From NCBI GenBank assembly GCA_029551925.1, contig JAKPEO010000034.1:1-64000 (forward strand): 64,000 bases of DNA, read 5' to 3'. This stretch comes from a bacterium. GTDB taxonomy: Bacteria; JAGOBX01. Below the pieces are notes generated by a model, which was not told the DNA's origin, ran no database searches, and saw only the letters and a program-made list of their open reading frames with translations. The position numbers and the translations under genes were made by a program. Positions 1 through 64,000 of this stretch are shown here, in pieces (within the stretch, counting starts at the first letter, position 1; each line of letters opens with the position of its first letter).

Positions 1-1005
1 AGTTGTGCCTTTCATTACTTTCAAATTAATGCCTAAATCTAAATTATTAATTTTAAATATATTTTCTCTGCCATAAGATAATGCTACTTCTGTGAGCCAT
101 AAGCCGTTGAACGCTAAACTTGTAGCATTGCTATCAATAGAATTTCCAGAAGATGTGCCGGTTTCAATATCTATTGCAGTTTGAACAAGTATCGGTAATG
201 CAAAATTTAATGACGATTGGTCAAGATAATATGTTTTGCCATCTTTGTCAGTTAAAGAAAGTGTGTTTTTATATAAACTCGCTTGATATACTAATTCATT
301 TGCCAAATCTTGCGCTGTTACACCACCGCCAAGATTAATGCCAGATCCTGAAATCATTTGTGCAAGAGATACTGCCAGGGTTGAATCCGCTCCTGTTAAT
401 GCAGCAGCAGCGCCGCCGCCAATCCCACGCACACCTGCTTGTATAACAGCAAAATCTTTTAATTGCGTTAATACTGTATCGTTAGAAGAAACATTGTTTT
501 TTCCCACACCAAAAGCGATATTTTGCAAATCAACATTCGGATCAGCAAAAACATAAATACCTGAATTAACGCTTATTCCCCAATTTTTAAAACGAACAGC
601 TAATGCGCCGCCGCCTTGCATTAATATACCAGCGCCCGGTTTGTCTATATCGCCAAGCTGCTTCAATAAATCCACTGCTTTTGCATATTCAGCTGCTGTT
701 AAGTTCGAACCGGTTTTATTACTGATAGAAAAATTATTACCGCGTTTGTAAATTTCTTCTGCTTCTTTAAGAATATCTTTTGTAGTCAAAAGATTAAAAC
801 CAAACGGCACTTGAATATCTATACCTTTCCTTTGGCTCGCTAATCCTGCAGGATTATAAAATGCGCCGATTGCATCTTGCGCAACTGCCGTAAACGCTCC
901 GCCCATCGCGGCAGAGCGAGCGCTCTGATCAGCAAATTCAAGAGCAAACAGATTGCCTGCAATCAACAAAACAACCAATACGCACGCTAATAATTTTGTT
1001 TTTAT
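1..1005 (-). CDS. Outer-membrane beta-barrel protein (FadL/TraF-like), 3' end outside the window
   Basis: The gene reads on the minus strand from about 1005 to the left edge, giving 335 residues without a stop. It has a signal peptide (about residues 1-21, ending near LFA), then the phrase AAMGGAFTAVAQDAIGAFYN followed by PAGLA, which is the N-terminal hallmark of the OmpP1/FadL/TraF_2/PorV group of outer-membrane barrels. It probably sits in the outer membrane; the ligand is unknown. The start is odd: a perfect AAGGAGG at 1013-1019 lies 7 bases upstream of an ATA codon (1003-1005). An in-frame TAA overlaps that Shine-Dalgarno, no ATG or GTG in frame gives a signal peptide, and the first in-frame ATG falls after the signal sequence. 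A TTG about nine codons in is the alternative. A promoter is visible at 1046-1073. Confidence 0.75.
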   Translation of the reverse strand, partial: MKTKLLACVLVVLLIAGNLFALEFADQSARSAAMGGAFTAVAQDAIGAFYNPAGLASQRKGIDIQVPFGFNLLTTKDILKEAEEIYKRGNNFSISNKTGSNLTAAEYAKAVDLLKQLGDIDKPGAGILMQGGGALAVRFKNWGISVNSGIYVFADPNVDLQNIAFGVGKNNVSSNDTVLTQLKDFAVIQAGVRGIGGGAAAALTGADSTLAVSLAQMISGSGINLGGGVTAQDLANELVYQASLYKNTLSLTDKDGKTYYLDQSSLNFALPILVQTAIDIETGTSSGNSIDSNATSLAFNGLWLTEVALSYGRENIFKINNLDLGINLKVMKGTT

Positions 1006-1045
1006 AAAAAATCCTCCTTATTACTTCTTAATTAATTCTGTATTA

Positions 1046-1073
1046 ATTGTATAAAAAAAAAATAAAAAATCAA
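1046..1073 (-). promoter_or_regulatory. Candidate sigma-70 promoter for the outer-membrane protein gene
   Basis: On the minus strand TTGATT (1068-1073), a 16-base spacer and TACAAT (1046-1051) stand about 40 bases upstream of the start codon, leaving a leader of roughly 35 bases that holds the perfect Shine-Dalgarno. Motif inspection only. Confidence 0.4.
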
Positions 1074-1268
1074 AGTTTTTTTTCAAGTATTGGAAAATTA
1101 TTTTATTAGAGTTATTGAAATGTATAAAGATAAAAAAATAAAAAAAAACAGATACAGATAAAATATTTTTAATTTTTTATAACTTCGTATCTAATTAATT
1201 TAAACATTGAAGAGAATTATGAAGATAATTATAAAATAATAAAAAAATTTTTTTTATTTTTGCGTTCT

Positions 1269-1313
1269 TTGCGTCTCTGCGGTGAATTTTGTCTTTTCAC
1301 CGTAGAGACGCAA
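1269..1313. repeat. Large inverted repeat of the CGCAGAGACGC type
   Basis: Two 18-base arms (1269-1286 and 1296-1313) with a single mismatch and a 9-base loop. The arm core GCGTCTCTGCGGTGAA belongs to a sequence family that recurs, more or less decayed, at about 4605-4692, 36865-36915, 49195-49215 and 49393-49455. It lies just 3' of the TonB receptor gene and may act as a transcript 3' end, but no U-tract follows directly on the minus strand, so a canonical intrinsic terminator is not supported. Confidence 0.75.
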
Positions 1314-1338
1314 AAACTGGAATGATAACTTTTATAAA

Positions 1339-3891
1339 TTAAAATTTATAACTCACTGTTGCAATATATTTATCGCCGGTCTTTTCGCCGAACGCATATT
1401 GTCTGCGGTCTGGTCTCAAACTCGCAGATAATGCAAATTCGCCGTTGTTATTGAATATTGTCTTTGCTAATCTTAAATTTATAAACATATATGCTTTAAC
1501 ATTTTCATAACTTATACTCTGTGCGCTCATTTTATAAAGCTCGCCGTTAACAGCGCGCGCTGCTGCTGAACCTATCTGGGTATCAGATAAAGTGGTCGAA
1601 GTTCCAGCTATATTCACACTATGATTACCGCCTAAAGATGTTCCGCTGGCTGCTATTAAAAACGATGCTTCTGTATCTGTCATAATAGCTGCTAATGCTG
1701 AAAATGGTGTAAATGCTATTGACACCACATTGCCGCCTAATTTTTCATAAATATATGCACCGTCTTTTAAATATTTATCTTTATATAAATCTGTCGACCG
1801 CGCAAGCACAAACGCGCCGGCATTAGCCGATAAATCTTTATTAATCTGCGCTAATGTCTGGTCCATTACATTAGTAATCGATACTTCCGAAGAACTTACA
1901 TAATTAACAGTGCCTGAAAAACTCCAGCCATTAGAGAATTTATTGAATGTTCCGATAGTAGCCAATTGCGAAGGCGTGCCTTTATAATCTCTATCTTGAA
2001 ACTTCGCATTTTGATAAGAATAACTGCCGAATAATCTTGTTGATTTACTCAAATTATAATTCATACCTAATTCTAAACCATTAGCTTTGAATTTTCCTTG
2101 AAGATTAACAGAACTCAAATCTAATGCTGATGCAGTTTGCGCTTGTAGTGGTATTGCAGTGCCGCCAATATAAATTGTAGGATTAAGAGGATGCCAGCTC
2201 AAACTATCGTGAGTATCAACATTATACGCTATCATATCTTTTGTCTGATAGTGATATAAATTAACATCTAAATTCAATTTTTTGAAAATTGTCGAATAGC
2301 CCAATTCATAAGATTTAATAGTCATAGGATTTAGATTTTCATTTGGTATTAATCTAATAATCGGAGCTAAACCTCCGCCAGGTAAAGTGCCTGCTGAAAA
2401 TTGAGCGTTAGTAAATAAATCTGCAATAAACGGCGCGCGTATTGCCTGTGAATACATTAATCTAACAGTATGTTCATCTTTTGGCTTATAAAATAAAATT
2501 GATTGCGGCGAAAATTTTGCTTTATCCGGTGTATCGTATTTATCCCATCTTGTTCCTACAATCCATTTGAGATTATCAGTAAGTTTGAGTTCGTTATTAA
2601 AAAATCCGGCGATAAACCGCTGCTCTTTTTCTTTCATATCGCGGAAATATACATCATCAGCCCGACTTTTAACTTCACGCCAGTTGATACCAGCCACTAA
2701 AATATCATTATCAGAAATTTGAAATACATTTTGAATATCCAAATCAGTAGAGTTCCAACTCATACCGTCCTGATCGTCTTCTGTCCCTTTGGTAGTTTTA
2801 GCATAATCTCCTAATATTCCATTTATATTTGATAATGCTACTTTCAAATCCTTCCATTGATAAGTTAATTTAATTACATTTTGTTCGAAATTATCATAAT
2901 TACAAATCATCAAATCGCCAGAAGTGCCAGTTAAATTCACGCTGCTGCCTTCACTGCGTCCTAACTGCAAATTCAAAAGCGCATCATCATTAAATTTATA
3001 CTGCATAAATGATGATATACGATAAGCGTCTAATGCTTTTTTAGATACTTTCGGATAATCAGGATTAAGCGGAAATCCTGCATCCGGCGATGCTAATAAT
3101 GAGTGGCGATTTTCTTCATATCTTTTATAAGTATGATTATAAGACATATTATCAAACGCATATTTTCTCGTTAAATCTGTGCTTATGCGATACGAAAATT
3201 TCGAACCGTCTTGACCATAACGGATAGATGTCAAATTACCAAATCGATTGTCGTCTAATTTTGAAGTAGATGCGGCATTAAGAACTAATCCTGATGATAC
3301 ATAAAATCCTGCAGTTTTTTTATAATCTTTTGTTATAATATTTATAACACCAGTAACAGCATTCGCGCCGAATAGCGCCGACGCTGGGCCGCGCACAACT
3401 TCGATTCTGTCAATATCATCAACAGTAATAGGTAAAAATTCCCAGAATGTTCCGCCGAATACATCATTAAAATATGATCGTCCATCAATCATAACAAGTA
3501 TATTGCGCGAATACGAAGCAAATGCTCCCGCTTCTTTTGGCCCGTTAGTTAATCCGCGAATTGCGACATCTTGCTGACCGTTGGTTGTTTCTTGAACATA
3601 TACCCCCGGCACCATTCGCAATACTTCCGCGATACTTTGAGCACCATACATTTTTATGTCATCTGCTGTAATAACAGAAATCGCAACTGGCGCGTCGCTT
3701 AATTTCTGTGCGCGCTTTGACGCTGATACTACTATCTGCTCTTCTACTTTAAAGAACGCTTCTTCGCTTGCGTCATCATCAGTAAAAGCATTGATTAACG
3801 GAGCATTGAAAATAATGAAACTAAATATAATCAGCAAACACACTAATTTAAAAAACACGCTAATTTTTTGGAAAAATTCTGGTTTTGCCAT
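1339..3891 (-). CDS. TonB-dependent outer-membrane receptor
   Basis: An 850-residue outer-membrane active-transport receptor. It has a signal peptide with a long hydrophobic core, then a plug domain with VVSASKR (a TonB-box-like region), APVAISVITADDI, EVLRMVPGVYVQ, VRGPASALFGANAVTGVINI, and a C-terminal barrel whose last strand ends in an aromatic residue (VSYKF), as expected for BAM-assembled proteins. The substrate (siderophore, vitamin or glycan) cannot be told from sequence, and no TonB/ExbBD or ABC transporter is nearby. The start is set at the ATG of MAKPEFF because GGAGGG (3898-3903) stands 6 bases upstream; the open frame continues 45 codons further but without signal-peptide character or a ribosome site. 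Confidence 0.92.
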   Translation of the reverse strand: MAKPEFFQKISVFFKLVCLLIIFSFIIFNAPLINAFTDDDASEEAFFKVEEQIVVSASKRAQKLSDAPVAISVITADDIKMYGAQSIAEVLRMVPGVYVQETTNGQQDVAIRGLTNGPKEAGAFASYSRNILVMIDGRSYFNDVFGGTFWEFLPITVDDIDRIEVVRGPASALFGANAVTGVINIITKDYKKTAGFYVSSGLVLNAASTSKLDDNRFGNLTSIRYGQDGSKFSYRISTDLTRKYAFDNMSYNHTYKRYEENRHSLLASPDAGFPLNPDYPKVSKKALDAYRISSFMQYKFNDDALLNLQLGRSEGSSVNLTGTSGDLMICNYDNFEQNVIKLTYQWKDLKVALSNINGILGDYAKTTKGTEDDQDGMSWNSTDLDIQNVFQISDNDILVAGINWREVKSRADDVYFRDMKEKEQRFIAGFFNNELKLTDNLKWIVGTRWDKYDTPDKAKFSPQSILFYKPKDEHTVRLMYSQAIRAPFIADLFTNAQFSAGTLPGGGLAPIIRLIPNENLNPMTIKSYELGYSTIFKKLNLDVNLYHYQTKDMIAYNVDTHDSLSWHPLNPTIYIGGTAIPLQAQTASALDLSSVNLQGKFKANGLELGMNYNLSKSTRLFGSYSYQNAKFQDRDYKGTPSQLATIGTFNKFSNGWSFSGTVNYVSSSEVSITNVMDQTLAQINKDLSANAGAFVLARSTDLYKDKYLKDGAYIYEKLGGNVVSIAFTPFSALAAIMTDTEASFLIAASGTSLGGNHSVNIAGTSTTLSDTQIGSAAARAVNGELYKMSAQSISYENVKAYMFINLRLAKTIFNNNGEFALSASLRPDRRQYAFGEKTGDKYIATVSYKF

Positions 3892-3966
3892 ATCATACCC
3901 TCCAATAACTTTTTTTTTAATTAGGAGCAATTTTAAAATAATAAAATAAAAAAAACAACTGTTTTT

Positions 3967-3975
3967 TTTATACCA
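3967..3975 (-). promoter_or_regulatory. Extended -10 promoter element for the TonB receptor gene
   Basis: The minus strand reads TGGTATAAA (extended -10, TGnTATAAa), about 75 bases upstream of the chosen start. A TTGTCA lies further upstream at non-ideal spacing. Motif inspection only. Confidence 0.35.
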
Positions 3976-4462
3976 TTTTAAAACTAACAACATTGACAAG
4001 TGAAAAGAAAAGTAGACAAAAAACAAGAAAAAAATAATAGGAAATGAATTAAAAAAAACTTAAAATTTTATGCTGTTTTAGGATCAATAAGAATAGCATA
4101 TTTTAATGAATTCATTTCTTAAACCGATACTGCTTCAACAACTAAACTAACAAAGAAATATTAAAAAAAATCGCTAAAAAAATTAAAATATTAAAAAAAC
4201 AATGCTTCGCGATTTTCATTATAATAAAACCACATCAACTGCCAATATATCTGTTATAAAATTTTCAAAAATTATCAAATATGCCTTTAGCATACTTGTT
4301 TAAAACACTAAATAGTATTTATACTATATATTATTTTTGAAAAAATTATTTTTTCGTTTTTTATCATTTTTATTACCATTTTCCCTAAAATTTAGCACAA
4401 AATCTTTTTACATTTTTTATGATATTTCATATTTCAGGATTGTATTTTTTTTTATTTGGGTG

Positions 4463-4497
4463 TATTTGCAGGGAATTTTATTTTTTCACTGCAAATA
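4463..4497. repeat. Hairpin, 9-base arms
   Basis: TATTTGCAG (4463-4471) pairs exactly with CTGCAAATA (4489-4497) across a 17-base A+T-rich loop. It stands far from either flanking gene; it may be a relic of a small dispersed repeat. Confidence 0.5.
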
Positions 4498-4561
4498 TGC
4501 GAAGCGTGGAATGATTTTTATTCAACCACTTTGTAATTGATGTTGATTATAATTATTTTTA

Positions 4562-4581
4562 CCGCAGGTTCACACCTGCGG
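4562..4581. repeat. Short dispersed palindrome, copy 1
   Basis: CCGCAGGT and ACCTGCGG form 8-base arms around a 4-base loop, followed by CTA. A second copy with the same loop style and the same trailing ACTA/CTA is at 8954-8971, and a variant at 49286-49303. Confidence 0.75.
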
Positions 4582-4787
4582 CTATTTTATTAAAAGCCTT
4601 TGGCGTTTTTTTTTCTTCTTTGCGGAGTTTGAGTGAATCTTTGAAATCTTTTCTTTGCGGTAAATTTTTCTTAATCGCAAAATGTCTCTGCGGTATTTTT
4701 TTTACTTCCATCATTTTTTTCTTGAATGTCAAAAAAAAGCAATTAATATTATTATCATTATTTTTTTATTAATAGCAGGATTTATAA

Positions 4788-6116
4788 ATGACTAAAAATA
4801 TCAATATTATTGGCGCTGGATTAGCGGGCTGCGAAGCGGCATTACAATTAGCTAATGCTGGATTCAAAGTAAATCTTTATGAAATGAAACCATCTGAATA
4901 TTCGCCTGCGCATAAATTAAAGGATTTTGCCGAACTTGTATGTTCTAATTCTTTAAAATCAATGGAACCGCATAATGCGCACGGTTTGTTAAAACAAGAA
5001 TTGCTAAAATTAAATAGTTATTTAATAAAAACCGCATTTGAGATGAAAATCCCAGGCGGAAAAGCGCTGACCGTTGATAGAATACAATTTGCAAAAAAAA
5101 TAACTGAATTACTTTCTACAAATAAAAATATCAAAATTATCAATCAGCGCGTAGATGAAATTTTTGAAGATGAAATTAATATAATTGCTGCCGGGCCATT
5201 AATCACTCATACATTATTTAACAATTTAAAAAAATATACAGGCGAAGACACATTATTTTTTTTTGATGCAATTGCTCCGATTATTTATTATGAAAGTATT
5301 GATTTTAATAATGAAGCGATTATTCTCGGAAACAGATACGGCGAATTTGACGAAGGCGATTATATAAATATTCTCTTAAATAAAGCACAATATTCAGAAT
5401 TTTATAATGATTTGATTAATGCAGAATTACATAATCCCGCTGATTTTGAAAAAGACAAATTTTTCGAGGGCTGTATGCCTATTGAAGAATTAGCAAAACG
5501 CGGATTTGATACTCTGCGTTTTGGCCCAATGAAACCAGTAGGTTTTCATTACAAAGACGGCGGCAGACCATTTGCCGTTGTTCAATTACGGCGCGAAGAT
5601 GCGGCTAATACATTATACAATTTTGTCGGATTTCAAACGCGTTTAAAATATGGTGAACAAGAACGAATACTCAAAAAATTGCCTGGCTTAACTAATATTG
5701 AATTTGCTCGAAAAGGCAGTATGCACAGAAATAGTTATATTAATTCTCCGAAATGTCTTACTCAATTTTTAAACTTAAAAAATCACAATAATATTTTTAT
5801 ATGCGGGCAATTATGCGGCGTAGAGGGATATGTAGAATCAATAGCAACAGGATTAGTCGCGGCTCTCAATTGCGGCAATTTTATAAACTATGGAAAATAT
5901 TTAGAACTACCTGATTGCACTATTATAAAGTCACTAATAAATTATATAACTAATCCTGTAAACGCAAAAAAATTCCAACCTATGAACGCTAATTTTGGTA
6001 TATTGCCGCAGTTATCAATTCCAGAAAAAAACAAAAAAAAACGCTATGAGTTATATGCCCAGCGGTCATTAGAAGCATTAGATAATTTCAAAATTCAATA
6101 TGCCAAATTATCATAG
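4788..6116 (+). CDS. trmFO: tRNA (uracil-54-C5) methyltransferase, folate/FAD-dependent
   Basis: A 442-residue flavoprotein that makes ribothymidine at position 54 of tRNA, using methylenetetrahydrofolate as carbon donor and FADH2 as reductant. It starts with the FAD-binding IIGAGLAGCEAALQLANAG and shows family-typical stretches: VNLYEMKP, FAELVCSNSLKS, HGLLKQEL, IPGGKALTVDR, FEGCMPIEELA, GFQTRLKYGEQ and GQLCGVEGYVES. Length and motif order match TrmFO throughout. This enzyme replaces SAM-dependent TrmA in several phyla, which helps narrow the host. A weak AGGA precedes the ATG. The gene stands alone, followed by clpB after a 150-base gap. Confidence 0.95.
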   Translation: MTKNINIIGAGLAGCEAALQLANAGFKVNLYEMKPSEYSPAHKLKDFAELVCSNSLKSMEPHNAHGLLKQELLKLNSYLIKTAFEMKIPGGKALTVDRIQFAKKITELLSTNKNIKIINQRVDEIFEDEINIIAAGPLITHTLFNNLKKYTGEDTLFFFDAIAPIIYYESIDFNNEAIILGNRYGEFDEGDYINILLNKAQYSEFYNDLINAELHNPADFEKDKFFEGCMPIEELAKRGFDTLRFGPMKPVGFHYKDGGRPFAVVQLRREDAANTLYNFVGFQTRLKYGEQERILKKLPGLTNIEFARKGSMHRNSYINSPKCLTQFLNLKNHNNIFICGQLCGVEGYVESIATGLVAALNCGNFINYGKYLELPDCTIIKSLINYITNPVNAKKFQPMNANFGILPQLSIPEKNKKKRYELYAQRSLEALDNFKIQYAKLS

Positions 6117-6267
6117 TTTCTATCAATATTTGGCATAACATAATGTCAGCCAAAAAAATCAAAATATAATAATTTATTGATAATTAAAGATGATCTAATA
6201 TTTTTTATTACTTTGCTTTAATTTTGCATACTAAAAAAACAGACTTTTTTAGGGGCGTGAAATATTT

Positions 6268-8856
<2,589 letters not shown>

Positions 8857-8953
8857 AATAGCCAGAGATCATCTATAAATTATTGGTCACAAACAGAAAA
8901 AATAAATAATTATTCAACTCTGTCAGTGCTGAATTTTATCTTTATCTTTTTTC

Positions 8954-8971
8954 CGCAGGTTTACACCTGCG
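8954..8971. repeat. Short dispersed palindrome, copy 2
   Basis: CGCAGGT (8954-8960) and ACCTGCG (8965-8971), followed by ACTA. It is nearly identical to 4562-4584 and lies in the gap after clpB. Confidence 0.75.
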
Positions 8972-9013
8972 ACTAATATTTTTCAACTGCTCAAGCGGCT
9001 GCATAATATATTG

Positions 9014-9032
9014 GTCAGGCAAGATGTTTGAC
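9014..9032. repeat. Dispersed hairpin of the caAGATg type, copy 1
   Basis: GTCAGGCA and TGTTTGAC (6 of 8 pairs) around AGA. Read on the other strand it matches the perfect hairpin at 49233-49257 (TGTCAAGCA-TCT-TGCTTGACA). The two are members of one small dispersed family. Confidence 0.55.
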
Positions 9033-9132
9033 ATACAATTAAAAATCACATCTATTCATTAGTGTGTTAATCATATTGGAATTTTTTAAAAGTGCGCCTA
9101 AAAAAATGTTTCAATAAAACCAATTTCAAAAT

Positions 9133-9747
9133 TTATTTCACTGCAATATCATACACTATTTTTTTATTGCGCAAAACATAATCGAGTCCTGAAACCCAAG
9201 TGGCAATAAATGTTATTACCATCAAAGTAATAGGCACATACTTATTAATAATTATCATCACTGACGGTAGCGGCTTTACCGTATAATTTGTAAAATATAA
9301 ATTAATAATACAAATCAATAAAATAGTGATAATTGCTATAAATTGCGAGACAGTCTTTAATTTTCCTAATTTTGAAGTAACTAATTCGGTTTTATAATAT
9401 AATGACAGCGTGCGCAATCCTGATACTGTAAATTCGCGGATAATAATCAAACTTACAAGCCAGGCCGGAATATTAAAATATTGCGTTTCTTTAACAAAAA
9501 AAACATAAGCGGTCACAGTCAAAACTTTATCTGCAAGCGGATCGACTACTCTACCGTAATTGCTTTCCTGTTTCTGCATTCGCGCAAGTTTACCGTCATA
9601 TAAATCTGTTATTGCGGCTGCTAAAAATACCACAAGTGAAAAAATCCGACAATATAAATTATCAAATACCATAAAAGCAACAAATAAAAATGACAACATA
9701 AATCTCAACATTGTCAATTTATTCGCTATATTATGCATCAGTGCCAT
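9133..9747 (-). CDS. pgsA: CDP-diacylglycerol--glycerol-3-phosphate 3-phosphatidyltransferase
   Basis: Makes phosphatidylglycerol-phosphate, the first step to phosphatidylglycerol and cardiolipin, in the inner membrane. The CDP-alcohol phosphotransferase signature D-x2-D-G-x2-A-R-x8-G-x3-D-x3-D is complete (DLYDGKLAR ... GRVVDPLAD). The 204 residues, several hydrophobic segments and the N-terminus NIANKLTMLRF are typical of PgsA. The ATG at 9747 is annotated; an ATG three codons later (MHNIANKL) resembles family starts more closely. It begins 2 bases after the rimO stop, so the genes are probably cotranscribed and translationally coupled. Confidence 0.92.
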   Translation of the reverse strand: MALMHNIANKLTMLRFMLSFLFVAFMVFDNLYCRIFSLVVFLAAAITDLYDGKLARMQKQESNYGRVVDPLADKVLTVTAYVFFVKETQYFNIPAWLVSLIIIREFTVSGLRTLSLYYKTELVTSKLGKLKTVSQFIAIITILLICIINLYFTNYTVKPLPSVMIIINKYVPITLMVITFIATWVSGLDYVLRNKKIVYDIAVK

Positions 9748-9749
9748 TT

Positions 9750-11030
9750 TTAAATCAATTCTCCAAATAAGTCATAATCAAATGATTGAATAATCTTTAT
9801 ATTATAAAATTTATTTAAGTCAATATTTTTTTTTGTTTTGAATAAAATATATCCGTCTATTTCAGGCGCATTGTATTCATTTCTCGCTAAATATAATTTA
9901 TTTTTTTCATCATAGCCGTCTATTAAAATCTTTTGAATAGTTCCAATATATTTTTTATTTTGCGCGCGACTGATATTCTGCTGCTGCTTCATTACCAAAT
10001 CGAATCTTTTTTCTTTTAAAGCGTCTGAGATTTTGCCGTTAAGATTATATGAATAAGTATCCACTTCGTCTGAATATTTAAAACAGCCGAGTTTATCAAA
10101 CCGCAATATTTTCAAAGTTTCAAGCATCCGCTTAAATATCTTTTGCGTTTCGTTCGGATAGCCGACTATCACTGCGCTTCTTAGTGCGATATTTGGATTA
10201 TATTTTCTAATAAAATCCACTAATTCAATAATTTTATTTTTATTATAAGGTCTGCGCATCGCTTTTAATATTTCGGTTTCTGTATGCTGTATCGGCATAT
10301 CAATATATTTACATATTTTTTCATTATCGCTGATAAATTTTATCAAAGATTTTGTAATGCCGTCAGGATTGAGATACATCAATCTTATTCTATAATCAAA
10401 CTTAAATTCAAGCATTTTTTTTAATAACTCAATCAACCCATATTTTATTTTAATATCTTTGCCGTAATAACAAGTATCCTGCGAGACAATAATCAATTCC
10501 TTAATTTTTCGTTTCAATAAATATTCAGTTTCTGCAAGTATCGAATCAATCGAGCGACTGACATATCTGCCCTTGATTTTCGGAATAGTACAATATCCGC
10601 ATTTTTTATTACAACCGTCTGAAATCTTTATATACGCATAATCTAATTTTTCTTTATTTGTCCGATATATAAAATTTTCATTTTGATTTCTAAAACTCAA
10701 TAAATGATAAGCAATATCATTCAGCGGTGCTATTATAATTTTATCTTGAAATTTATCTATCAGCATTTCTTTATTGCGATTTATATAACAGCCGGTAACA
10801 ACTACTGTCTGCTTAGTTTTTTTCGTTTGCAAGATTTTTTTTATAACTTCGTCAGATTGATTAATCGCGGGCTGGATAAATGCGCAAGTATTGACAATTA
10901 TATAATCTGCAATTGCTATTTTTTCGGTTTCTATTAAGCGTCCAAATAATTGTTTGCGTATAGCATCGGATTCAACATCATTTTTCGGACAGCCCAAAGT
11001 GATTATATAATACTTTTTTTTTGGCGGCAT
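9750..11030 (-). CDS. rimO: Ribosomal protein S12 methylthiotransferase
   Basis: A 426-residue radical-SAM methylthiotransferase that modifies the conserved aspartate of ribosomal protein S12. The N-terminal MTTase domain has its three cluster cysteines (C14 in LGCPKN, C49, C81). The radical-SAM CxxxCxxC is C140, C144, C147 (SDGCNKKCGYC), followed by TIPKIKGRYVSR, which is the RimO rather than the MiaB form. A C-terminal TRAM domain (from about 355) ends in YDLFGELI. No Shine-Dalgarno is visible. It lies between the fliJ-like gene (9 bases upstream) and pgsA. Confidence 0.93.
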   Translation of the reverse strand: MPPKKKYYIITLGCPKNDVESDAIRKQLFGRLIETEKIAIADYIIVNTCAFIQPAINQSDEVIKKILQTKKTKQTVVVTGCYINRNKEMLIDKFQDKIIIAPLNDIAYHLLSFRNQNENFIYRTNKEKLDYAYIKISDGCNKKCGYCTIPKIKGRYVSRSIDSILAETEYLLKRKIKELIIVSQDTCYYGKDIKIKYGLIELLKKMLEFKFDYRIRLMYLNPDGITKSLIKFISDNEKICKYIDMPIQHTETEILKAMRRPYNKNKIIELVDFIRKYNPNIALRSAVIVGYPNETQKIFKRMLETLKILRFDKLGCFKYSDEVDTYSYNLNGKISDALKEKRFDLVMKQQQNISRAQNKKYIGTIQKILIDGYDEKNKLYLARNEYNAPEIDGYILFKTKKNIDLNKFYNIKIIQSFDYDLFGELI

Positions 11031-11039
11031 ATTGAGTTA

Positions 11040-11489
11040 TTATTTTTCTAATTGTTTCCTTAAATATTGATTTGTCCCGATTTCATCAAGCGTAAGATTC
11101 TCTTTATATTCCAAATCTTTTAAAAATTTAGCGTATTGTTTTTCTTTTAATTTTTCGAGGACTTTAACTTTCTGCATTGCAATCATAACCTGCTTTTTTT
11201 TAGCGGATATTTCATTATTCAATTGTATTATTATTTTTTTTTGAATATCTATATCGCTTGAAATTTTTTCTGTATAATGCTTTAATGATGTAATATGTCT
11301 GACATCAATACTACCAGTCAAACAATCTGTTAATGTTTTATATGTTTCTTCTAATGTTCTATACATATTTTTTAAATTTTCGGTCTCGCGATATAATTCG
11401 CTTTGCAATATCGCCAACTGATTCTCTAATTTTTCTAATGTATAATATCTAATCTTTAATAATCTCTCAAATTTAAAAACAAACTTCAT
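11040..11489 (-). CDS. FliJ-like coiled-coil protein
   Basis: 149 residues, almost entirely helical and coiled coil. It begins FVFKFERLLKIR and ends with a VLEKLKEKQYAKFLKD segment plus an LDEIG tail, which fits FliJ, the soluble coiled-coil subunit of the flagellar export ATPase complex. No other flagellar gene is in the window, so the assignment rests on this one protein and a flagellum or another type III export system elsewhere would be required. The ATG at 11489 is taken; a TTG two codons upstream is possible. The start directly abuts the terminator of the upstream gene, and no ribosome site is visible. Confidence 0.65.
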   Translation of the reverse strand: MKFVFKFERLLKIRYYTLEKLENQLAILQSELYRETENLKNMYRTLEETYKTLTDCLTGSIDVRHITSLKHYTEKISSDIDIQKKIIIQLNNEISAKKKQVMIAMQKVKVLEKLKEKQYAKFLKDLEYKENLTLDEIGTNQYLRKQLEK

Positions 11490-11546
11490 AATCAAAATAA
11501 TAAAAGCGCCGTCAAATTTTTATTAAAAAAAAATCAAACGGCGCTT
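11490..11546 (-). terminator. Intrinsic terminator of the dihydropyrimidine-dehydrogenase-like gene
   Basis: AAGCGCCGT (11504-11512) and ACGGCGCTT (11538-11546) give a 9-base G+C-rich stem. On the minus strand it is followed by TTTTATTATTTT. It lies 22 bases past the stop of the 835-residue gene and ends exactly at the start codon of the fliJ-like gene. Confidence 0.8.
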
Positions 11547-11567
11547 AATAAAAAAACAAATTTAAAA

Positions 11568-14075
11568 TTAATCTTCTTTAAGCATCGCTAATTCTTCTTT
11601 TGTGCGTTTTCGTAAACTCAATGCTTTAGCAAAACATTTCAATGCGCAAATACCGCAGCCGATACATTTAGACGGATCGGTTTTTGGTATTTTATTTTCG
11701 TCAAGCGTAATCGCCAAATACGGACAGCGCGCGCAATTTCCACAGTGTTCGCATAAATCCTGATTAACGCTCGATATTTTTTTGACTGGCGATAATTCCA
11801 TAAAATCAATAATCGGATTAGGTAATATTATGCCTATTAATTCTTTCATTGATTTAATACCGCGCTGTTTCATTATTTCGCTTACGCCGTTTACTAATTC
11901 ATTATAAATTCCATAACCGTATTTTGTCGGCATAGTGCAGAATTGAACTGTTGTGCAGCCCAATGCGAGAAAATCTGCGGCCGCTTTATAATTCATCGGT
12001 CCGCCGTTTCCTGAAATATTAAGTTTCAAAGACGAAATTTTCGCTAAATTCAAATTGCTGATAGGCGTAACCGCTTCGCCGCTCATACCAATAACAACGC
12101 CTTCTTCCCATACTTTATTTCTGCGATTTTGAAAATCTAATGTCGGAAAAGTATTTGCTAATGTTATCCCTGCTTTTTTCTTTGGATATTTATCAAATAC
12201 TCTTTTTACAGCTTTGCCAATCACTTCAATTGAAGTCACTGCGCCAGTTAATTTGAATAATTTAGGAATATTAGGATCGCTTATTTCCATTACCCAATCT
12301 ATTATTTTCGCGGTAAGTTCAGGATTTTGCGATACTATATCGCCTTCTGTGCCGTCGCCGCCTTGTGGACAAGATAAACTATATTCTATTCCCATAACTC
12401 CTGCTTTTTCTAATTTGCGAGTATTAGACTGCCAGCCCTTTTTATCGCTTTCGTCATTACCTGTTACAGGTCCGCCTGTTGACGCCATTATTAATCTATC
12501 AGGATATAATTTCACAAGTTTTTTTATCTCTGCGCATACTCTACTTAATGAATGGCCTGAAACATTATCGCAATTGCCATAAGTTTGATCATTATACATA
12601 CACATATATTCGCCTGGAATATGTATTGGCACTCCGTCAAACGCTGTTTTCATTATACCGCCAGCCCAACCTGCTTCAAATGCTCGTTTCATTTGTTCAA
12701 ATCCGTCTGATGTCGGAGCGGCTGACAAAATAAACGGCGAACGAATCTTTCTTCCGAAGAACTCTGTTTCTAATGATACCGGCAGCGGATTATAGCCGTC
12801 GATTGATTCATAAGTTTTTACCGGCTTTTCGATTTTCGGCGCTTTTTTATTTAATACATAAGCTTCAACTAATGCGCCTGTATTTTTGCCGGACGCTACC
12901 GCTTCTACAACCGTTGTCGGTCCATTCGCGCAATCTCCGCTATAAAATACGCCTTTGATATTTTTTTTCTTTAAACCAGAATGATTGCCTATTGCAATTA
13001 TCACAAAATCTATATCATTACGCGATTGATTGGTATTCGGCACTTCTTTAATATCGCGTAAATTAAATTTTACATCTTTCGGCAATTCTACTTTTACAGT
13101 TGTTAAACCATTTATTGTTTTCTTATCATTACTAATTATTGATGTTACTTTTATTCTGCCGTTAACATCAATGCCTGACTCTACTAATTCGCGCATTTCG
13201 CGAACAGTCAAATTCATTTCACCTAATACTTCTAATGCAAATATTTCTACGCGTTTTGCGCCTAACTTTTGAGCGATAAACGCACAATCAGCAGCTGTTG
13301 CGCCGCCACCGATAACCGCTACTCTTTTATTTTTTACATTGTATGATTTTGGAGTTTTTAAATATTCAGTGCCAGCTACTGCTAAATCTTCATTACATAT
13401 ATTCATTTTATAAGGAACAGGTAATCCTATTGCTACAATAACAGCATCGTATTGCTTTTTTAATTTTTCAATTTCACTTTCTTTTATTTCTTTGCCATAA
13501 TTAACTTTTATATTTGACAAATTAAAAACAAAATCTAAATCTGATTTTAATACATATTTCGGCAATCTAAAATCAGGTATCAAATTACAAGCGCCGCCGG
13601 CTTTATCATTTTTTTCAAATATTTCTACTTTAAAACCTTTTTGTGTTAAATACGCGGCTGCAGCAACGCCAGCTGGCCCAGCGCCGATTATTGCTACTTT
13701 CTTGCCGTTTGATTTTGCTTTTGAAAATTCAGGTAAAACTTTCAATTCCTTTGCGCGCTGAACTATTGTTGATTGGATATTCGGTATATCAAGCGACATA
13801 TCAAATTCATTGTGCACGCAAGCGCGCATACAAAATTTATCCGGACATACCATTCCGCATACTCCGCCAAGCGGATTATTTTTTAATATCGCTGCTGTTG
13901 CTCTGCGAAAATCAGACGGATTTTGCAATTTCGCAGCCATTATAAAATCAGCAGGTGAACAATTTGCCGGACACGCTTCGCGACAGGGCTTTTCCTCGCA
14001 ATACTCGCATTTATTAATTTCATTTTTGAGTTGCCCTTCTGACATAAAAAAATTTCGGTCTTTTAATTTTTTCAA
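11568..14075 (-). CDS. Single-chain dihydropyrimidine dehydrogenase-like flavoprotein (PreT-PreA fusion order)
   Basis: 835 residues in the domain order of eukaryotic DPYD: an N-terminal Fe-S domain (C23, C26, C31, C35, C39, then VCGMVCP and CMRAC), a GltD-like FAD/NAD(P) domain (GAGPAGVAAAAYL; second nucleotide site GGGATAADCAFIAQ), a dihydroorotate-dehydrogenase-like FMN barrel (about 430-740, with LSCPQG), and two C-terminal 4Fe-4S clusters. The first cluster is CX2CX2CX2CP (775, 778, 781, 784), one residue shorter than usual; the second is 804, 807, 810, 814. It likely moves electrons from NAD(P)H to a pyrimidine or similar substrate. The mammalian catalytic cysteine loop after LSCP is not conserved here, so the substrate is open. 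The start is TTG with GAGGTGAGG just upstream (14080-14088); ATG at codon 11 is the alternative. Confidence 0.82.
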   Translation of the reverse strand: MKKLKDRNFFMSEGQLKNEINKCEYCEEKPCREACPANCSPADFIMAAKLQNPSDFRRATAAILKNNPLGGVCGMVCPDKFCMRACVHNEFDMSLDIPNIQSTIVQRAKELKVLPEFSKAKSNGKKVAIIGAGPAGVAAAAYLTQKGFKVEIFEKNDKAGGACNLIPDFRLPKYVLKSDLDFVFNLSNIKVNYGKEIKESEIEKLKKQYDAVIVAIGLPVPYKMNICNEDLAVAGTEYLKTPKSYNVKNKRVAVIGGGATAADCAFIAQKLGAKRVEIFALEVLGEMNLTVREMRELVESGIDVNGRIKVTSIISNDKKTINGLTTVKVELPKDVKFNLRDIKEVPNTNQSRNDIDFVIIAIGNHSGLKKKNIKGVFYSGDCANGPTTVVEAVASGKNTGALVEAYVLNKKAPKIEKPVKTYESIDGYNPLPVSLETEFFGRKIRSPFILSAAPTSDGFEQMKRAFEAGWAGGIMKTAFDGVPIHIPGEYMCMYNDQTYGNCDNVSGHSLSRVCAEIKKLVKLYPDRLIMASTGGPVTGNDESDKKGWQSNTRKLEKAGVMGIEYSLSCPQGGDGTEGDIVSQNPELTAKIIDWVMEISDPNIPKLFKLTGAVTSIEVIGKAVKRVFDKYPKKKAGITLANTFPTLDFQNRRNKVWEEGVVIGMSGEAVTPISNLNLAKISSLKLNISGNGGPMNYKAAADFLALGCTTVQFCTMPTKYGYGIYNELVNGVSEIMKQRGIKSMKELIGIILPNPIIDFMELSPVKKISSVNQDLCEHCGNCARCPYLAITLDENKIPKTDPSKCIGCGICALKCFAKALSLRKRTKEELAMLKED

Positions 14076-14120
14076 TTTTCCTCACCTCATATATATTTTT
14101 TTGTAATTTTAAAGAAAGAT

Positions 14121-14149
14121 ATTATACTAAAAACCAATAAATAAATCAA
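14121..14149 (-). promoter_or_regulatory. Sigma-70 promoter of the dihydropyrimidine-dehydrogenase-like gene
   Basis: The minus strand reads TTGATT (14144-14149), 17 bases, TATAAT (14121-14126). It would start transcription near 14114, about 40 bases ahead of the TTG start codon and its GAGGTG. Confidence 0.65.
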
Positions 14150-14284
14150 TCATCAAATAAACATTTTTGAATGCAGGTATAAATTTGTTCCAAATAACTT
14201 AAAAAATACTAACCATAAACAAAAAGCCGCAATACAACGCAGATACAAAATTTTGATTACAATTTTATTTTTATATAAAAAATC

Positions 14285-14312
14285 TTGACATAAAAGAGTA
14301 GTTTAATATAAT
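14285..14312 (+). promoter_or_regulatory. Perfect-consensus sigma-70 promoter of the TPR gene
   Basis: TTGACA (14285-14290), a 16-base spacer and TATAAT (14307-14312). Transcription would start near 14319, which excludes the TTG at 14315 as a start codon and leaves the ATG at 14339 or 14360. Confidence 0.75.
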
Positions 14313-14338
14313 GATTGTTTTACAATTTTTTAATTGAA

Positions 14339-15160
14339 ATGGAGAGTGTAATTATTCAAATGCAGAAAAATAAGATAAAAATAACCAGAGAAGATCTTAA
14401 AAGAAATGAATTGATAGAATTCTTCAAAAGAATAAAAACATATTTTCAGGAAAAAAACGAAAAACTAAAACCAATAATAATAGGCGGATTAGTGGCTGCT
14501 ATTATTGTTGTTATAGTCTGGATTTCTATCAAAAAAAAAATCGAAGAAGCGAATGAACGCTATACTAATGCGCTGTATAAATACACTAACAGCATATTTC
14601 AAGGCAGCCCGAGTTATGACCATATAATCGGCGAATTACAAGGCGCATATAATACATTCACCAAAACTAATTTAGCAAAAATTATGATTTTAAATATTGC
14701 TGACGCTTATTATCGCAATAAAGATTATCCAAACGCGCTGACGCATTACGACAAATTTTTAAAAGCAAACAATAATCCGACATTTGCGGCGCTGGCAAAA
14801 TATGGAAAATCATTAGTTTTTATAGAGCAGCAAGATTTCGGCAGCGCTATTAATTTATTAAAAGAATTAGCAGCGGATAATACCGCTGAATTCATAAGAC
14901 CTGAAATATTAATTCAATCCGCGATAGTTTATTCAAAATTAAAAGACGATGAAAATGCTAAAAAATCATTAGAAGAAATAATCAATAATCCCGAATTAGA
15001 AAATAGTTCGTGGAAAATCTATGCAAGTTATCTAATGATTTTATTGCAGCAAAAAAAGAATCTGCCGGAAATAAATTATAATTTAGCGACAAGCAGCGCA
15101 GATAATATTTCAGACACAACTGATATTTTAAATTTTTTTGATACAAAAACTGTAAAATAA
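14339..15160 (+). CDS. Membrane-anchored TPR protein (YfgM-like)
   Basis: About 273 residues. A short basic cytoplasmic N-terminus is followed by one transmembrane helix (IIIGGLVAAIIVVIVWISI) and then tetratricopeptide helices (for example NALTHYDKFLKANNNPTFAALAK in two overlapping parts). This layout resembles YfgM/TPR_21 proteins, single-pass inner-membrane proteins that act with periplasmic chaperones near the Sec translocon. Function here is inferred from architecture only. The ATG at 14339 is annotated; the ATG at 14360 has a GGAGAG 13 bases upstream. It is transcribed alone from a near-perfect promoter and is convergent with the receiver-HEAT gene. Confidence 0.75.
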   Translation: MESVIIQMQKNKIKITREDLKRNELIEFFKRIKTYFQEKNEKLKPIIIGGLVAAIIVVIVWISIKKKIEEANERYTNALYKYTNSIFQGSPSYDHIIGELQGAYNTFTKTNLAKIMILNIADAYYRNKDYPNALTHYDKFLKANNNPTFAALAKYGKSLVFIEQQDFGSAINLLKELAADNTAEFIRPEILIQSAIVYSKLKDDENAKKSLEEIINNPELENSSWKIYASYLMILLQQKKNLPEINYNLATSSADNISDTTDILNFFDTKTVK

Positions 15161-15187
15161 ATAAACTCAAAATTTTATTTTTATATT

Positions 15188-16021
15188 TCAAGTAGGTTTC
15201 TTTTTTTTGCGCTGTTCACGCATCATTTTTTTAAAGCCGTCTAATAAATCCTTGACTTCTTCTTCTTTTCCTAATTGTTTGATTGTCAGGACAGCCGCCA
15301 TTTTGACATCTATGGTTTCTGTTTGATTTCTTAAAATCGCGCAAATTTTACCGTAAGCGCGCTGTTCTTCTAATTCGCCGACAGCCCAAACGGCTTTTTC
15401 GCGAAGCATCGGGTCTTCATCTTCAAGCAATTCCAATAATTCTTTTAAATATTTTTTTGTTTTAGTAGAGCCTACCGCTATAACAGCTTCGCATCTTACA
15501 GCAGACCCATATTTTTTATCAGATATAAACATTCCCAATTTATTTTCTATAAAATCTTTATCATTATTTTTAACAGCGTCGCGAATGCGATTTATCAACG
15601 ACAATTCCACGCTTTTATTATAATGAGTATTAGCTAAATTCGCTCTATTAATTTTTAGTAATTCGCATATTTTTTCTATTAATAAATTCATATTTACTGG
15701 TTTTGTCAAATACAAATCAGCGCCTAAATTTATCGCTGTTTGCTTATCGGTTTCCTGAGTTTTGGCTGTTACCATAATTACCTTTATATAATTACAATCC
15801 AAATCTGATTTTAGATGTTTCAGCACTTCAAAACCATTCATATCAGGCATCATAATATCAAGCAGCATCAAATCCGGCTTTAATCGTTTCACCATATTTA
15901 TTGCCGCGCAGCCGCAGTCGGCGGCCATTACATCAAATCCGTTTTTTTCGAGTGTATATTTAATTATCTCTCTAATATATATTTGGTCGTCAACAACTAA
16001 AATTTTATATTTTTTTTCCAT
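15188..16021 (-). CDS. Response regulator receiver fused to HEAT repeats
   Basis: 277 residues. The receiver domain (1-125) has the acidic pair D11/D12, phospho-acceptor D55 (LLDIMMPDMNG), T85/A86 and K107 (TKP), so it should be phosphorylatable. Instead of a DNA-binding output it continues into HEAT-type helical repeats (about 165-265, with EDPMLREKAVWAVGEL), a protein-interaction scaffold. It is the last gene of the minus-strand operon that begins at 20924, 22 bases after the PP-loop gene. The cognate kinase is not adjacent. A second HEAT protein lies in the signalling locus at 39.9 kb. Confidence 0.85.
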   Translation of the reverse strand: MEKKYKILVVDDQIYIREIIKYTLEKNGFDVMAADCGCAAINMVKRLKPDLMLLDIMMPDMNGFEVLKHLKSDLDCNYIKVIMVTAKTQETDKQTAINLGADLYLTKPVNMNLLIEKICELLKINRANLANTHYNKSVELSLINRIRDAVKNNDKDFIENKLGMFISDKKYGSAVRCEAVIAVGSTKTKKYLKELLELLEDEDPMLREKAVWAVGELEEQRAYGKICAILRNQTETIDVKMAAVLTIKQLGKEEEVKDLLDGFKKMMREQRKKKKPT

Positions 16022-16043
16022 AAGACAACATCGCCTTGCTTTA

Positions 16044-17072
16044 CTAAATAAAAATTAATTTTTCAGAAAAATTTAGGTCATTTTTATTAATAGAAATTTC
16101 TGATAATTTTTCAGTTGTTTTATTGAATACGCGCACTTTATAAATATCAGTATTTTTTTTGTCTGAATATTTAACAGTTAATTTCGCGGCTGTTAATATC
16201 AATTCTTCATTTTCTTTCAAATCTAATTTTTCATCAGAAAGAATAATAGTAGTAGGACTCGGCACTTCATCTACTGTAAATAATAAATCATTGACATCAG
16301 CGTTGAATTCAATTAAATCATTTTCTTTCTCTATTCTACCAACGATAATTTTATATTTATTATCAAATGCATAATTTCTGTTTAATTTTAAATATTCTAT
16401 TTGTTTTTTTGTAAATAAATTATTTTCGAGCAAATGTTTTAGTTTTTCAGAAAATCTTTTATCAGTTAATAAACAACCTCCTGCGGGTTGACCGTAATTT
16501 CGCAAATTCAATTTTTTTGCTAATTCCGTTTGTATTTCGCGAGACCTGCCAGATATTTCCAATAAAGCATCGCGTTTAATTATTCCTTTTATTTCTGGTA
16601 TTGTCGGCGGCAACAGTTTTCCGCTTAATGGTCTAACTATATATCCGGCGCCGCTTGTATTTTTACTGATTTGCAATAATGTATTTTTTTTTTGGGATTT
16701 CGGACGCTGTCCTAATACCTCGCCTGTAAATACAAATAATCCATTTTCTCTGCGCATAATTTCAAGCGCTTCATTTAAAAATAAAATTTTGCAATCTATG
16801 CAAGGATTGATATTTTTACCATAGCCAAATTTCGGTTTCTTCACAATTTCAAGAAATTTATCATTAATATCTATTGTTCTAATTTTAAAATTGCCATTTA
16901 CGCAATCAAAAAAATAATTATTCGGCAAATCGTCGAAATTCTTAAATTTTTGAAATAATGTTGAAAAATACAGTGCTTCAACATCAAAGCCCAAATCGCA
17001 CATTAATTTGCAAGAGAGAATACTGTCCAAGCCGCCGGAAAACAACCCAAAAATTTTTTTTGATGCGCTCAT
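16044..17072 (-). CDS. PP-loop ATP pyrophosphatase, probable tRNA or cofactor sulfurtransferase (ThiI/MnmA-like)
   Basis: 342 residues. The PP-loop SGGLDS is at residues 13-18, so the enzyme should adenylate its substrate. Downstream, NPCIDCK and AGGCLLTD place two cysteines where MnmA/ThiI-type thiolases carry their sulfur-transfer cysteines. FTGEVLGQRPKSQ and a C-terminal small beta-rich domain (about 255-342) are seen too. The fold and cysteines point to transfer of sulfur to tRNA, but the exact substrate is not fixed by sequence. It starts 5 bases after the Crp/Fnr stop and belongs to the same operon. Confidence 0.72.
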   Translation of the reverse strand: MSASKKIFGLFSGGLDSILSCKLMCDLGFDVEALYFSTLFQKFKNFDDLPNNYFFDCVNGNFKIRTIDINDKFLEIVKKPKFGYGKNINPCIDCKILFLNEALEIMRRENGLFVFTGEVLGQRPKSQKKNTLLQISKNTSGAGYIVRPLSGKLLPPTIPEIKGIIKRDALLEISGRSREIQTELAKKLNLRNYGQPAGGCLLTDKRFSEKLKHLLENNLFTKKQIEYLKLNRNYAFDNKYKIIVGRIEKENDLIEFNADVNDLLFTVDEVPSPTTIILSDEKLDLKENEELILTAAKLTVKYSDKKNTDIYKVRVFNKTTEKLSEISINKNDLNFSEKLIFI

Positions 17073-17077
17073 AAAAA

Positions 17078-17722
17078 TTAGTAATTCAATAAAACAATTT
17101 TTTTATTCTTTATCTTAATTATGTTTTCTTTTTCTAAATTTTTCAAAACACGCGATAATGTCTCTGGAATAGTGCCTAAAATTTCAGCTAATGTTTGCTT
17201 ACTAATATCCAAATTAAGTTCATTATTATTTTGTTCATTTGCTTTAAAATAAAGATATTTTAATAATCGTTCTTTTACGCTTACCAGCGCTAAATTCGAT
17301 AATTGCCCAGTAAAATTATAAATTATTTTAGCGTAATTAATCAATAGATTAAAAGCAATATCATTATTTTTTTTTAAAATATCAATCATTTCATTTTTTG
17401 GAATATACAAAAGTTCAGAATCTTCTAATGCTTGGACATATCCGGGATAATTAACATTTTCCAATACAAAAACTACTTCGCCAATAGCATCGCCAGCGGT
17501 CGCAATTTTAAAAATAAAAGATTGCCCTGTATTGGATGTTTTGAACACTTTAAGTTTACCATTTCCTACAATATACAATCCGTGAGCAGTTTGATTCGCA
17601 TGACATATCATCTCGTTTTTTGAACATTGTTTCAATATAGATATATTCGCTATTTTATTTAAAGCATCAGTATTCAAATTCTTAAAAATATCAGACAATT
17701 TCAAATAAATAATTTTTTTCAT
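17078..17722 (-). CDS. Crp/Fnr-family transcriptional regulator
   Basis: 214 residues: a cyclic-nucleotide-binding-type beta barrel (about 15-125) and a winged helix with the classic Crp helix-turn-helix (SKQTLAEILGTIPETLSRVL, about 172-191). There is no N-terminal cysteine cluster of the FNR type, so an Fe-S oxygen sensor is unlikely; it may sense a nucleotide, a gas through haem, or another ligand. It lies 6 bases after the large propeller gene and 5 bases before the PP-loop gene, and could control its own operon. Confidence 0.88.
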   Translation of the reverse strand: MKKIIYLKLSDIFKNLNTDALNKIANISILKQCSKNEMICHANQTAHGLYIVGNGKLKVFKTSNTGQSFIFKIATAGDAIGEVVFVLENVNYPGYVQALEDSELLYIPKNEMIDILKKNNDIAFNLLINYAKIIYNFTGQLSNLALVSVKERLLKYLYFKANEQNNNELNLDISKQTLAEILGTIPETLSRVLKNLEKENIIKIKNKKIVLLNY

Positions 17723-17728
17723 TGATTA

Positions 17729-20644
17729 TCAATTTTCAAATAAATTTATTGATCCCATCAAATCGCGATAAAGCAATAGATACAAAATTCTATTTGCATT
17801 TTTTGTTTTATTAATCGCATTTCTCAATGCTTGTCTATAATTTTTAGAGTTCACTCGCTGCATAATAAATAATTTATGATATTCGATAAAATCAGAATAA
17901 ATATCATCAGTAGATTGAATCATATCAAGTATCGCCAGCGCATTATTATAATCTTTTTGTTCAAGATACGCGTTAGATAAAATTATTTTGTAATAACTAT
18001 TGAGTTTATTCAAATTAACAAAATTAGAATATTTTATCAAATCTCCGTATCTTTTAGATTTGTATAAAAGCGGCAAAATTCTGCGATTTATTCTTGCAGC
18101 AATTTCCGTATCTTTATAATCTTCGGAATTCATAATTCTTGACATAATAGACAATGCGCCGTTAATATCATTTACTTTTTCATAATATACGGCAGTCTGA
18201 TAATTTTTAGCACGTTTTTCTTTAATAGGTAAATTCGGCAATTGCAATGAAGTAGCCATATCAATAAATCTATTGACATTGGCATTTAACACAATATTAT
18301 CGCTAATAATAAAAATTTTTTGATAACCCGGCAGCGGATTAACTAATGAAAAATTGCCATTTGCCGAAATCTGCGAAATTTTGTCAGAATGAGTAGTAGT
18401 AATAAAAGCATTTGCTAATTTGCTTCTATCAAAATCTTTATCCAATTTCAAATTGCCTGTAATTATACTCGAATTTTCAGAATACGGAGTTTCTTGCAAT
18501 TTATAAATTACGCTTCTGTCAGCATACTGCATCAAAAAACACGAAAAACTTGAAAATATCCGATATTCTCTTGATTTAAAAGGACCTGAATATATTTTTC
18601 TGGTTGCATCATTCGCAGCCGTGTATTCATACCATATAACATAATTATCAATATTTACGCTGTAATACAATTTATTTTTTACAACAAACATTTCCGCGAG
18701 CGGTTCAGAAAAATATTTTATCGGAGTAATGACAACATTCGGCGAAAAATTTAATTTATAGACAATCGCAGAAAATTTAGAAAGTTCAGCACTTTTTATA
18801 ATATTTGCAGTATCGTCTAACTTAAATTTTATGTCAAGTTTTTGTGCCAGATTATCAAATAATAAATTAATAGAATATCCGGTATCCGCCGCAGCCGATT
18901 GCTGAGATGATTGTCTTTGGATTTTGGATAAATTTACAAGTTCTGTATCCGCACATATATATATTTCATTTTCTGATACAGGATAAATTAACGATATATT
19001 ATCGCCGCGATTTTCAAATATTCTTCGCGATTTATTATTCACTGCATCGACAAGTACAATTCTGCAATTATCTTCAAGAAAAACTAAATTATTATCATTA
19101 ATCCATTCGATATTGCTTATTTTCGCAGTCGTAGAATACAACAGATATTTATTCATACCGTGAATATCAGTTATTCTCAATCTCTTCATATTTTTTTCTT
19201 CATATTCTACAAACGCCACTAATCTTCCATTTTTTGATATTCTAATATTATCAATATAATTTTGCGGAAAATGTATGTCGTCAAATCTATATTTACCTTC
19301 ATCAACTTGAGCAATAACAGATATTTTATATTTTCGCGTAGCAGAAAAATTAGTCATAGCCGCGACAATTTTATCTTTATGTATATCGTGAGAAATAACG
19401 GTAAATTTATTGTCAGTTACTGGTATCATAAAATAATTTTGATTATCAGTATTATTCAATACTGCGATTCCTCCGTTATTTTTATCAGCGACAAATATAT
19501 ATTGCGATGTAATATACACCGCGCCGGGCGCAATATTATTTTCTTGAGTCAAAACAGTAGATATATATGTACCGTCAAATCTATATTTTTCTATTGTATT
19601 ATAAAATACAAAATATATATTACCCTCATCGTCAATATATTTTCTTGAATAATTATATCGTTCTGACAATTTTGACCATAAATCATTTTTTAATAATTTT
19701 ATCAATTTAAGATTTTTATCAAAAACTTTTATCACATTAATATTAATGTCGTCCGCTGCAAAATCATACCAATCGAGTTCTAATGCCGACCAAAAATAAT
19801 AATTACCGTTTTTATCTATACCTATAAATTTATTCGGTTCGTTATTTACATCGCTACTAAATACTAACGACGTAGTCGCAGGATATTTTGAAATCTCATT
19901 ATTTTTAATTGTGTAAGCATTATTGTCAAATCCAATATAAAAATCATCGCGTTCAAAATATAATTTTAATGCGAGCAATTCCGGATATTTATTAAATAAT
20001 TCAGCGGGAGTCATTTCAATAGCGTCATTCAAATTAGGATATATTTTTATCTTGTCAAATTGATGATTATAAATATATAAATTCGCGCCGTCATAAAATA
20101 ATTTTTCGGCGAAATTTGTCACATCATTATAAAATTTTTGAGATATTTGTTTTGAAATACTTGACGGTATATTATTTGCGCGAAATTCGATATTTTCATT
20201 TAAAATATTAATTAATTTTCCGTCAAGCGTCAATTCTCTAATTTTTGTAGGATTTTTCAAATCTTTAATATAAATGCTGTTTTTAGCAGCGCTTCGCAAT
20301 TTCAAATCAAACGGATTTACTGCGCCAAAATAAAATTGATATTTTGCTAAATCAATAGCATTCACTTCTTCTTTTCTTAATAAATCCGGCAGCGCAGAAA
20401 ACTTATCAATAAATTCTAAATTTGGCAAACTATATTTATAAATGAGCCCTGCTGCATTATCAGCAATAAAAATAAAATTATCATGAATCAGCATATCGCC
20501 TGTAATCAAGGGAAAATTAGAAATTTTCGGTGCGCCTATCAATCTCTTGAAAATATCCAAATTTTGAGAATGAACACTATAAGATAATAACAAAACAATA
20601 ATTAATGAAAAAACAAAAGATTTTTTTAGTTTTTTATTCATCAT
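17729..20644 (-). CDS. Large secreted beta-propeller and TPR protein of unknown function
   Basis: About 971 residues. A signal peptide (KSFVFSLIIVLLLSYSVHSQ) leads into a long beta-propeller-like region (about 40-660) with blade phrases such as DGKLINI, DKNGNYYFWSA and DDEGNIYFVFYNT. A short beta-sandwich resembling carboxypeptidase regulatory domains follows (about 740-800, ITGNLKL to ANGNFSLVNPLPG), then TPR-like helices to the end (YYEKVNDINGALSIMSRIM, AILDMIQS). It probably acts in the periplasm or on the outer membrane as a scaffold. No enzyme motif is seen. The start is the ATG pair at 20641/20644, inside the last codons of the upstream gene, so translation is coupled. Confidence 0.7.
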   Translation of the reverse strand: MMNKKLKKSFVFSLIIVLLLSYSVHSQNLDIFKRLIGAPKISNFPLITGDMLIHDNFIFIADNAAGLIYKYSLPNLEFIDKFSALPDLLRKEEVNAIDLAKYQFYFGAVNPFDLKLRSAAKNSIYIKDLKNPTKIRELTLDGKLINILNENIEFRANNIPSSISKQISQKFYNDVTNFAEKLFYDGANLYIYNHQFDKIKIYPNLNDAIEMTPAELFNKYPELLALKLYFERDDFYIGFDNNAYTIKNNEISKYPATTSLVFSSDVNNEPNKFIGIDKNGNYYFWSALELDWYDFAADDININVIKVFDKNLKLIKLLKNDLWSKLSERYNYSRKYIDDEGNIYFVFYNTIEKYRFDGTYISTVLTQENNIAPGAVYITSQYIFVADKNNGGIAVLNNTDNQNYFMIPVTDNKFTVISHDIHKDKIVAAMTNFSATRKYKISVIAQVDEGKYRFDDIHFPQNYIDNIRISKNGRLVAFVEYEEKNMKRLRITDIHGMNKYLLYSTTAKISNIEWINDNNLVFLEDNCRIVLVDAVNNKSRRIFENRGDNISLIYPVSENEIYICADTELVNLSKIQRQSSQQSAAADTGYSINLLFDNLAQKLDIKFKLDDTANIIKSAELSKFSAIVYKLNFSPNVVITPIKYFSEPLAEMFVVKNKLYYSVNIDNYVIWYEYTAANDATRKIYSGPFKSREYRIFSSFSCFLMQYADRSVIYKLQETPYSENSSIITGNLKLDKDFDRSKLANAFITTTHSDKISQISANGNFSLVNPLPGYQKIFIISDNIVLNANVNRFIDMATSLQLPNLPIKEKRAKNYQTAVYYEKVNDINGALSIMSRIMNSEDYKDTEIAARINRRILPLLYKSKRYGDLIKYSNFVNLNKLNSYYKIILSNAYLEQKDYNNALAILDMIQSTDDIYSDFIEYHKLFIMQRVNSKNYRQALRNAINKTKNANRILYLLLYRDLMGSINLFEN

Positions 20645-20924
20645 AAATTTCAACCACCGTCCCATAACCGATTACTATAAAATCAAAATTTGGCAATGTA
20701 AGATGCGAATAATTTATATTAATCACTGCATTACCGCCAAAATGTTTTGCCGCTGCAACAAAATGACTGTTCATTTTAGCATAAACTTCCGATATTTTAA
20801 AATTAGCCCAGCCCTGCGGCAATTTGCTATCTTCAATTTTTGTTTCTATATGAGCAACACCTTTTACTTTGTATTTTTGGTTAATATTGCCTGTTGATAA
20901 AATTACATCTTGTCTTGAATCCAT
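20634..20924 (-). CDS. YbjQ/UPF0145-like protein
   Basis: 96 residues. The N-terminal ILSTGNI, the HFGGNAVININ stretch and the GYGTVVEI C-terminus match the small YbjQ/UPF0145 (DUF74) family, which folds as pentameric beta-rich rings; its function is not established. It is the first gene of the minus-strand operon, behind a strong promoter, and overlaps the next gene by 11 bases. The assignment is by motif only. Confidence 0.6.
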   Translation of the reverse strand: MDSRQDVILSTGNINQKYKVKGVAHIETKIEDSKLPQGWANFKISEVYAKMNSHFVAAAKHFGGNAVININYSHLTLPNFDFIVIGYGTVVEIYDE

Positions 20925-20963
20925 AAAATATTTAATTACCTAAAAAAATAATTGAATTGAATG

Positions 20964-20992
20964 ATTATACTTTACAAACTTCATCATTTCAA
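20964..20992 (-). promoter_or_regulatory. Sigma-70 promoter of the YbjQ/propeller/Crp operon
   Basis: The minus strand reads TTGAAA (20987-20992), 17 bases, TATAAT (20964-20969), about 40 bases before the YbjQ-like start. It faces the promoter at 21043-21071. Confidence 0.65.
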
Positions 20993-21042
20993 GCATTATT
21001 TTTTATTTCCAATTTTTTTTCTAAAAAAAATATCTTTTTTTC

Positions 21043-21071
21043 TTGAATTTTATTTATTATTAAAATATAAT
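21043..21071 (+). promoter_or_regulatory. Sigma-70 promoter of the microcompartment/ftsA operon
   Basis: TTGAAT (21043-21048), 17 bases, TATAAT (21066-21071), 39 bases before the EutN-like start codon. Confidence 0.7.
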
Positions 21072-21110
21072 TTTTTTTCGTAATTGTTTGTTGGGGTTAA
21101 ATAAATAAAA

Positions 21111-21401
21111 ATGCTGATTTGCAAAGTCAAAGGAAATGTCGTCTGCACAATAAAAGAGCCGCGGTTCGTCGGCTATAAAATTATGATAGTTAGAGTATTG
21201 AACGGCGACGGCGCTGAAACCTCGACAGAATTTATGGCTGTTGACGCAATCGGCGTAGGCATCGGCGAAACAGTATTAGTCAATCGGCACGGCAGCAGCG
21301 CGCGCGTGCTTTTCGGGGCTACGCCGTTTAACGCTGTTATTACTGGAGTCATTGACTCTGTATATTATAAAGATAAAGTTTATACTTTTAATTCAAAATA
21401 A
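21111..21401 (+). CDS. Bacterial microcompartment vertex protein (EutN/CcmL, BMC-P)
   Basis: 96 residues. The protein starts MLICKVKGNVVCTIKEPRF and carries LLxVR-like MIVRVLNGDG, then VDAIGVGIGETVLVNRHGSSAR, which is the glycine-rich pore/turn signature of pentameric BMC-P proteins that cap the vertices of microcompartment shells. Length is typical. No hexameric shell gene (BMC-H) and no signature dehydrogenase lies in the window, so this is either a satellite locus or the edge of a system encoded elsewhere. It is the first gene after a strong promoter, 31 bases ahead of the aldolase fusion. Confidence 0.92.
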   Translation: MLICKVKGNVVCTIKEPRFVGYKIMIVRVLNGDGAETSTEFMAVDAIGVGIGETVLVNRHGSSARVLFGATPFNAVITGVIDSVYYKDKVYTFNSK

Positions 21402-21432
21402 TTTTTGAAATTTTTTTGGGGGTGTTTTTAGA

Positions 21433-22803
21433 GTGGATATAAATTCATTAGTTCAACAAATTACAAACGAAGTAATTAAAAAAATGGGGAATACTATTTC
21501 GCAGTCATCGCCAAACTATGCGTCTAATATGCAAACAAATACCAACATCAATTTAGGACCATCAATATTAGTAATACTAAATTCCAATCAAAAAAATATA
21601 AATGAAATATATGCAGAATTAAAAAAATTAAAAGATAGATTTAAAGTAAGTATATTATTATCTCGCACAGCAAGCAGAGTTTTAACAAAAGCAAATGTCA
21701 TATCAAATACAGGCATAAATTCAGTATATGAAGATACCGGTTCAAAAATAGACGAATTATTTAATTACGATGCAATAATATTACCGAATCTCACAATTGC
21801 GACATTAAGTAAATTAGCTAATATGATTAATGACTGCAATTTAACTGATATTGTGATTTATTATTTAGTCAGTAAAAAGCCGGTTTATATTGGTTTGGAT
21901 TTTTTAAGATATTTAGTAAGTATCAATCCTCCTGCTACATCAGCTATACAAGATTACATTTTAAAATTAAAAAAAATGGGAGCATTAGAAATAAAAATTT
22001 CCGATATTAGCGGTATTGTGCCGGGCCGCACAACTGACACAGGCGAAGCATTTATAGTGTCAGGATTAGATTTAAAAAATTTAGCGGACGCCGGCGCAAC
22101 TCGTATAGGCACATCATTTGGCTTGAAAGTTGATCTACCGTCAGAAGTAGCGAATTTGATAGACCACACATTATTAAAACCGGAAGTTACACGGGACCAA
22201 ATTATAAAATTATGCGAAGAAGCAAAGAAATATAACTTTGCTTCGGTCTGCGTTAATCCGGGCTGGGTTAAAACTTGCTCTGAATTATTAAAAGGCACAG
22301 AAGTCAAAGTCTGCACAGTTATTGGTTTTCCATTAGGCGCTACCACGACTGCTACCAAAGCGGCAGAAACGCGCGAAGCAATAGCAAATGGTGCTGACGA
22401 AATTGATATGGTCATCAATATCGGTGCATTAAAAGCAGGCGAAAATGAATTAGTCTATCAAGATATAAAAGGCGTAGTTGACGCGGCGCAAGGTAGAGTG
22501 GTGAAGGTTATAATTGAAACAGCGCTTTTAACAGACGAAGAAAAAATACGAGCTTGCAAATTATCCAAACAAGCTGGCGCTCATTATGTAAAAACATCTA
22601 CTGGTTTTGCATCTGGCGGCGCAACATTAGCGGATATAGCATTAATGAGAGCGGTTGTGGGTCCAGATATCGGAGTAAAAGCTTCTGGCGGCGTGCGCGA
22701 TTTCAATCAAGTTAAGAATCTATTGGAGGTGGGCGCTACACGCGTGGGCGCAAGCGCAAGTATTGCTATTATAAGCGGCGGCAAAGGCACAGGAGCATAT
22801 TAA
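21433..22803 (+). CDS. Deoxyribose-phosphate aldolase fused to an N-terminal flavoprotein-like domain, with probable encapsulation peptide
   Basis: 456 residues from a GTG start. Residues 1-20 ([20 protein letters not shown]) form an amphipathic helix of the kind that targets cargo into microcompartments, followed by a disordered N/S/Q-rich linker. Residues about 44-190 look like a Rossmann/flavoprotein-like domain seen in other microcompartment-associated proteins. Residues about 238-455 are a complete class I Deo[38 protein letters not shown], Schiff-base lysine K387 in HYVKTSTGF and the relay lysine K416 in VKASGGVRD. It should split deoxyribose 5-phosphate into acetaldehyde and glyceraldehyde 3-phosphate, and encapsulation would retain the aldehyde. 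Confidence 0.88.
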
Positions 22804-22811
22804 TATATTTT

Positions 22812-24071
22812 ATGGAAAAAAATATATTAGCAATTGATATAGGAACAAAACACATAACTGTCGCAATCGGCAGCGTAGATGAAAATAACGCTCAAATAAA
22901 TTTAATGGGCATCGCATCTACTATAACAAAGGGCTATCAAAACGGCGTAGTTATCCATTTAGAAAATTTTATGAATTCAATAAAAAACGCTGTTGACCGC
23001 GCGCAAACAGATGCAGGAATCACTGAAACTAATGCGGTAATCGGTTTTTCTTCGCCGGAGATATACAGTATAAACACTCAAGGCGTAATAAACAGAATAA
23101 AAGCAAACCAAGAAATTAGCGAAAACGATATTCAAAATGTATTAGATTCAGCAAAATCATCATTACATTTAATTGATAGAGAAATACTGCATATCTTCCC
23201 ACAAAAATTTATTTTAGACGACCAAATAGAAGTAACAGAGCCAATCGGTATGCTTGCAAAAAAAATAAGCGTTAATGCTCATATAATCACCTGTCCGTCA
23301 AGTTTATTGCATAATTTGCAGCGCGCTATTATAAAGTTGGGCTACAATCCTACAGCGCTGGTATTAAACCAAATTGCGGCAAGTTCTGTACTTTTAACAA
23401 AAGACCAAAAAAAATTAGGAGTAATTTTAGTTGATATAGGAGCATCTACTATTAACATAGCATTATTTATTCAAGGATATATATGGCATACAAGCGTAAA
23501 AATTCCTGCTGGCAATATTATCACTCGCGATTTAGCGGTAAATTTTAGGATTCCTTTTGCCGAAGCAGAACGATTAAAAGAAAAAGAATGCAATTTAATT
23601 AATAATGACGAAAGCGTATTAAAAGTTAAGGCATTAGGCAGCCGACAAGAAAAACTAATAAAATTAGCGGATTTGAATAATATTTGCCGAGCGCGAATAA
23701 AAGAAATAATTGACATTATCGTGATTGATATTATCAATACTAATATAAACGAATCTATACCAGTAGGCATAGTGTTCTGCGGCGGCACTGCAAAATTAAA
23801 GGGATTGTGCGAATACTTGTCATCTGTTATAAAAACCACGCCTTTTAATATCGGACATATCAATGCAAACATCAAAGGTAGAAAGGAAGTTATAAATAAT
23901 CCTAATAATGCCGCAGTTTTAGGACTATTAGAATACGCTAAAAACAACATAAAATCTAATGATTTTACTTCCAAAATTTTTAATAATTATTCGGAATTTT
24001 CAATATTTAACGATGAGGTAAAATACAAGATAAAAAATGTAATTACAAATATAAAAGAAAAATTTTTTTAA
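22812..24071 (+). CDS. ftsA: Cell division protein FtsA
   Basis: 419 residues with the actin/Hsp70 ATPase core: phosphate-1 motif ILAIDIGTKHITVAIG, the inserted 1C (SHS2) subdomain about 85-165, phosphate-2 VILVDIGASTINIAL, adenosine motif GIVFCGGTAKLKGL, and a C-terminal amphipathic helix (KIKNVITNIKEKFF) that anchors FtsA and FtsZ to the membrane. The full SHS2 domain and C-terminal helix make FtsA more likely than the shorter microcompartment chaperone EutJ. Unusually, ftsZ, ftsQ and mur genes are absent; ftsA starts 8 bases after the aldolase fusion and has no visible ribosome site, so translation is probably coupled. Confidence 0.85.
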   Translation: MEKNILAIDIGTKHITVAIGSVDENNAQINLMGIASTITKGYQNGVVIHLENFMNSIKNAVDRAQTDAGITETNAVIGFSSPEIYSINTQGVINRIKANQEISENDIQNVLDSAKSSLHLIDREILHIFPQKFILDDQIEVTEPIGMLAKKISVNAHIITCPSSLLHNLQRAIIKLGYNPTALVLNQIAASSVLLTKDQKKLGVILVDIGASTINIALFIQGYIWHTSVKIPAGNIITRDLAVNFRIPFAEAERLKEKECNLINNDESVLKVKALGSRQEKLIKLADLNNICRARIKEIIDIIVIDIINTNINESIPVGIVFCGGTAKLKGLCEYLSSVIKTTPFNIGHINANIKGRKEVINNPNNAAVLGLLEYAKNNIKSNDFTSKIFNNYSEFSIFNDEVKYKIKNVITNIKEKFF

Positions 24072-24086
24072 GGGGGACTCTTTATT

Positions 24087-24782
24087 ATGAAAAAATTATT
24101 ATTCACTACTTGTTTAACGTTATTATATTTATCGACATTATTAAACGCTCAAAGATTACCACTGCCGAGTATTGATATAGACGAACCTAAAACAAAGACC
24201 GAAGTATTGCCGTTTTCTTCAAGTCAAGAAATTTCATCTCAAAAAACTGCACTAACCGCCGCAGCTTCAAATAATATTTTAGCAAGGCCGCAGCAAACAG
24301 AAGGAAATTTTGAAATAGATAATTTTAAAGGTGTAGATTTCAATCCTTCAGAATTTTCAAATGTTGAAACTCCTACTAATCTTGATATGAGCGGCGCATT
24401 CGGCAATTTAGAAAATCTTACTAAATCATTATATGCTAATTTTCAAAATGCGTTCAATACGATAAAAAATTTAACAACCCGCTATAATTTATTAGCGTCA
24501 AAATATCAAGCATTAGTAAAAAAATATAATGACGATATGCGGAAAATAATAGCACAAGCGCAGCAGATACGAAAACAAAATTTAGCATTAAATGAAACGC
24601 TTATAAAATCACGTGAAGAAAACAATCAATTAAAAGCGACTATTCAGCAGCAAAATGAACTTATTAATAATTTAAGAAACTCCTTAAATCAGCGAAATAC
24701 TCAATTACAAGCGCTTAACAGCAGATACGAAAGTGCTGTTGCGAAATTACAGCAAATTCGCGCAGCATTAGGCGCTGAATAA
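24087..24782 (+). CDS. Secreted coiled-coil protein, function unknown
   Basis: 231 residues. A signal peptide (KKLLFTTCLTLLYLSTLLNA) is followed by a low-complexity segment (about 25-105) and a long coiled coil from about 105 to the end, rich in Q, N, L and K with heptad spacing. A strong AGGGGG (24071-24076) overlaps the ftsA stop. I do not recognise a family. The position directly behind ftsA and the periplasmic coiled coil would suit an envelope or divisome scaffold, in the manner of CpoB/YbgF N-terminal coils, but no TPR or conserved C-terminal domain is present. Confidence 0.75.
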   Translation: MKKLLFTTCLTLLYLSTLLNAQRLPLPSIDIDEPKTKTEVLPFSSSQEISSQKTALTAAASNNILARPQQTEGNFEIDNFKGVDFNPSEFSNVETPTNLDMSGAFGNLENLTKSLYANFQNAFNTIKNLTTRYNLLASKYQALVKKYNDDMRKIIAQAQQIRKQNLALNETLIKSREENNQLKATIQQQNELINNLRNSLNQRNTQLQALNSRYESAVAKLQQIRAALGAE

Positions 24783-24800
24783 AAATTATTTTAACTTAAT

Positions 24801-25361
24801 GTGAGCGATAATTATTCTTTTTATAAGATTTTAAATATTGTTGGTGAAGAAATTAATACCAAAACATTAATTTCTGAAAATTTCAAAAAATTAGCGCTAG
24901 CGAATCATCCTGATTTTGTTGCAGGTGATAAAAAAATTATCACTGAAAGATTTTATAATATTTGTTTAGCTTATTTATTTTTAAATGATGAAAAATTAAG
25001 AATTTTATATGATAATGATATTAAATCAGATGAAGATAATATTATAATTGACGAAGGTCTGAAAATATATGAACAACAAGCGGCTAAATTAGCAACGACA
25101 AAATATAAAGAATTCATTCAGATATTAAAAGACGAACTAAAACTCATCAGCGAATTAAACGCCCAGACTTCGTTAGGGTTATATTATGATTTTATTGAAT
25201 TTCTCGAGGATAGTAAAAGTTTTGAATTGTATATAGATCCAGAAGATATAAAACCAAAAATTTCGTTATTAGCAGAAATTTTAATTGAATTTGTTAAAGT
25301 AACAGGAATAATATTAATTATCTACATTGCAATTTATATAACAGCATATATAAGGATATAA
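24801..25361 (+). CDS. Membrane-anchored J-domain protein
   Basis: 186 residues from a GTG start. The N-terminal 70 residues are a J-domain: YKILNI, helix II, the HPD motif at 36-38 (ANHPDF), then YNICLAYLFLNDEKLRILYD. HPD is the residue set that stimulates DnaK ATPase. The glycine-rich and zinc domains of DnaJ are missing. A C-terminal hydrophobic helix (about 163-184) should anchor it in the inner membrane with the J-domain in the cytosol. It would recruit DnaK to the envelope. It lies 18 bases after the coiled-coil gene and 5 bases before the 42-residue membrane protein. Confidence 0.82.
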   Translation: MSDNYSFYKILNIVGEEINTKTLISENFKKLALANHPDFVAGDKKIITERFYNICLAYLFLNDEKLRILYDNDIKSDEDNIIIDEGLKIYEQQAAKLATTKYKEFIQILKDELKLISELNAQTSLGLYYDFIEFLEDSKSFELYIDPEDIKPKISLLAEILIEFVKVTGIILIIYIAIYITAYIRI

Positions 25362-25366
25362 TTTCT

Positions 25367-25495
25367 ATGAATTTGAATTACTGGTTCAGAATGCTTAAAT
25401 ATAACAAAGATTTCAAAAGTTCGGTAAAAGTAATTTTATTTATCATCTTAATGGCTCTTGCTATTTATATTTTCTCAAATTATTTTTTTTCTTAA
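25367..25495 (+). CDS. 42-residue single-pass membrane protein
   Basis: A short open frame fills the gap between the J-domain gene and the glycosyltransferase gene exactly. It begins MNLNYWFRMLKYNKDF and ends with a single hydrophobic helix (VILFIILMALAIYIF) and NYFFS. An AAGGA (25352-25356) stands 10 bases before the ATG, and the stop is followed with no gap by the ATG of the next gene, as in coupled operons. The basic N-terminus and helix fit an inner-membrane peptide with the N-terminus inside. I do not recognise a family; its place suggests a small partner of the J-domain protein or the glycosyltransferase. Confidence 0.6.
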   Translation: MNLNYWFRMLKYNKDFKSSVKVILFIILMALAIYIFSNYFFS

Positions 25496-26653
25496 ATGAA
25501 TATTTTGTTTTTTTGCGCAGGTATAATTCTACTTTTTGCCGGTATTTTTAATCTTATCAGCGCATATATTGTTTATCCGCTCTTTTTAAAATATAAAAGT
25601 AAAAAAAAAACTGCACATAAAAATAACAATATAAAATCTGTTGAAATCACGAAAAAATTTTCATTTGCTATTATAATTCCGTTTTATAATGAAAATAGCG
25701 TGTTGATTGAAAAACTTAACACTATCCCGTTAAATTTCATTATCGATACTAATTCTGAAATTATTATTATTAACGACGGTAATATTAATTTTAATCTTGA
25801 TAAATTAAAAAAAAATATTACTAATCAAAATTTATTGAAATATACAAAATTCTACAAATTATCCAAACATCGCGGAAAATCTTTTGCATTGTATATCTCC
25901 GCAAAATCAACAAATGCAGATTATTTGATTTTTACTGATTCTAACAGCAAATTCAAAAATGATTATTTTGAAAATTTACAAAAAATCCTGAATACTGAAA
26001 ATTTAGAATTGTTCGGCGGATTGTTAGATTATGAAAATAAAATTGACTGCGAACTATCAGAAAAAAAATACTGGAATTATGAGACCTCGTTAAAATTAAC
26101 AGAGCAGGATGCCGGATTATTCAATACTGGATTATTTGGCTCGAATATCATAATAAAAAAAAATGTATATTTAACTTATCCTTATTATTGTTTTTGTGAT
26201 TTCAGTTTGCCGCTCTATTATCAATCTGCTAATAACAAAAAAATAAATTTAGAAGATTCGTTGATTGTATATGAAAATCCGCCGGATAATTCATTTTCTG
26301 AAATTTTTAAAATCAAAAAACGCATTATCCATCGAGCGTTTTATGGATTACTAAAATATCTGAAATTCAAAAAAATCAATAATGTATTATTAGACCAATT
26401 GTATTTTCATAAAATTTCAAGATGGCTCACGCCTTACTGGCTGTTGTTTATTTTAATCGGATGTTATTCAATTTTTGGAAATTTTACAATTTACATTTTT
26501 TTAAGCGGATGTTTATTAATAATTGCGCTATCAAAAATTTTAAGGGTCAATATCAAATATATTGCTTCTGTTAATTTAGCGGCGTTTTGCGCAGTCATTA
26601 GTTTTTTTATCAAACCGTCACTCGATAAATGGCTGCCTTCCCCCAAAAAATAA
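25496..26653 (+). CDS. Membrane glycosyltransferase, family 2-like
   Basis: 385 residues. An N-terminal transmembrane helix is followed by a GT-A domain (IIIPFYNENSVLIEKL, IIINDG, HRGKSFALYISAK, LIFTDSNSKF) and two or three C-terminal transmembrane helices (about 305-370). The arrangement matches inner-membrane GT2 enzymes that add sugars to lipid carriers or polymers. The second-aspartate motif is DSNS instead of DADS and a clear QxxRW is missing (RW occurs in ISRW), so it is divergent. Donor and acceptor are unknown. It is the last gene of the eutN-ftsA operon and is convergent with the NtrC-type gene 6 bases away. Confidence 0.8.
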   Translation: MNILFFCAGIILLFAGIFNLISAYIVYPLFLKYKSKKKTAHKNNNIKSVEITKKFSFAIIIPFYNENSVLIEKLNTIPLNFIIDTNSEIIIINDGNINFNLDKLKKNITNQNLLKYTKFYKLSKHRGKSFALYISAKSTNADYLIFTDSNSKFKNDYFENLQKILNTENLELFGGLLDYENKIDCELSEKKYWNYETSLKLTEQDAGLFNTGLFGSNIIIKKNVYLTYPYYCFCDFSLPLYYQSANNKKINLEDSLIVYENPPDNSFSEIFKIKKRIIHRAFYGLLKYLKFKKINNVLLDQLYFHKISRWLTPYWLLFILIGCYSIFGNFTIYIFLSGCLLIIALSKILRVNIKYIASVNLAAFCAVISFFIKPSLDKWLPSPKK

Positions 26654-26659
26654 AATTAG

Positions 26660-28045
26660 TCAAATACTGTATTTTCGTATCTTCGCTAAAAGCGTAGTTC
26701 GATTGATGTTCAATAATTTTGCCGCTTCTGTTTGGTTGTTATTCGCTTTTTTCAATGCCGCTATTATATATTGTTTTTCTAAATCTTCTAATATTTCATT
26801 CAAATCTATTCCGTCACCAATCAAATCTTCTTCTTCTATTTTTGATTGTTTGATATATGAAAATTTATTAACTATATTGCCAAACAAATCGCTTGCTGTT
26901 ATTTCATTATTTTCAGTCAAAATAACAGCGCGTTTTAGTATATTTTCAAGTTCACGAATATTGCCCGGCCAGGAATAATTATTTATTTCTTTAATTGCAT
27001 CTTTTGAAAAACCAATAATATTTAGTTTATTAAACTGATTTTTAAAATTTTCAAGAAAAAAATTAGCAATCATTAAAATATCGTCACCGCGCTCGCGCAG
27101 CGGCGGCAGATGTATCCTAATAATATTCAACCGATAAAATAAATCTTCGCGGAATCTGCCATTTTTCACTTCTACTTCAATATCTTTATTTGTTGCCGCT
27201 ATTATTCTGACATTGATTTTTTTAGAAGTCACCTCGCCAATTCTCATAATTTTTTTATCTTCTATCACCCTCAAAAGTTTTACCTGTAATGTCGGCGATA
27301 TATCGCCGATTTCATCTAAAAATATTACGCCATTATCAGCCGCTTCAAATAATCCTATTTTATCAGCGTGCGCACCTGTAAACGACCCTTTTTTATGTCC
27401 AAATAATTCCGATTCCAGTAATGTATCCGGTATAGCATTACAATTTACAGTGATAAAAGGATTGGCATTGCTGTCGCTGTGATAATGAATATAACGTGCT
27501 ACAAGTTCCTTGCCTGTGCCGCTTTCGCCTGTAATCAATACAGTAGTGTCGGTATTGGCTATTTTATTTATTATCGAAAAAACCTTTTGGATTTCTCGCG
27601 AATTACCGATAATCCTATTCATCGGATATATTATTTTTTTTGAAATATCAGCAATATTATTATCTTGTATTTTATTTTGCTTTTTTATTATTGATTTTTC
27701 TACTGCGCCGCTTATCTGTTCAGCGGAAAATGGTTTGCTTATAAAATCCGAAGCGCCGAGCCGCATCGCTTCAACCGCTATATCTATATTGCCGAAAGCA
27801 GTAATGACAATAATCACGGCATCCTTATTTCTTTCAGTAATTTTTTTCAATAAATCAAAACCGGACCCGTCCGGCAATTTCAAATCGATTATTATTACTT
27901 GCGGATCAAATTGCAGAAAAAGATTATAGCCATCTTTTATATTATGCGCTATCAAGACATCATATTTTTCGCGAGTAAATGTTATTTCTAAAAATTCACT
28001 TAATAATACTTCGTCATCTACTATCAGTATTTTTTTACTGTCCAT
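26660..28045 (-). CDS. NtrC-family sigma-54 response regulator
   Basis: 461 residues. The receiver has D10/D11 and phospho-acceptor D54 and ends near 120. The AAA+ domain has Walker A GESGTGKE, the sigma-54 contact loop as GSFTGA (usual form GAFTGA), Walker B VIFLDEIGD and the arginine-finger region FREDLFYRLN. The C-terminus is a Fis-type helix-turn-helix (QTEAAKLLNINRTTLLAKIRKY split across the turn). It should activate sigma-54 promoters when phosphorylated. It starts 3 bases after the speA stop; no histidine kinase is adjacent. Confidence 0.94.
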   Translation of the reverse strand: MDSKKILIVDDEVLLSEFLEITFTREKYDVLIAHNIKDGYNLFLQFDPQVIIIDLKLPDGSGFDLLKKITERNKDAVIIVITAFGNIDIAVEAMRLGASDFISKPFSAEQISGAVEKSIIKKQNKIQDNNIADISKKIIYPMNRIIGNSREIQKVFSIINKIANTDTTVLITGESGTGKELVARYIHYHSDSNANPFITVNCNAIPDTLLESELFGHKKGSFTGAHADKIGLFEAADNGVIFLDEIGDISPTLQVKLLRVIEDKKIMRIGEVTSKKINVRIIAATNKDIEVEVKNGRFREDLFYRLNIIRIHLPPLRERGDDILMIANFFLENFKNQFNKLNIIGFSKDAIKEINNYSWPGNIRELENILKRAVILTENNEITASDLFGNIVNKFSYIKQSKIEEEDLIGDGIDLNEILEDLEKQYIIAALKKANNNQTEAAKLLNINRTTLLAKIRKYSI

Positions 28046-28048
28046 AAT

Positions 28049-29956
28049 TTAATCGAATAAATAAGTATAAGCATTAAGATTTTTTTCCATTAATTCCAAA
28101 AATCTGATACTTTCTTCTATTGTGATTTTTTTCAATGATACTTGTTTTTCTAAATTATCGCGAATCGTCTTTGTTATTTCCGAACCATTATATTGAACAT
28201 ATTTCAAAGATTCAAATATAGTATCTCCTACAATCACTGTTTCAATTTGATAATCATTTTTTTTGGTAAATGTAATATGCACAGCATTTGTATCGCCGAA
28301 TAAATTATGCATATCTCCTAATATTTCTTGATAAGCGCCAATCAAAAAAAATCCGATAAAATAATCTTCGTTTTTTTCGATGTGGTGTATAGGCAAAAAA
28401 TTCTGCGGACCTTCGCTGCCGACAAAATTAGTTATTGCCCCGTCAGAATCGCAGGTTATATCTGCAATCGAGCAAATATCTTCTGGTTTTTCTGTTAATC
28501 GCTGTATTGGCATAATCGGAAAAATCTGATCTATTGCCCAAGAATCAGGCAGCGATTGAAATAACGAAAAATTAGCAAAACAAGTTCGTCTCAAATTCAA
28601 TTTGAAATCTTGTAATTCTTCTGGAATATTTTTTAATTTATCAAGCAGCCCGCTAATTTTTTTTACTATCTGAATATACAGCATTTCAACAAGCGCGCGC
28701 TGGTGAAGATTCAAATACCCAAGATTAAATAAACTATTCGCTTCCTGTATTAATTGTATTGTATCATGATAGTCTTCGCGCAGCGAATGTTTATCTATAC
28801 TTTCATAAATATCATAAAGTTTTTTTACAGTTTGTGATATATTTTTAGATTTATAATCAGCGGTTTTGAAATTAATTGTTTCTATATTGCTTCGTGTATT
28901 GAGAATATCAGTTACCAGCACAGAATAATGCGCTACAATTGCGCGGCCTGATTCAGATATGATATTCGGACATTCTATTTGCATTTCTTCGCAAATATTT
29001 TTTACCTGATAGATTACATCGCTTGCATATTCTTGAATCGTATAATTTACGCTCGAATAAAAACTCGTTTTCGTGCCGTCATAGTCAACGCCTAATCCGC
29101 CGCCTATATCCAAAAATTTTATGTTCACTCCTATTTTTTTTAGTTCACAATATATACGCGTCCCCTCAATCAGTGCATTTTTGATTTTATCTATTTTTGT
29201 TATCTGACTACCTATATGAAAATGCAATAATTTAAAAGTGTCTAACATATTATTTTTTTGTAATAATTCTACTGCATACAATAGTTCTGTTATTTTCAGG
29301 CCAAACTTAGCATTTTCGCCGCCGGACGAAGCCCATTTGCCTATACCTTTCGAATATAATTTTACACGTGCGCCGATCTGCGGAGTTATTCCGGTATTTT
29401 GACATATTTTTATAATACTCTCTAATTCAAATATTTTTTCTACCACTATCGTTATATCAAATCCAATTTTTGTAGCATATAATATCGTCTCTATAAATTC
29501 AGTGTCTTTATAACCATTGCATATTATAGGTATATTTTTACCTGACGAGACATATAACGCCGCAATTAATTCCGGTTTTGAACCGACTTCTAATCCGATA
29601 TTATATTTTTTGCCATATTTTGCTATTGCTTCGACTAACTGCCGCTGCTGATTGACTTTTATCGGATAAAATGTTTGATAATTTGCTGGATAATCATACT
29701 CTTTTATCGCAGTTTGAAATGCTTTATTAATATTAGCAATTCTATCTTCCAAAATATTCATAAATCTCAATAATATCGGCGGTTTAATTTTGCGTTTTAT
29801 CAAATCATCTACTAATTGCTTTAAATCAATAGAATTTTTTACGTTTTCAGATGGGCTAACGCATACATTTCCGCGTTTGTTGATTGAAAAATAGCCTGCA
29901 CCCCAATTATCTATATTATAAAGTTTTATCGCATCTTTTATTGTCCAGCGTGCCAT
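28049..29956 (-). CDS. speA: Biosynthetic arginine decarboxylase
   Basis: 635 residues, the usual SpeA length. It is a PLP-dependent fold-III decarboxylase that turns arginine into agmatine for polyamine synthesis. The PLP lysine is K100 in YPIKVNQQ; further landmarks are GLEVGSKPEL, HFHIGSQ, FLDIGGGLGVDYDG, SESGRAIVAHYS and the cysteine motif CDSDGAI, which completes the active site at the dimer interface. AAAGGA precedes the ATG at good spacing. It is paired in an operon with the NtrC-type regulator. Confidence 0.95.
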   Translation of the reverse strand: MARWTIKDAIKLYNIDNWGAGYFSINKRGNVCVSPSENVKNSIDLKQLVDDLIKRKIKPPILLRFMNILEDRIANINKAFQTAIKEYDYPANYQTFYPIKVNQQRQLVEAIAKYGKKYNIGLEVGSKPELIAALYVSSGKNIPIICNGYKDTEFIETILYATKIGFDITIVVEKIFELESIIKICQNTGITPQIGARVKLYSKGIGKWASSGGENAKFGLKITELLYAVELLQKNNMLDTFKLLHFHIGSQITKIDKIKNALIEGTRIYCELKKIGVNIKFLDIGGGLGVDYDGTKTSFYSSVNYTIQEYASDVIYQVKNICEEMQIECPNIISESGRAIVAHYSVLVTDILNTRSNIETINFKTADYKSKNISQTVKKLYDIYESIDKHSLREDYHDTIQLIQEANSLFNLGYLNLHQRALVEMLYIQIVKKISGLLDKLKNIPEELQDFKLNLRRTCFANFSLFQSLPDSWAIDQIFPIMPIQRLTEKPEDICSIADITCDSDGAITNFVGSEGPQNFLPIHHIEKNEDYFIGFFLIGAYQEILGDMHNLFGDTNAVHITFTKKNDYQIETVIVGDTIFESLKYVQYNGSEITKTIRDNLEKQVSLKKITIEESIRFLELMEKNLNAYTYLFD

Positions 29957-30040
29957 ATTTTTTCCTTTGATTTAATTAAATTTCAACATATTTTTTAAGG
30001 AATTAATATTACAATAAAAATTTATAAAAAAAAAGTTTTT

Positions 30041-30244
30041 TTATTTTTTTTTTATTTGGGAGTTAATGATGAAATCGGAATAAATGTTTAGCAGGAGCGC
30101 ATGACGATTTCGTTTAATACTACTGTCGTTTAATTTATCTTGTGGGGTAGTAATTATTTTGTGCTGAATTTTATTGCCTATTTCGTGTAATTTCCATAAT
30201 GTTTTATTTCCATTTTTATTATAATCATTCTTGTAAGTTTTCAT
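30041..30244 (-). CDS. Small basic protein, hypothetical
   Basis: 67 residues, strongly basic, no membrane segment, no recognised family. It is supported by an AAGGA with a 7-base spacer to the ATG and an extended -10 (TGTTATAAT) about 40 bases upstream, which is more than most random frames in this A+T-rich window have. The C-terminal KKK and the run of A+T-rich codons warn that it could still be spurious. It lies between speA and DUF1015, divergent from the latter. Confidence 0.4.
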   Translation of the reverse strand: MKTYKNDYNKNGNKTLWKLHEIGNKIQHKIITTPQDKLNDSSIKRNRHALLLNIYSDFIINSQIKKK

Positions 30245-30283
30245 ATTTTGTTCCTTGCAAATAATTCAAGTGTTCTGATTGCT

Positions 30284-30292
30284 ATTATAACA
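30284..30292 (-). promoter_or_regulatory. Extended -10 element ahead of the small basic gene
   Basis: The minus strand reads TGTTATAAT, a full extended -10. No good -35 is seen, which an extended -10 does not need. Confidence 0.4.
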
Positions 30293-30427
30293 AATAATTA
30301 TTTTTATAATTAATTTGTAATTTGGTGATTTTTTTTTATGGATTAACAGTATACTGAATTTACATTTTTTTACAATAATTTTCTTAAAAACATCTTTCAG
30401 AAAAAAACAAAAAAATAAAGAAATATT

Positions 30428-30456
30428 TTGACTTATAATAAAATGTAATATAAAAT
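30428..30456 (+). promoter_or_regulatory. Sigma-70 promoter of the DUF1015 gene
   Basis: TTGACT (30428-30433), 17 bases, TAAAAT (30451-30456), followed by a 60-base leader that ends in a GGGAGG Shine-Dalgarno before the ATG at 30519. Confidence 0.55.
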
Positions 30457-30518
30457 GAAATGCTTTTTTCAAAAAAATAATTCAAAATAAATTCATTTAA
30501 TTAGGGAGGAAAAATAAA

Positions 30519-31796
30519 ATGTCAAAAATTAAAGCATTTAAAGGATTACGCCCGAAACCGGAAATAGCTGCGAAATTAAGTGTATTACCTTACGATGTTG
30601 TAAGTTCAGAAGAAGCCGCACAACTTGCCAAAGGCAATAAATACAGTTTTTTTCATATTACCAAACCAGAAATAGATTTAGATAAAAATATAGATTTATA
30701 CGCTGATATAGTATATGAAACAGCTAAAAAAAACTTTAATGAATTTATTAAAAAGGGTTATTTTATAATTGAAAATAAAGATTGTTTATATTTATACAAA
30801 CAAATAATGAATAATCGCGCGCAAATAGGATTATTCGCCTGTGCGTCAGTTGACGAATATGAGCAGGACTTAATCAAAAAACACGAATTAACAAGAAAAG
30901 ATAAAGAAGACGATCGCGCTCGTCATGTATATGAAACCAATTGCAATGCTGGTCCTGTATTTTTAACATATCGCGCAAAAAAAGAAATTGACGAGGTTAT
31001 CAATAATTTTTTAAAGACCGCTCAACCTATATGCGATTTTGTAGCCACGGACAGCGGAGTAGAAGTGCGTCATATATTTTACATAATTTCAGATGACAAT
31101 TTAATAAAAAAGTTAATTGACTTATTCAAAGAAGTGCCGTGTTTATATGTTGCTGACGGTCATCATCGCGCCGCATCTGGTTATAGAGTGCGCGCTATGC
31201 GCCGCGCGCAAAATCCGAATCATACTGGCAATGAAGAATATAATTATTTTCTAACTGCGTTATTTCCACACAATCAATTGAATATTATGCCATACAATAG
31301 AGTAGTTAAAAATCTGAATGGTTTAAATGAAAATTCATTATTAGAAAAAATAAAAGAAAAATTCGATATAAAGGAATTACAAATTAAAAATTATTCGCCA
31401 AATAAAACAAAAAATATCGGAATGTATCTAAATAAAAAATGGTATAACTTAATGCCAAAAGCAAATACTTTTAATGTTAATTCTCCGATTGATACGTTAG
31501 ATGTCTCGATTCTACAAAACAATTTATTAAAACCATTATTAGGCATAGATGATCCGCGCACATCTAAACGGATAAATTTTATCGGAGGAATACGCGGCCC
31601 GCAGGAATTAGAAAAACTTGTAGATTCAGGCGAGTATGAAATTGCATTTTCTATGTATCCGACATCAGTTGAAGAATTAATGAAAATCGCTGACGCCGGC
31701 GAAATAATGCCGCCAAAATCCACTTGGTTTGAACCGAAATTACGAAGCGGATTAGTTGTGCATTTATTGGACGATGTTTCAATTTTAAAAAAATAG
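30519..31796 (+). CDS. DUF1015 family protein
   Basis: 425 residues with the family's N-terminal KAFKGLRPKPE, the LPYDVVSSEEA segment, YLYKQ, the FACASVDEYEQDLIKKHELTRKDKEDDR block and the YVADGHHRAASG motif; the conserved DGHHR histidines suggest a metal or nucleotide site. It is a cytoplasmic protein found in many anaerobes, and I know of no secure function to transfer from sequence alone. It is a single-gene transcript: own promoter, strong GGGAGG ribosome site and an intrinsic terminator right after the stop. Confidence 0.85.
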   Translation: MSKIKAFKGLRPKPEIAAKLSVLPYDVVSSEEAAQLAKGNKYSFFHITKPEIDLDKNIDLYADIVYETAKKNFNEFIKKGYFIIENKDCLYLYKQIMNNRAQIGLFACASVDEYEQDLIKKHELTRKDKEDDRARHVYETNCNAGPVFLTYRAKKEIDEVINNFLKTAQPICDFVATDSGVEVRHIFYIISDDNLIKKLIDLFKEVPCLYVADGHHRAASGYRVRAMRRAQNPNHTGNEEYNYFLTALFPHNQLNIMPYNRVVKNLNGLNENSLLEKIKEKFDIKELQIKNYSPNKTKNIGMYLNKKWYNLMPKANTFNVNSPIDTLDVSILQNNLLKPLLGIDDPRTSKRINFIGGIRGPQELEKLVDSGEYEIAFSMYPTSVEELMKIADAGEIMPPKSTWFEPKLRSGLVVHLLDDVSILKK

Positions 31797-31811
31797 CATT
31801 TATTTTTAGTT

Positions 31812-31867
31812 CATCAGATTAGTCAAAAAACAAATAAAACTAATCTGATGAGTTTATTTTTTTTATA
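31812..31867 (+). terminator. Intrinsic terminator after the DUF1015 gene
   Basis: CATCAGATTAGT (31812-31823) and ACTAATCTGATG (31839-31850) form a perfect 12-base stem, followed by AGTTTATTTTTTTT. Confidence 0.9.
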
Positions 31868-31885
31868 TATTATGGGCTAATAATT

Positions 31886-34800
31886 ATGGCTGCTGAACGA
31901 CAATTATTTTTAATATCTGATTTACAAGACACAGATGAATATTTAGAATATTCGATAGGACGCTACAAATATTCATTTTCGTTAAATCAAGTATTTGAAG
32001 TTATTGAAAAAAAATATTATGAAGTAGTGCCCGGTCAATTACTTTATGCTCTAATTCCTACTAATCCCGAAAATTCCAAAATCAATGCAAAAAAAAAAAT
32101 AATGCCCGGCAAAAATACTGCCATCACCAAAGACGGAACGCGTATTTATTCAGCATTTTCAGGTATATTGCAATGGCGAAATAATTTTATAAATGTTTTG
32201 CCATTAATAGAAATAAACAGTGATTTATCCGTAGAATATGGAACAGGTAATATTATATTTGATGGAAGCATTATAGTATTAGGCGCTATTGATAATGGCG
32301 CTATTGTAGATGTTACAGGCGACATTTACGCTTTAAAAATATTCGACGCTGAAATAAAATGCGGCGGCAATATTTATGTTCGCGATGGAATTTTTGATAT
32401 ACACAATGGCCATATAAAATGCTCGGGAAATATTAAAACTAATAAAATCATTGATTCTAATAATATTGAAGCAAACGGCTTGATAATAGTTGAAGACACA
32501 ATCAGAAACAGCAAAATCAAGACAGAATCTTCCGTAATAGTGACAGGTCCGGGCGATAGAACAATTATTCGTTCAGAGATTTTTGCACGTGAAATGGTTA
32601 TGGCTAATATTATTGGCAGCAAACGCGAGACAATATACACATTAGAAACCGGCTTTGACGAAAGCAAATTCAAAGAATTTTTGGAAGATATATATTCCTA
32701 CGAACAATTATTAAAAGAAATCGACGATATAAAAAATTTACAAAAAACAATAACAGACGAAAAACGCATTGAAGAATATAATAAAAGCATAAACGCATTA
32801 GAAACACGCGCAAATTCAATAAAATCTAAAATTGATGAAATTTATAATAAAATAAATTTCAAAGGAATTAATGAATATTTTGAAAAATACGCGACTAACA
32901 CAGAAGAAATCGAATTGCGCGACGAATTAAAATTTATAGTTAAAAGAATAAACGAAAAAATTAAATTAATAGAATTAGACATCAAAAATCTACTTGAAGA
33001 AAAAGAAAAAATCGAAAGCGGTATGCTGGACGATAAAATGCTCGAGCGATTAGAACAAATCGAAAGCAGCGTCAATTCAATGCAGGCAAAAATCAAATAT
33101 TTTAAAGAGCTTCTGAATCTCGCTTATTTGCCAAAAGACAAGACAAAAGTTGTTCAGCATTTTGAAGAATGTTTTATAAATATTGGTTTAACAGTTGAAG
33201 AACGCGAAGATTACGACAAATTAATAGACCAAAAAAAATTCTGTCTTCGCAATATTTCAAATTTAAAAACAGAAAATGAAAAATTACAACAGCAAGCGGA
33301 AAACGATAATAGAGCAGCAAATCAATTAAAAAGAAATTTAGAGACAATTAAACAAATAGAAAGCACTTTATCTGAATTAGCAGTCAAACTTGAACCATAC
33401 GAGACATTTATAAAAAATAGAAAATTTTGTAAATTATCTATTGAAGATGAAATAATCGAAGGGACGATAATCAAATTAGACGGTAAAAAAGTGGAATTAA
33501 ATAAAAGACCTGAAAGATTATCTTTTGTTAGCAATATAGAAAACATAACAATCGAAGGCTTCATAAAAATAGAAATTTCAGAGTTATTTCCTGAATATCA
33601 CAATTCAAACGAGATATCTAATGTTAAATTCGAAGATTTGAAATTGCGCAGAAATATATTAATCGAAGGGATAGACAACCAAAATATTTATCAATATTCG
33701 ACTAAATTACTAAATATCCCGCCAACACTTGCGTTATTCATCGATTTAGAAAGATATATGCAGCAAACAAAAAAAATCATTAGATTAAATACTATACTAT
33801 TGGCGAAAAACGAAGATAAAAATCAAGTGCGGCAGTCATTCTTCAAAATTAAAAATAGTTATCCGATACAAGTCGTAGGCGCGACAGTAAAAGAATGTTT
33901 AGAAAAAGCCGCTGATCATTTTAAATGTTCAACGGAAGATTTAGACTATGAAATTCTGCAATATCCATCTAAAAGTTTTATTTCATTAAAGAAACAAAGT
34001 TATGTATTAAAAGTCTCGCGCAAAGGCAAAGAAAAAAAAGATATAGACGGATTTTTTGTTATTTTAAATACTATCAATGGCTTGATTTTCACTGTATTTC
34101 CGCCACGCGGGCTCGGTAAAAAAGCAAAATATGAAGATGTAATCCAACAATTAAAAGAATTCGGTTATGAAAAAGATATAGATTTTAATATGATCCAGCG
34201 CGAAATAGAAACAATGTCTGCTGAAGAACGAAAAATAGCGCCGCGCCAGCCGGAACCTGAATTAGACGGAAAATTTTTTATTAATATTTCATCAGATAAA
34301 ATGCAAGCGATTTTGACTGTGCTGCCGCCGCAATTTGGCGGACTGCCAGTTGCTATTGAAGACATCGCTACTAAAATCAAAGAACTAAATTTAACAAATG
34401 TCAATTTTGATATAATACAAAAAGCATTAAAAAATCAGAAAAAAAAAGTAGAATTAATAATCTGTCAAGGTGTAGAGCCGACTGCCGGCGTTGATGCACA
34501 ATTAATGCTGCCATTTTTAAGCGAAGACAAATCAGAAGAAGAAAAAAAAATCGAAGAGATATTTGGAATTGTCCCGCTCGGCAATGTCAAAAAATCAGAT
34601 TTAATCGCTAAAAAAATTCCGCCGCAAGACGGCAAACCGGGCCGCAATATTTTCGGTGAAGAAATACCAGCGCCAAAAGGTAAAAATTTCAAATTGCGCG
34701 TTGGCCACAATGCAAACTTAAGCGATGATGAAAATAAGATTTTTGCTTTAATCAGCGGAATGGCATTTAGAGAAGGCTATAAATTTTATGTTGAAGAAGC

Positions 34801-35689
34801 GCTGCGCATCCCCGGCGATGTAGATAATCATACAGGAGATATCGATTTCCCGGGCACAGTTATAATTTCCGGCGCAATCAAAGACGGCTTTAAAGTTAAG
34901 GCAGGCGGCGATATCTATGTTTCAAATATAGAAAGCGCAGAGGTAGAATGCGGTAGAAATTTGTATATCAGACGCGGCGTAGCTGGAAATTATAAGTGCC
35001 GAATAACTGTTCAAGGCAATATAATAACAAATTTTATTGAACAAGCCACTATATTTTGCAAACGCAATGTCATCGTAGCAAATGCAATAATGCACAGCGT
35101 GATAAATGCGTCGGAAAATATTTTAGTATTAACTGGGGGCAATGGTCTAATAGTCGGTGGCATCATCCGCGCAGGAAAATCAGTATTTGCTAAAATTATT
35201 GGTTCGCGTACCGCGACAGTTACAACAATCGAAGCCGGCTCTGACCCTGAAAATTTTGAAAAATTAAAAAAATTAGATAATTTTCTTGTGCAATTAGATA
35301 AATTTTATAAAAGCAATAGATTAAATATCAAAAAATTATTGATACTTCAAAAGACCGGCAAATTTACTGAAAAACATCAAGAAATGCTCGAAAAATTAAA
35401 ATATCAAGATCGTGAAATGATTGACCGCATAAAAAAAATATTGCCTGAACGCAATAAATTATTAGAAATTATCGAAGCAGGCAAAGACGGCAAAATCTGC
35501 GTAAAAGAACGCTGTTATACCGGCGTGCGCATCACTATCTCGCGCGCTAAAATAAAAGTTGATAAAGTTACTGATTTTGTCACTTTCTTTTATTTAGATA
35601 TGCAAGTGCGCATAAAACCTTATGAACCGCCGGTCGAAGCGTTATTGGCTGAATTAAAAAAAGAAAATATACAATTGCGGACTATATAA
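31886..35689 (+). CDS. Giant double-FapA (DUF342) protein with Jag-N-like middle domain
   Basis: 1267 residues, about twice the usual FapA length. Residues about 120-265 form a polymer-like right-handed beta-helix (GDIYALKIFDAEIKCGGNIY, GNIKTNKIIDSNNIEANG), then a long coiled coil (265-515) as in FapA. Residues about 655-710 match a Jag N-terminal domain (QVVGATVKECLEKAADHF). From about 790 a second, complete FapA follows: N-terminal region, IPPQDGKPGRNIFGEEIPAP, a second beta-helix (980-1130) and a coiled-coil tail. FapA-type proteins are thought to be cytoplasmic assembly or signalling scaffolds. The duplication within one chain is the notable feature. The start ATG has only a weak ribosome site. 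Confidence 0.85.
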   Translation: MAAERQLFLISDLQDTDEYLEYSIGRYKYSFSLNQVFEVIEKKYYEVVPGQLLYALIPTNPENSKINAKKKIMPGKNTAITKDGTRIYSAFSGILQWRNNFINVLPLIEINSDLSVEYGTGNIIFDGSIIVLGAIDNGAIVDVTGDIYALKIFDAEIKCGGNIYVRDGIFDIHNGHIKCSGNIKTNKIIDSNNIEANGLIIVEDTIRNSKIKTESSVIVTGPGDRTIIRSEIFAREMVMANIIGSKRETIYTLETGFDESKFKEFLEDIYSYEQLLKEIDDIKNLQKTITDEKRIEEYNKSINALETRANSIKSKIDEIYNKINFKGINEYFEKYATNTEEIELRDELKFIVKRINEKIKLIELDIKNLLEEKEKIESGMLDDKMLERLEQIESSVNSMQAKIKYFKELLNLAYLPKDKTKVVQHFEECFINIGLTVEEREDYDKLIDQKKFCLRNISNLKTENEKLQQQAENDNRAANQLKRNLETIKQIESTLSELAVKLEPYETFIKNRKFCKLSIEDEIIEGTIIKLDGKKVELNKRPERLSFVSNIENITIEGFIKIEISELFPEYHNSNEISNVKFEDLKLRRNILIEGIDNQNIYQYSTKLLNIPPTLALFIDLERYMQQTKKIIRLNTILLAKNEDKNQVRQSFFKIKNSYPIQVVGATVKECLEKAADHFKCSTEDLDYEILQYPSKSFISLKKQSYVLKVSRKGKEKKDIDGFFVILNTINGLIFTVFPPRGLGKKAKYEDVIQQLKEFGYEKDIDFNMIQREIETMSAEERKIAPRQPEPELDGKFFINISSDKMQAILTVLPPQFGGLPVAIEDIATKIKELNLTNVNFDIIQKALKNQKKKVELIICQGVEPTAGVDAQLMLPFLSEDKSEEEKKIEEIFGIVPLGNVKKSDLIAKKIPPQDGKPGRNIFGEEIPAPKGKNFKLRVGHNANLSDDENKIFALISGMAFREGYKFYVEEALRIPGDVDNHTGDIDFPGTVIISGAIKDGFKVKAGGDIYVSNIESAEVECGRNLYIRRGVAGNYKCRITVQGNIITNFIEQATIFCKRNVIVANAIMHSVINASENILVLTGGNGLIVGGIIRAGKSVFAKIIGSRTATVTTIEAGSDPENFEKLKKLDNFLVQLDKFYKSNRLNIKKLLILQKTGKFTEKHQEMLEKLKYQDREMIDRIKKILPERNKLLEIIEAGKDGKICVKERCYTGVRITISRAKIKVDKVTDFVTFFYLDMQVRIKPYEPPVEALLAELKKENIQLRTI

Positions 35690-35696
35690 CTTTTCT

Positions 35697-36461
35697 ATGA
35701 TGACGCACAGCGAAAAAAAAATTTATATATGCGCGGCATTAAAATCAGAACTTACAGCATTAAAAAAAAAAATAAAATGCGCATTAAAAAAAAAATCTGA
35801 AAAAATAATAGATAATGCTGAAATTTTTAAAAGTTCGACTAATCTAACTTTTATATTTGAAACTTTGAATATCGGCAAAATTAACGCGACTTTAAAAACT
35901 TGCGCCGCGATAAACAAATATCAGCCGGATATAATTGTTCATTTTGGCTGCTGCGGAGTATTAAAGGAAAATATAAAATTAGGCGCAATAATTTTGCCTA
36001 ATAAATTGCGCGAGTGCGATAGTCAGTGCGTTATTGATTCAAATATTCTAACAATAAAATTAAATCAAGAGATGCCCGCTAATGCTAATATAAAAAAAAT
36101 GCCGAGCGGCTTTGATTATAAAAGCGAGGGAATATTAAGCGCGGACACGATTTTATTAGATAAAAAATTAAGAGATAATTTATCTGAAAAATTTAATGGA
36201 TTTATCGGCTATGATATGGAATCTTATGCTGTTGCGCGAACCGCTAATTTTTTTAAAACACCAATAATTTTAGCCAAAATAGCAATTGATTATTGCGCGA
36301 TTGCTAATAAAAATTTAAAATTTGACAATTCAAAAATTTATGATATTAATGAAATAGTAAAAATTTATAATCAGTTTAACAGCGAAAATTTATTTAAAAA
36401 AAATATGGATTTATTAGCGGAATTTTTATTTGAATTATTAATACAAAACATTGATGGATAA
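35697..36461 (+). CDS. Nucleoside phosphorylase / MTA-SAH nucleosidase-like protein
   Basis: 254 residues of the PNP_UDP fold. It starts IYICAALKSELTALKKKI, has IVHFGCCGVL in the phosphate/ribose loop region and the family's ribose-binding GYDMESYAVAR (usual form VDMExxA). This fits nucleosidases of the MtnN/futalosine-hydrolase group that cleave purine or related bases from 5'-modified nucleosides. The sequence is divergent, so the substrate is open. The gene follows the FapA gene by 7 bases and overlaps the DUF4186 gene by 8 bases. Confidence 0.72.
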   Translation: MMTHSEKKIYICAALKSELTALKKKIKCALKKKSEKIIDNAEIFKSSTNLTFIFETLNIGKINATLKTCAAINKYQPDIIVHFGCCGVLKENIKLGAIILPNKLRECDSQCVIDSNILTIKLNQEMPANANIKKMPSGFDYKSEGILSADTILLDKKLRDNLSEKFNGFIGYDMESYAVARTANFFKTPIILAKIAIDYCAIANKNLKFDNSKIYDINEIVKIYNQFNSENLFKKNMDLLAEFLFELLIQNIDG

Positions 36462-36831
36462 TTATTCAGTTGAAAAATTTGAAAATATATTAGCCAAACT
36501 ATCAAAATCTAAATTTCGCAATTCTTTTAAATTATCAGCAAAAGACAAAAACTATATTTCTTCAAAAGGAATGGCTGCGATTAAAAAACACGCATTAGAT
36601 TTTTTTATTAAAAGATTGAGCAGTATTTATAATTCAAAATTAAAAGATGGCAAACAGACGCCATTTAAGGGACATCCTGTTTTTATCGCGCAGCATTCGC
36701 TTGCTTTGTGCTGCCGCAAATGTTTGAAAAAATGGCATAATATTGAAGAAAACAGAGAACTAACCGCAGCAGAAATAAATTATTGCGTTGATTTAATAAT
36801 GTATTGGCTGCAAAAACATCACCATAATTAA
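36454..36831 (+). CDS. DUF4186 family protein
   Basis: 125 residues. It shows the family's FRNSFKLSAKD start, IKKHALDFFIKRL, and the hallmark DGKQTPFKGHPVFIAQHSLA followed by CCRKCLKKWHNI. The invariant histidines and cysteines suggest a metal site; function is unknown. The ATG at 36454 lies inside the end of the nucleoside phosphorylase-like gene. The two genes probably form a unit with the FapA gene. Confidence 0.85.
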   Translation: MDNYSVEKFENILAKLSKSKFRNSFKLSAKDKNYISSKGMAAIKKHALDFFIKRLSSIYNSKLKDGKQTPFKGHPVFIAQHSLALCCRKCLKKWHNIEENRELTAAEINYCVDLIMYWLQKHHHN

Positions 36832-36999
36832 TTATTACTTTGCAATAGTTTATTTTTTCATTCTTTTTCTGCGTCTCTGCAAGATATTTTTTTCGCAAAG
36901 AGCCATAGAGATTATAATAGACTAAAAAAATTAGGAAATTAATAATGATAAAATTGTTATGATAAAAATAAAATTGGTTATTAAAAATACATCGAAAAA

Positions 37000-37076
37000 T
37001 GGCGGGAGCGACGAGACTTGAACTCGCGGCCTCCTGCGTGACAGGCAGGCGTTCTAACCAGCTGAACTACGCCCCC
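37000..37076 (-). tRNA. tRNA-Asp (GTC), CCA encoded
   Basis: 77 bases that fold as a cloverleaf on the minus strand: acceptor stem GGGGGCG/CGCTCCC with one G-T pair, D-arm GTTCAGCTGGTTAGAAC, anticodon stem CCTGC/GCAGG around CTGTCAC (anticodon GTC), T-stem GCGAG/CTCGT with loop TTCAAGT, discriminator G and a genomically encoded CCA. Identity is aspartate. Confidence 0.97.
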
Positions 37077-37188
37077 GCAAACAAAAAATGTTTTTCTAAT
37101 ATATAATACAAAAAAAAAAATGCAAGTATTTTTTTTTATTTTTTTCATTTTTTTATAGAATAATAGAATGCAAAATACATAAAATTTA

Positions 37189-37216
37189 TTGACAAAAATT
37201 ATGATTGGAATATAAT
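37189..37216 (+). promoter_or_regulatory. Perfect-consensus sigma-70 promoter of the signalling/exopolysaccharide locus
   Basis: TTGACA (37189-37194), 16 bases, TATAAT (37211-37216). The expected start point near 37223 is only 1-2 bases from the ATG at 37225, so the mRNA would be leaderless (or have a 10-base leader if the ATG at 37234 is used). Confidence 0.75.
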
Positions 37217-37224
37217 AAAAATTT

Positions 37225-38580
37225 ATGGAATTTATGGAAAAAATACTTATTGTAGATGATGATAAATGGATTGCTAAAATGCTAATTGATAAATTAGACA
37301 GCAATCAATATATTGTCAGACATTCAGAAAATGGACAATTAGCATTTAAAGAATTAGAAACATTTATCCCGGATATCGTTATACTTGATATTATGATGCC
37401 AGTAATGAATGGTTACGAATTTTTAGAAAAATTTCGTAATACTGCTGCATTTACCACTATTCCTGTTTTAATTCTCTCTTCGAAAGGAAAAGAACAAGAT
37501 ATAATCAAAGGTTTTGAATATGGCGCTGATAATTATATTATAAAACCTTGTTCGCCGTCAATTATGATTACGCATATAAAGCATACTTTAGAATTACGAC
37601 AAAAACTTACCGGACTTAATCCGTTAAGTGGTCTACCAGGAAATAATATAATTTCTAAATATACAAACGATTTACTTACTAAAAATAAAAATTTTTATTT
37701 TTGTTATATTGATTTAGATAATTTTAAAGTTTATAATGACTATTATGGTTTTGATAAAGGCGATAAAGTTATTTTATTTACTGCTGATTGTCTAAAAAAA
37801 ATATTTGGCGCAAATAAAAATAATTTTATTGGACATATAGGCGGTGATGATTTTGTTTTGATTTTACAAGCTGAAAATTTTGAGAAACAACTACAAACTT
37901 TCATAAAAGAATTTGATGATGGTATAAAACAATTTTATAATCCAATAGATATTAGAAACTGTGGAATAACTGCCGTTGGCAGAGATGGAATAAAACGTAA
38001 ATATGATTTAGTATCATTATCAATTGGAGTGGTGCCATCAATTAACTATAAATTTCATTCGTTATTCGAAATTTCTGATGTTGCTGTGATGGTAAAAAAA
38101 AAAGCAAAATCCATTAAAGGCAGTAATTATTATATAGACCAGCGTAAAAATAATGAATATGAAAATATTAAAACTAAATTGACTGATATAAAAATTTTAT
38201 TAAATGAACAACAATACTCAATCAGAATAATAAAACATTTATTAACGCCTTTTAATTTTAATATTATTGATATTCCTAATCAAACCGAATTTTTAAACAC
38301 CTATATAAAATCTGAGCCAGACGCTGTTATTATTGATTTGCCGACAACAGAATTAATAGATAACATAAAAAAAATTCGTGATTACGAACAAAAAGTTGTA
38401 TTACCGAAATCGTATATACTTGCAGTTTGCGAACAGATTACGCAAACTGATGTTATAGAAATTATAAAAGCAGGCGCAGATAATATAATCGCCAAACCTA
38501 TTCGCGCCGAAGCAGTAGTAAATAAAATAAAAGAAATAATTAAAACCCGACAATATAAAAATTTAGAAAAAGAGGTTTAA
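37225..38580 (+). CDS. Receiver-GGDEF-receiver-like protein (diguanylate cyclase-type response regulator)
   Basis: 451 residues. The N-terminal receiver has D11-D13 and phospho-acceptor D55 (ILDIMMPVMNG). A GGDEF domain follows (about 130-300) with IDLDNFKVYNDYYGFDKGD and the signature as GGDDF (206-210), where the fourth position is D instead of E. A C-terminal receiver-like fold (about 325-445) keeps IIDLP and AKPI but lacks the acidic pair. It may make cyclic di-GMP under phosphorelay control; the GGDDF change makes activity uncertain. It opens a locus with a lone receiver, an HPt protein and a processive glycosyltransferase, the classical target of such control. Start at 37225 or 37234. 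Confidence 0.87.
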   Translation: MEFMEKILIVDDDKWIAKMLIDKLDSNQYIVRHSENGQLAFKELETFIPDIVILDIMMPVMNGYEFLEKFRNTAAFTTIPVLILSSKGKEQDIIKGFEYGADNYIIKPCSPSIMITHIKHTLELRQKLTGLNPLSGLPGNNIISKYTNDLLTKNKNFYFCYIDLDNFKVYNDYYGFDKGDKVILFTADCLKKIFGANKNNFIGHIGGDDFVLILQAENFEKQLQTFIKEFDDGIKQFYNPIDIRNCGITAVGRDGIKRKYDLVSLSIGVVPSINYKFHSLFEISDVAVMVKKKAKSIKGSNYYIDQRKNNEYENIKTKLTDIKILLNEQQYSIRIIKHLLTPFNFNIIDIPNQTEFLNTYIKSEPDAVIIDLPTTELIDNIKKIRDYEQKVVLPKSYILAVCEQITQTDVIEIIKAGADNIIAKPIRAEAVVNKIKEIIKTRQYKNLEKEV

Positions 38581-38585
38581 TATTT

Positions 38586-38954
38586 ATGGCTAATTTTTTA
38601 CTCGCTGATGATGAAAAACAAGTAGAACAACTGATTAGATTTAAATTAACCAAAGAAGGACATAGTTTAGATTATGTAGAAAACGGCGAAGACGCGTTAA
38701 AAAAAGTTTTAGATAAAAATAATAAATACGACATTATAATATTAGACATTATGATGCCGGTATATGATGGCATTTATGCTTTGAAAAAAATTCGCGAATT
38801 AGAATCCTATAAAAAGACGCCGATTATTATGTTGACCGCTAAAAGCAATGAAAATGATGTAATCCAAGGTTATGATTTAGGCGCTACTGAATACATCACC
38901 AAACCGTTTAGTCCGTCAGAATTTTATGCGCGCATAAAAAAATATTTGAGTTAA
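38586..38954 (+). CDS. Single-domain response regulator
   Basis: 122 residues, receiver only: D8/D9, phospho-acceptor D54 (ILDIMMPVYDG), T/K signature (MLTAKSNE, TKPFSP). It has no output domain and should work as a CheY-like protein or as a phosphate carrier between the hybrid kinase and an HPt protein. It begins 5 bases after the receiver-GGDEF gene. Confidence 0.92.
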   Translation: MANFLLADDEKQVEQLIRFKLTKEGHSLDYVENGEDALKKVLDKNNKYDIIILDIMMPVYDGIYALKKIRELESYKKTPIIMLTAKSNENDVIQGYDLGATEYITKPFSPSEFYARIKKYLS

Positions 38955-38969
38955 TAAATCGTGATATTT

Positions 38970-39911
38970 ATGCTTAAAGATAAATTCTTGAAACAAAAAT
39001 ACGAGATTTCTTTTACTGACGAAGATTATGAATATTTTAATTCTGTTAGAGAAAATTATTTAACTGATATTCTTGAAAAATTATATAAATTAGAAACTTC
39101 TCTTTTTTTCTTATCAGAACAAAAAGAATTAATCGAACATAAAGATTTGATTTATGAATGCAACCGTTTAGCGCATTCTATAAAGGGCACTGGCTATTCA
39201 TTCGGTTTTAAGTTTATTAGCGAAGTAGCCTTTTGCATTGAAGAATTACTTGCTTTTGTTTTAGATAATTTTAACGATACATCAGAAAAAAATAAAACTA
39301 TTTTTTTGCAAGCTATACTTTTTAACGATCTATTAATTGATGTAATAAAAAATTATTTTTTAAAAACAAATGAATTTGAGACTACAAAAGATTATAAAAC
39401 TAAATTAATCAATTTAATAAAAATTACAGACAATATTTTAAAGTCAAATGATAATAACAAACGCGCTCAAACTGCACAAAACCAAAATGAAAACGAAAAA
39501 TCTCAAAAAGAAAATGATAAATTACTAATACAAAAACAACCATCACAAAAAAAAATCAAAATATTACTTTGCGGCGAGACGCATTTGATTTTTAATAATC
39601 TTATAAGAATATCTCAAACAAACAATGCTTTATATGCTTTTTATTATGCGCCCGGTTTTTTAGATGCATTTTATGAAATAACTAATAAACCAATTGATTT
39701 CATTTTTTCAGAATTTCAACTCAAAGATTTTACAGCAATCGATATTTATAATGTTTTGAAGAACACGCAAAAGTATCAAAATATTCCATTTTATTTTATA
39801 GTATCCGATTTTAATAAATTAGAAAATTATAAAATAGATAGCAATTTAATCGTAAAAAAAGATCAGGATTTATTTAAAAACATCTTAAAAATAATAAATG
39901 CAAATGTATAA
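38970..39911 (+). CDS. Histidine phosphotransfer (HPt) protein with degenerate receiver-like C-terminus
   Basis: About 313 residues. An N-terminal four-helix HPt domain (about 15-125) has CNRLAHSIKGTGYSFGF, whose histidine (H69 from this start) is the phosphate carrier. A basic, Q/N/K-rich linker (about 150-195) leads to a receiver-like fold (about 196-310: KILLCGETHL, FIFSEFQLKDF, YFIVSDFN) that lacks the phospho-acceptor aspartate. It probably relays phosphate between the hybrid kinase at 45.8 kb and the receivers just upstream. A GTG three codons earlier (38961) is another possible start. Confidence 0.78.
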   Translation: MLKDKFLKQKYEISFTDEDYEYFNSVRENYLTDILEKLYKLETSLFFLSEQKELIEHKDLIYECNRLAHSIKGTGYSFGFKFISEVAFCIEELLAFVLDNFNDTSEKNKTIFLQAILFNDLLIDVIKNYFLKTNEFETTKDYKTKLINLIKITDNILKSNDNNKRAQTAQNQNENEKSQKENDKLLIQKQPSQKKIKILLCGETHLIFNNLIRISQTNNALYAFYYAPGFLDAFYEITNKPIDFIFSEFQLKDFTAIDIYNVLKNTQKYQNIPFYFIVSDFNKLENYKIDSNLIVKKDQDLFKNILKIINANV

Positions 39912-39943
39912 AATATCGATTATATGTTAAATGCCTTTTAACA

Positions 39944-41512
39944 ATGCCAAAACCAATACATAAAATAAAACCAATTTATATTTTTTGGGCAATAATAATT
40001 TTCCAAATAATTTTATTAGGATTTGATAGATTACAAGAAATTAGAAATATCTGGACTTATCATAAATTTTATTCATTAGCGCCTTATTATTTGGTAGTTT
40101 GTATTTTGTTTCTATTAATCAACATTCATAAATCCAGAAAAGAACCTATATTTTATGAAAAAATTGAATATAAATCTTTTTCATTCATCGCTGTAATTTG
40201 CGCGTTAGTTTTATTTTATCTATCATTCTTTTGGCTAAAAAAAAAAGCAAACAACGAATATTCTAATTATTTTTTATATTTTTTACAAATACCGATTCTG
40301 ATTTGCGTCAGCATTTTATTTATAAAAAAAATATACCTTCATATTTTTATTAAATTCTATCTTTTATTAATTCCAATTATACCATTGCCATATTTCAAAA
40401 ATAAATTTATTTCCGATTATTTGAAAAATATATCAGCGGTAGAAAAACTAAAAATATCAAAAGATTTAAAGTTAATGATGTATATTATATTGGCGATGTT
40501 TATTTTTATAATAATAACTTTTTTTGTTTTGATTATCAGACGCAAAATTTCAGAAAAAAATATGCGGTTAAAATCAAAATTAAAATCCGAATATTTTGAC
40601 GCGATAAATAATTTTTTATATGAAAATATAGGATTGCCTGAAACTATCGAAAAAATTATGCCGATCAATTATCCGATTTATCTAATGACAATTGATGATA
40701 TTTTGAATATAGTCAAAGGCGATTTTCATAATAAAATAATAGAATTAAGCAAATCGCTAAAAGTTTATGATTTTTTGATAGATGAAACAAATAGCAAAAA
40801 ATGGTGGATAAAAGTAAAAGCGTTATATCATTTAGGTCGTTTGAATTATATTGACGGCTTGAAAAACGGTTTATACGATAAACTAATTGCAGACAAATCC
40901 GCGGATGTTCGGACTGCGCTTGTAATGGCTTTATCTTATTTAGACAACGAAAAAGCAATAGAAATAATTAGCAAATTGTTATTTGACCAAAGTAGCATAG
41001 TCAGAGAAAAAGCAAAAGAAGCATTACTCAAATTTAACAATAAATCTTACAATTTTTTAGTCAATTTATTAAAAGATACTAACGATATAGAAAAAATAGT
41101 TATAATACTAAAAATATTAGCGCTCATCAGAACTTATAATTTTATAAGTGAATTAGATAAGTATATAAACAATGAAGATTTGCGGATTCAAATAGCAGCG
41201 ATCGAAGTTGCCGGCGCGTTAGAATATCCGATAACATCTGATATTCTAAAAGAAAAACTAAAAAAGAATGATGATAATCTAATCAAAGCCATTTTGAAAA
41301 ATATAACTAATATTTCAGATGCAAGCGCAATTGATTTAATAAAAGATTATATTTCGCATAGAGATTGGGAAATTAGATATTACACGGCGCGCGGATTATA
41401 TAGTTTAGGCGAAAAAGGCAAAAAAGAGTTGGAGCAAATAAAAAATACTACAAACGATAAGTATGCAATTGATATGATACATATGGTAATTGACGAGATG
41501 AAATTTGCTTAA
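39944..41512 (+). CDS. Membrane protein with C-terminal HEAT repeats
   Basis: 522 residues. The first 200 residues hold about five transmembrane helices; the rest is soluble and built of HEAT repeats (KVKALYHLGRLNYIDGLKNG in the first, SADVRTALVMALSYL, SSIVREKAKEALLKF, WEIRYYTARGLYSL). HEAT proteins of this kind often sit next to polysaccharide synthases, as here, with the GT2 gene 32 bases downstream. I infer a scaffold that links the synthase to the signalling proteins; no enzyme motif is visible. Confidence 0.78.
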   Translation: MPKPIHKIKPIYIFWAIIIFQIILLGFDRLQEIRNIWTYHKFYSLAPYYLVVCILFLLINIHKSRKEPIFYEKIEYKSFSFIAVICALVLFYLSFFWLKKKANNEYSNYFLYFLQIPILICVSILFIKKIYLHIFIKFYLLLIPIIPLPYFKNKFISDYLKNISAVEKLKISKDLKLMMYIILAMFIFIIITFFVLIIRRKISEKNMRLKSKLKSEYFDAINNFLYENIGLPETIEKIMPINYPIYLMTIDDILNIVKGDFHNKIIELSKSLKVYDFLIDETNSKKWWIKVKALYHLGRLNYIDGLKNGLYDKLIADKSADVRTALVMALSYLDNEKAIEIISKLLFDQSSIVREKAKEALLKFNNKSYNFLVNLLKDTNDIEKIVIILKILALIRTYNFISELDKYINNEDLRIQIAAIEVAGALEYPITSDILKEKLKKNDDNLIKAILKNITNISDASAIDLIKDYISHRDWEIRYYTARGLYSLGEKGKKELEQIKNTTNDKYAIDMIHMVIDEMKFA

Positions 41513-41544
41513 TTCAAAAATTAAAAATAAAATTGTTGTTTATT

Positions 41545-42939
41545 ATGTTATCAGAAATTTTTAATAAATTTATTCTTTATTATTTTATTTTGCTAAACTT
41601 CGTATATACATTAATGTTATTTTTGTCTTTATACGGCGTGATTTGTTATCTTCGCAAACTACGGCTTGTGAATTTCAAAGAATATTTTAGATACCGTATT
41701 ATTCCGCCGATTTCTATAATCGCGCCGGCATATAATGAAGAGTTAACAGTAGTAGAAAGCGTGAAATCGCTATTGATGTTAGAATATCCCGAATATGAAT
41801 TAATTGTAGTTAATGACGGTTCAAAAGATAAAACATTAGAAGTATTAATAAAAAATTTTGATTTGGAAATAAGCAGGAAAGCAGTGCGTTTGCAATTAGA
41901 ACATAAACCGATAAAAAATATTTATCGTTCAAAAATCTATAAAAATCTGGTAGTAGTAGATAAAGAAAACGGCAGAAAAGCAGACGCGCTTAATGCCGGT
42001 ATCAATTGCGCGAAATACAATCATTTTTGTTCGATAGATGCTGATTCTATTTTAGAGCGCGATTCGCTTTTAAGATGTATGCGTCCTTTTATCGAAGAGC
42101 CGGAAAAGACAGTAGCAGTCGGCGGTATAGTGCGTATAGCGAACGGCTGTGAAATAAAAGCCGGGCAAGTAATAAAAATTTCATTGCCGAATACAGCGCT
42201 GCCAATGTTTCAAATTATCGAATATTTTCGCGCGTTTTTAGCAGGCAGGATTGCGTTTGATATATTGAATAGTTTATTGATAATCTCCGGCGCGTTCGGT
42301 ATGTTTAGAAAAGATATTGTTTTGAAATGCGGCGGCTATTCGCATAATACAGTCGGCGAAGATATGGAACTTGTAGTAAAGATACATAAATATTGTCTTG
42401 AAAATAAGATACCTTACAAAATCGCATTCACGCCGGATCCTGTCTGCTGGACAGAAGCACCGGATAATACAATAATACTTGGCAGACAGCGCAGCCGCTG
42501 GCAGCGCGGCACAATGGAAACAATATTTAAACATAAAAAAATGTTGTTTAATCCAAAATATAAAATAGTCGGGTTATTCGGGTTTCCGTTTTTTTTAATC
42601 TTTGAAATGCTTGGTCCAGTTGTAGAACTCGCCGGTTATATTTACGCGTTCATCGCATTGATAATCGGCACTATAAATTTTAATTTTGCAATAATGCTTT
42701 TTATAGTGGCGTATTGTTGGGGCGTGTTAATTTCAATATTATCTATATTTATCGAAGAATTTTCATTTAAAAAATATCCGCGATTATCCGATATTTTAAA
42801 AATAGTATATTATTCATTTTTAGAAAATTTAGGATATAGACAATTAACGCTTGTTTGGCGTTTGCAAGGAATAATAGATTATTTCAGCAATGTGCAAACT
42901 TGGGGTGAAATGACGCGCGCTGGTTTTAATAAAAAATAA
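41545..42939 (+). CDS. Processive family-2 glycosyltransferase (BcsA/PgaC/NodC-like)
   Basis: 464 residues from the ATG at 41545 (a TTG four codons upstream is less likely). An N-terminal transmembrane helix, then a GT-A domain with all processive-synthase landmarks: ISIIAPAYNEELTV, VVNDGSKD, DADSILERDSL, GEDMELVVKIH and QRSRWQRG (the QxxRW motif), followed by four or so transmembrane helices. It should polymerise a beta-linked polysaccharide at the inner membrane and pass it to the periplasm. No PilZ domain is present, so c-di-GMP control, if any, would be indirect. The neighbours (HEAT protein, outer-membrane TPR barrel) fit a secretion system. Confidence 0.9.
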   Translation: MLSEIFNKFILYYFILLNFVYTLMLFLSLYGVICYLRKLRLVNFKEYFRYRIIPPISIIAPAYNEELTVVESVKSLLMLEYPEYELIVVNDGSKDKTLEVLIKNFDLEISRKAVRLQLEHKPIKNIYRSKIYKNLVVVDKENGRKADALNAGINCAKYNHFCSIDADSILERDSLLRCMRPFIEEPEKTVAVGGIVRIANGCEIKAGQVIKISLPNTALPMFQIIEYFRAFLAGRIAFDILNSLLIISGAFGMFRKDIVLKCGGYSHNTVGEDMELVVKIHKYCLENKIPYKIAFTPDPVCWTEAPDNTIILGRQRSRWQRGTMETIFKHKKMLFNPKYKIVGLFGFPFFLIFEMLGPVVELAGYIYAFIALIIGTINFNFAIMLFIVAYCWGVLISILSIFIEEFSFKKYPRLSDILKIVYYSFLENLGYRQLTLVWRLQGIIDYFSNVQTWGEMTRAGFNKK

Positions 42940-43027
42940 TAAAAATATTTTATATTTATTTCTTGAAAAATATATAATATAATAAATTTTCATTGTTAAA
43001 ATTATAAAAGAAAGGATATACCGATTT

Positions 43028-44293
43028 ATGAAAAAATATTTTTGTTTTTTATTAATATTTTTATCTTTAATTTTTAATGGCTGCGGGAATAATAATGATT
43101 TAACTAATCGCGTTTATAGCGGGGCATTATTAAGCAGTCAAATTATTAATGACGAATATTTATTACAGCAATATATAACTTATCGTAATGACGAGATTTT
43201 AGTATCAGATACAGCGCAAACTATCAATCCAGCGCCGTTATATGCAAGTAAAATAAAATATTCCGCTAAGAAAATAGACGGCGTGACGCTTACATTAGTA
43301 GCGGATATTGCGGCGCCGGTTCATAATGGCGTAACATTACAAGCGACTAATATCTGCGAAAAAGCGAATTATGTGTTTGTAAGTTATAATACTGCGGGCG
43401 ATAGTTTTATCGGTGCAATACAAGATATCCAACTTACAAACGCGCGAAGTCCAAGATTGATATCGCAAGTAATTTATCATAATTCGGATGTATCTGCTAT
43501 AACTTTGAACGGTTCGCGCGAAGTGATTTTGGCAATGGCTACTGACATTGACGCAAACACGCAATTTACTAGACCGGCGCTTATGGGCGCAATCAGTTTG
43601 AACGCGCAATTCGCTTTTGCAAACAATAAAGTATTCAAAGAGATGCTCGGTTATGCCGCAGTATCAGTAGAAGTTTGGGATAACAAAATTTTTGTGTTAT
43701 CCGGCGATAACGCTGGTCTAAATGTTTTTGACGCTGACAGTTATGACAGCATTGCATACATTCCAATTCCAGACGCACGTGATATTGCGTTTTATAATAA
43801 TTTTATTTATGTATATTCCGGCGCGCCCGGAACTTTATACAAAATCAATCCTTCAAATTATACGATAACTAATACTTATTTTTTAGGAGGCTCAAATAAA
43901 ACGCAAGAAAAATCGTCGATTGTAATTTCAGGCAAATACGCATTTATTGCGGCAAATGACAGCGGTGTGCAGATAGTTAATTTAGATAACGGCAGTTTAG
44001 TTTATACGATAAATAATCCGACAGTAGCAGGATTATCTGCTGATAGCGTGGTCGCTAATTCTGTCACTGTTAATGGCAGTTATATTTTTGTCGCAAATGG
44101 CGAAGCCGGCGTGCGAGTTTTTAAAAACACTACTGGCAATATAAGCGTTGCAAATTCTTTAAATATCCAATCAGAAGGTTTTTTGATTTTAGGACTAAAA
44201 CAATCGGCTAACGAAATTTATTGTTATAATGATTATTTAGTCGTAGCGTCAGGTATCGGCGGCATAAAAATAATCGCGGTTTCAGGAATGTAA
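43028..44293 (+). CDS. Propeller lipoprotein (LVIVD-like repeats)
   Basis: 421 residues. The signal peptide ends in a lipobox (LIFNGC, lipidated C19). The mature part is a seven- or eight-bladed propeller made of repeats such as VFVSYNTAGDSFIGAIQDI, KIFVLSGDNAGLNVFD, YAFIAANDSGVQIVN and YIFVANGEAGVRVFK, the pattern of LVIVD proteins. It is likely bound to the outer membrane, facing the periplasm or surface. The role in the locus is unknown; binding of the polysaccharide or a partner is an inference. A ribosome site AAAGGA lies about 12 bases upstream. Confidence 0.82.
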   Translation: MKKYFCFLLIFLSLIFNGCGNNNDLTNRVYSGALLSSQIINDEYLLQQYITYRNDEILVSDTAQTINPAPLYASKIKYSAKKIDGVTLTLVADIAAPVHNGVTLQATNICEKANYVFVSYNTAGDSFIGAIQDIQLTNARSPRLISQVIYHNSDVSAITLNGSREVILAMATDIDANTQFTRPALMGAISLNAQFAFANNKVFKEMLGYAAVSVEVWDNKIFVLSGDNAGLNVFDADSYDSIAYIPIPDARDIAFYNNFIYVYSGAPGTLYKINPSNYTITNTYFLGGSNKTQEKSSIVISGKYAFIAANDSGVQIVNLDNGSLVYTINNPTVAGLSADSVVANSVTVNGSYIFVANGEAGVRVFKNTTGNISVANSLNIQSEGFLILGLKQSANEIYCYNDYLVVASGIGGIKIIAVSGM

Positions 44294-44317
44294 ATATTTT
44301 ATAATTGAGGCATTAAA

Positions 44318-45745
44318 ATGAGAAATAAATTATTCAAAAAAAATATAATGATTTTTATTTTGATATTAGTGTTTTTTCTTAAAATAAGCAGTATTCCTAT
44401 TTTCGCTGATTTGAATAAATTTTTAGAATTGCGTAATGCCGGCAATTACAATGCCGCGCTTTTAGAAATTGAAAACCAACTAAAAACAGAACCGGAAAAT
44501 GCGGATTATAAATTGCATAAATCTATAATATTAAGTTGGCAAAATAAATACGCCGAAGCGATTGAAATTTTGAAAGGTATAATAGCCAAACATCCGAATT
44601 ATATTGATGCGCATATAACGCTCGCGCGGATTTATTACTGGCAAAAAAAATATGATATTGCGTTAAATCAAATTAATGATTTTGTATTATCAAAAAATCC
44701 TGATAACCAAGAAGCGATTGATTTATCTAATAAAATCAAACAAGCGCAAGATGAAGAATATATCAAGAATAAATTTATTGATAACACTTTATCTGATAAA
44801 AATAATAACAAAGATATTGCGTTGATAAAATCTGATATGCAAAATAAAAAAATAAATTTAGTTTCTACAATCAATGTCTTGCGCGATTATGAGCCGATAT
44901 TAAATAAATATCCATACAAAGAAATCACTTTCCGCGCCGGCGCAGCTTATAACACATTATTAAATCAAAAGTCGCTTACGATTTTTTATAAGACAGGTTT
45001 TATAAAACAAATCAATAATACTTGGCAAGATAACGAATATTTTTTATCGTTAAATTCGCTGGCATTAAATAGCGAGTATTATTTTAAAAAACTATATTTA
45101 TCATCAACCTTAAATTTGCAGCATTATAATAATTACGGCGCAGCATATTTCAAGGCAAAATCTAATACAATAAAAATCAGACCGTTCATTCTGGCGAGCA
45201 ATGAAATAACGGATTTCTATAAAATATATTTTGCTTACTCTCTTGAAGATTGGTATAATAAAGAAATTTTTTCGCGCAGATTATTTATCGAAGATTTGCA
45301 TACTTTATCTTTTTCTAATTTGTTCTTTTATCGCAAAAATTATTATTCTTTTGATATTTTACGCGCGATTTATTCTAATGGAGCATTGCGGAATTATACT
45401 GATTTTATCCTGCAAACTAATCAATTATTAATATCAACCAAAACTTCAAATTTACATCTAAATTTGAAATATAAATATCGCGATTATAAAAATTCGCATT
45501 TGCATTTTTATTCGCTAAAAAATGAATTTTCATCAAAGAACAATTTGAAATTAAATTATAATCTCGGTTATGAATTAAGTTTGGTAAAACCTTATACTTC
45601 TATTGGTCATAAATTTGAAGCGCAAACGACTATCAAATTAAAACAAAATATAAATTTAATAACTGCCGGCGATTATTTCTTTCACGCGGCAAAAGACAAA
45701 GATAGAGAATATAATTTTCGTATAAATTTAGAATATAAATATTAA
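44318..45745 (+). CDS. TPR plus outer-membrane beta-barrel protein (YaiO-like)
   Basis: 475 residues. A signal peptide (about 1-32), two to three TPRs (about 33-130: NAGNYNAALLEIENQL, ILSWQNKYAEAIEILKGI, RIYYWQKKYDIALNQI), a short linker and then a C-terminal beta-barrel (about 190-475) whose last strand ends NLEYKY. This is the YaiO plan and functionally similar to PgaA/BcsC, which pass exopolysaccharides across the outer membrane. GAGG stands 7 bases before the ATG. It lies 24 bases after the lipoprotein gene. Confidence 0.82.
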   Translation: MRNKLFKKNIMIFILILVFFLKISSIPIFADLNKFLELRNAGNYNAALLEIENQLKTEPENADYKLHKSIILSWQNKYAEAIEILKGIIAKHPNYIDAHITLARIYYWQKKYDIALNQINDFVLSKNPDNQEAIDLSNKIKQAQDEEYIKNKFIDNTLSDKNNNKDIALIKSDMQNKKINLVSTINVLRDYEPILNKYPYKEITFRAGAAYNTLLNQKSLTIFYKTGFIKQINNTWQDNEYFLSLNSLALNSEYYFKKLYLSSTLNLQHYNNYGAAYFKAKSNTIKIRPFILASNEITDFYKIYFAYSLEDWYNKEIFSRRLFIEDLHTLSFSNLFFYRKNYYSFDILRAIYSNGALRNYTDFILQTNQLLISTKTSNLHLNLKYKYRDYKNSHLHFYSLKNEFSSKNNLKLNYNLGYELSLVKPYTSIGHKFEAQTTIKLKQNINLITAGDYFFHAAKDKDREYNFRINLEYKY

Positions 45746-45756
45746 CAGAAAAATTT

Positions 45757-48700
45757 ATGTATTATATTTTATTAATTTTATCAATTTCTCTGAATTTTAT
45801 TAAAATCCCGCTTTTTTACGGCGTTGATATACTATTTGGCAGTATAATAGTTTTTTATATTTTACAACATTATTCTTTGACTAAAACTTTAATCGCAGCA
45901 TTTTTAACTGCATTAGTTACTTATTATCATTGGCAGCATTTTTATTCTGTAATAACATTTTTTTGCGAAGCGTTATTCGTAGGTCTGCTATTCAAAAGAT
46001 ATAAGAATATAGTTATAACTAATCTGCTTTTTTGGTTATTTTTTGGCGCTGCGTTTGTGTTCATATTTTATCATTTTTTCTTGAATGTTTCAGGCGCTGC
46101 GTTAATTATAGTAATCTTAAAACAAAGTATAAACGGCGTTTTTAATGCGCTTATCGCTTTCTTTGCTTATAGAATTTTACGGCCGTTAATTTTTTTAAAA
46201 AAAGAAAATATAAAAATAAAATTACAAGATGTTTTGTTTGGCATATTGATTCTATTTATAATGCTGCCTGTTTTATTTTTGATTATTAATTCTTCGCATT
46301 ATAATTTGAAATATTTAGAAAACGAATTTAAAATAAAACTTGAACATACTATTGATGTATATATAAAAAGTTTAGAACATCTTTTAGAAACGCAAGAAAA
46401 TATACCGGCGATTGACGATTTATTAAACCAAAAATTACAAAAAAATTTAGAGATAACAAAAAAAAATAATGTTAATATTTTAATAATAGATAATCAAAGG
46501 AATATAATTTTTTCTACAAATAACAAATTTAATCAATCGCTGAAATTTGATGATTTTAAAGATTATGAGCATATACTTATTGCTGATAATTTCAAAAAAA
46601 TATTTCCAGTCGCCAAAAACCTTTCGCCTATACGGCGTTGGAATGAAAGCAAGTATATTATGCTAAAAAATATTGAGATTAATAATTGGCGTATTTGCGC
46701 TTTTATCGAAGCAGGTCCGTATCAGCATTGGTTATTCAACGAAATTAAATATACTATTATTATCATCAGTATTCTTACAATATTAGCAATAACAATTTCG
46801 TATATAACCACAAATTCATTTTTATACGATCTAAATCATTTTAATTTGATGACAGAAAATATAATTGAGCGTGTTAATAATGATCAAAAGATAGATTGGA
46901 TAAATCCTAAATTTTCAGAATTTCAAGAATTAAATAATCGTTTTAAAAATATGTATGATAAATTAGGCGAATATATTGCAATTTTAAAAGAAACGCAAAA
47001 TAAATTAGAACAGCGCGTAGCAGATAGAACACAAGAATTAGCGGAAATAAATAAAAAATTACAAACTGAAATATTTGAAAAAAATAAATTAATAGATACT
47101 CTTAAATTACACGATAGCGCAATCGCGGCTTCAAATGAATCTATTATTATTACTGACGCATTAGACGATAACAAAATTATTTTTGTTAATAATGCTTTTG
47201 AGCGTATTAGTGGTTATACCAAAGAAGAAGCATTAGGTAGAAATCCGCGATTTTTGCATAATACAAACGCGGATAAAACTGCGATTGAAAAATTAAGAAC
47301 AGCAATAAAAAATAAAGAAGCAGTATCAACTGAATTATTAAACTGCAAAAAAGACGGGCAAGAATACTGGATTTTTTTATCAATTGCGCCTATAAAGAAT
47401 CAGGAAGGTATTGTGACTAATTTTGTTGGAATAACGCAAGATATTTCATATCATAAAAAAATCGAACGCCATCTAAAACATGCAAAAGAACAAGCGGAAC
47501 AGGCAAATAAGATTAAGAGTCAATTTTTGGCAAATATTAGTCACGAATTGCGGACACCGTTAAACGCAATATTAAACATTGCGCATTTTTTAGAGACTAC
47601 TGAATTAACCGAAAAACAAAAAGAATATTTACAAGTTTTGAGAAATTCGAGTAATAATTTGTTTTATTTAATAAACCAAATTTTAGATATTCAAATATTA
47701 GAAAGTCAAGAGTTGCAATTAAATTTTATAGCATTTGACTTTGTTGAATTTATTAATTCTGTTAAAACGCATATCAATGAAGTAGTAACAAAAAAAAATT
47801 TAGATTTTATTGTCGCACTCGACCAAAATATTCCTAAAATACTTATCGGCGATCAAAACAGAATCCGCCAAATTTTATTGAATATTTTATTTAATGCTAT
47901 TAAATTTACTGATGACGGATATATTAAATTAGAAATCAAACTATTATCTAAAACTAATGATTCTTGCGAAATTTTATTTGTTATTGCAGATACAGGTATT
48001 GGTATTAACGACGAAAACAAAAAAATTATTTTTGATAATTTTATGCAAGTAGATAATTCTAATATCCGCAGATATGGCGGTATCGGCATCGGACTAAGTA
48101 TTAGTAAAAAATTAATAACTCTAATGAATGGCAATATATCAGTAGAAGATAATAACCCCAAAGGAACTGTTTTTAAATTTAATATTACTCTCAAACTTGA
48201 CGAAAAAATTCAAGATTTAAAAATTGAAAAAATGCTTTTTGATTTAAAAGATAATTATAAGATTTTAGTAGCTGAAGACGATAAAACCAATCAATTTATT
48301 ATTAAAAATTTATTCAATGATTTAAATAATTTTTCTGTTGATATTGTTGAAAATGGAAAAGACGCGGTTGAATATTACAAAACAAATAAATACAATTTAA
48401 TCTTAATGGATATTCAGATGCCAGAAATGGACGGATTAACAGCGTTAGAATATATCCGCAATTTCGAAAAACAAAATAATTTAGTTGCTGCGCCTGCGTT
48501 TATTTTAAGCGCAACCGCTATCGAACAATTTAAAGATAAAATCGAAAAATTAAATATAACAGGTTATATAGCAAAACCAATTTATCCTCGTTCGTTTTAC
48601 AATCAAATCGCTAAAATTTTGAAAATAAAAAATTCGTTACATCCGCAAAAATCGGAAAAAACAATTGAGACAAATAACATAGTGCCTGAAAAAATTGAAG

Positions 48701-49071
48701 AAAATAATTTAAGTAGATTATTGAAATTATCTAACGAAACAATTGATATTAACAAAGCGTTAGCGAATATAGATAACGAAGTAGATTTATATTTTATATT
48801 AGCAAATCAATATTATTCTGACTATGGTTCAAAGATTGCCGAAATAAAAACAATATTTGAAAATAACCAATACGATAAAATGATTTTCTTTTCGCATAAA
48901 TTAGTAACTGCCGCCGCTAATATCGGCGCTTACAAACTTTCTAAAATGTCAAAACAAATTGAAAATATATTAAATGATAAACAAGAATTATCCGCTGAAT
49001 TATATGTTGCATATATTTCTGAACTTGAAAAAGTAAATGAAATGCTCAAAGAAATAAAACAAATCGGATAA
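45757..49071 (+). CDS. Hybrid sensor histidine kinase with LOV-like PAS, receiver and HPt domains
   Basis: 1104 residues. An N-terminal block of six or so transmembrane helices (1-190), a periplasmic sensor segment (about 190-325), another transmembrane helix, a HAMP/coiled-coil linker, a PAS domain (about 450-570), HisKA with H596 (FLANISHELRTPLN), HATPase, receiver with D885 (LILMDIQMPEMDG) and a C-terminal HPt with H1047 (FFSHKLVTAAANIGA). The PAS is LOV-like, but the flavin-adduct cysteine of GRNCRFLQ is proline here (GRNPRFLH, P497), so photochemistry is not expected. It is the likely phosphate source for the receivers and HPt protein that open the locus. Confidence 0.92.
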   Translation: MYYILLILSISLNFIKIPLFYGVDILFGSIIVFYILQHYSLTKTLIAAFLTALVTYYHWQHFYSVITFFCEALFVGLLFKRYKNIVITNLLFWLFFGAAFVFIFYHFFLNVSGAALIIVILKQSINGVFNALIAFFAYRILRPLIFLKKENIKIKLQDVLFGILILFIMLPVLFLIINSSHYNLKYLENEFKIKLEHTIDVYIKSLEHLLETQENIPAIDDLLNQKLQKNLEITKKNNVNILIIDNQRNIIFSTNNKFNQSLKFDDFKDYEHILIADNFKKIFPVAKNLSPIRRWNESKYIMLKNIEINNWRICAFIEAGPYQHWLFNEIKYTIIIISILTILAITISYITTNSFLYDLNHFNLMTENIIERVNNDQKIDWINPKFSEFQELNNRFKNMYDKLGEYIAILKETQNKLEQRVADRTQELAEINKKLQTEIFEKNKLIDTLKLHDSAIAASNESIIITDALDDNKIIFVNNAFERISGYTKEEALGRNPRFLHNTNADKTAIEKLRTAIKNKEAVSTELLNCKKDGQEYWIFLSIAPIKNQEGIVTNFVGITQDISYHKKIERHLKHAKEQAEQANKIKSQFLANISHELRTPLNAILNIAHFLETTELTEKQKEYLQVLRNSSNNLFYLINQILDIQILESQELQLNFIAFDFVEFINSVKTHINEVVTKKNLDFIVALDQNIPKILIGDQNRIRQILLNILFNAIKFTDDGYIKLEIKLLSKTNDSCEILFVIADTGIGINDENKKIIFDNFMQVDNSNIRRYGGIGIGLSISKKLITLMNGNISVEDNNPKGTVFKFNITLKLDEKIQDLKIEKMLFDLKDNYKILVAEDDKTNQFIIKNLFNDLNNFSVDIVENGKDAVEYYKTNKYNLILMDIQMPEMDGLTALEYIRNFEKQNNLVAAPAFILSATAIEQFKDKIEKLNITGYIAKPIYPRSFYNQIAKILKIKNSLHPQKSEKTIETNNIVPEKIEENNLSRLLKLSNETIDINKALANIDNEVDLYFILANQYYSDYGSKIAEIKTIFENNQYDKMIFFSHKLVTAAANIGAYKLSKMSKQIENILNDKQELSAELYVAYISELEKVNEMLKEIKQIG

Positions 49072-49232
49072 ATCGCGCAAATATTTTATAATAAAATCAC
49101 ATTAATTCACTTCCGTTCATCTGTTAAAATAAAAAAAACATACTAACTGTTGTGAATAGAAGTGATTTTTTTAATGCGAAATTTAAATTATCTCACAGAG
49201 CAGAGCCGCAGAGTTCACAAAAAAAGAATAAG

Positions 49233-49257
49233 TATGTCAAGCATCTTGCTTGACATA
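49233..49257. repeat. Perfect hairpin, dispersed family copy 2
   Basis: Arms of 11 bases, TATGTCAAGCA (49233-49243) and TGCTTGACATA (49247-49257), around TCT. It is related to 9014-9032. It stands 160 bases past the hybrid kinase stop. Confidence 0.75.
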
Positions 49258-49285
49258 TATTTTTATAGCATCGTAAAATACACCA

Positions 49286-49303
49286 CGCAAATTAAAATTT
49301 GCG
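49286..49303. repeat. Short palindrome, variant of the CGCAGGT family
   Basis: CGCAAATT and AATTTGCG around AA, followed by ACTACAA. It shares the CGCA...TGCG frame and the trailing ACTA with 4562-4584 and 8954-8975, and looks like a sister family. Confidence 0.6.
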
Positions 49304-49537
49304 ACTACAATAATGTAAAATAATCATATCATCAAATCAACCGCAAATAAAAAAAATATTTTCTTCTTCATGGCTTATTTTAACTTCGAGTCTTCGTGTT
49401 TATTTTTTTTAAACACAAAGGCACAAAGTTAGACAAAGACTCAAAGAAAAAACGCAATAATAAAACTTATAAAAAAATCACTTTTATTCATTTTCATTTA
49501 TCTATTAAAAATTTAATCGCAAATTTTAATAAATTAA

Positions 49538-49566
49538 TTGACTATTTTGAATAATAGTGTTAAAAT
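49538..49566 (+). promoter_or_regulatory. Sigma-70 promoter of the GT9/radical SAM pair
   Basis: TTGACT (49538-49543), 17 bases, TAAAAT (49561-49566) with a TG at the extended -10 position (49558-49559). It lies 65 bases ahead of the ATG at 49632. Confidence 0.6.
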
Positions 49567-49631
49567 CACAAATCGAAAATTTTAAAATTTGGAAACGGTA
49601 AAATATTAAGTAATTTATAATTTTGACAAAT

Positions 49632-50567
49632 ATGAACAGCAAGAAAAAAGTATTAATTATTAAATTAGGGTATTCAGAAACATTAGATGCAGAAATCGGC
49701 AATACTTGCAGTTTAGGCGATGTATTGCGCACTACTGTTATTCTGCATATTTATAAAGATTATGATGTTACTTGGCTGACAGACGAAAAAGCACTGCAAT
49801 TATTGCGCGGGAATCGTTATATCAAAAGAATTTTAACTTTTGATTTAATGTCCGTGTTATTATTGCTCGGCGAAAAATTTGATATAATGATAAATTTAGA
49901 AAAGATACCGGGCATTTGCGCGCTTGCTGATAAAATTGACGCTTGGCAGAAATACGGATTTAGATTAGATAGAGATAAAGGCTCAGCAGAAGCGTATGAA
50001 TATTCGCAAGCGGCATTAAACATTGCCACCCAAGAAGACGAAAAAAAACGCAATAACAAATGCTGGCAAGAAATATTATTTGAAATGCTTAATAAAAAAT
50101 GGACTAATGAAAATTATATATTATCTTATAAACCAAAAACAAAAGAAATATATGACATTGGATTTAATATGTATGTCGGGCCAAAATTTCCAATAAAACA
50201 ATGGCCATTAGACAACTGGAAAAAATTAGCGAATAAATTAGAAAAAAAATACAGCATTACATATCAAGAAAGTTTAGACAATATTTACGGCTATATTGAC
50301 TGGCTGAACAAATCAAAATTAATAATCACAAATGATTCATTGGGGTTGCATATAGCGGCGGCATTGAATAAAAAAATTATCGCGCTCATTGGGCCTACTT
50401 CAACTACTGAAATTCCGCATTTGCCAAATATATTAATAGTCAAACCTAAAAAAAAATTAAAATGTATTCCGTGTTTTAAAGAGTATTGCAAATTAAATGA
50501 TACCTGTATGAATTATATAGATGTTGATGATGTCGTTCAAGCGGTTCATAAAATTTTAAAAAAATAA
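49632..50567 (+). CDS. Glycosyltransferase family 9 (heptosyltransferase-like)
   Basis: 311 residues. It begins KKVLIIKLGYSETLDAEIGN, then CSLGDVLRTT, and ends with the GT9 acceptor-side block ITNDSLGLHIAAALNKKIIA, LIGPTS and the cysteine cluster CIPCFKEYCKLNDTC, which matches the C-terminal cysteines of ADP-heptose transferases. It should act at the cytoplasmic face of the inner membrane on LPS core or a similar lipid-linked glycan. A TTG three codons upstream is less likely as the start. The radical SAM gene follows after 25 bases. Confidence 0.88.
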   Translation: MNSKKKVLIIKLGYSETLDAEIGNTCSLGDVLRTTVILHIYKDYDVTWLTDEKALQLLRGNRYIKRILTFDLMSVLLLLGEKFDIMINLEKIPGICALADKIDAWQKYGFRLDRDKGSAEAYEYSQAALNIATQEDEKKRNNKCWQEILFEMLNKKWTNENYILSYKPKTKEIYDIGFNMYVGPKFPIKQWPLDNWKKLANKLEKKYSITYQESLDNIYGYIDWLNKSKLIITNDSLGLHIAAALNKKIIALIGPTSTTEIPHLPNILIVKPKKKLKCIPCFKEYCKLNDTCMNYIDVDDVVQAVHKILKK

Positions 50568-50592
50568 TTTTTTCAGCGAAATATTAAAAAAA

Positions 50593-51660
50593 ATGAAGCC
50601 AAAATTATTATTAGATTCGCATAAATTATTATGGCATCTTGATAGATTGAAAGATTGGCTTGACGGCAAACGCATCGCGCCGATACATATAGATATGGGA
50701 TTAAGTAAAGATTGTAATTTACGCTGTTTATATTGTTATGGTAAAGTCCAAAAATTAGATAAGTCAGTAATACCGCGCGAGCCATTATTAAATTTTTTGC
50801 GAGATGCTGCTGAAATAGGCGTAAAAAGTGTGGCTATGATAGGCGATGGCGAACCGCTGATGAATCCTGCTGTATATGACGCAGTAGATTGCGGCTATGA
50901 TTGTGGATTAGATTTATCTATGGGCACGAACGGAATATTATTAAAAGATGATAAACTCCCGAAACTATTGAAAAAATTAGTATATTTAAGATTCAATATC
51001 AGTGCGGCGGCACCGCAAGCTTACAGCAAAATCCATTTATGTCCTGAACGAATGTTTAATATTGCGATTGAAAAAATCAGAAAGTGCGTTGAGATAAAAA
51101 AAAAACTGTCTTTAAAAATTACAATTGGTATGCAGATGGTGCTGATACCCGAATGCGCTGACCAGATTATACCATTGTCAAAATTAGGCGCGGAATTAGG
51201 CGTAGATTATTTAGTAATTAAACATTGCAGCGACAGCGAAGACAGAGAATTAAATATCCCATTAGAGCAATATCCAAAATACGAGCGCGATTTAAAAGAA
51301 GCGGAACAGTATTCAAATGACAATTATCAAGTAATAGTAAAATGGCGTAAAATTATGGCGCTCGGTAAAAAGAAATACGATAGATGTCTTGGTATTCCGT
51401 TTTTACTGCAAATTTCAGGAAACGGCGATGTCAAGCCGTGCGGTTTTTTATTTCCTAAAAAAGGTTATTTAATGGGCAACATAATAAAACAATCATTTAA
51501 AGAAATATTTTACGGCGAAGAATATTGGAATGTTATAAAACATTTAGCAACTGACTTTGATGTGCATACTCAATGCGGCACCGCTTGCCGTCAAGATTAT
51601 ATAAACGAATTTTTATGGAATCTTCTTTACAACAAACCTGACCATATTAATTTTATTTGA
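50593..51660 (+). CDS. Radical SAM protein with SPASM domain
   Basis: 355 residues. The radical-SAM cysteines are C41, C45, C48 (CNLRCLYCYG), with SAM-binding GDGEPLMNP and TNGILL. The C-terminal SPASM region holds further cysteines (CLGIPF, KPCGFLF, CGTACRQD) for auxiliary Fe-S clusters and the typical MGNI...SFKEIFYGEEYW. Such enzymes modify peptides, sugars or lipids. Next to a GT9 enzyme a sugar or lipid substrate is as likely as a peptide, and no precursor-peptide gene is visible. No ribosome site is seen ahead of the ATG. Confidence 0.88.
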   Translation: MKPKLLLDSHKLLWHLDRLKDWLDGKRIAPIHIDMGLSKDCNLRCLYCYGKVQKLDKSVIPREPLLNFLRDAAEIGVKSVAMIGDGEPLMNPAVYDAVDCGYDCGLDLSMGTNGILLKDDKLPKLLKKLVYLRFNISAAAPQAYSKIHLCPERMFNIAIEKIRKCVEIKKKLSLKITIGMQMVLIPECADQIIPLSKLGAELGVDYLVIKHCSDSEDRELNIPLEQYPKYERDLKEAEQYSNDNYQVIVKWRKIMALGKKKYDRCLGIPFLLQISGNGDVKPCGFLFPKKGYLMGNIIKQSFKEIFYGEEYWNVIKHLATDFDVHTQCGTACRQDYINEFLWNLLYNKPDHINFI

Positions 51661-51685
51661 TTTTTTATTAATTTTTTAGTATAAT
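51657..51685 (+). promoter_or_regulatory. Sigma-70 promoter of the 5'-nucleotidase gene
   Basis: TTGATT (51657-51662, overlapping the radical SAM stop), 17 bases, TATAAT (51680-51685), 43 bases before the ATG at 51728. Confidence 0.65.
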
Positions 51686-51727
51686 TTTTTCTTTAAAAAT
51701 TTTAAATTTGTATAGGGAAAAATATTT

Positions 51728-53272
51728 ATGAATAAAAACCGCAATTTTAAAATCATAATGTTGGTTTTAGTATTTCAATTCATTTTTATTTTTAATTTAT
51801 TTGCCGAACAAGTAAAATTAACATTTTTTTATACTAATGATATACACGGAAATATTAAACCATATAATATTATGCGCCGCGATTTAGAAAAGCCGTTTTT
51901 AGGTGGCGGCTTCTCAATAATGAAAAAGTATATTGATGATTACAAAAAAAATAATAAAAACCGAATTATAATTTTAGTTGATGCCGGCGATATATTTCAA
52001 GGCACGCCGGAAGGCGATTTGACTGACGGAACGCTGGTAATTGAGACAATGAATAAAATGAATTATACTGCCGCGACATTAGGCAATCATGAATTTGACA
52101 GAGGCGAAGATAAACTTTTAAAATTAATTGATAAAATGAAATTCGCCGCAGTATCTGCAAATATCACAGCGCCGTCAAAATCAAAACTAAAAAAATATGC
52201 TATAAAAAATTTTAATAATAAAATCAGAATAGCATTTACAGGATTATTGACAACAGAAACAAAAAAAATATTAGGAGCCGGAGCATTAAAAAAATTTGAT
52301 ATTTTAGATGAGATGAGTTCATTAAAAAATGTCTTGAATTTATTAAAGAAAGAAAAATACGATATGTTAGTATTATTGTCTCACTGCGGGACAGCGACTG
52401 ATTCAGCGATAGTTTCAGAAATTGGCGATTTTGATGTGATATTCGGCGGTCACGACCATTCAGCAAAATTAGAGCCATTAATTGTGGAAAACAGAAAAAC
52501 CTTGGTTTTTAGCACTTACGGCAGATTGTCGCAAATAGGGCAGTTAGAAATTGATTATGACAAAAAATCAAAGAAAATAGTAAACTTTAAAAATGCGATG
52601 ATAGATTTAAAAGAAGAAATAGGTCAAGATAAAGCGCTTCAAAAATTTATAACAGAAAAAAGCAAAAATATAGATAAAATAATGAATGTCAAAATTGGTT
52701 ACAGTGAAATTGATTTAGCAAGAAATGCTGTTGACGACAGTTATTATTCCAGTTCTGTATTAGGAAATATTTTAACTGATGTATTGCGCGAAAAATCAGG
52801 AGCGCAGATAGCGTTTTATAATAACAGTGGTATTAGGAGTTCGATAGCAGCAGGTACTGTAAAATTTCGCGATGCTTATCAAGTTGAGCCATTCGGCAAT
52901 ACAATTTATACAATGAAATTAAAAGGTTCTGATATTCGTCAATTTATTAGCGAAGTTTTAAATGACGCATATCATTCAGTTCAAATTAGCGGTTTAAAAA
53001 TAGAATATTATCAAGATGCAAGCGATAGTAAATTTTATTTATCGAAAATTGTATTAGACAACGGTTCTTTGCTGAACGACGCCGAATATTATTTAACTGC
53101 AACTCCAAATTATATAGGTGCTGGAAACGACGGATATCTTGTATTTTTGAAAGGTATCGAAAAAAAAGATTTATTGATTTCGATATTAGATTCGTTTGTC
53201 GAAAAATTAAAAAGCAACGAAAAATACAATTATGTTTTTAAAAATCGAATTGAATTTATAGGAATAAAATAA
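51728..53272 (+). CDS. 5'-nucleotidase / UshA-like metallophosphoesterase, secreted
   Basis: 514 residues. A signal peptide (about 1-27) precedes the calcineurin-like domain with its metal motifs: FFYTNDIHGN, VDAGDIFQG, LGNHEFDRG, LLSHCG and GGHDHS. The C-terminal 5'-nucleotidase substrate domain (about 320-514) has NSGIRSSIAAG, VEPFGNTIYTMKL and GAGNDGY. It should dephosphorylate nucleotides (or UDP-sugars, cyclic nucleotides) in the periplasm. It pairs logically with the NupC-type nucleoside transporter at 57.1 kb. AGGG stands ahead of the ATG. Confidence 0.93.
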   Translation: MNKNRNFKIIMLVLVFQFIFIFNLFAEQVKLTFFYTNDIHGNIKPYNIMRRDLEKPFLGGGFSIMKKYIDDYKKNNKNRIIILVDAGDIFQGTPEGDLTDGTLVIETMNKMNYTAATLGNHEFDRGEDKLLKLIDKMKFAAVSANITAPSKSKLKKYAIKNFNNKIRIAFTGLLTTETKKILGAGALKKFDILDEMSSLKNVLNLLKKEKYDMLVLLSHCGTATDSAIVSEIGDFDVIFGGHDHSAKLEPLIVENRKTLVFSTYGRLSQIGQLEIDYDKKSKKIVNFKNAMIDLKEEIGQDKALQKFITEKSKNIDKIMNVKIGYSEIDLARNAVDDSYYSSSVLGNILTDVLREKSGAQIAFYNNSGIRSSIAAGTVKFRDAYQVEPFGNTIYTMKLKGSDIRQFISEVLNDAYHSVQISGLKIEYYQDASDSKFYLSKIVLDNGSLLNDAEYYLTATPNYIGAGNDGYLVFLKGIEKKDLLISILDSFVEKLKSNEKYNYVFKNRIEFIGIK

Positions 53273-53289
53273 TTTTTTGGGGGTTATAG

Positions 53290-54843
53290 ATGTCGAGCGT
53301 AAATTCTAAAAAAATCGAGGAGTTAAAAGCAAAGCGTAAAAAGATTTTGGAGATGGGCGGCATTGAAAAAATCGAGAAGCGTAAAAAAACAGGGAAATTA
53401 ACGGCGCGCGATCGTATAGAATATTTATTAGATGAAAATACTTTTAATGAAATAGATGCGTTTATTAAACATCGTTCACAAGATTTTGATATGGACAAAA
53501 CCGAAGCTCCTGCTGACGGCGTAATAACCGGCTATGGCTCAATTAATGGCAGAAAGGTATTTGTTTATTCGCAAGATTTTACAGTTATCGGCGGGTCATT
53601 AGGCGAAATGCACGCGAAAAAAATCTGTAAAATTTTAGATATGGCATTAAGTTATGGTTGTCCAGTAGTAGGCATAAACGATTCAGGCGGCGCGCGAATA
53701 CAAGAAGGCATAGATTCATTAGCTGGATATGGCGAAATTTTTTTTCGTAATACCAAAGCGTCAGGCGTAATACCGCAGATATTAGCGGTAATGGGGCCGT
53801 GCGCGGGCGGCGCAGTTTATTCGCCGGCAATTATGGATTTTATTTTTATGGTAAATAAAACAGCGCAGATGTTTGTTACAGGTCCGCAGGTTATAAAAGC
53901 AGTGACTGGCGAAGATGTGACGATAAACGAATTAGGCGGCGCTATTACTCATAATACCAAAAGTGGCGTAGCGCATTTTATTGCGCCTGACGAATATAGT
54001 TGTCTTGATATGATAAAACAGATATTTGAATTTATACCATCAAATAATTTAGACGACCCTCCATTTGAATATCAAGACGAATTTTATTATGAAATACCTG
54101 AATTAAATGAAATTTTACCGGACGAATCGAACAAATCGTATGATATGAAAAATATAATTTTGAAAATAATAGACGATTCTGATTTTATGGAAGTACAGCA
54201 GCATTTTGCTCAAACGATAATCGTCGGATTTGCTAAAATCGCCGGGCGCTCGATTGGAATAATAGCAAATCAGCCAAAGATAAACGCCGGAGTATTGGAT
54301 TATAATTCATCAGATAAAGCCTCAAGATTTATTAGATTTTGCGATGCTTTTAATATTCCGCTTATAACATTCACAGATGTGCCCGGTTATTTGCCCGGCG
54401 TATATCAAGAACATAACGGTATAATTCGGCACGGCGCAAAATTACTATATGCTTATTCTGAAGCCACTGTGCCTAAAATAAATATTATTATCCGCAAAGC
54501 GTATGGCGGCGCTTATATTGCGATGAGCAGTAAGCATTTAGGCGCTGATTTTGTCTATGCTTGGCCTACCGCTGAAATTGCGGTGATGGGACCGGACGGC
54601 GCGGCTAATATAATTTTCAAAAACGAAATTAGCGCATCGGAAAATCCGATAGAGATGCGCAAACAAAAAATAGCAGAATACACTGAAAAATTTGCCAATC
54701 CGTATGTTGCTGCAGCTCGCGGATATGTAGATGATGTAATTGAACCAAAAGATACACGCAATAAAATAATTTCCGCTTTGAAGATAGCGCGCTCAAAACG
54801 CGAGTATCGTCCGACGCGCAAACACGGAAATATACCTTTATAA
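53290..54843 (+). CDS. Acyl-CoA carboxylase, carboxyltransferase subunit (MmdA/PccB type)
   Basis: 517 residues with both crotonase-like halves: KLTARDRIEYLLDENTF, GGSLGEMHAKKI, INDSGGARIQEGIDSL, GPCAGGAVYSPA (CoA oxyanion loop), TGPQVIKAVTGEDV, then IIANQP, FTDVPGYLPG and RKAYGGAYIAMSSKHL. The family moves carboxyl groups between biotin and propionyl- or methylmalonyl-CoA. Biotin carrier and carboxylase or decarboxylase-pump genes are not adjacent, so it could be part of a propionyl-CoA carboxylase or a sodium-pumping methylmalonyl-CoA decarboxylase. A GGGGG lies 7-12 bases before the ATG. Confidence 0.92.
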   Translation: MSSVNSKKIEELKAKRKKILEMGGIEKIEKRKKTGKLTARDRIEYLLDENTFNEIDAFIKHRSQDFDMDKTEAPADGVITGYGSINGRKVFVYSQDFTVIGGSLGEMHAKKICKILDMALSYGCPVVGINDSGGARIQEGIDSLAGYGEIFFRNTKASGVIPQILAVMGPCAGGAVYSPAIMDFIFMVNKTAQMFVTGPQVIKAVTGEDVTINELGGAITHNTKSGVAHFIAPDEYSCLDMIKQIFEFIPSNNLDDPPFEYQDEFYYEIPELNEILPDESNKSYDMKNIILKIIDDSDFMEVQQHFAQTIIVGFAKIAGRSIGIIANQPKINAGVLDYNSSDKASRFIRFCDAFNIPLITFTDVPGYLPGVYQEHNGIIRHGAKLLYAYSEATVPKINIIIRKAYGGAYIAMSSKHLGADFVYAWPTAEIAVMGPDGAANIIFKNEISASENPIEMRKQKIAEYTEKFANPYVAAARGYVDDVIEPKDTRNKIISALKIARSKREYRPTRKHGNIPL

Positions 54844-54866
54844 AAAAACGGGGAGAAATTGAAATT

Positions 54867-55514
54867 ATGATAAATTTGCATTGTCATACTTATTTTAGCG
54901 ACGGAATATTGGGTCCTGCAGAATTACTTACGCGCTGTATAAAAAAAAGATATCGTGCAGTAGCGCTAACTGACCATATTGATGAAAGTAATTTTGAAAA
55001 TGTTCTAAAAAATGTAAAAAAAGTAACTGACGAATTTAATAAAAGTTTAAATTTTCGTGCGCTTTGCGGCGCAGAATTGACTTATGTTTTACCTAAAAAT
55101 ATTGATAAAATAGCGAAAGAATGTAGAAAATTAGGCGCTGAAATAATTGTCGTGCACGGTGAAACATTAGTAGAGCCGGTGCCAGAAGAAACTAATATTT
55201 ATGCGGCGCAATCTAAAAATATTGATATTATAGCGCATCCAGGTTTGATTTGCTCAAAATCTGTAAAATACGCAAAAAAAAATAATATTTCATTAGAGAT
55301 AACTTCACGCAAAGGTCATTCTTTAAGTAATGGTTATGTTGCGAATATCGCGCAACAATATGATATTAATATGGTAATATCAACTGATGCTCATTGCCCA
55401 GAAGATTTGATAGATGAAAATTTTGCGATGCAGGTATTAATAGGCGCAGGCTTAACAAAAAAATCTATTATAAATCTTTGGAAAAATATGATCAGATTAG
55501 CTGGATTAAAATAA
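54867..55514 (+). CDS. PHP-domain metal phosphoesterase
   Basis: 215 residues, a stand-alone PHP domain. All metal ligands are present: H5 and H7 (LHCHTYFSDG), D12, H37 (TDH), E70, H97 (VVHGE), H124 (IAHPG), D174 and H176 (STDAH). The family includes histidinol phosphatases and nucleoside 3',5'-bisphosphate phosphatases; the substrate is not told by sequence. GGGGAG precedes the ATG. It lies 23 bases after the carboxyltransferase gene. Confidence 0.88.
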   Translation: MINLHCHTYFSDGILGPAELLTRCIKKRYRAVALTDHIDESNFENVLKNVKKVTDEFNKSLNFRALCGAELTYVLPKNIDKIAKECRKLGAEIIVVHGETLVEPVPEETNIYAAQSKNIDIIAHPGLICSKSVKYAKKNNISLEITSRKGHSLSNGYVANIAQQYDINMVISTDAHCPEDLIDENFAMQVLIGAGLTKKSIINLWKNMIRLAGLK

Positions 55515-55523
55515 ATAAATAAA

Positions 55524-56273
55524 ATGGTTTGTGCTCAAATATCGATTGTTATACCTGTTTATAATGAGACACAGAGAATAGATAATTCATTATTCGAACT
55601 AAAAGATTATTTTTCAAATTTTAAATATGATTATGAAATTATTTTTGTTGATGACGGCAGCAGCGATAATACCGCTGAAAAACTCGAAAAGTTTATAAAT
55701 AATAATTTACTAAAAAAATTTAAACTATTGAAATTGCCTAAAAATTGCGGAAAAGGAGCAGCAGTAAAACACGGTATGTTGAATGCAATGGATAATTCAG
55801 ATTTATATTTTTTTATGGACGCTGATTTATCTACGCCCCTGAGTGAAATTAATAAATTTATTGAATATTATGAAACGCATAAAACTGATATTTTAATTGG
55901 CTCGCGCAGTTTGGCTGATTCAAATGTCGTAGTGCATCAAAAAATCTATCGAGAATTGATGGGCAAGATATTCAATAAAATTTTGAAAATTTTGATATTC
56001 ACCGAATTTATAGATACACAGTGCGGATTTAAATTATTCAGTCCGCGCGCTCGTAAAAAAATATTTAAAAATTTAAAAATACAGAGATTCGCATTTGATG
56101 TTGAAATAGTATTTTTAGCGAAAAAATACAATATTTCAATTGAAGAATTGCCTGTGACTTGGGTGAATAAAGAAAATAGCCGCGTGCATATTATTAAAGA
56201 TTCATTCAATATGCTTTGCGATGTAATAAAATTACAGATAAATTGGTTATTAGGAAAATATGAAAAAAAATAA
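55524..56273 (+). CDS. Polyprenyl-phosphate glycosyltransferase (ALG5/DPM-like GT2)
   Basis: 249 residues, no long membrane segment. It has ISIVIPVYNETQRI, IIFVDDGSSDNT, NCGKGAAVKHGM, MDADLSTPLSEI, IGSRS, and the ALG5-type C-terminal block DTQCGFKLFSPRARKKIF, RFAFDVEI, LPVTW and SRVH. It should transfer a sugar (often glucose) from an NDP-sugar to a polyprenyl phosphate at the inner membrane, giving a donor for periplasmic glycosylation. It overlaps the downstream export gene by 14 bases. Confidence 0.9.
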   Translation: MVCAQISIVIPVYNETQRIDNSLFELKDYFSNFKYDYEIIFVDDGSSDNTAEKLEKFINNNLLKKFKLLKLPKNCGKGAAVKHGMLNAMDNSDLYFFMDADLSTPLSEINKFIEYYETHKTDILIGSRSLADSNVVVHQKIYRELMGKIFNKILKILIFTEFIDTQCGFKLFSPRARKKIFKNLKIQRFAFDVEIVFLAKKYNISIEELPVTWVNKENSRVHIIKDSFNMLCDVIKLQINWLLGKYEKK

Positions 56274-57024
56274 TTTTTCAAAAATTTTAATTTTATTTTT
56301 TTTGAGTTTTTTTATTTTATCATCTGCGTCTGAAAATTTAGCGGACGACGAATATTTTTTCGGACCTGGCGATATTGTAAAAATAGATTTTTTAGCTGTG
56401 CGTTATATGACTGCAACTTATACGATAGACAATTACGGCGAGATAATTTTACCGGTATTTGGCAAATATAAAATCGCTAATAAATCAATAAATTTTGTAA
56501 AAAACGAATTAATAAAAATGTATTCGGGACACTTAAAAAATCCTGAAATTGAAGTTATATTAGTCAAATCATATAAAAGCGAGCAATCAGAGCAAAACCG
56601 CGTATTTTTAGAAAAATTAGAGACAATCAAACACAATTATTTTTTGAGAAATTACGAAAGCGTGGTATCTGAAACTTTGAAATTACTTGATTTTATTGTT
56701 GATACTACCAAACGCGATAAACAGGTTTTTGGCGGTAAAAGTTTAGAATTAGAAATTTTAGATTTTGATTATTCTCTAAAAAATGGATTTTATGAAATAA
56801 AAGGAAGACTCCGAAATAATGTTTCGGCAAAATATAATTGGGTAAAATGCTCGTTTAAATTTTATTCAGCAAATGATAAATTATTAACTGAACGCGAGCA
56901 TTATTTAGTGCGCGATGTGCCGATTTATCAGACACAGATTGCGCCATTTGAATTTAAAGGCGTAGCGCATAAAGAAGCAGTGAGAATAAAATATGAAATT
57001 ACTGATTTTAGGATAGAAGAATAA
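56260..57024 (+). CDS. Wza-like polysaccharide export protein with C-terminal FxLYD-type domain
   Basis: 254 residues. A signal peptide (about 4-24) is followed by a poly_export domain (about 28-107: FFGPGDIVKIDFLAV, YTIDNYGEIILPVFGKYKI, the PES segment of Wza). The SLBB and C-terminal barrel helix of Wza are missing. Instead the C-terminal 95 residues (IKGRLRNNVSAKYNWVKCSF) resemble an FxLYD beta-sandwich. It may be a short periplasmic export accessory rather than a channel. The start overlaps the end of the ALG5-like gene, so both are coupled. Confidence 0.75.
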   Translation: MKKNNFSKILILFFLSFFILSSASENLADDEYFFGPGDIVKIDFLAVRYMTATYTIDNYGEIILPVFGKYKIANKSINFVKNELIKMYSGHLKNPEIEVILVKSYKSEQSEQNRVFLEKLETIKHNYFLRNYESVVSETLKLLDFIVDTTKRDKQVFGGKSLELEILDFDYSLKNGFYEIKGRLRNNVSAKYNWVKCSFKFYSANDKLLTEREHYLVRDVPIYQTQIAPFEFKGVAHKEAVRIKYEITDFRIEE

Positions 57025-57131
57025 CAAAAAAAAATGGACATAAAAAATAATAATAGCAGACAGCAAAAAGATGTTAAAAATTTTAAGATTAAAAAATAAA
57101 AGAAAATAAATTATTTAAGGAGGAATTTTTT

Positions 57132-59063
57132 ATGAAACATCAAAAATTATTATTATTATGCGGTGTTCTCGGAATTTTAGTTTCAGCGGCGTTTTTGAAA
57201 AGTAGTTATGTTATTCCAATGCTTGCAGTTTTGACTGTTTTACTTTTTATAACAGGCATAAAATATGTATATTCTTTTAGCGCAACAAAATATTATAAAA
57301 TTTGGTTAGCGGCAAGTTTTATTTTTGTGATTGTAATATCAATAGGATTATTTAGTAAAATGATAAGGCCAGTATCAGCGGAAACTCAAACTGCCGCAGC
57401 GCAGGTTGTTGACACTGCCGCGATTGCAGAACAATCAGCCGCAGCGGCGGCGGCGAAGCAGCCGGAGAATTTACAAGCAACTGAACAGAGCACTAAAAAA
57501 TTAAAACGCGAACGGCTCGATACTCCGTTAAAAGATAGATTGATAAGTTTTTTAGGAATATTCATTTTAATTTTGATTAGCTGGCTAATGTCAGTTAATC
57601 GTAAAGGTATAAAATGGCGTCCTGTAATTTGGGGTATTGCATTACAAATAATTTTTGGGTTGATAGTAATATCAGACACAGCCGGAGCATTTTTCTTTAA
57701 TGTAGTAGATGGCGCGGTGGGACAATTATTAGCGTTTAGCGAAGAAGGCGCGGCATTTGTATTTGGCAAACTCGCATATGGTCCGGTAGATGAACGCGGA
57801 TTAAAACAAGGTATGTTTTTCTTTTTTGCTGTGCTGCCGACTATAATATTTTTTTCGTCATTAATGACTTTATTATATCATATCGGAGTAATGGGCTATG
57901 TCGTAAAATTTTTCGCTAAAATAATGCAACGCACGATGAAGACGAGCGGCGCGGAATCATTATCAGCTGCTGCAAATATTTTTGTCGGACAGACCGAAGC
58001 GCCGTTGTTAGTAAAACCATTTGTTAGCAGAATGACAGTCAGCGAACTGCACGCTGTAATGACTGGCGGCTTTGCTACTGTCGCTGGCGGCGTAATGGCT
58101 GCGTATGTTGTATTTCTCAAAGATTTTATTCCTAATATTGCCGGGCATTTAGTGACTGCGAGTATAATGAGCGCGCCTGCGGCATTAGCGATCTCAAAAA
58201 TTGTTTATCCAGAAACAGAAGAATCAGTAACAGCCGGTGATGTAAAGATACATATAGAAAAACCAGATGCTAATATGATAGAAGCTGCGGCGCGCGGCGC
58301 AACAGAAGGTATGACGCTTATGCTGAATGTTGCGGCAATGTTAGTGGCGTTTGTCGCGCTTATTGCCGCTGTTAATTTTTGTTTTGAAAAATCGAGCGAT
58401 TTGATTAATGCAATAGCAGGTAAAAGCCAATATGCTGTAAGTTTATCACCCGATACGATTGCGCAAGTAAAAGAAGGCGATACCTTAAAAATTATTAAAC
58501 CGACAAAATCAATAGAATTAAAAATTGAAGAAATAAACAGCGCTGAAAATATTGTAAAAGTAAATAACCGTATAACAGAAAAACTGACAAATCAAAAATT
58601 TGAAATCTCGCGAAATGGCGGCGTTATCATATCCGGCGAAAATCTCAATACAACAGGCGGAGTATTATTCGTCAACTTGTCAATTTTATTCGGCTGGATA
58701 TTCGCTCCGATTTCATTAGCAATGGGCGTAGCGTGGAAAGATTGTATGGTAGTCGGCAGGTTATTAGGCGAAAAATTAATTTTAACAGAATTTATCGCAT
58801 ATCTGAATTTGTCTGATATTTTGAGAAATGGCTTTGAAACAACATCAGGCGCGATAGAATTTTTATCGCAGCGTTCAGCTGTAATCGCTTCGTATGCTCT
58901 TTGCGGATTCGCTAACTTTGCATCAATCGGCATACAAATCGGCGGGATCGGTGGTATTGCTCCTAATCGCCGTGCAGATTTAGCGCGCATTGGTTTGCGC
59001 TCAATGTTCGCAGGCGCAATTGCAGCGTGTTTAACAGGAAATATTGTTGGAATATTTATATAA
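57132..59063 (+). CDS. Concentrative nucleoside transporter (CNT/NupC family), enlarged
   Basis: 643 residues, against about 400 for typical bacterial CNTs. The core is clear: VNRKGIKWRPVIWGIALQ, SLMTLLYHIGVMGYV, FVGQTEAPLLVKPF (substrate loop), MTGGFATVAGGVMAAYV and the C-terminal CGFANFASIGIQIGGIG. Two additions stand out: an extra N-terminal hydrophobic block with an Ala/Gln-rich linker (1-135), and an insert of about 80 residues (about 425-508, a soluble KOW/SH3-like beta segment) between transmembrane helices. It imports nucleosides with Na+ or H+ across the inner membrane. A perfect AAGGAGG (57116-57122 region) precedes the ATG. Confidence 0.92.
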   Translation: MKHQKLLLLCGVLGILVSAAFLKSSYVIPMLAVLTVLLFITGIKYVYSFSATKYYKIWLAASFIFVIVISIGLFSKMIRPVSAETQTAAAQVVDTAAIAEQSAAAAAAKQPENLQATEQSTKKLKRERLDTPLKDRLISFLGIFILILISWLMSVNRKGIKWRPVIWGIALQIIFGLIVISDTAGAFFFNVVDGAVGQLLAFSEEGAAFVFGKLAYGPVDERGLKQGMFFFFAVLPTIIFFSSLMTLLYHIGVMGYVVKFFAKIMQRTMKTSGAESLSAAANIFVGQTEAPLLVKPFVSRMTVSELHAVMTGGFATVAGGVMAAYVVFLKDFIPNIAGHLVTASIMSAPAALAISKIVYPETEESVTAGDVKIHIEKPDANMIEAAARGATEGMTLMLNVAAMLVAFVALIAAVNFCFEKSSDLINAIAGKSQYAVSLSPDTIAQVKEGDTLKIIKPTKSIELKIEEINSAENIVKVNNRITEKLTNQKFEISRNGGVIISGENLNTTGGVLFVNLSILFGWIFAPISLAMGVAWKDCMVVGRLLGEKLILTEFIAYLNLSDILRNGFETTSGAIEFLSQRSAVIASYALCGFANFASIGIQIGGIGGIAPNRRADLARIGLRSMFAGAIAACLTGNIVGIFI

Positions 59064-59092
59064 AAATTTAGGATAAGGAATTTAATGAAAAA

Positions 59093-60490
59093 ATGAAAAT
59101 TGAAAATTTAGATAGCGAAAAGAAATTTGCGCGGAGCGACCGCGTAGCGGAATTATTAAAACGCGCAATTTCTGAAATTATTCAAAATAAACTCAAAGAT
59201 TCGCGCGTCGGCTTTACGACAGTGAGCGCTGTAAAAGTATCAAATGATTTGCGTATAGCAAATGTTTATGTCAGCGTATTCGGCAAAAATTACGAAAAAA
59301 AACAGACGCTCGAAGCGCTCGAAGATTCCAAGCAATTTATTAGAACGCTTATCGGCAAAAATGTAATTTTAAAATATTTGCCGGATTTGCATTTTTTTAT
59401 TGATGATTCGCTTGATTACAGCGAAAAAATGACAAATATTATTTCTGGAATAAAACAGCAGTCATCAGAAAATTTAAAGAAAAAAATCGGTTTGGAATTG
59501 ACTGATGACGATATTCAAAAATTGAAAAATATCAATAATCGCTTAATGAACGCTGAAAGAATATTGCTTACTACTCATTTACGCGCAGACGGCGACGCGT
59601 TTGGATCATTGATGTCTATTTATAATTATTTAGATGGTCTGAATAAAAAAGTAAAAGTGGTTATTGACCACGGCTGCCCGCAGTATTTAGCGTGGCTGCC
59701 TGACAGCGGTTTGATTGAAGACAATAAAAATTTGTTGATTGACAAAAATTTTGATTTGTATGTCTGTATTGATTCTGACTTTGAAAAACGAGTTGGCTAT
59801 CCTTATGAAATTTTCAAAGATAAAGTAAACGATAATAATTTAATTGTCATTGACCATCATCCTGAAACAATAGCAAATACTAATTTAAAAATTCTAAAAA
59901 CAGAAGCAGCTGCGGCTGCTGAAATAATCTATTATTTTTTTAAAGTTAATGATATTCCGCTAAATGATAAAATTGCGCTGTATCTTTATGTGGGATTATT
60001 GACAGATACTTGGATGTTTAGTCAGGAAAATACTACTTCTACTACTTTATATATTGCTTCTGAATTATTAAAATTTGAGACAGTTCAGCCCTATCAATTG
60101 ACTATGCGGCTATTTGAAAATAAAACATTAGGTCAGACGAAATTATTAGGAAAACTAATAGAAACAATTGAAGTTGATGAAAAATATAAAATAGGCATAG
60201 GGCATATCTCATTAGAAATGTTTAAAGAAACAAACACAACCGAAGAGGACACCGAGGGTTTTGTAAATATTATTAGAGCGTTGAAAGGAGTAAATATCGC
60301 TGTTTTATTAAAACAGCAAAAAGATGGAAAATTCAAAGTAAATTTGCGCAGTAAAGATAAATTTAATTTGCTGCCATTTGTAAAAAAAATGGGCGGCGGC
60401 GGACATATCAAAGCAGCAGGTTTTACTTCGGAATTACCATTAATTGAAACCAAAAAAATTATTTTAGAAGAATTGAGGAAAATGTTGTGA
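59093..60490 (+). CDS. RbfA-NrnA fusion: ribosome-binding factor A plus DHH/DHHA1 oligoribonuclease
   Basis: 465 residues in one frame. Residues about 10-125 are RbfA (SDRVAELLKRAISEIIQNKL, DSRVGFTTVSAVKVSNDLR, ANVYVSVFG, LHFFIDDSLDYSEKM), the 30S maturation factor. Residues about 145-465 are an NrnA-type phosphoesterase: HLRADGDAFGS (about 161-171), VCIDSDFEKR, DHH motif D254-H256, LLTDTWMFS and DHHA1 GGGGH with H438. NrnA degrades oligoribonucleotides and pAp. In many bacteria rbfA, nrnA and truB are separate neighbours; here the first two are joined. A three-codon ATG-Lys-Lys-TGA with the better-placed AAGGAA (59085-59096) overlaps the true start in the ATGA manner. truB overlaps the end by 4 bases. 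Confidence 0.93.
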   Translation: MKIENLDSEKKFARSDRVAELLKRAISEIIQNKLKDSRVGFTTVSAVKVSNDLRIANVYVSVFGKNYEKKQTLEALEDSKQFIRTLIGKNVILKYLPDLHFFIDDSLDYSEKMTNIISGIKQQSSENLKKKIGLELTDDDIQKLKNINNRLMNAERILLTTHLRADGDAFGSLMSIYNYLDGLNKKVKVVIDHGCPQYLAWLPDSGLIEDNKNLLIDKNFDLYVCIDSDFEKRVGYPYEIFKDKVNDNNLIVIDHHPETIANTNLKILKTEAAAAAEIIYYFFKVNDIPLNDKIALYLYVGLLTDTWMFSQENTTSTTLYIASELLKFETVQPYQLTMRLFENKTLGQTKLLGKLIETIEVDEKYKIGIGHISLEMFKETNTTEEDTEGFVNIIRALKGVNIAVLLKQQKDGKFKVNLRSKDKFNLLPFVKKMGGGGHIKAAGFTSELPLIETKKIILEELRKML

Positions 60491-61392
60491 TAAAATTAGA
60501 CGGAGCATTTATAGTAGATAAACCAGAGAAATATACATCATTTGATATTGTTAATATTTTAAAAAAAAAATTTAAGTTAAAAAAAGCTGGGCATACTGGC
60601 ACACTCGACGGATTAGCAACAGGCGTGTTGATTGTTTGTGTGAATAATGCCACCAAACTTGTAGATTATTTGATAAACGATGATAAAGATTATTCTGTTG
60701 TTTTAAGATTGGGCTATAAATCTGATACATTTGACAGAGACGGCAAAGTAGAAAAAGCGCTGCTGCCTCCTCAGATTACTGATTTAGAAATAAGAAAAAC
60801 CGTGCTCTCTTTTATAGGCGAACAAGACCAAATTCCGCCTATGTATTCAGCGAAAAAAAAAGACGGTAAAAAACTTTATAAATTAGCGCGGCAAGGCATA
60901 GAAGTAACGCGCGAACCGCAACGCATAAAAATTGATTTTTTGAAAATTAACAAAATTGTTAGAGCGCAGGATAATGATTACATTGACATTCATTTTGATG
61001 CTACTGTCAGCAAAGGAACATATATACGGACACTATGCGCTGATATTGCTAAAAAATTAGGGACAAGCGGTATAATGCAGGATTTAAGACGCACGCGCGT
61101 CGGAAAATTTACAATTGATAATGCTAAACCGCTTAAAGAAATTACAGAAAACGATTTACTCGATATTTCGCAAATATCAAATTTGCCTATTTTAGACATA
61201 CCATTACAATCAGTTCAAAAATTTATGAACGGCGGCTATTTAACTGATTTTGAATTGAACGACTGCGAATTTCAGAAATATATAAATTCAACTGTGTTAG
61301 TTCGCAGTAAAGGCGATATTGTTATAGGTATAGCAAATGTCACAGAGATAAAATACAGACGAATTCAGCCGGTAAAAGTTTTTACATTTTAA
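60487..61392 (+). CDS. truB: tRNA pseudouridine-55 synthase
   Basis: 301 residues. The catalytic aspartate is D41 in GHTGTLDGLATGVL; KPEKYTSFDIV, PPMYSAKKKDGKKLYKLARQG and VSKGTYIRTLCADIAKKLG are the other TruB landmarks. It makes pseudouridine at position 55 in the T-loop of tRNAs. The GTG start overlaps the TGA of the RbfA-NrnA fusion (GTGA), so translation is coupled. Together with trmFO the window encodes both T-loop modifications (m5U54 and pseudouridine 55). Confidence 0.95.
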   Translation: MIKLDGAFIVDKPEKYTSFDIVNILKKKFKLKKAGHTGTLDGLATGVLIVCVNNATKLVDYLINDDKDYSVVLRLGYKSDTFDRDGKVEKALLPPQITDLEIRKTVLSFIGEQDQIPPMYSAKKKDGKKLYKLARQGIEVTREPQRIKIDFLKINKIVRAQDNDYIDIHFDATVSKGTYIRTLCADIAKKLGTSGIMQDLRRTRVGKFTIDNAKPLKEITENDLLDISQISNLPILDIPLQSVQKFMNGGYLTDFELNDCEFQKYINSTVLVRSKGDIVIGIANVTEIKYRRIQPVKVFTF

Positions 61393-61484
61393 AATCAATT
61401 TTCTGCGCTGATGACTGTCTATTTTTGTTTCGCTTATCCCAACTTTTTTACAAAATGGAGTAAAAGCCAAATAAAAATATTTTT

Positions 61485-62477
61485 TCAAAGCATATTGTTT
61501 TGTTTATACCATTCATAGGTTTCAAATAATGCTATTTTTATATCGGTAAATCTAAATTCTGGAAAATTAGCCAAAAATTTAGAATTTGAACACAGCCAAT
61601 ATTTTTTCTGTAATTCATTTAATTTTTCTTTATTTAATAATAACGGCTTTTTTAAAATATTACTGATGAAATCTTGTATTATCCCTAATATTCGCACAAT
61701 AAATAACGGCAGCCCTATACATATTGGCTGCTTTTTCATTATTTCAGCAATAAGCAATGCAAATTCTTTAACTGTATAATTTTCGCTATTACATACAAAA
61801 AATATTTCGCCGCTCTGTATTTTATCTGATTCTGCAATTAAAATTGTTGCTTTAACTAAATCGCGGACATACACAACTGAAAATTTTAAATCGCCTTTGC
61901 TGACATATAAAACAATATTATTTTTTATCATCTTGAAATAAGTATAAATATCTTTTTCAGCTGCGCCAAATACTGCTGGCGGGCGAATAATAACATAATT
62001 TAATTTATCTTTGACGCTTGCTAAATATTCTTCAGCTAAAAATTTTGATTTGCCATAACTATTCAGCGGCTGACATTGAGCATTTTCATCTAATAATTCA
62101 CCGCTATCAGCGCTCGGCCCGGCAGCAGCTTGACTCGAACAAAATACAAATCTCTTTAATCTCAAATTATTAATTTTCAATAATCGCTCTACTAATTTTT
62201 TTGTATAACCGCAATTGACTTTATAATATTCGTTTTTATCATAATGTTTCGTCAGTCCAGCAAAATGATAAATATAATCAAACTGTCTAAAATATTCATC
62301 TGATAATTCATCAATTTTATCAAATTCTGCATTTATTAGTTTAACTTTATCCAGTGGCAATATCCCATTACTTTTTTTAGAGCGGACAATACAATATACT
62401 TCACAGCCATTATTAACTAATTGTTTCGCTAAATGACTGCCGATAAATCCAGTAGCGCCGGTAATCAATATCTTCAT
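61485..62477 (-). CDS. Extended SDR / NAD-dependent epimerase family, candidate ceramide-pathway reductase (CerR-like)
   Basis: 330 residues. The Rossmann motif is ILITGATGFIGSHLA, catalytic S114/S115 and Y141-x3-K145 (SYGKSK), and a C-terminal substrate domain. By itself it is an atypical extended SDR of unknown substrate. The context suggests the 3-ketosphinganine/ceramide reduction step: in Caulobacter the ceramide pathway uses a serine palmitoyltransferase, a GNAT-like ceramide synthase and an epimerase-type reductase (CerR). The same three families lie here in one operon. It begins 2 bases after the GNAT gene. Confidence 0.8.
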   Translation of the reverse strand: MKILITGATGFIGSHLAKQLVNNGCEVYCIVRSKKSNGILPLDKVKLINAEFDKIDELSDEYFRQFDYIYHFAGLTKHYDKNEYYKVNCGYTKKLVERLLKINNLRLKRFVFCSSQAAAGPSADSGELLDENAQCQPLNSYGKSKFLAEEYLASVKDKLNYVIIRPPAVFGAAEKDIYTYFKMIKNNIVLYVSKGDLKFSVVYVRDLVKATILIAESDKIQSGEIFFVCNSENYTVKEFALLIAEIMKKQPICIGLPLFIVRILGIIQDFISNILKKPLLLNKEKLNELQKKYWLCSNSKFLANFPEFRFTDIKIALFETYEWYKQNNML

Positions 62478-62479
62478 TT

Positions 62480-63604
62480 TTATTCTATTTTATTCTCAAA
62501 AATTCTGTAGGTCTTATAATGCTTTAAACCAAAATTTATTAATATTTTATTCATTACAAGATTATCTTCTAATATCCACGATAATTCTGTGCCTGCGTTA
62601 AATCTTTCGCCATTATATTTTATTGCTTGCTGAATTAAATAAATATCAATTGCTCGCCGACGAAATTTATGCGATATTCCTAATGTAATAACTCTACCGC
62701 GATTAATTTTTTTAAAATTCAATAATATTTTCAGCCAGCCGAACGGCAATAATCTGCCATTAATTTTTTTCAATATAAAATTAAAATCCGGCAGCGCAAT
62801 CAAAAAACCAGCCGGTTGATCCTCAGTATACGCTAATAACACGCACTCTTCTGGCACAAATGTTTTTAATTCTTTGCCCATATTATAAAATTCGCGGTAA
62901 GTCATCGGCACAAATCCCCAGTTTTTTTCCCAAGCGTCATTATATATTTCATTTAATATTTTAATTTCATCTTCAAATTTTCGAAAATTAATTTTTCTAC
63001 AAGTTAATTTATAGCGGTTGATGAATTTTGAAATATCTACAGCCATTATTTTTTTATATGTCTCATAATCTAAATAATATGCCCATAAATCCTTGACTTT
63101 ATAATGCCCTAATTCTATTAATAACTTTTCATAATATTCAAAATTATACGGCATCATTATCAGCGGTGCGCTGTCAAATGAATCAACTAATAATCCAGAT
63201 ATTTCATTTGTCGAAAATGTAAATGGTCCGCGCACAATTTTTATATCATTTTTTTTGAAAAATTCATAAACTGCACTAAATAATTTTTCTGCTGCTGTTT
63301 TATCGTTTATAATTTCAAAACTACCCCAAAAACCAATTTGTTCATTATGAAAAGAATTATAATTTTCATTAATATTAGCGGATATTCTACCAACTACCTG
63401 ATTATCTTTCAAACATAAAAATAATTTTACTTTTGAATGTTCGAAAAACGCATTCTTTTTAGAATTGTAAAATTCGATTTCCTGTAATTTTAATGGCGGA
63501 ACCCAATATTTGTTTTTTTTATATAATTTATAAGGAAAATCAATAAATTCTTTTAATTGTTGTTTGGTGATAACTTCAATTACTTGATAATCGGCAAAAC
63601 TCAT
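62480..63604 (-). CDS. GNAT-fold acyltransferase, candidate bacterial ceramide synthase (bCerS-like)
   Basis: 374 residues. It starts with an extended segment ending in FPYKLYKKNKYWVPPL, then an acyltransferase-like fold (LFLCLKDNQVVGRISANINE, IGFWGSFEII, VRGPFTFSTNEISGLLVD), and a second GNAT-like half (LLAYTEDQPAGFLIALPDFN, RGRVITLGISHKFRRRAID) with an RRRAID segment at the CoA-binding position. The size and two-part build match the GNAT-annotated protein that acts as ceramide synthase in bacteria. Its start overlaps the stop of the serine-palmitoyltransferase-type gene (ATGA), which strongly supports a shared pathway. Substrate is inferred from context. Confidence 0.78.
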   Translation of the reverse strand: MSFADYQVIEVITKQQLKEFIDFPYKLYKKNKYWVPPLKLQEIEFYNSKKNAFFEHSKVKLFLCLKDNQVVGRISANINENYNSFHNEQIGFWGSFEIINDKTAAEKLFSAVYEFFKKNDIKIVRGPFTFSTNEISGLLVDSFDSAPLIMMPYNFEYYEKLLIELGHYKVKDLWAYYLDYETYKKIMAVDISKFINRYKLTCRKINFRKFEDEIKILNEIYNDAWEKNWGFVPMTYREFYNMGKELKTFVPEECVLLAYTEDQPAGFLIALPDFNFILKKINGRLLPFGWLKILLNFKKINRGRVITLGISHKFRRRAIDIYLIQQAIKYNGERFNAGTELSWILEDNLVMNKILINFGLKHYKTYRIFENKIE

Positions 63605-64000
63605 ATAATATTATTTTGCTTTGCTACTATTTTCATTTTTTCCAAAGTATAATCGATTTCAGCGAAGGTATGCGAAGCCATCAAACTCAATCTAATCAAC
63701 GCATTTCCCGGCGACACAGCTGGCGCAACAGCAGGATTAACAAATATCCCATGCTCTTGCAATTCTTTACACACTTTAAACGCCAGCATATCATCGCCAA
63801 TAAGGACAGGCAATATCGGCGTCTCGCCAGCGCTGGTCTTAAGGCCGGCGTCAACTAATCCTTTATGCATATATTTTGTATTTTCCCAAAGTTTAACAAT
63901 TCGTTCTGGTTCTTTTTGCATAATTTCAAGAGCGGCCGCTGCTGCTGCTACTGACGCTGGCGGCATACTCGCGCTAAAAATAAACGACCGAGAATTATGT
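63601..64000 (-). CDS. spt: Serine palmitoyltransferase-type alpha-oxoamine synthase, C-terminal part (5' end beyond the window)
   Basis: About 132 residues are in the window; the frame is open to the right edge, with HNSRSFIFSASMPPASVAAA spanning the inner edge, so the apparent ATG at 63966 is internal. The C-terminal domain of the PLP-dependent alpha-oxoamine synthases follows: TPILPVLIGDDMLAF, GIFVNPAVAPAVSPGNALIR and SLMASHTFAEIDYTLEKM. The PAVSPG...LIRxSxMAxHT form is closer to serine palmitoyltransferase than to BioF, Kbl or HemA. The enzyme would condense serine with a fatty acyl donor to 3-ketosphinganine. The PLP lysine lies outside the window. Confidence 0.78.
   Translation of the reverse strand, partial: HNSRSFIFSASMPPASVAAAAAALEIMQKEPERIVKLWENTKYMHKGLVDAGLKTSAGETPILPVLIGDDMLAFKVCKELQEHGIFVNPAVAPAVSPGNALIRLSLMASHTFAEIDYTLEKMKIVAKQNNII

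Follow-up and report, generated by a model that had tools for sequence, protein, structure and literature searches.

At the right edge of the window, by which we mean the whole 64-kb stretch of DNA analyzed here, we found a three-gene unit on the minus strand with the order spt-bcerS-cerR. The first gene runs off the window and was completed from the host contig (C36). The genes, together with the convergent housekeeping gene on the other side, are the following:

60487..61392, plus strand: truB, a housekeeping gene convergent with the operon and marking its downstream boundary
61485..62477, minus strand: extended SDR, ceramide/3-ketosphinganine reductase-like (CerR), 330 aa, 2-base gap after bCerS
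62480..63604, minus strand: predicted tandem-GNAT N-acyltransferase, bCerS-like, 374 aa, 4-base overlap with spt
63601..64000, minus strand: C-terminal 132 codons and stop of the predicted serine palmitoyltransferase gene (spt), running off the window
C36:63601-64782 (= L009:3602-4783), minus strand: full spt gene, 1182 bp, 393 aa

The upstream boundary is a divergent M29 peptidase gene located 5' of spt. The close packing announced by the original prediction (genes overlapping or 2 bases apart) is exactly what the completed locus has. Each of the three is an open frame of full length that matches a profile (Aminotran_1_2 at 201 bits for Spt, GNAT at 24 bits, just above the cut-off, and Epimerase at 125 bits for the SDR), and therefore they are not chance ORFs. 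The 226-base intergenic stretch 5' of spt carries a promoter-like site on the spt strand (TTGACT-17-TAAAAT), the frequency of which is within the chance expectation for AT-rich DNA. We looked for a specialised acyl carrier protein (ACP) or acyl-ACP synthetase adjoining the operon, one of the checks proposed for this locus, and found none, the neighbours being truB and the M29 peptidase gene. Neither were tdh or bio genes found adjoining it.

Directly upstream of truB, the ORF at 59093-60490 (plus strand) codes for RBFA (residues 14-117) fused to a DHH/DHHA1 (NrnA-like) phosphoesterase. RBFA, the ribosome-binding factor A, and the DHH/DHHA1 phosphoesterase are usually encoded by separate neighbouring genes.

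Identity of the three gene products

The first gene had been assigned to the serine-palmitoyltransferase (SPT) type from its C-terminus, and completing it bore this out. The 393-aa product has its PLP lysine at K241, just past the window edge, within the motif GTFSKS. This is the SPT form of the motif, which reads GTLGKA in E. coli Kbl and VTFGKG in BioF. The NHAS, VDEAHS and C-terminal VNPAVAPAVS..LIR stretches are conserved as well and align with SPTs. The best of all families was the NCBIfam equivalog for the Bacteroidota SPT (NF047600), with 579 bits against a curated cut-off of 640 bits; because this cut-off was set for the Bacteroidota form, the shortfall concerns the subtype of Spt and not its activity. 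The closest solved structure is the SPT of Sphingobacterium (PDB 3a2b), with 465 bits and ca. 50% identity, and the next group scores 290 bits.

In a careful tree of 49 proteins, Spt was found in a clade with every SPT reference (Sphingobacterium, Parabacteroides, Sphingomonas, Roseomonas, Klebsiella and Rubrobacter) with a support of 100/100. This clade leaves out Kbl, BioF and one Kbl/BioF-like enzyme. A quick tree of 66 proteins agrees on the SPT clade (99 SH-aLRT); both trees were built without HemA. The paralogue from the host genome itself (C93), with an identity of just 35%, falls outside the clade. Compared with the Bacteroidota-type SPT (NF047600; Sphingobacterium multivorum, 3a2b), the enzyme shares the catalytic motifs, the clade and its level of identity over the full length, but it is located beside and not inside the Bacteroidota group, joining one sequence from Acidobacteriota and one uncultured sequence (94/87, careful tree), and stays under the family cut-off. 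We conclude that the first gene is a Bacteroidota-type serine palmitoyltransferase gene, the activity of the product being predicted.

For the second gene product the profile support was weak (the 24 bits to Pfam GNAT mentioned above), with no match among the NCBIfam profiles, the PHROGs or, at E up to 1, in a PDB sequence search. As the latter gave nothing, the fold was predicted with AlphaFold2 (pLDDT 93.7, pTM 0.90). The top Foldseek matches of the model were tandem-GNAT structures over the full length, in agreement with the 'two-part' GNAT protein described before. As references we used genes from spt-acp-acs-cerR and spt-GNAT-SDR clusters, a set to which the Caulobacter bCerS and CerR do not belong. 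The protein was 31-36% identical over ca. 98% of its length to genes of the SPT clusters of Roseomonas, Sphingomonas, Klebsiella and Rubrobacter. The Roseomonas relative (31% identity, 98% of the length) is found on a plasmid, in a cluster that also codes for an ACP, an Spt-type aminotransferase, a diacylglycerol-kinase-family protein, LptF/G-like permeases, a fatty acyl-AMP ligase and an epimerase-type reductase. In Rubrobacter the relative occupies the middle position in a tightly packed spt-GNAT-SDR operon. This full-length similarity indicates that the protein is bCerS-like. This agrees with the proposal that the locus holds the same three families as the Caulobacter Spt, bCerS and CerR. 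A lack of similarity to bCerS had been named as the result that would speak against it, and the GNAT aligns end to end with those of Caulobacter-type clusters. Hence, the second gene is bacterial ceramide synthase-like and its predicted activity is that of an N-acyltransferase, although GNAT homology alone is no proof of bCerS activity because some close homologues are encoded at loci that have no spt in the vicinity.

The third gene is an extended SDR, as proposed, with the Epimerase profile match given above and both motifs intact (TGATGFIG in the Rossmann fold and the catalytic YGKSK starting at Y141). Its scores against the SPT-linked SDRs of other phyla reached 186 bits, versus at most 71 bits against the 19 other best-scoring SDRs of its own genome. 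It shared 21-28% identity with the reference-cluster SDRs. Among these, the Klebsiella (98 bits) and Sphingomonas (84 bits) proteins exceeded GalE (58 bits), while the one from the Roseomonas cluster (52 bits) was about level with GalE and HldD (54 bits). The product is a putative CerR-like reductase, an assignment less certain than the other two due to the low identity to the alpha- and gammaproteobacterial cluster reductases (21-24%). The CerR of Caulobacter was reported to be periplasmic (PMC11087976); the N-terminus of the SDR found here (MKILITGATGFIG) has no obvious signal peptide.

Proposed pathway and alternative readings

We consider that the operon probably makes a ceramide or 1-deoxyceramide backbone, with a probability of about 0.9. 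The gene identities, the operon layout and the intact catalytic motifs of Spt and CerR can be read directly in the sequence, and the activities are taken from families with proven members. Ceramide forms the core of membrane lipids that are characteristic of animals and fungi. In the proposed pathway, Spt would form 3-ketosphinganine by condensing a fatty acyl thioester with serine or perhaps alanine, the tandem-GNAT protein would attach another fatty acyl group to the amine (N-acylation), and the SDR would reduce the 3-keto group using NAD(P)H. The order of the steps is disputed: acylation followed by reduction is favoured in Caulobacter (PMC11087976), and BT_0972 of Bacteroides directly reduces 3-ketosphinganine (PMC9278070). 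The lipid would then probably go into the envelope of the host, presumably into its outer membrane. The host genome (2.96 Mb, 86% complete, 31% GC) contains LpxC and Omp85, which indicates an LPS-type diderm, as had been supposed.

The Caulobacter-type spt/bCerS/CerR pathway (PMC11087976, PMC9386255) shares with the window the three families and their clustering. The operon described here differs in being a tight three-gene unit in the order spt-bcerS-cerR, in belonging to another SPT subgroup and in the missing adjacent specialised ACP/acyl-ACP synthetase. In the literature an adjacent ACP/acyl-ACP synthetase has been tied to Rhodobacteria only, and a separate Bacteroidetes/deltaproteobacterial SPT subgroup is recognised (PMC9386255). 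The Spt of the window goes with the latter, where having neither an ACP nor an acyl-ACP synthetase next to it is usual. Closer in layout is the plasmid operon of Rubrobacter radiotolerans (NZ_CP007515), which together with those of diverse MAGs has the same families, order and similarly tight spacing, but its proteins are only 28-46% identical to ours and Rubrobacter belongs to the Actinomycetota.

Spt has homologues among the alpha-oxoamine synthases, cysteate-C-fatty acyltransferase included, and the first enzyme might therefore use a different substrate, either alanine, leading to 1-deoxyceramides, or cysteate, leading to sulfonolipids, and the backbone would then be sphingolipid-like and not a classical ceramide. 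Alanine can in fact be taken by Spt according to a study that also reports abundant 1-deoxysphingolipids (PMC11334938). However, Spt scored 243 bits against the cysteate acyltransferase, far from the value for the Sphingobacterium SPT, and it groups with the Bacteroidota SPTs, which makes this reading rather unlikely. Much less credible still is that the first gene is a paralogue of BioF or Kbl within a cluster for biotin or threonine metabolism. The PLP superfamily is shared and the BioF model still gives 405 bits (385 bits for the glycine C-acetyltransferase model), but the SPT clade stands fully supported apart from both enzymes, the lysine motif is of the SPT type and the adjoining tdh or bio genes are missing. 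Clustering with BioF or Kbl had been set down as evidence against the original prediction; both trees put Spt with the SPTs, and by tree and motif we reject this identity.

The remaining alternative concerns the host, as the operon could have come in by contamination during binning or by recent transfer and would then not be a stable trait of the lineage. We compared two genomes of the phylum, and in the second one (87% complete) we found neither the operon nor a bCerS relative; the only alpha-oxoamine synthase there was a distant one, placed outside the SPT clade. Moreover, the same operon is plasmid-borne in Rubrobacter. Against this, the contig that carries the operon is 94 kb long, with truB on one side of the operon, the M29 peptidase gene on the other and obgE and mutL nearby, and the GC content of the operon (32%) agrees with that of the window (31%). 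Contamination is therefore unlikely, and we regard this reading as a whole as quite improbable. A loss in the second genome (G001) is possible, and so is an older transfer into the host lineage. The preferred reading is thus still an spt-bcerS-cerR operon that would belong to the host and produce a ceramide or 1-deoxyceramide backbone.

Distribution of the gene set in bacteria

Scanning 84,980 species genomes, we obtained at least 573 relatives of the GNAT protein, and the linkage was analyzed for the best 80. Among these best 80 of at least 573, an spt homologue was located within 1.5 kb of the GNAT gene in 47, belonging to 17 named phyla, and both spt and a CerR-like SDR lay within 2.5 kb in 31. 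In another 20 of the same 80 the flanks extended for at least 3 kb with no spt nearby. The spt-linked genes were strongly clustered in the GNAT tree, and eight of the nine members of the group containing the window protein were spt-linked.

The idea that ceramide synthesis is patchy in bacteria, and that this operon would extend its known range, has largely been overtaken. Spt-like genes have been described in Black Sea MAGs of 38 phyla (40 phyla in total), with the three genes often clustered (PMC11334938). Considering this survey together with the gene set detected here across at least 17 named phyla, the claim of an unusual range fails, and dozens of bacterial phyla already have a known or predicted spt-bcerS-cerR set. 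The RpoB of the host was closest to those of two Spirochaetota (57-58%) among the 42 genomes giving a match. We found no paper linking sphingolipids with Muiribacteriota, Wallbacteria or Riflebacteria. Tentatively, and with the odds somewhat against it, the host may represent a lineage of phylum rank without reported sphingolipid synthesis, to which the operon would add one phylum of predicted producers. The locus changes no principle, but it adds a clean and complete spt-bcerS-cerR operon for a poorly sampled, low-GC, LPS-bearing lineage and fits the growing picture of sphingolipids as common bacterial components. Being tightly packed, with three genes and no dedicated ACP, the operon is also a handy minimal cassette for heterologous tests of the step order.

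The close GNAT relatives lacking spt formed groups of their own, from Ignavibacteriota/Chlorobiota on one side and Chloroflexota on the other (loci L032, L034, L037, L043 and L057; in Chloroflexota L031, L068 and L075). In these groups, either the genome has its spt at another place or the GNAT acts on another substrate. At a different locus (L016, genome G022), a bCerS-like GNAT gene (1501-2604) adjoins an alpha-oxoamine synthase gene (2683-3813) whose product was outside the SPT clade in both trees; this pair may represent a related lipid pathway that uses a different amino acid. Finally, genes annotated as YghO or N-acetyltransferase, with products 33-35% identical to the GNAT of the window, appear close to genes for SPT and ACP on plasmids of enterobacteria, indicating that sphingolipid gene sets occur there too:

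E. coli plasmid NZ_MG591698, region 9846-15416: with a GNAT-like gene near SPT/ACP
Klebsiella michiganensis conjugative plasmid (L117): GNAT-like gene near SPT/ACP
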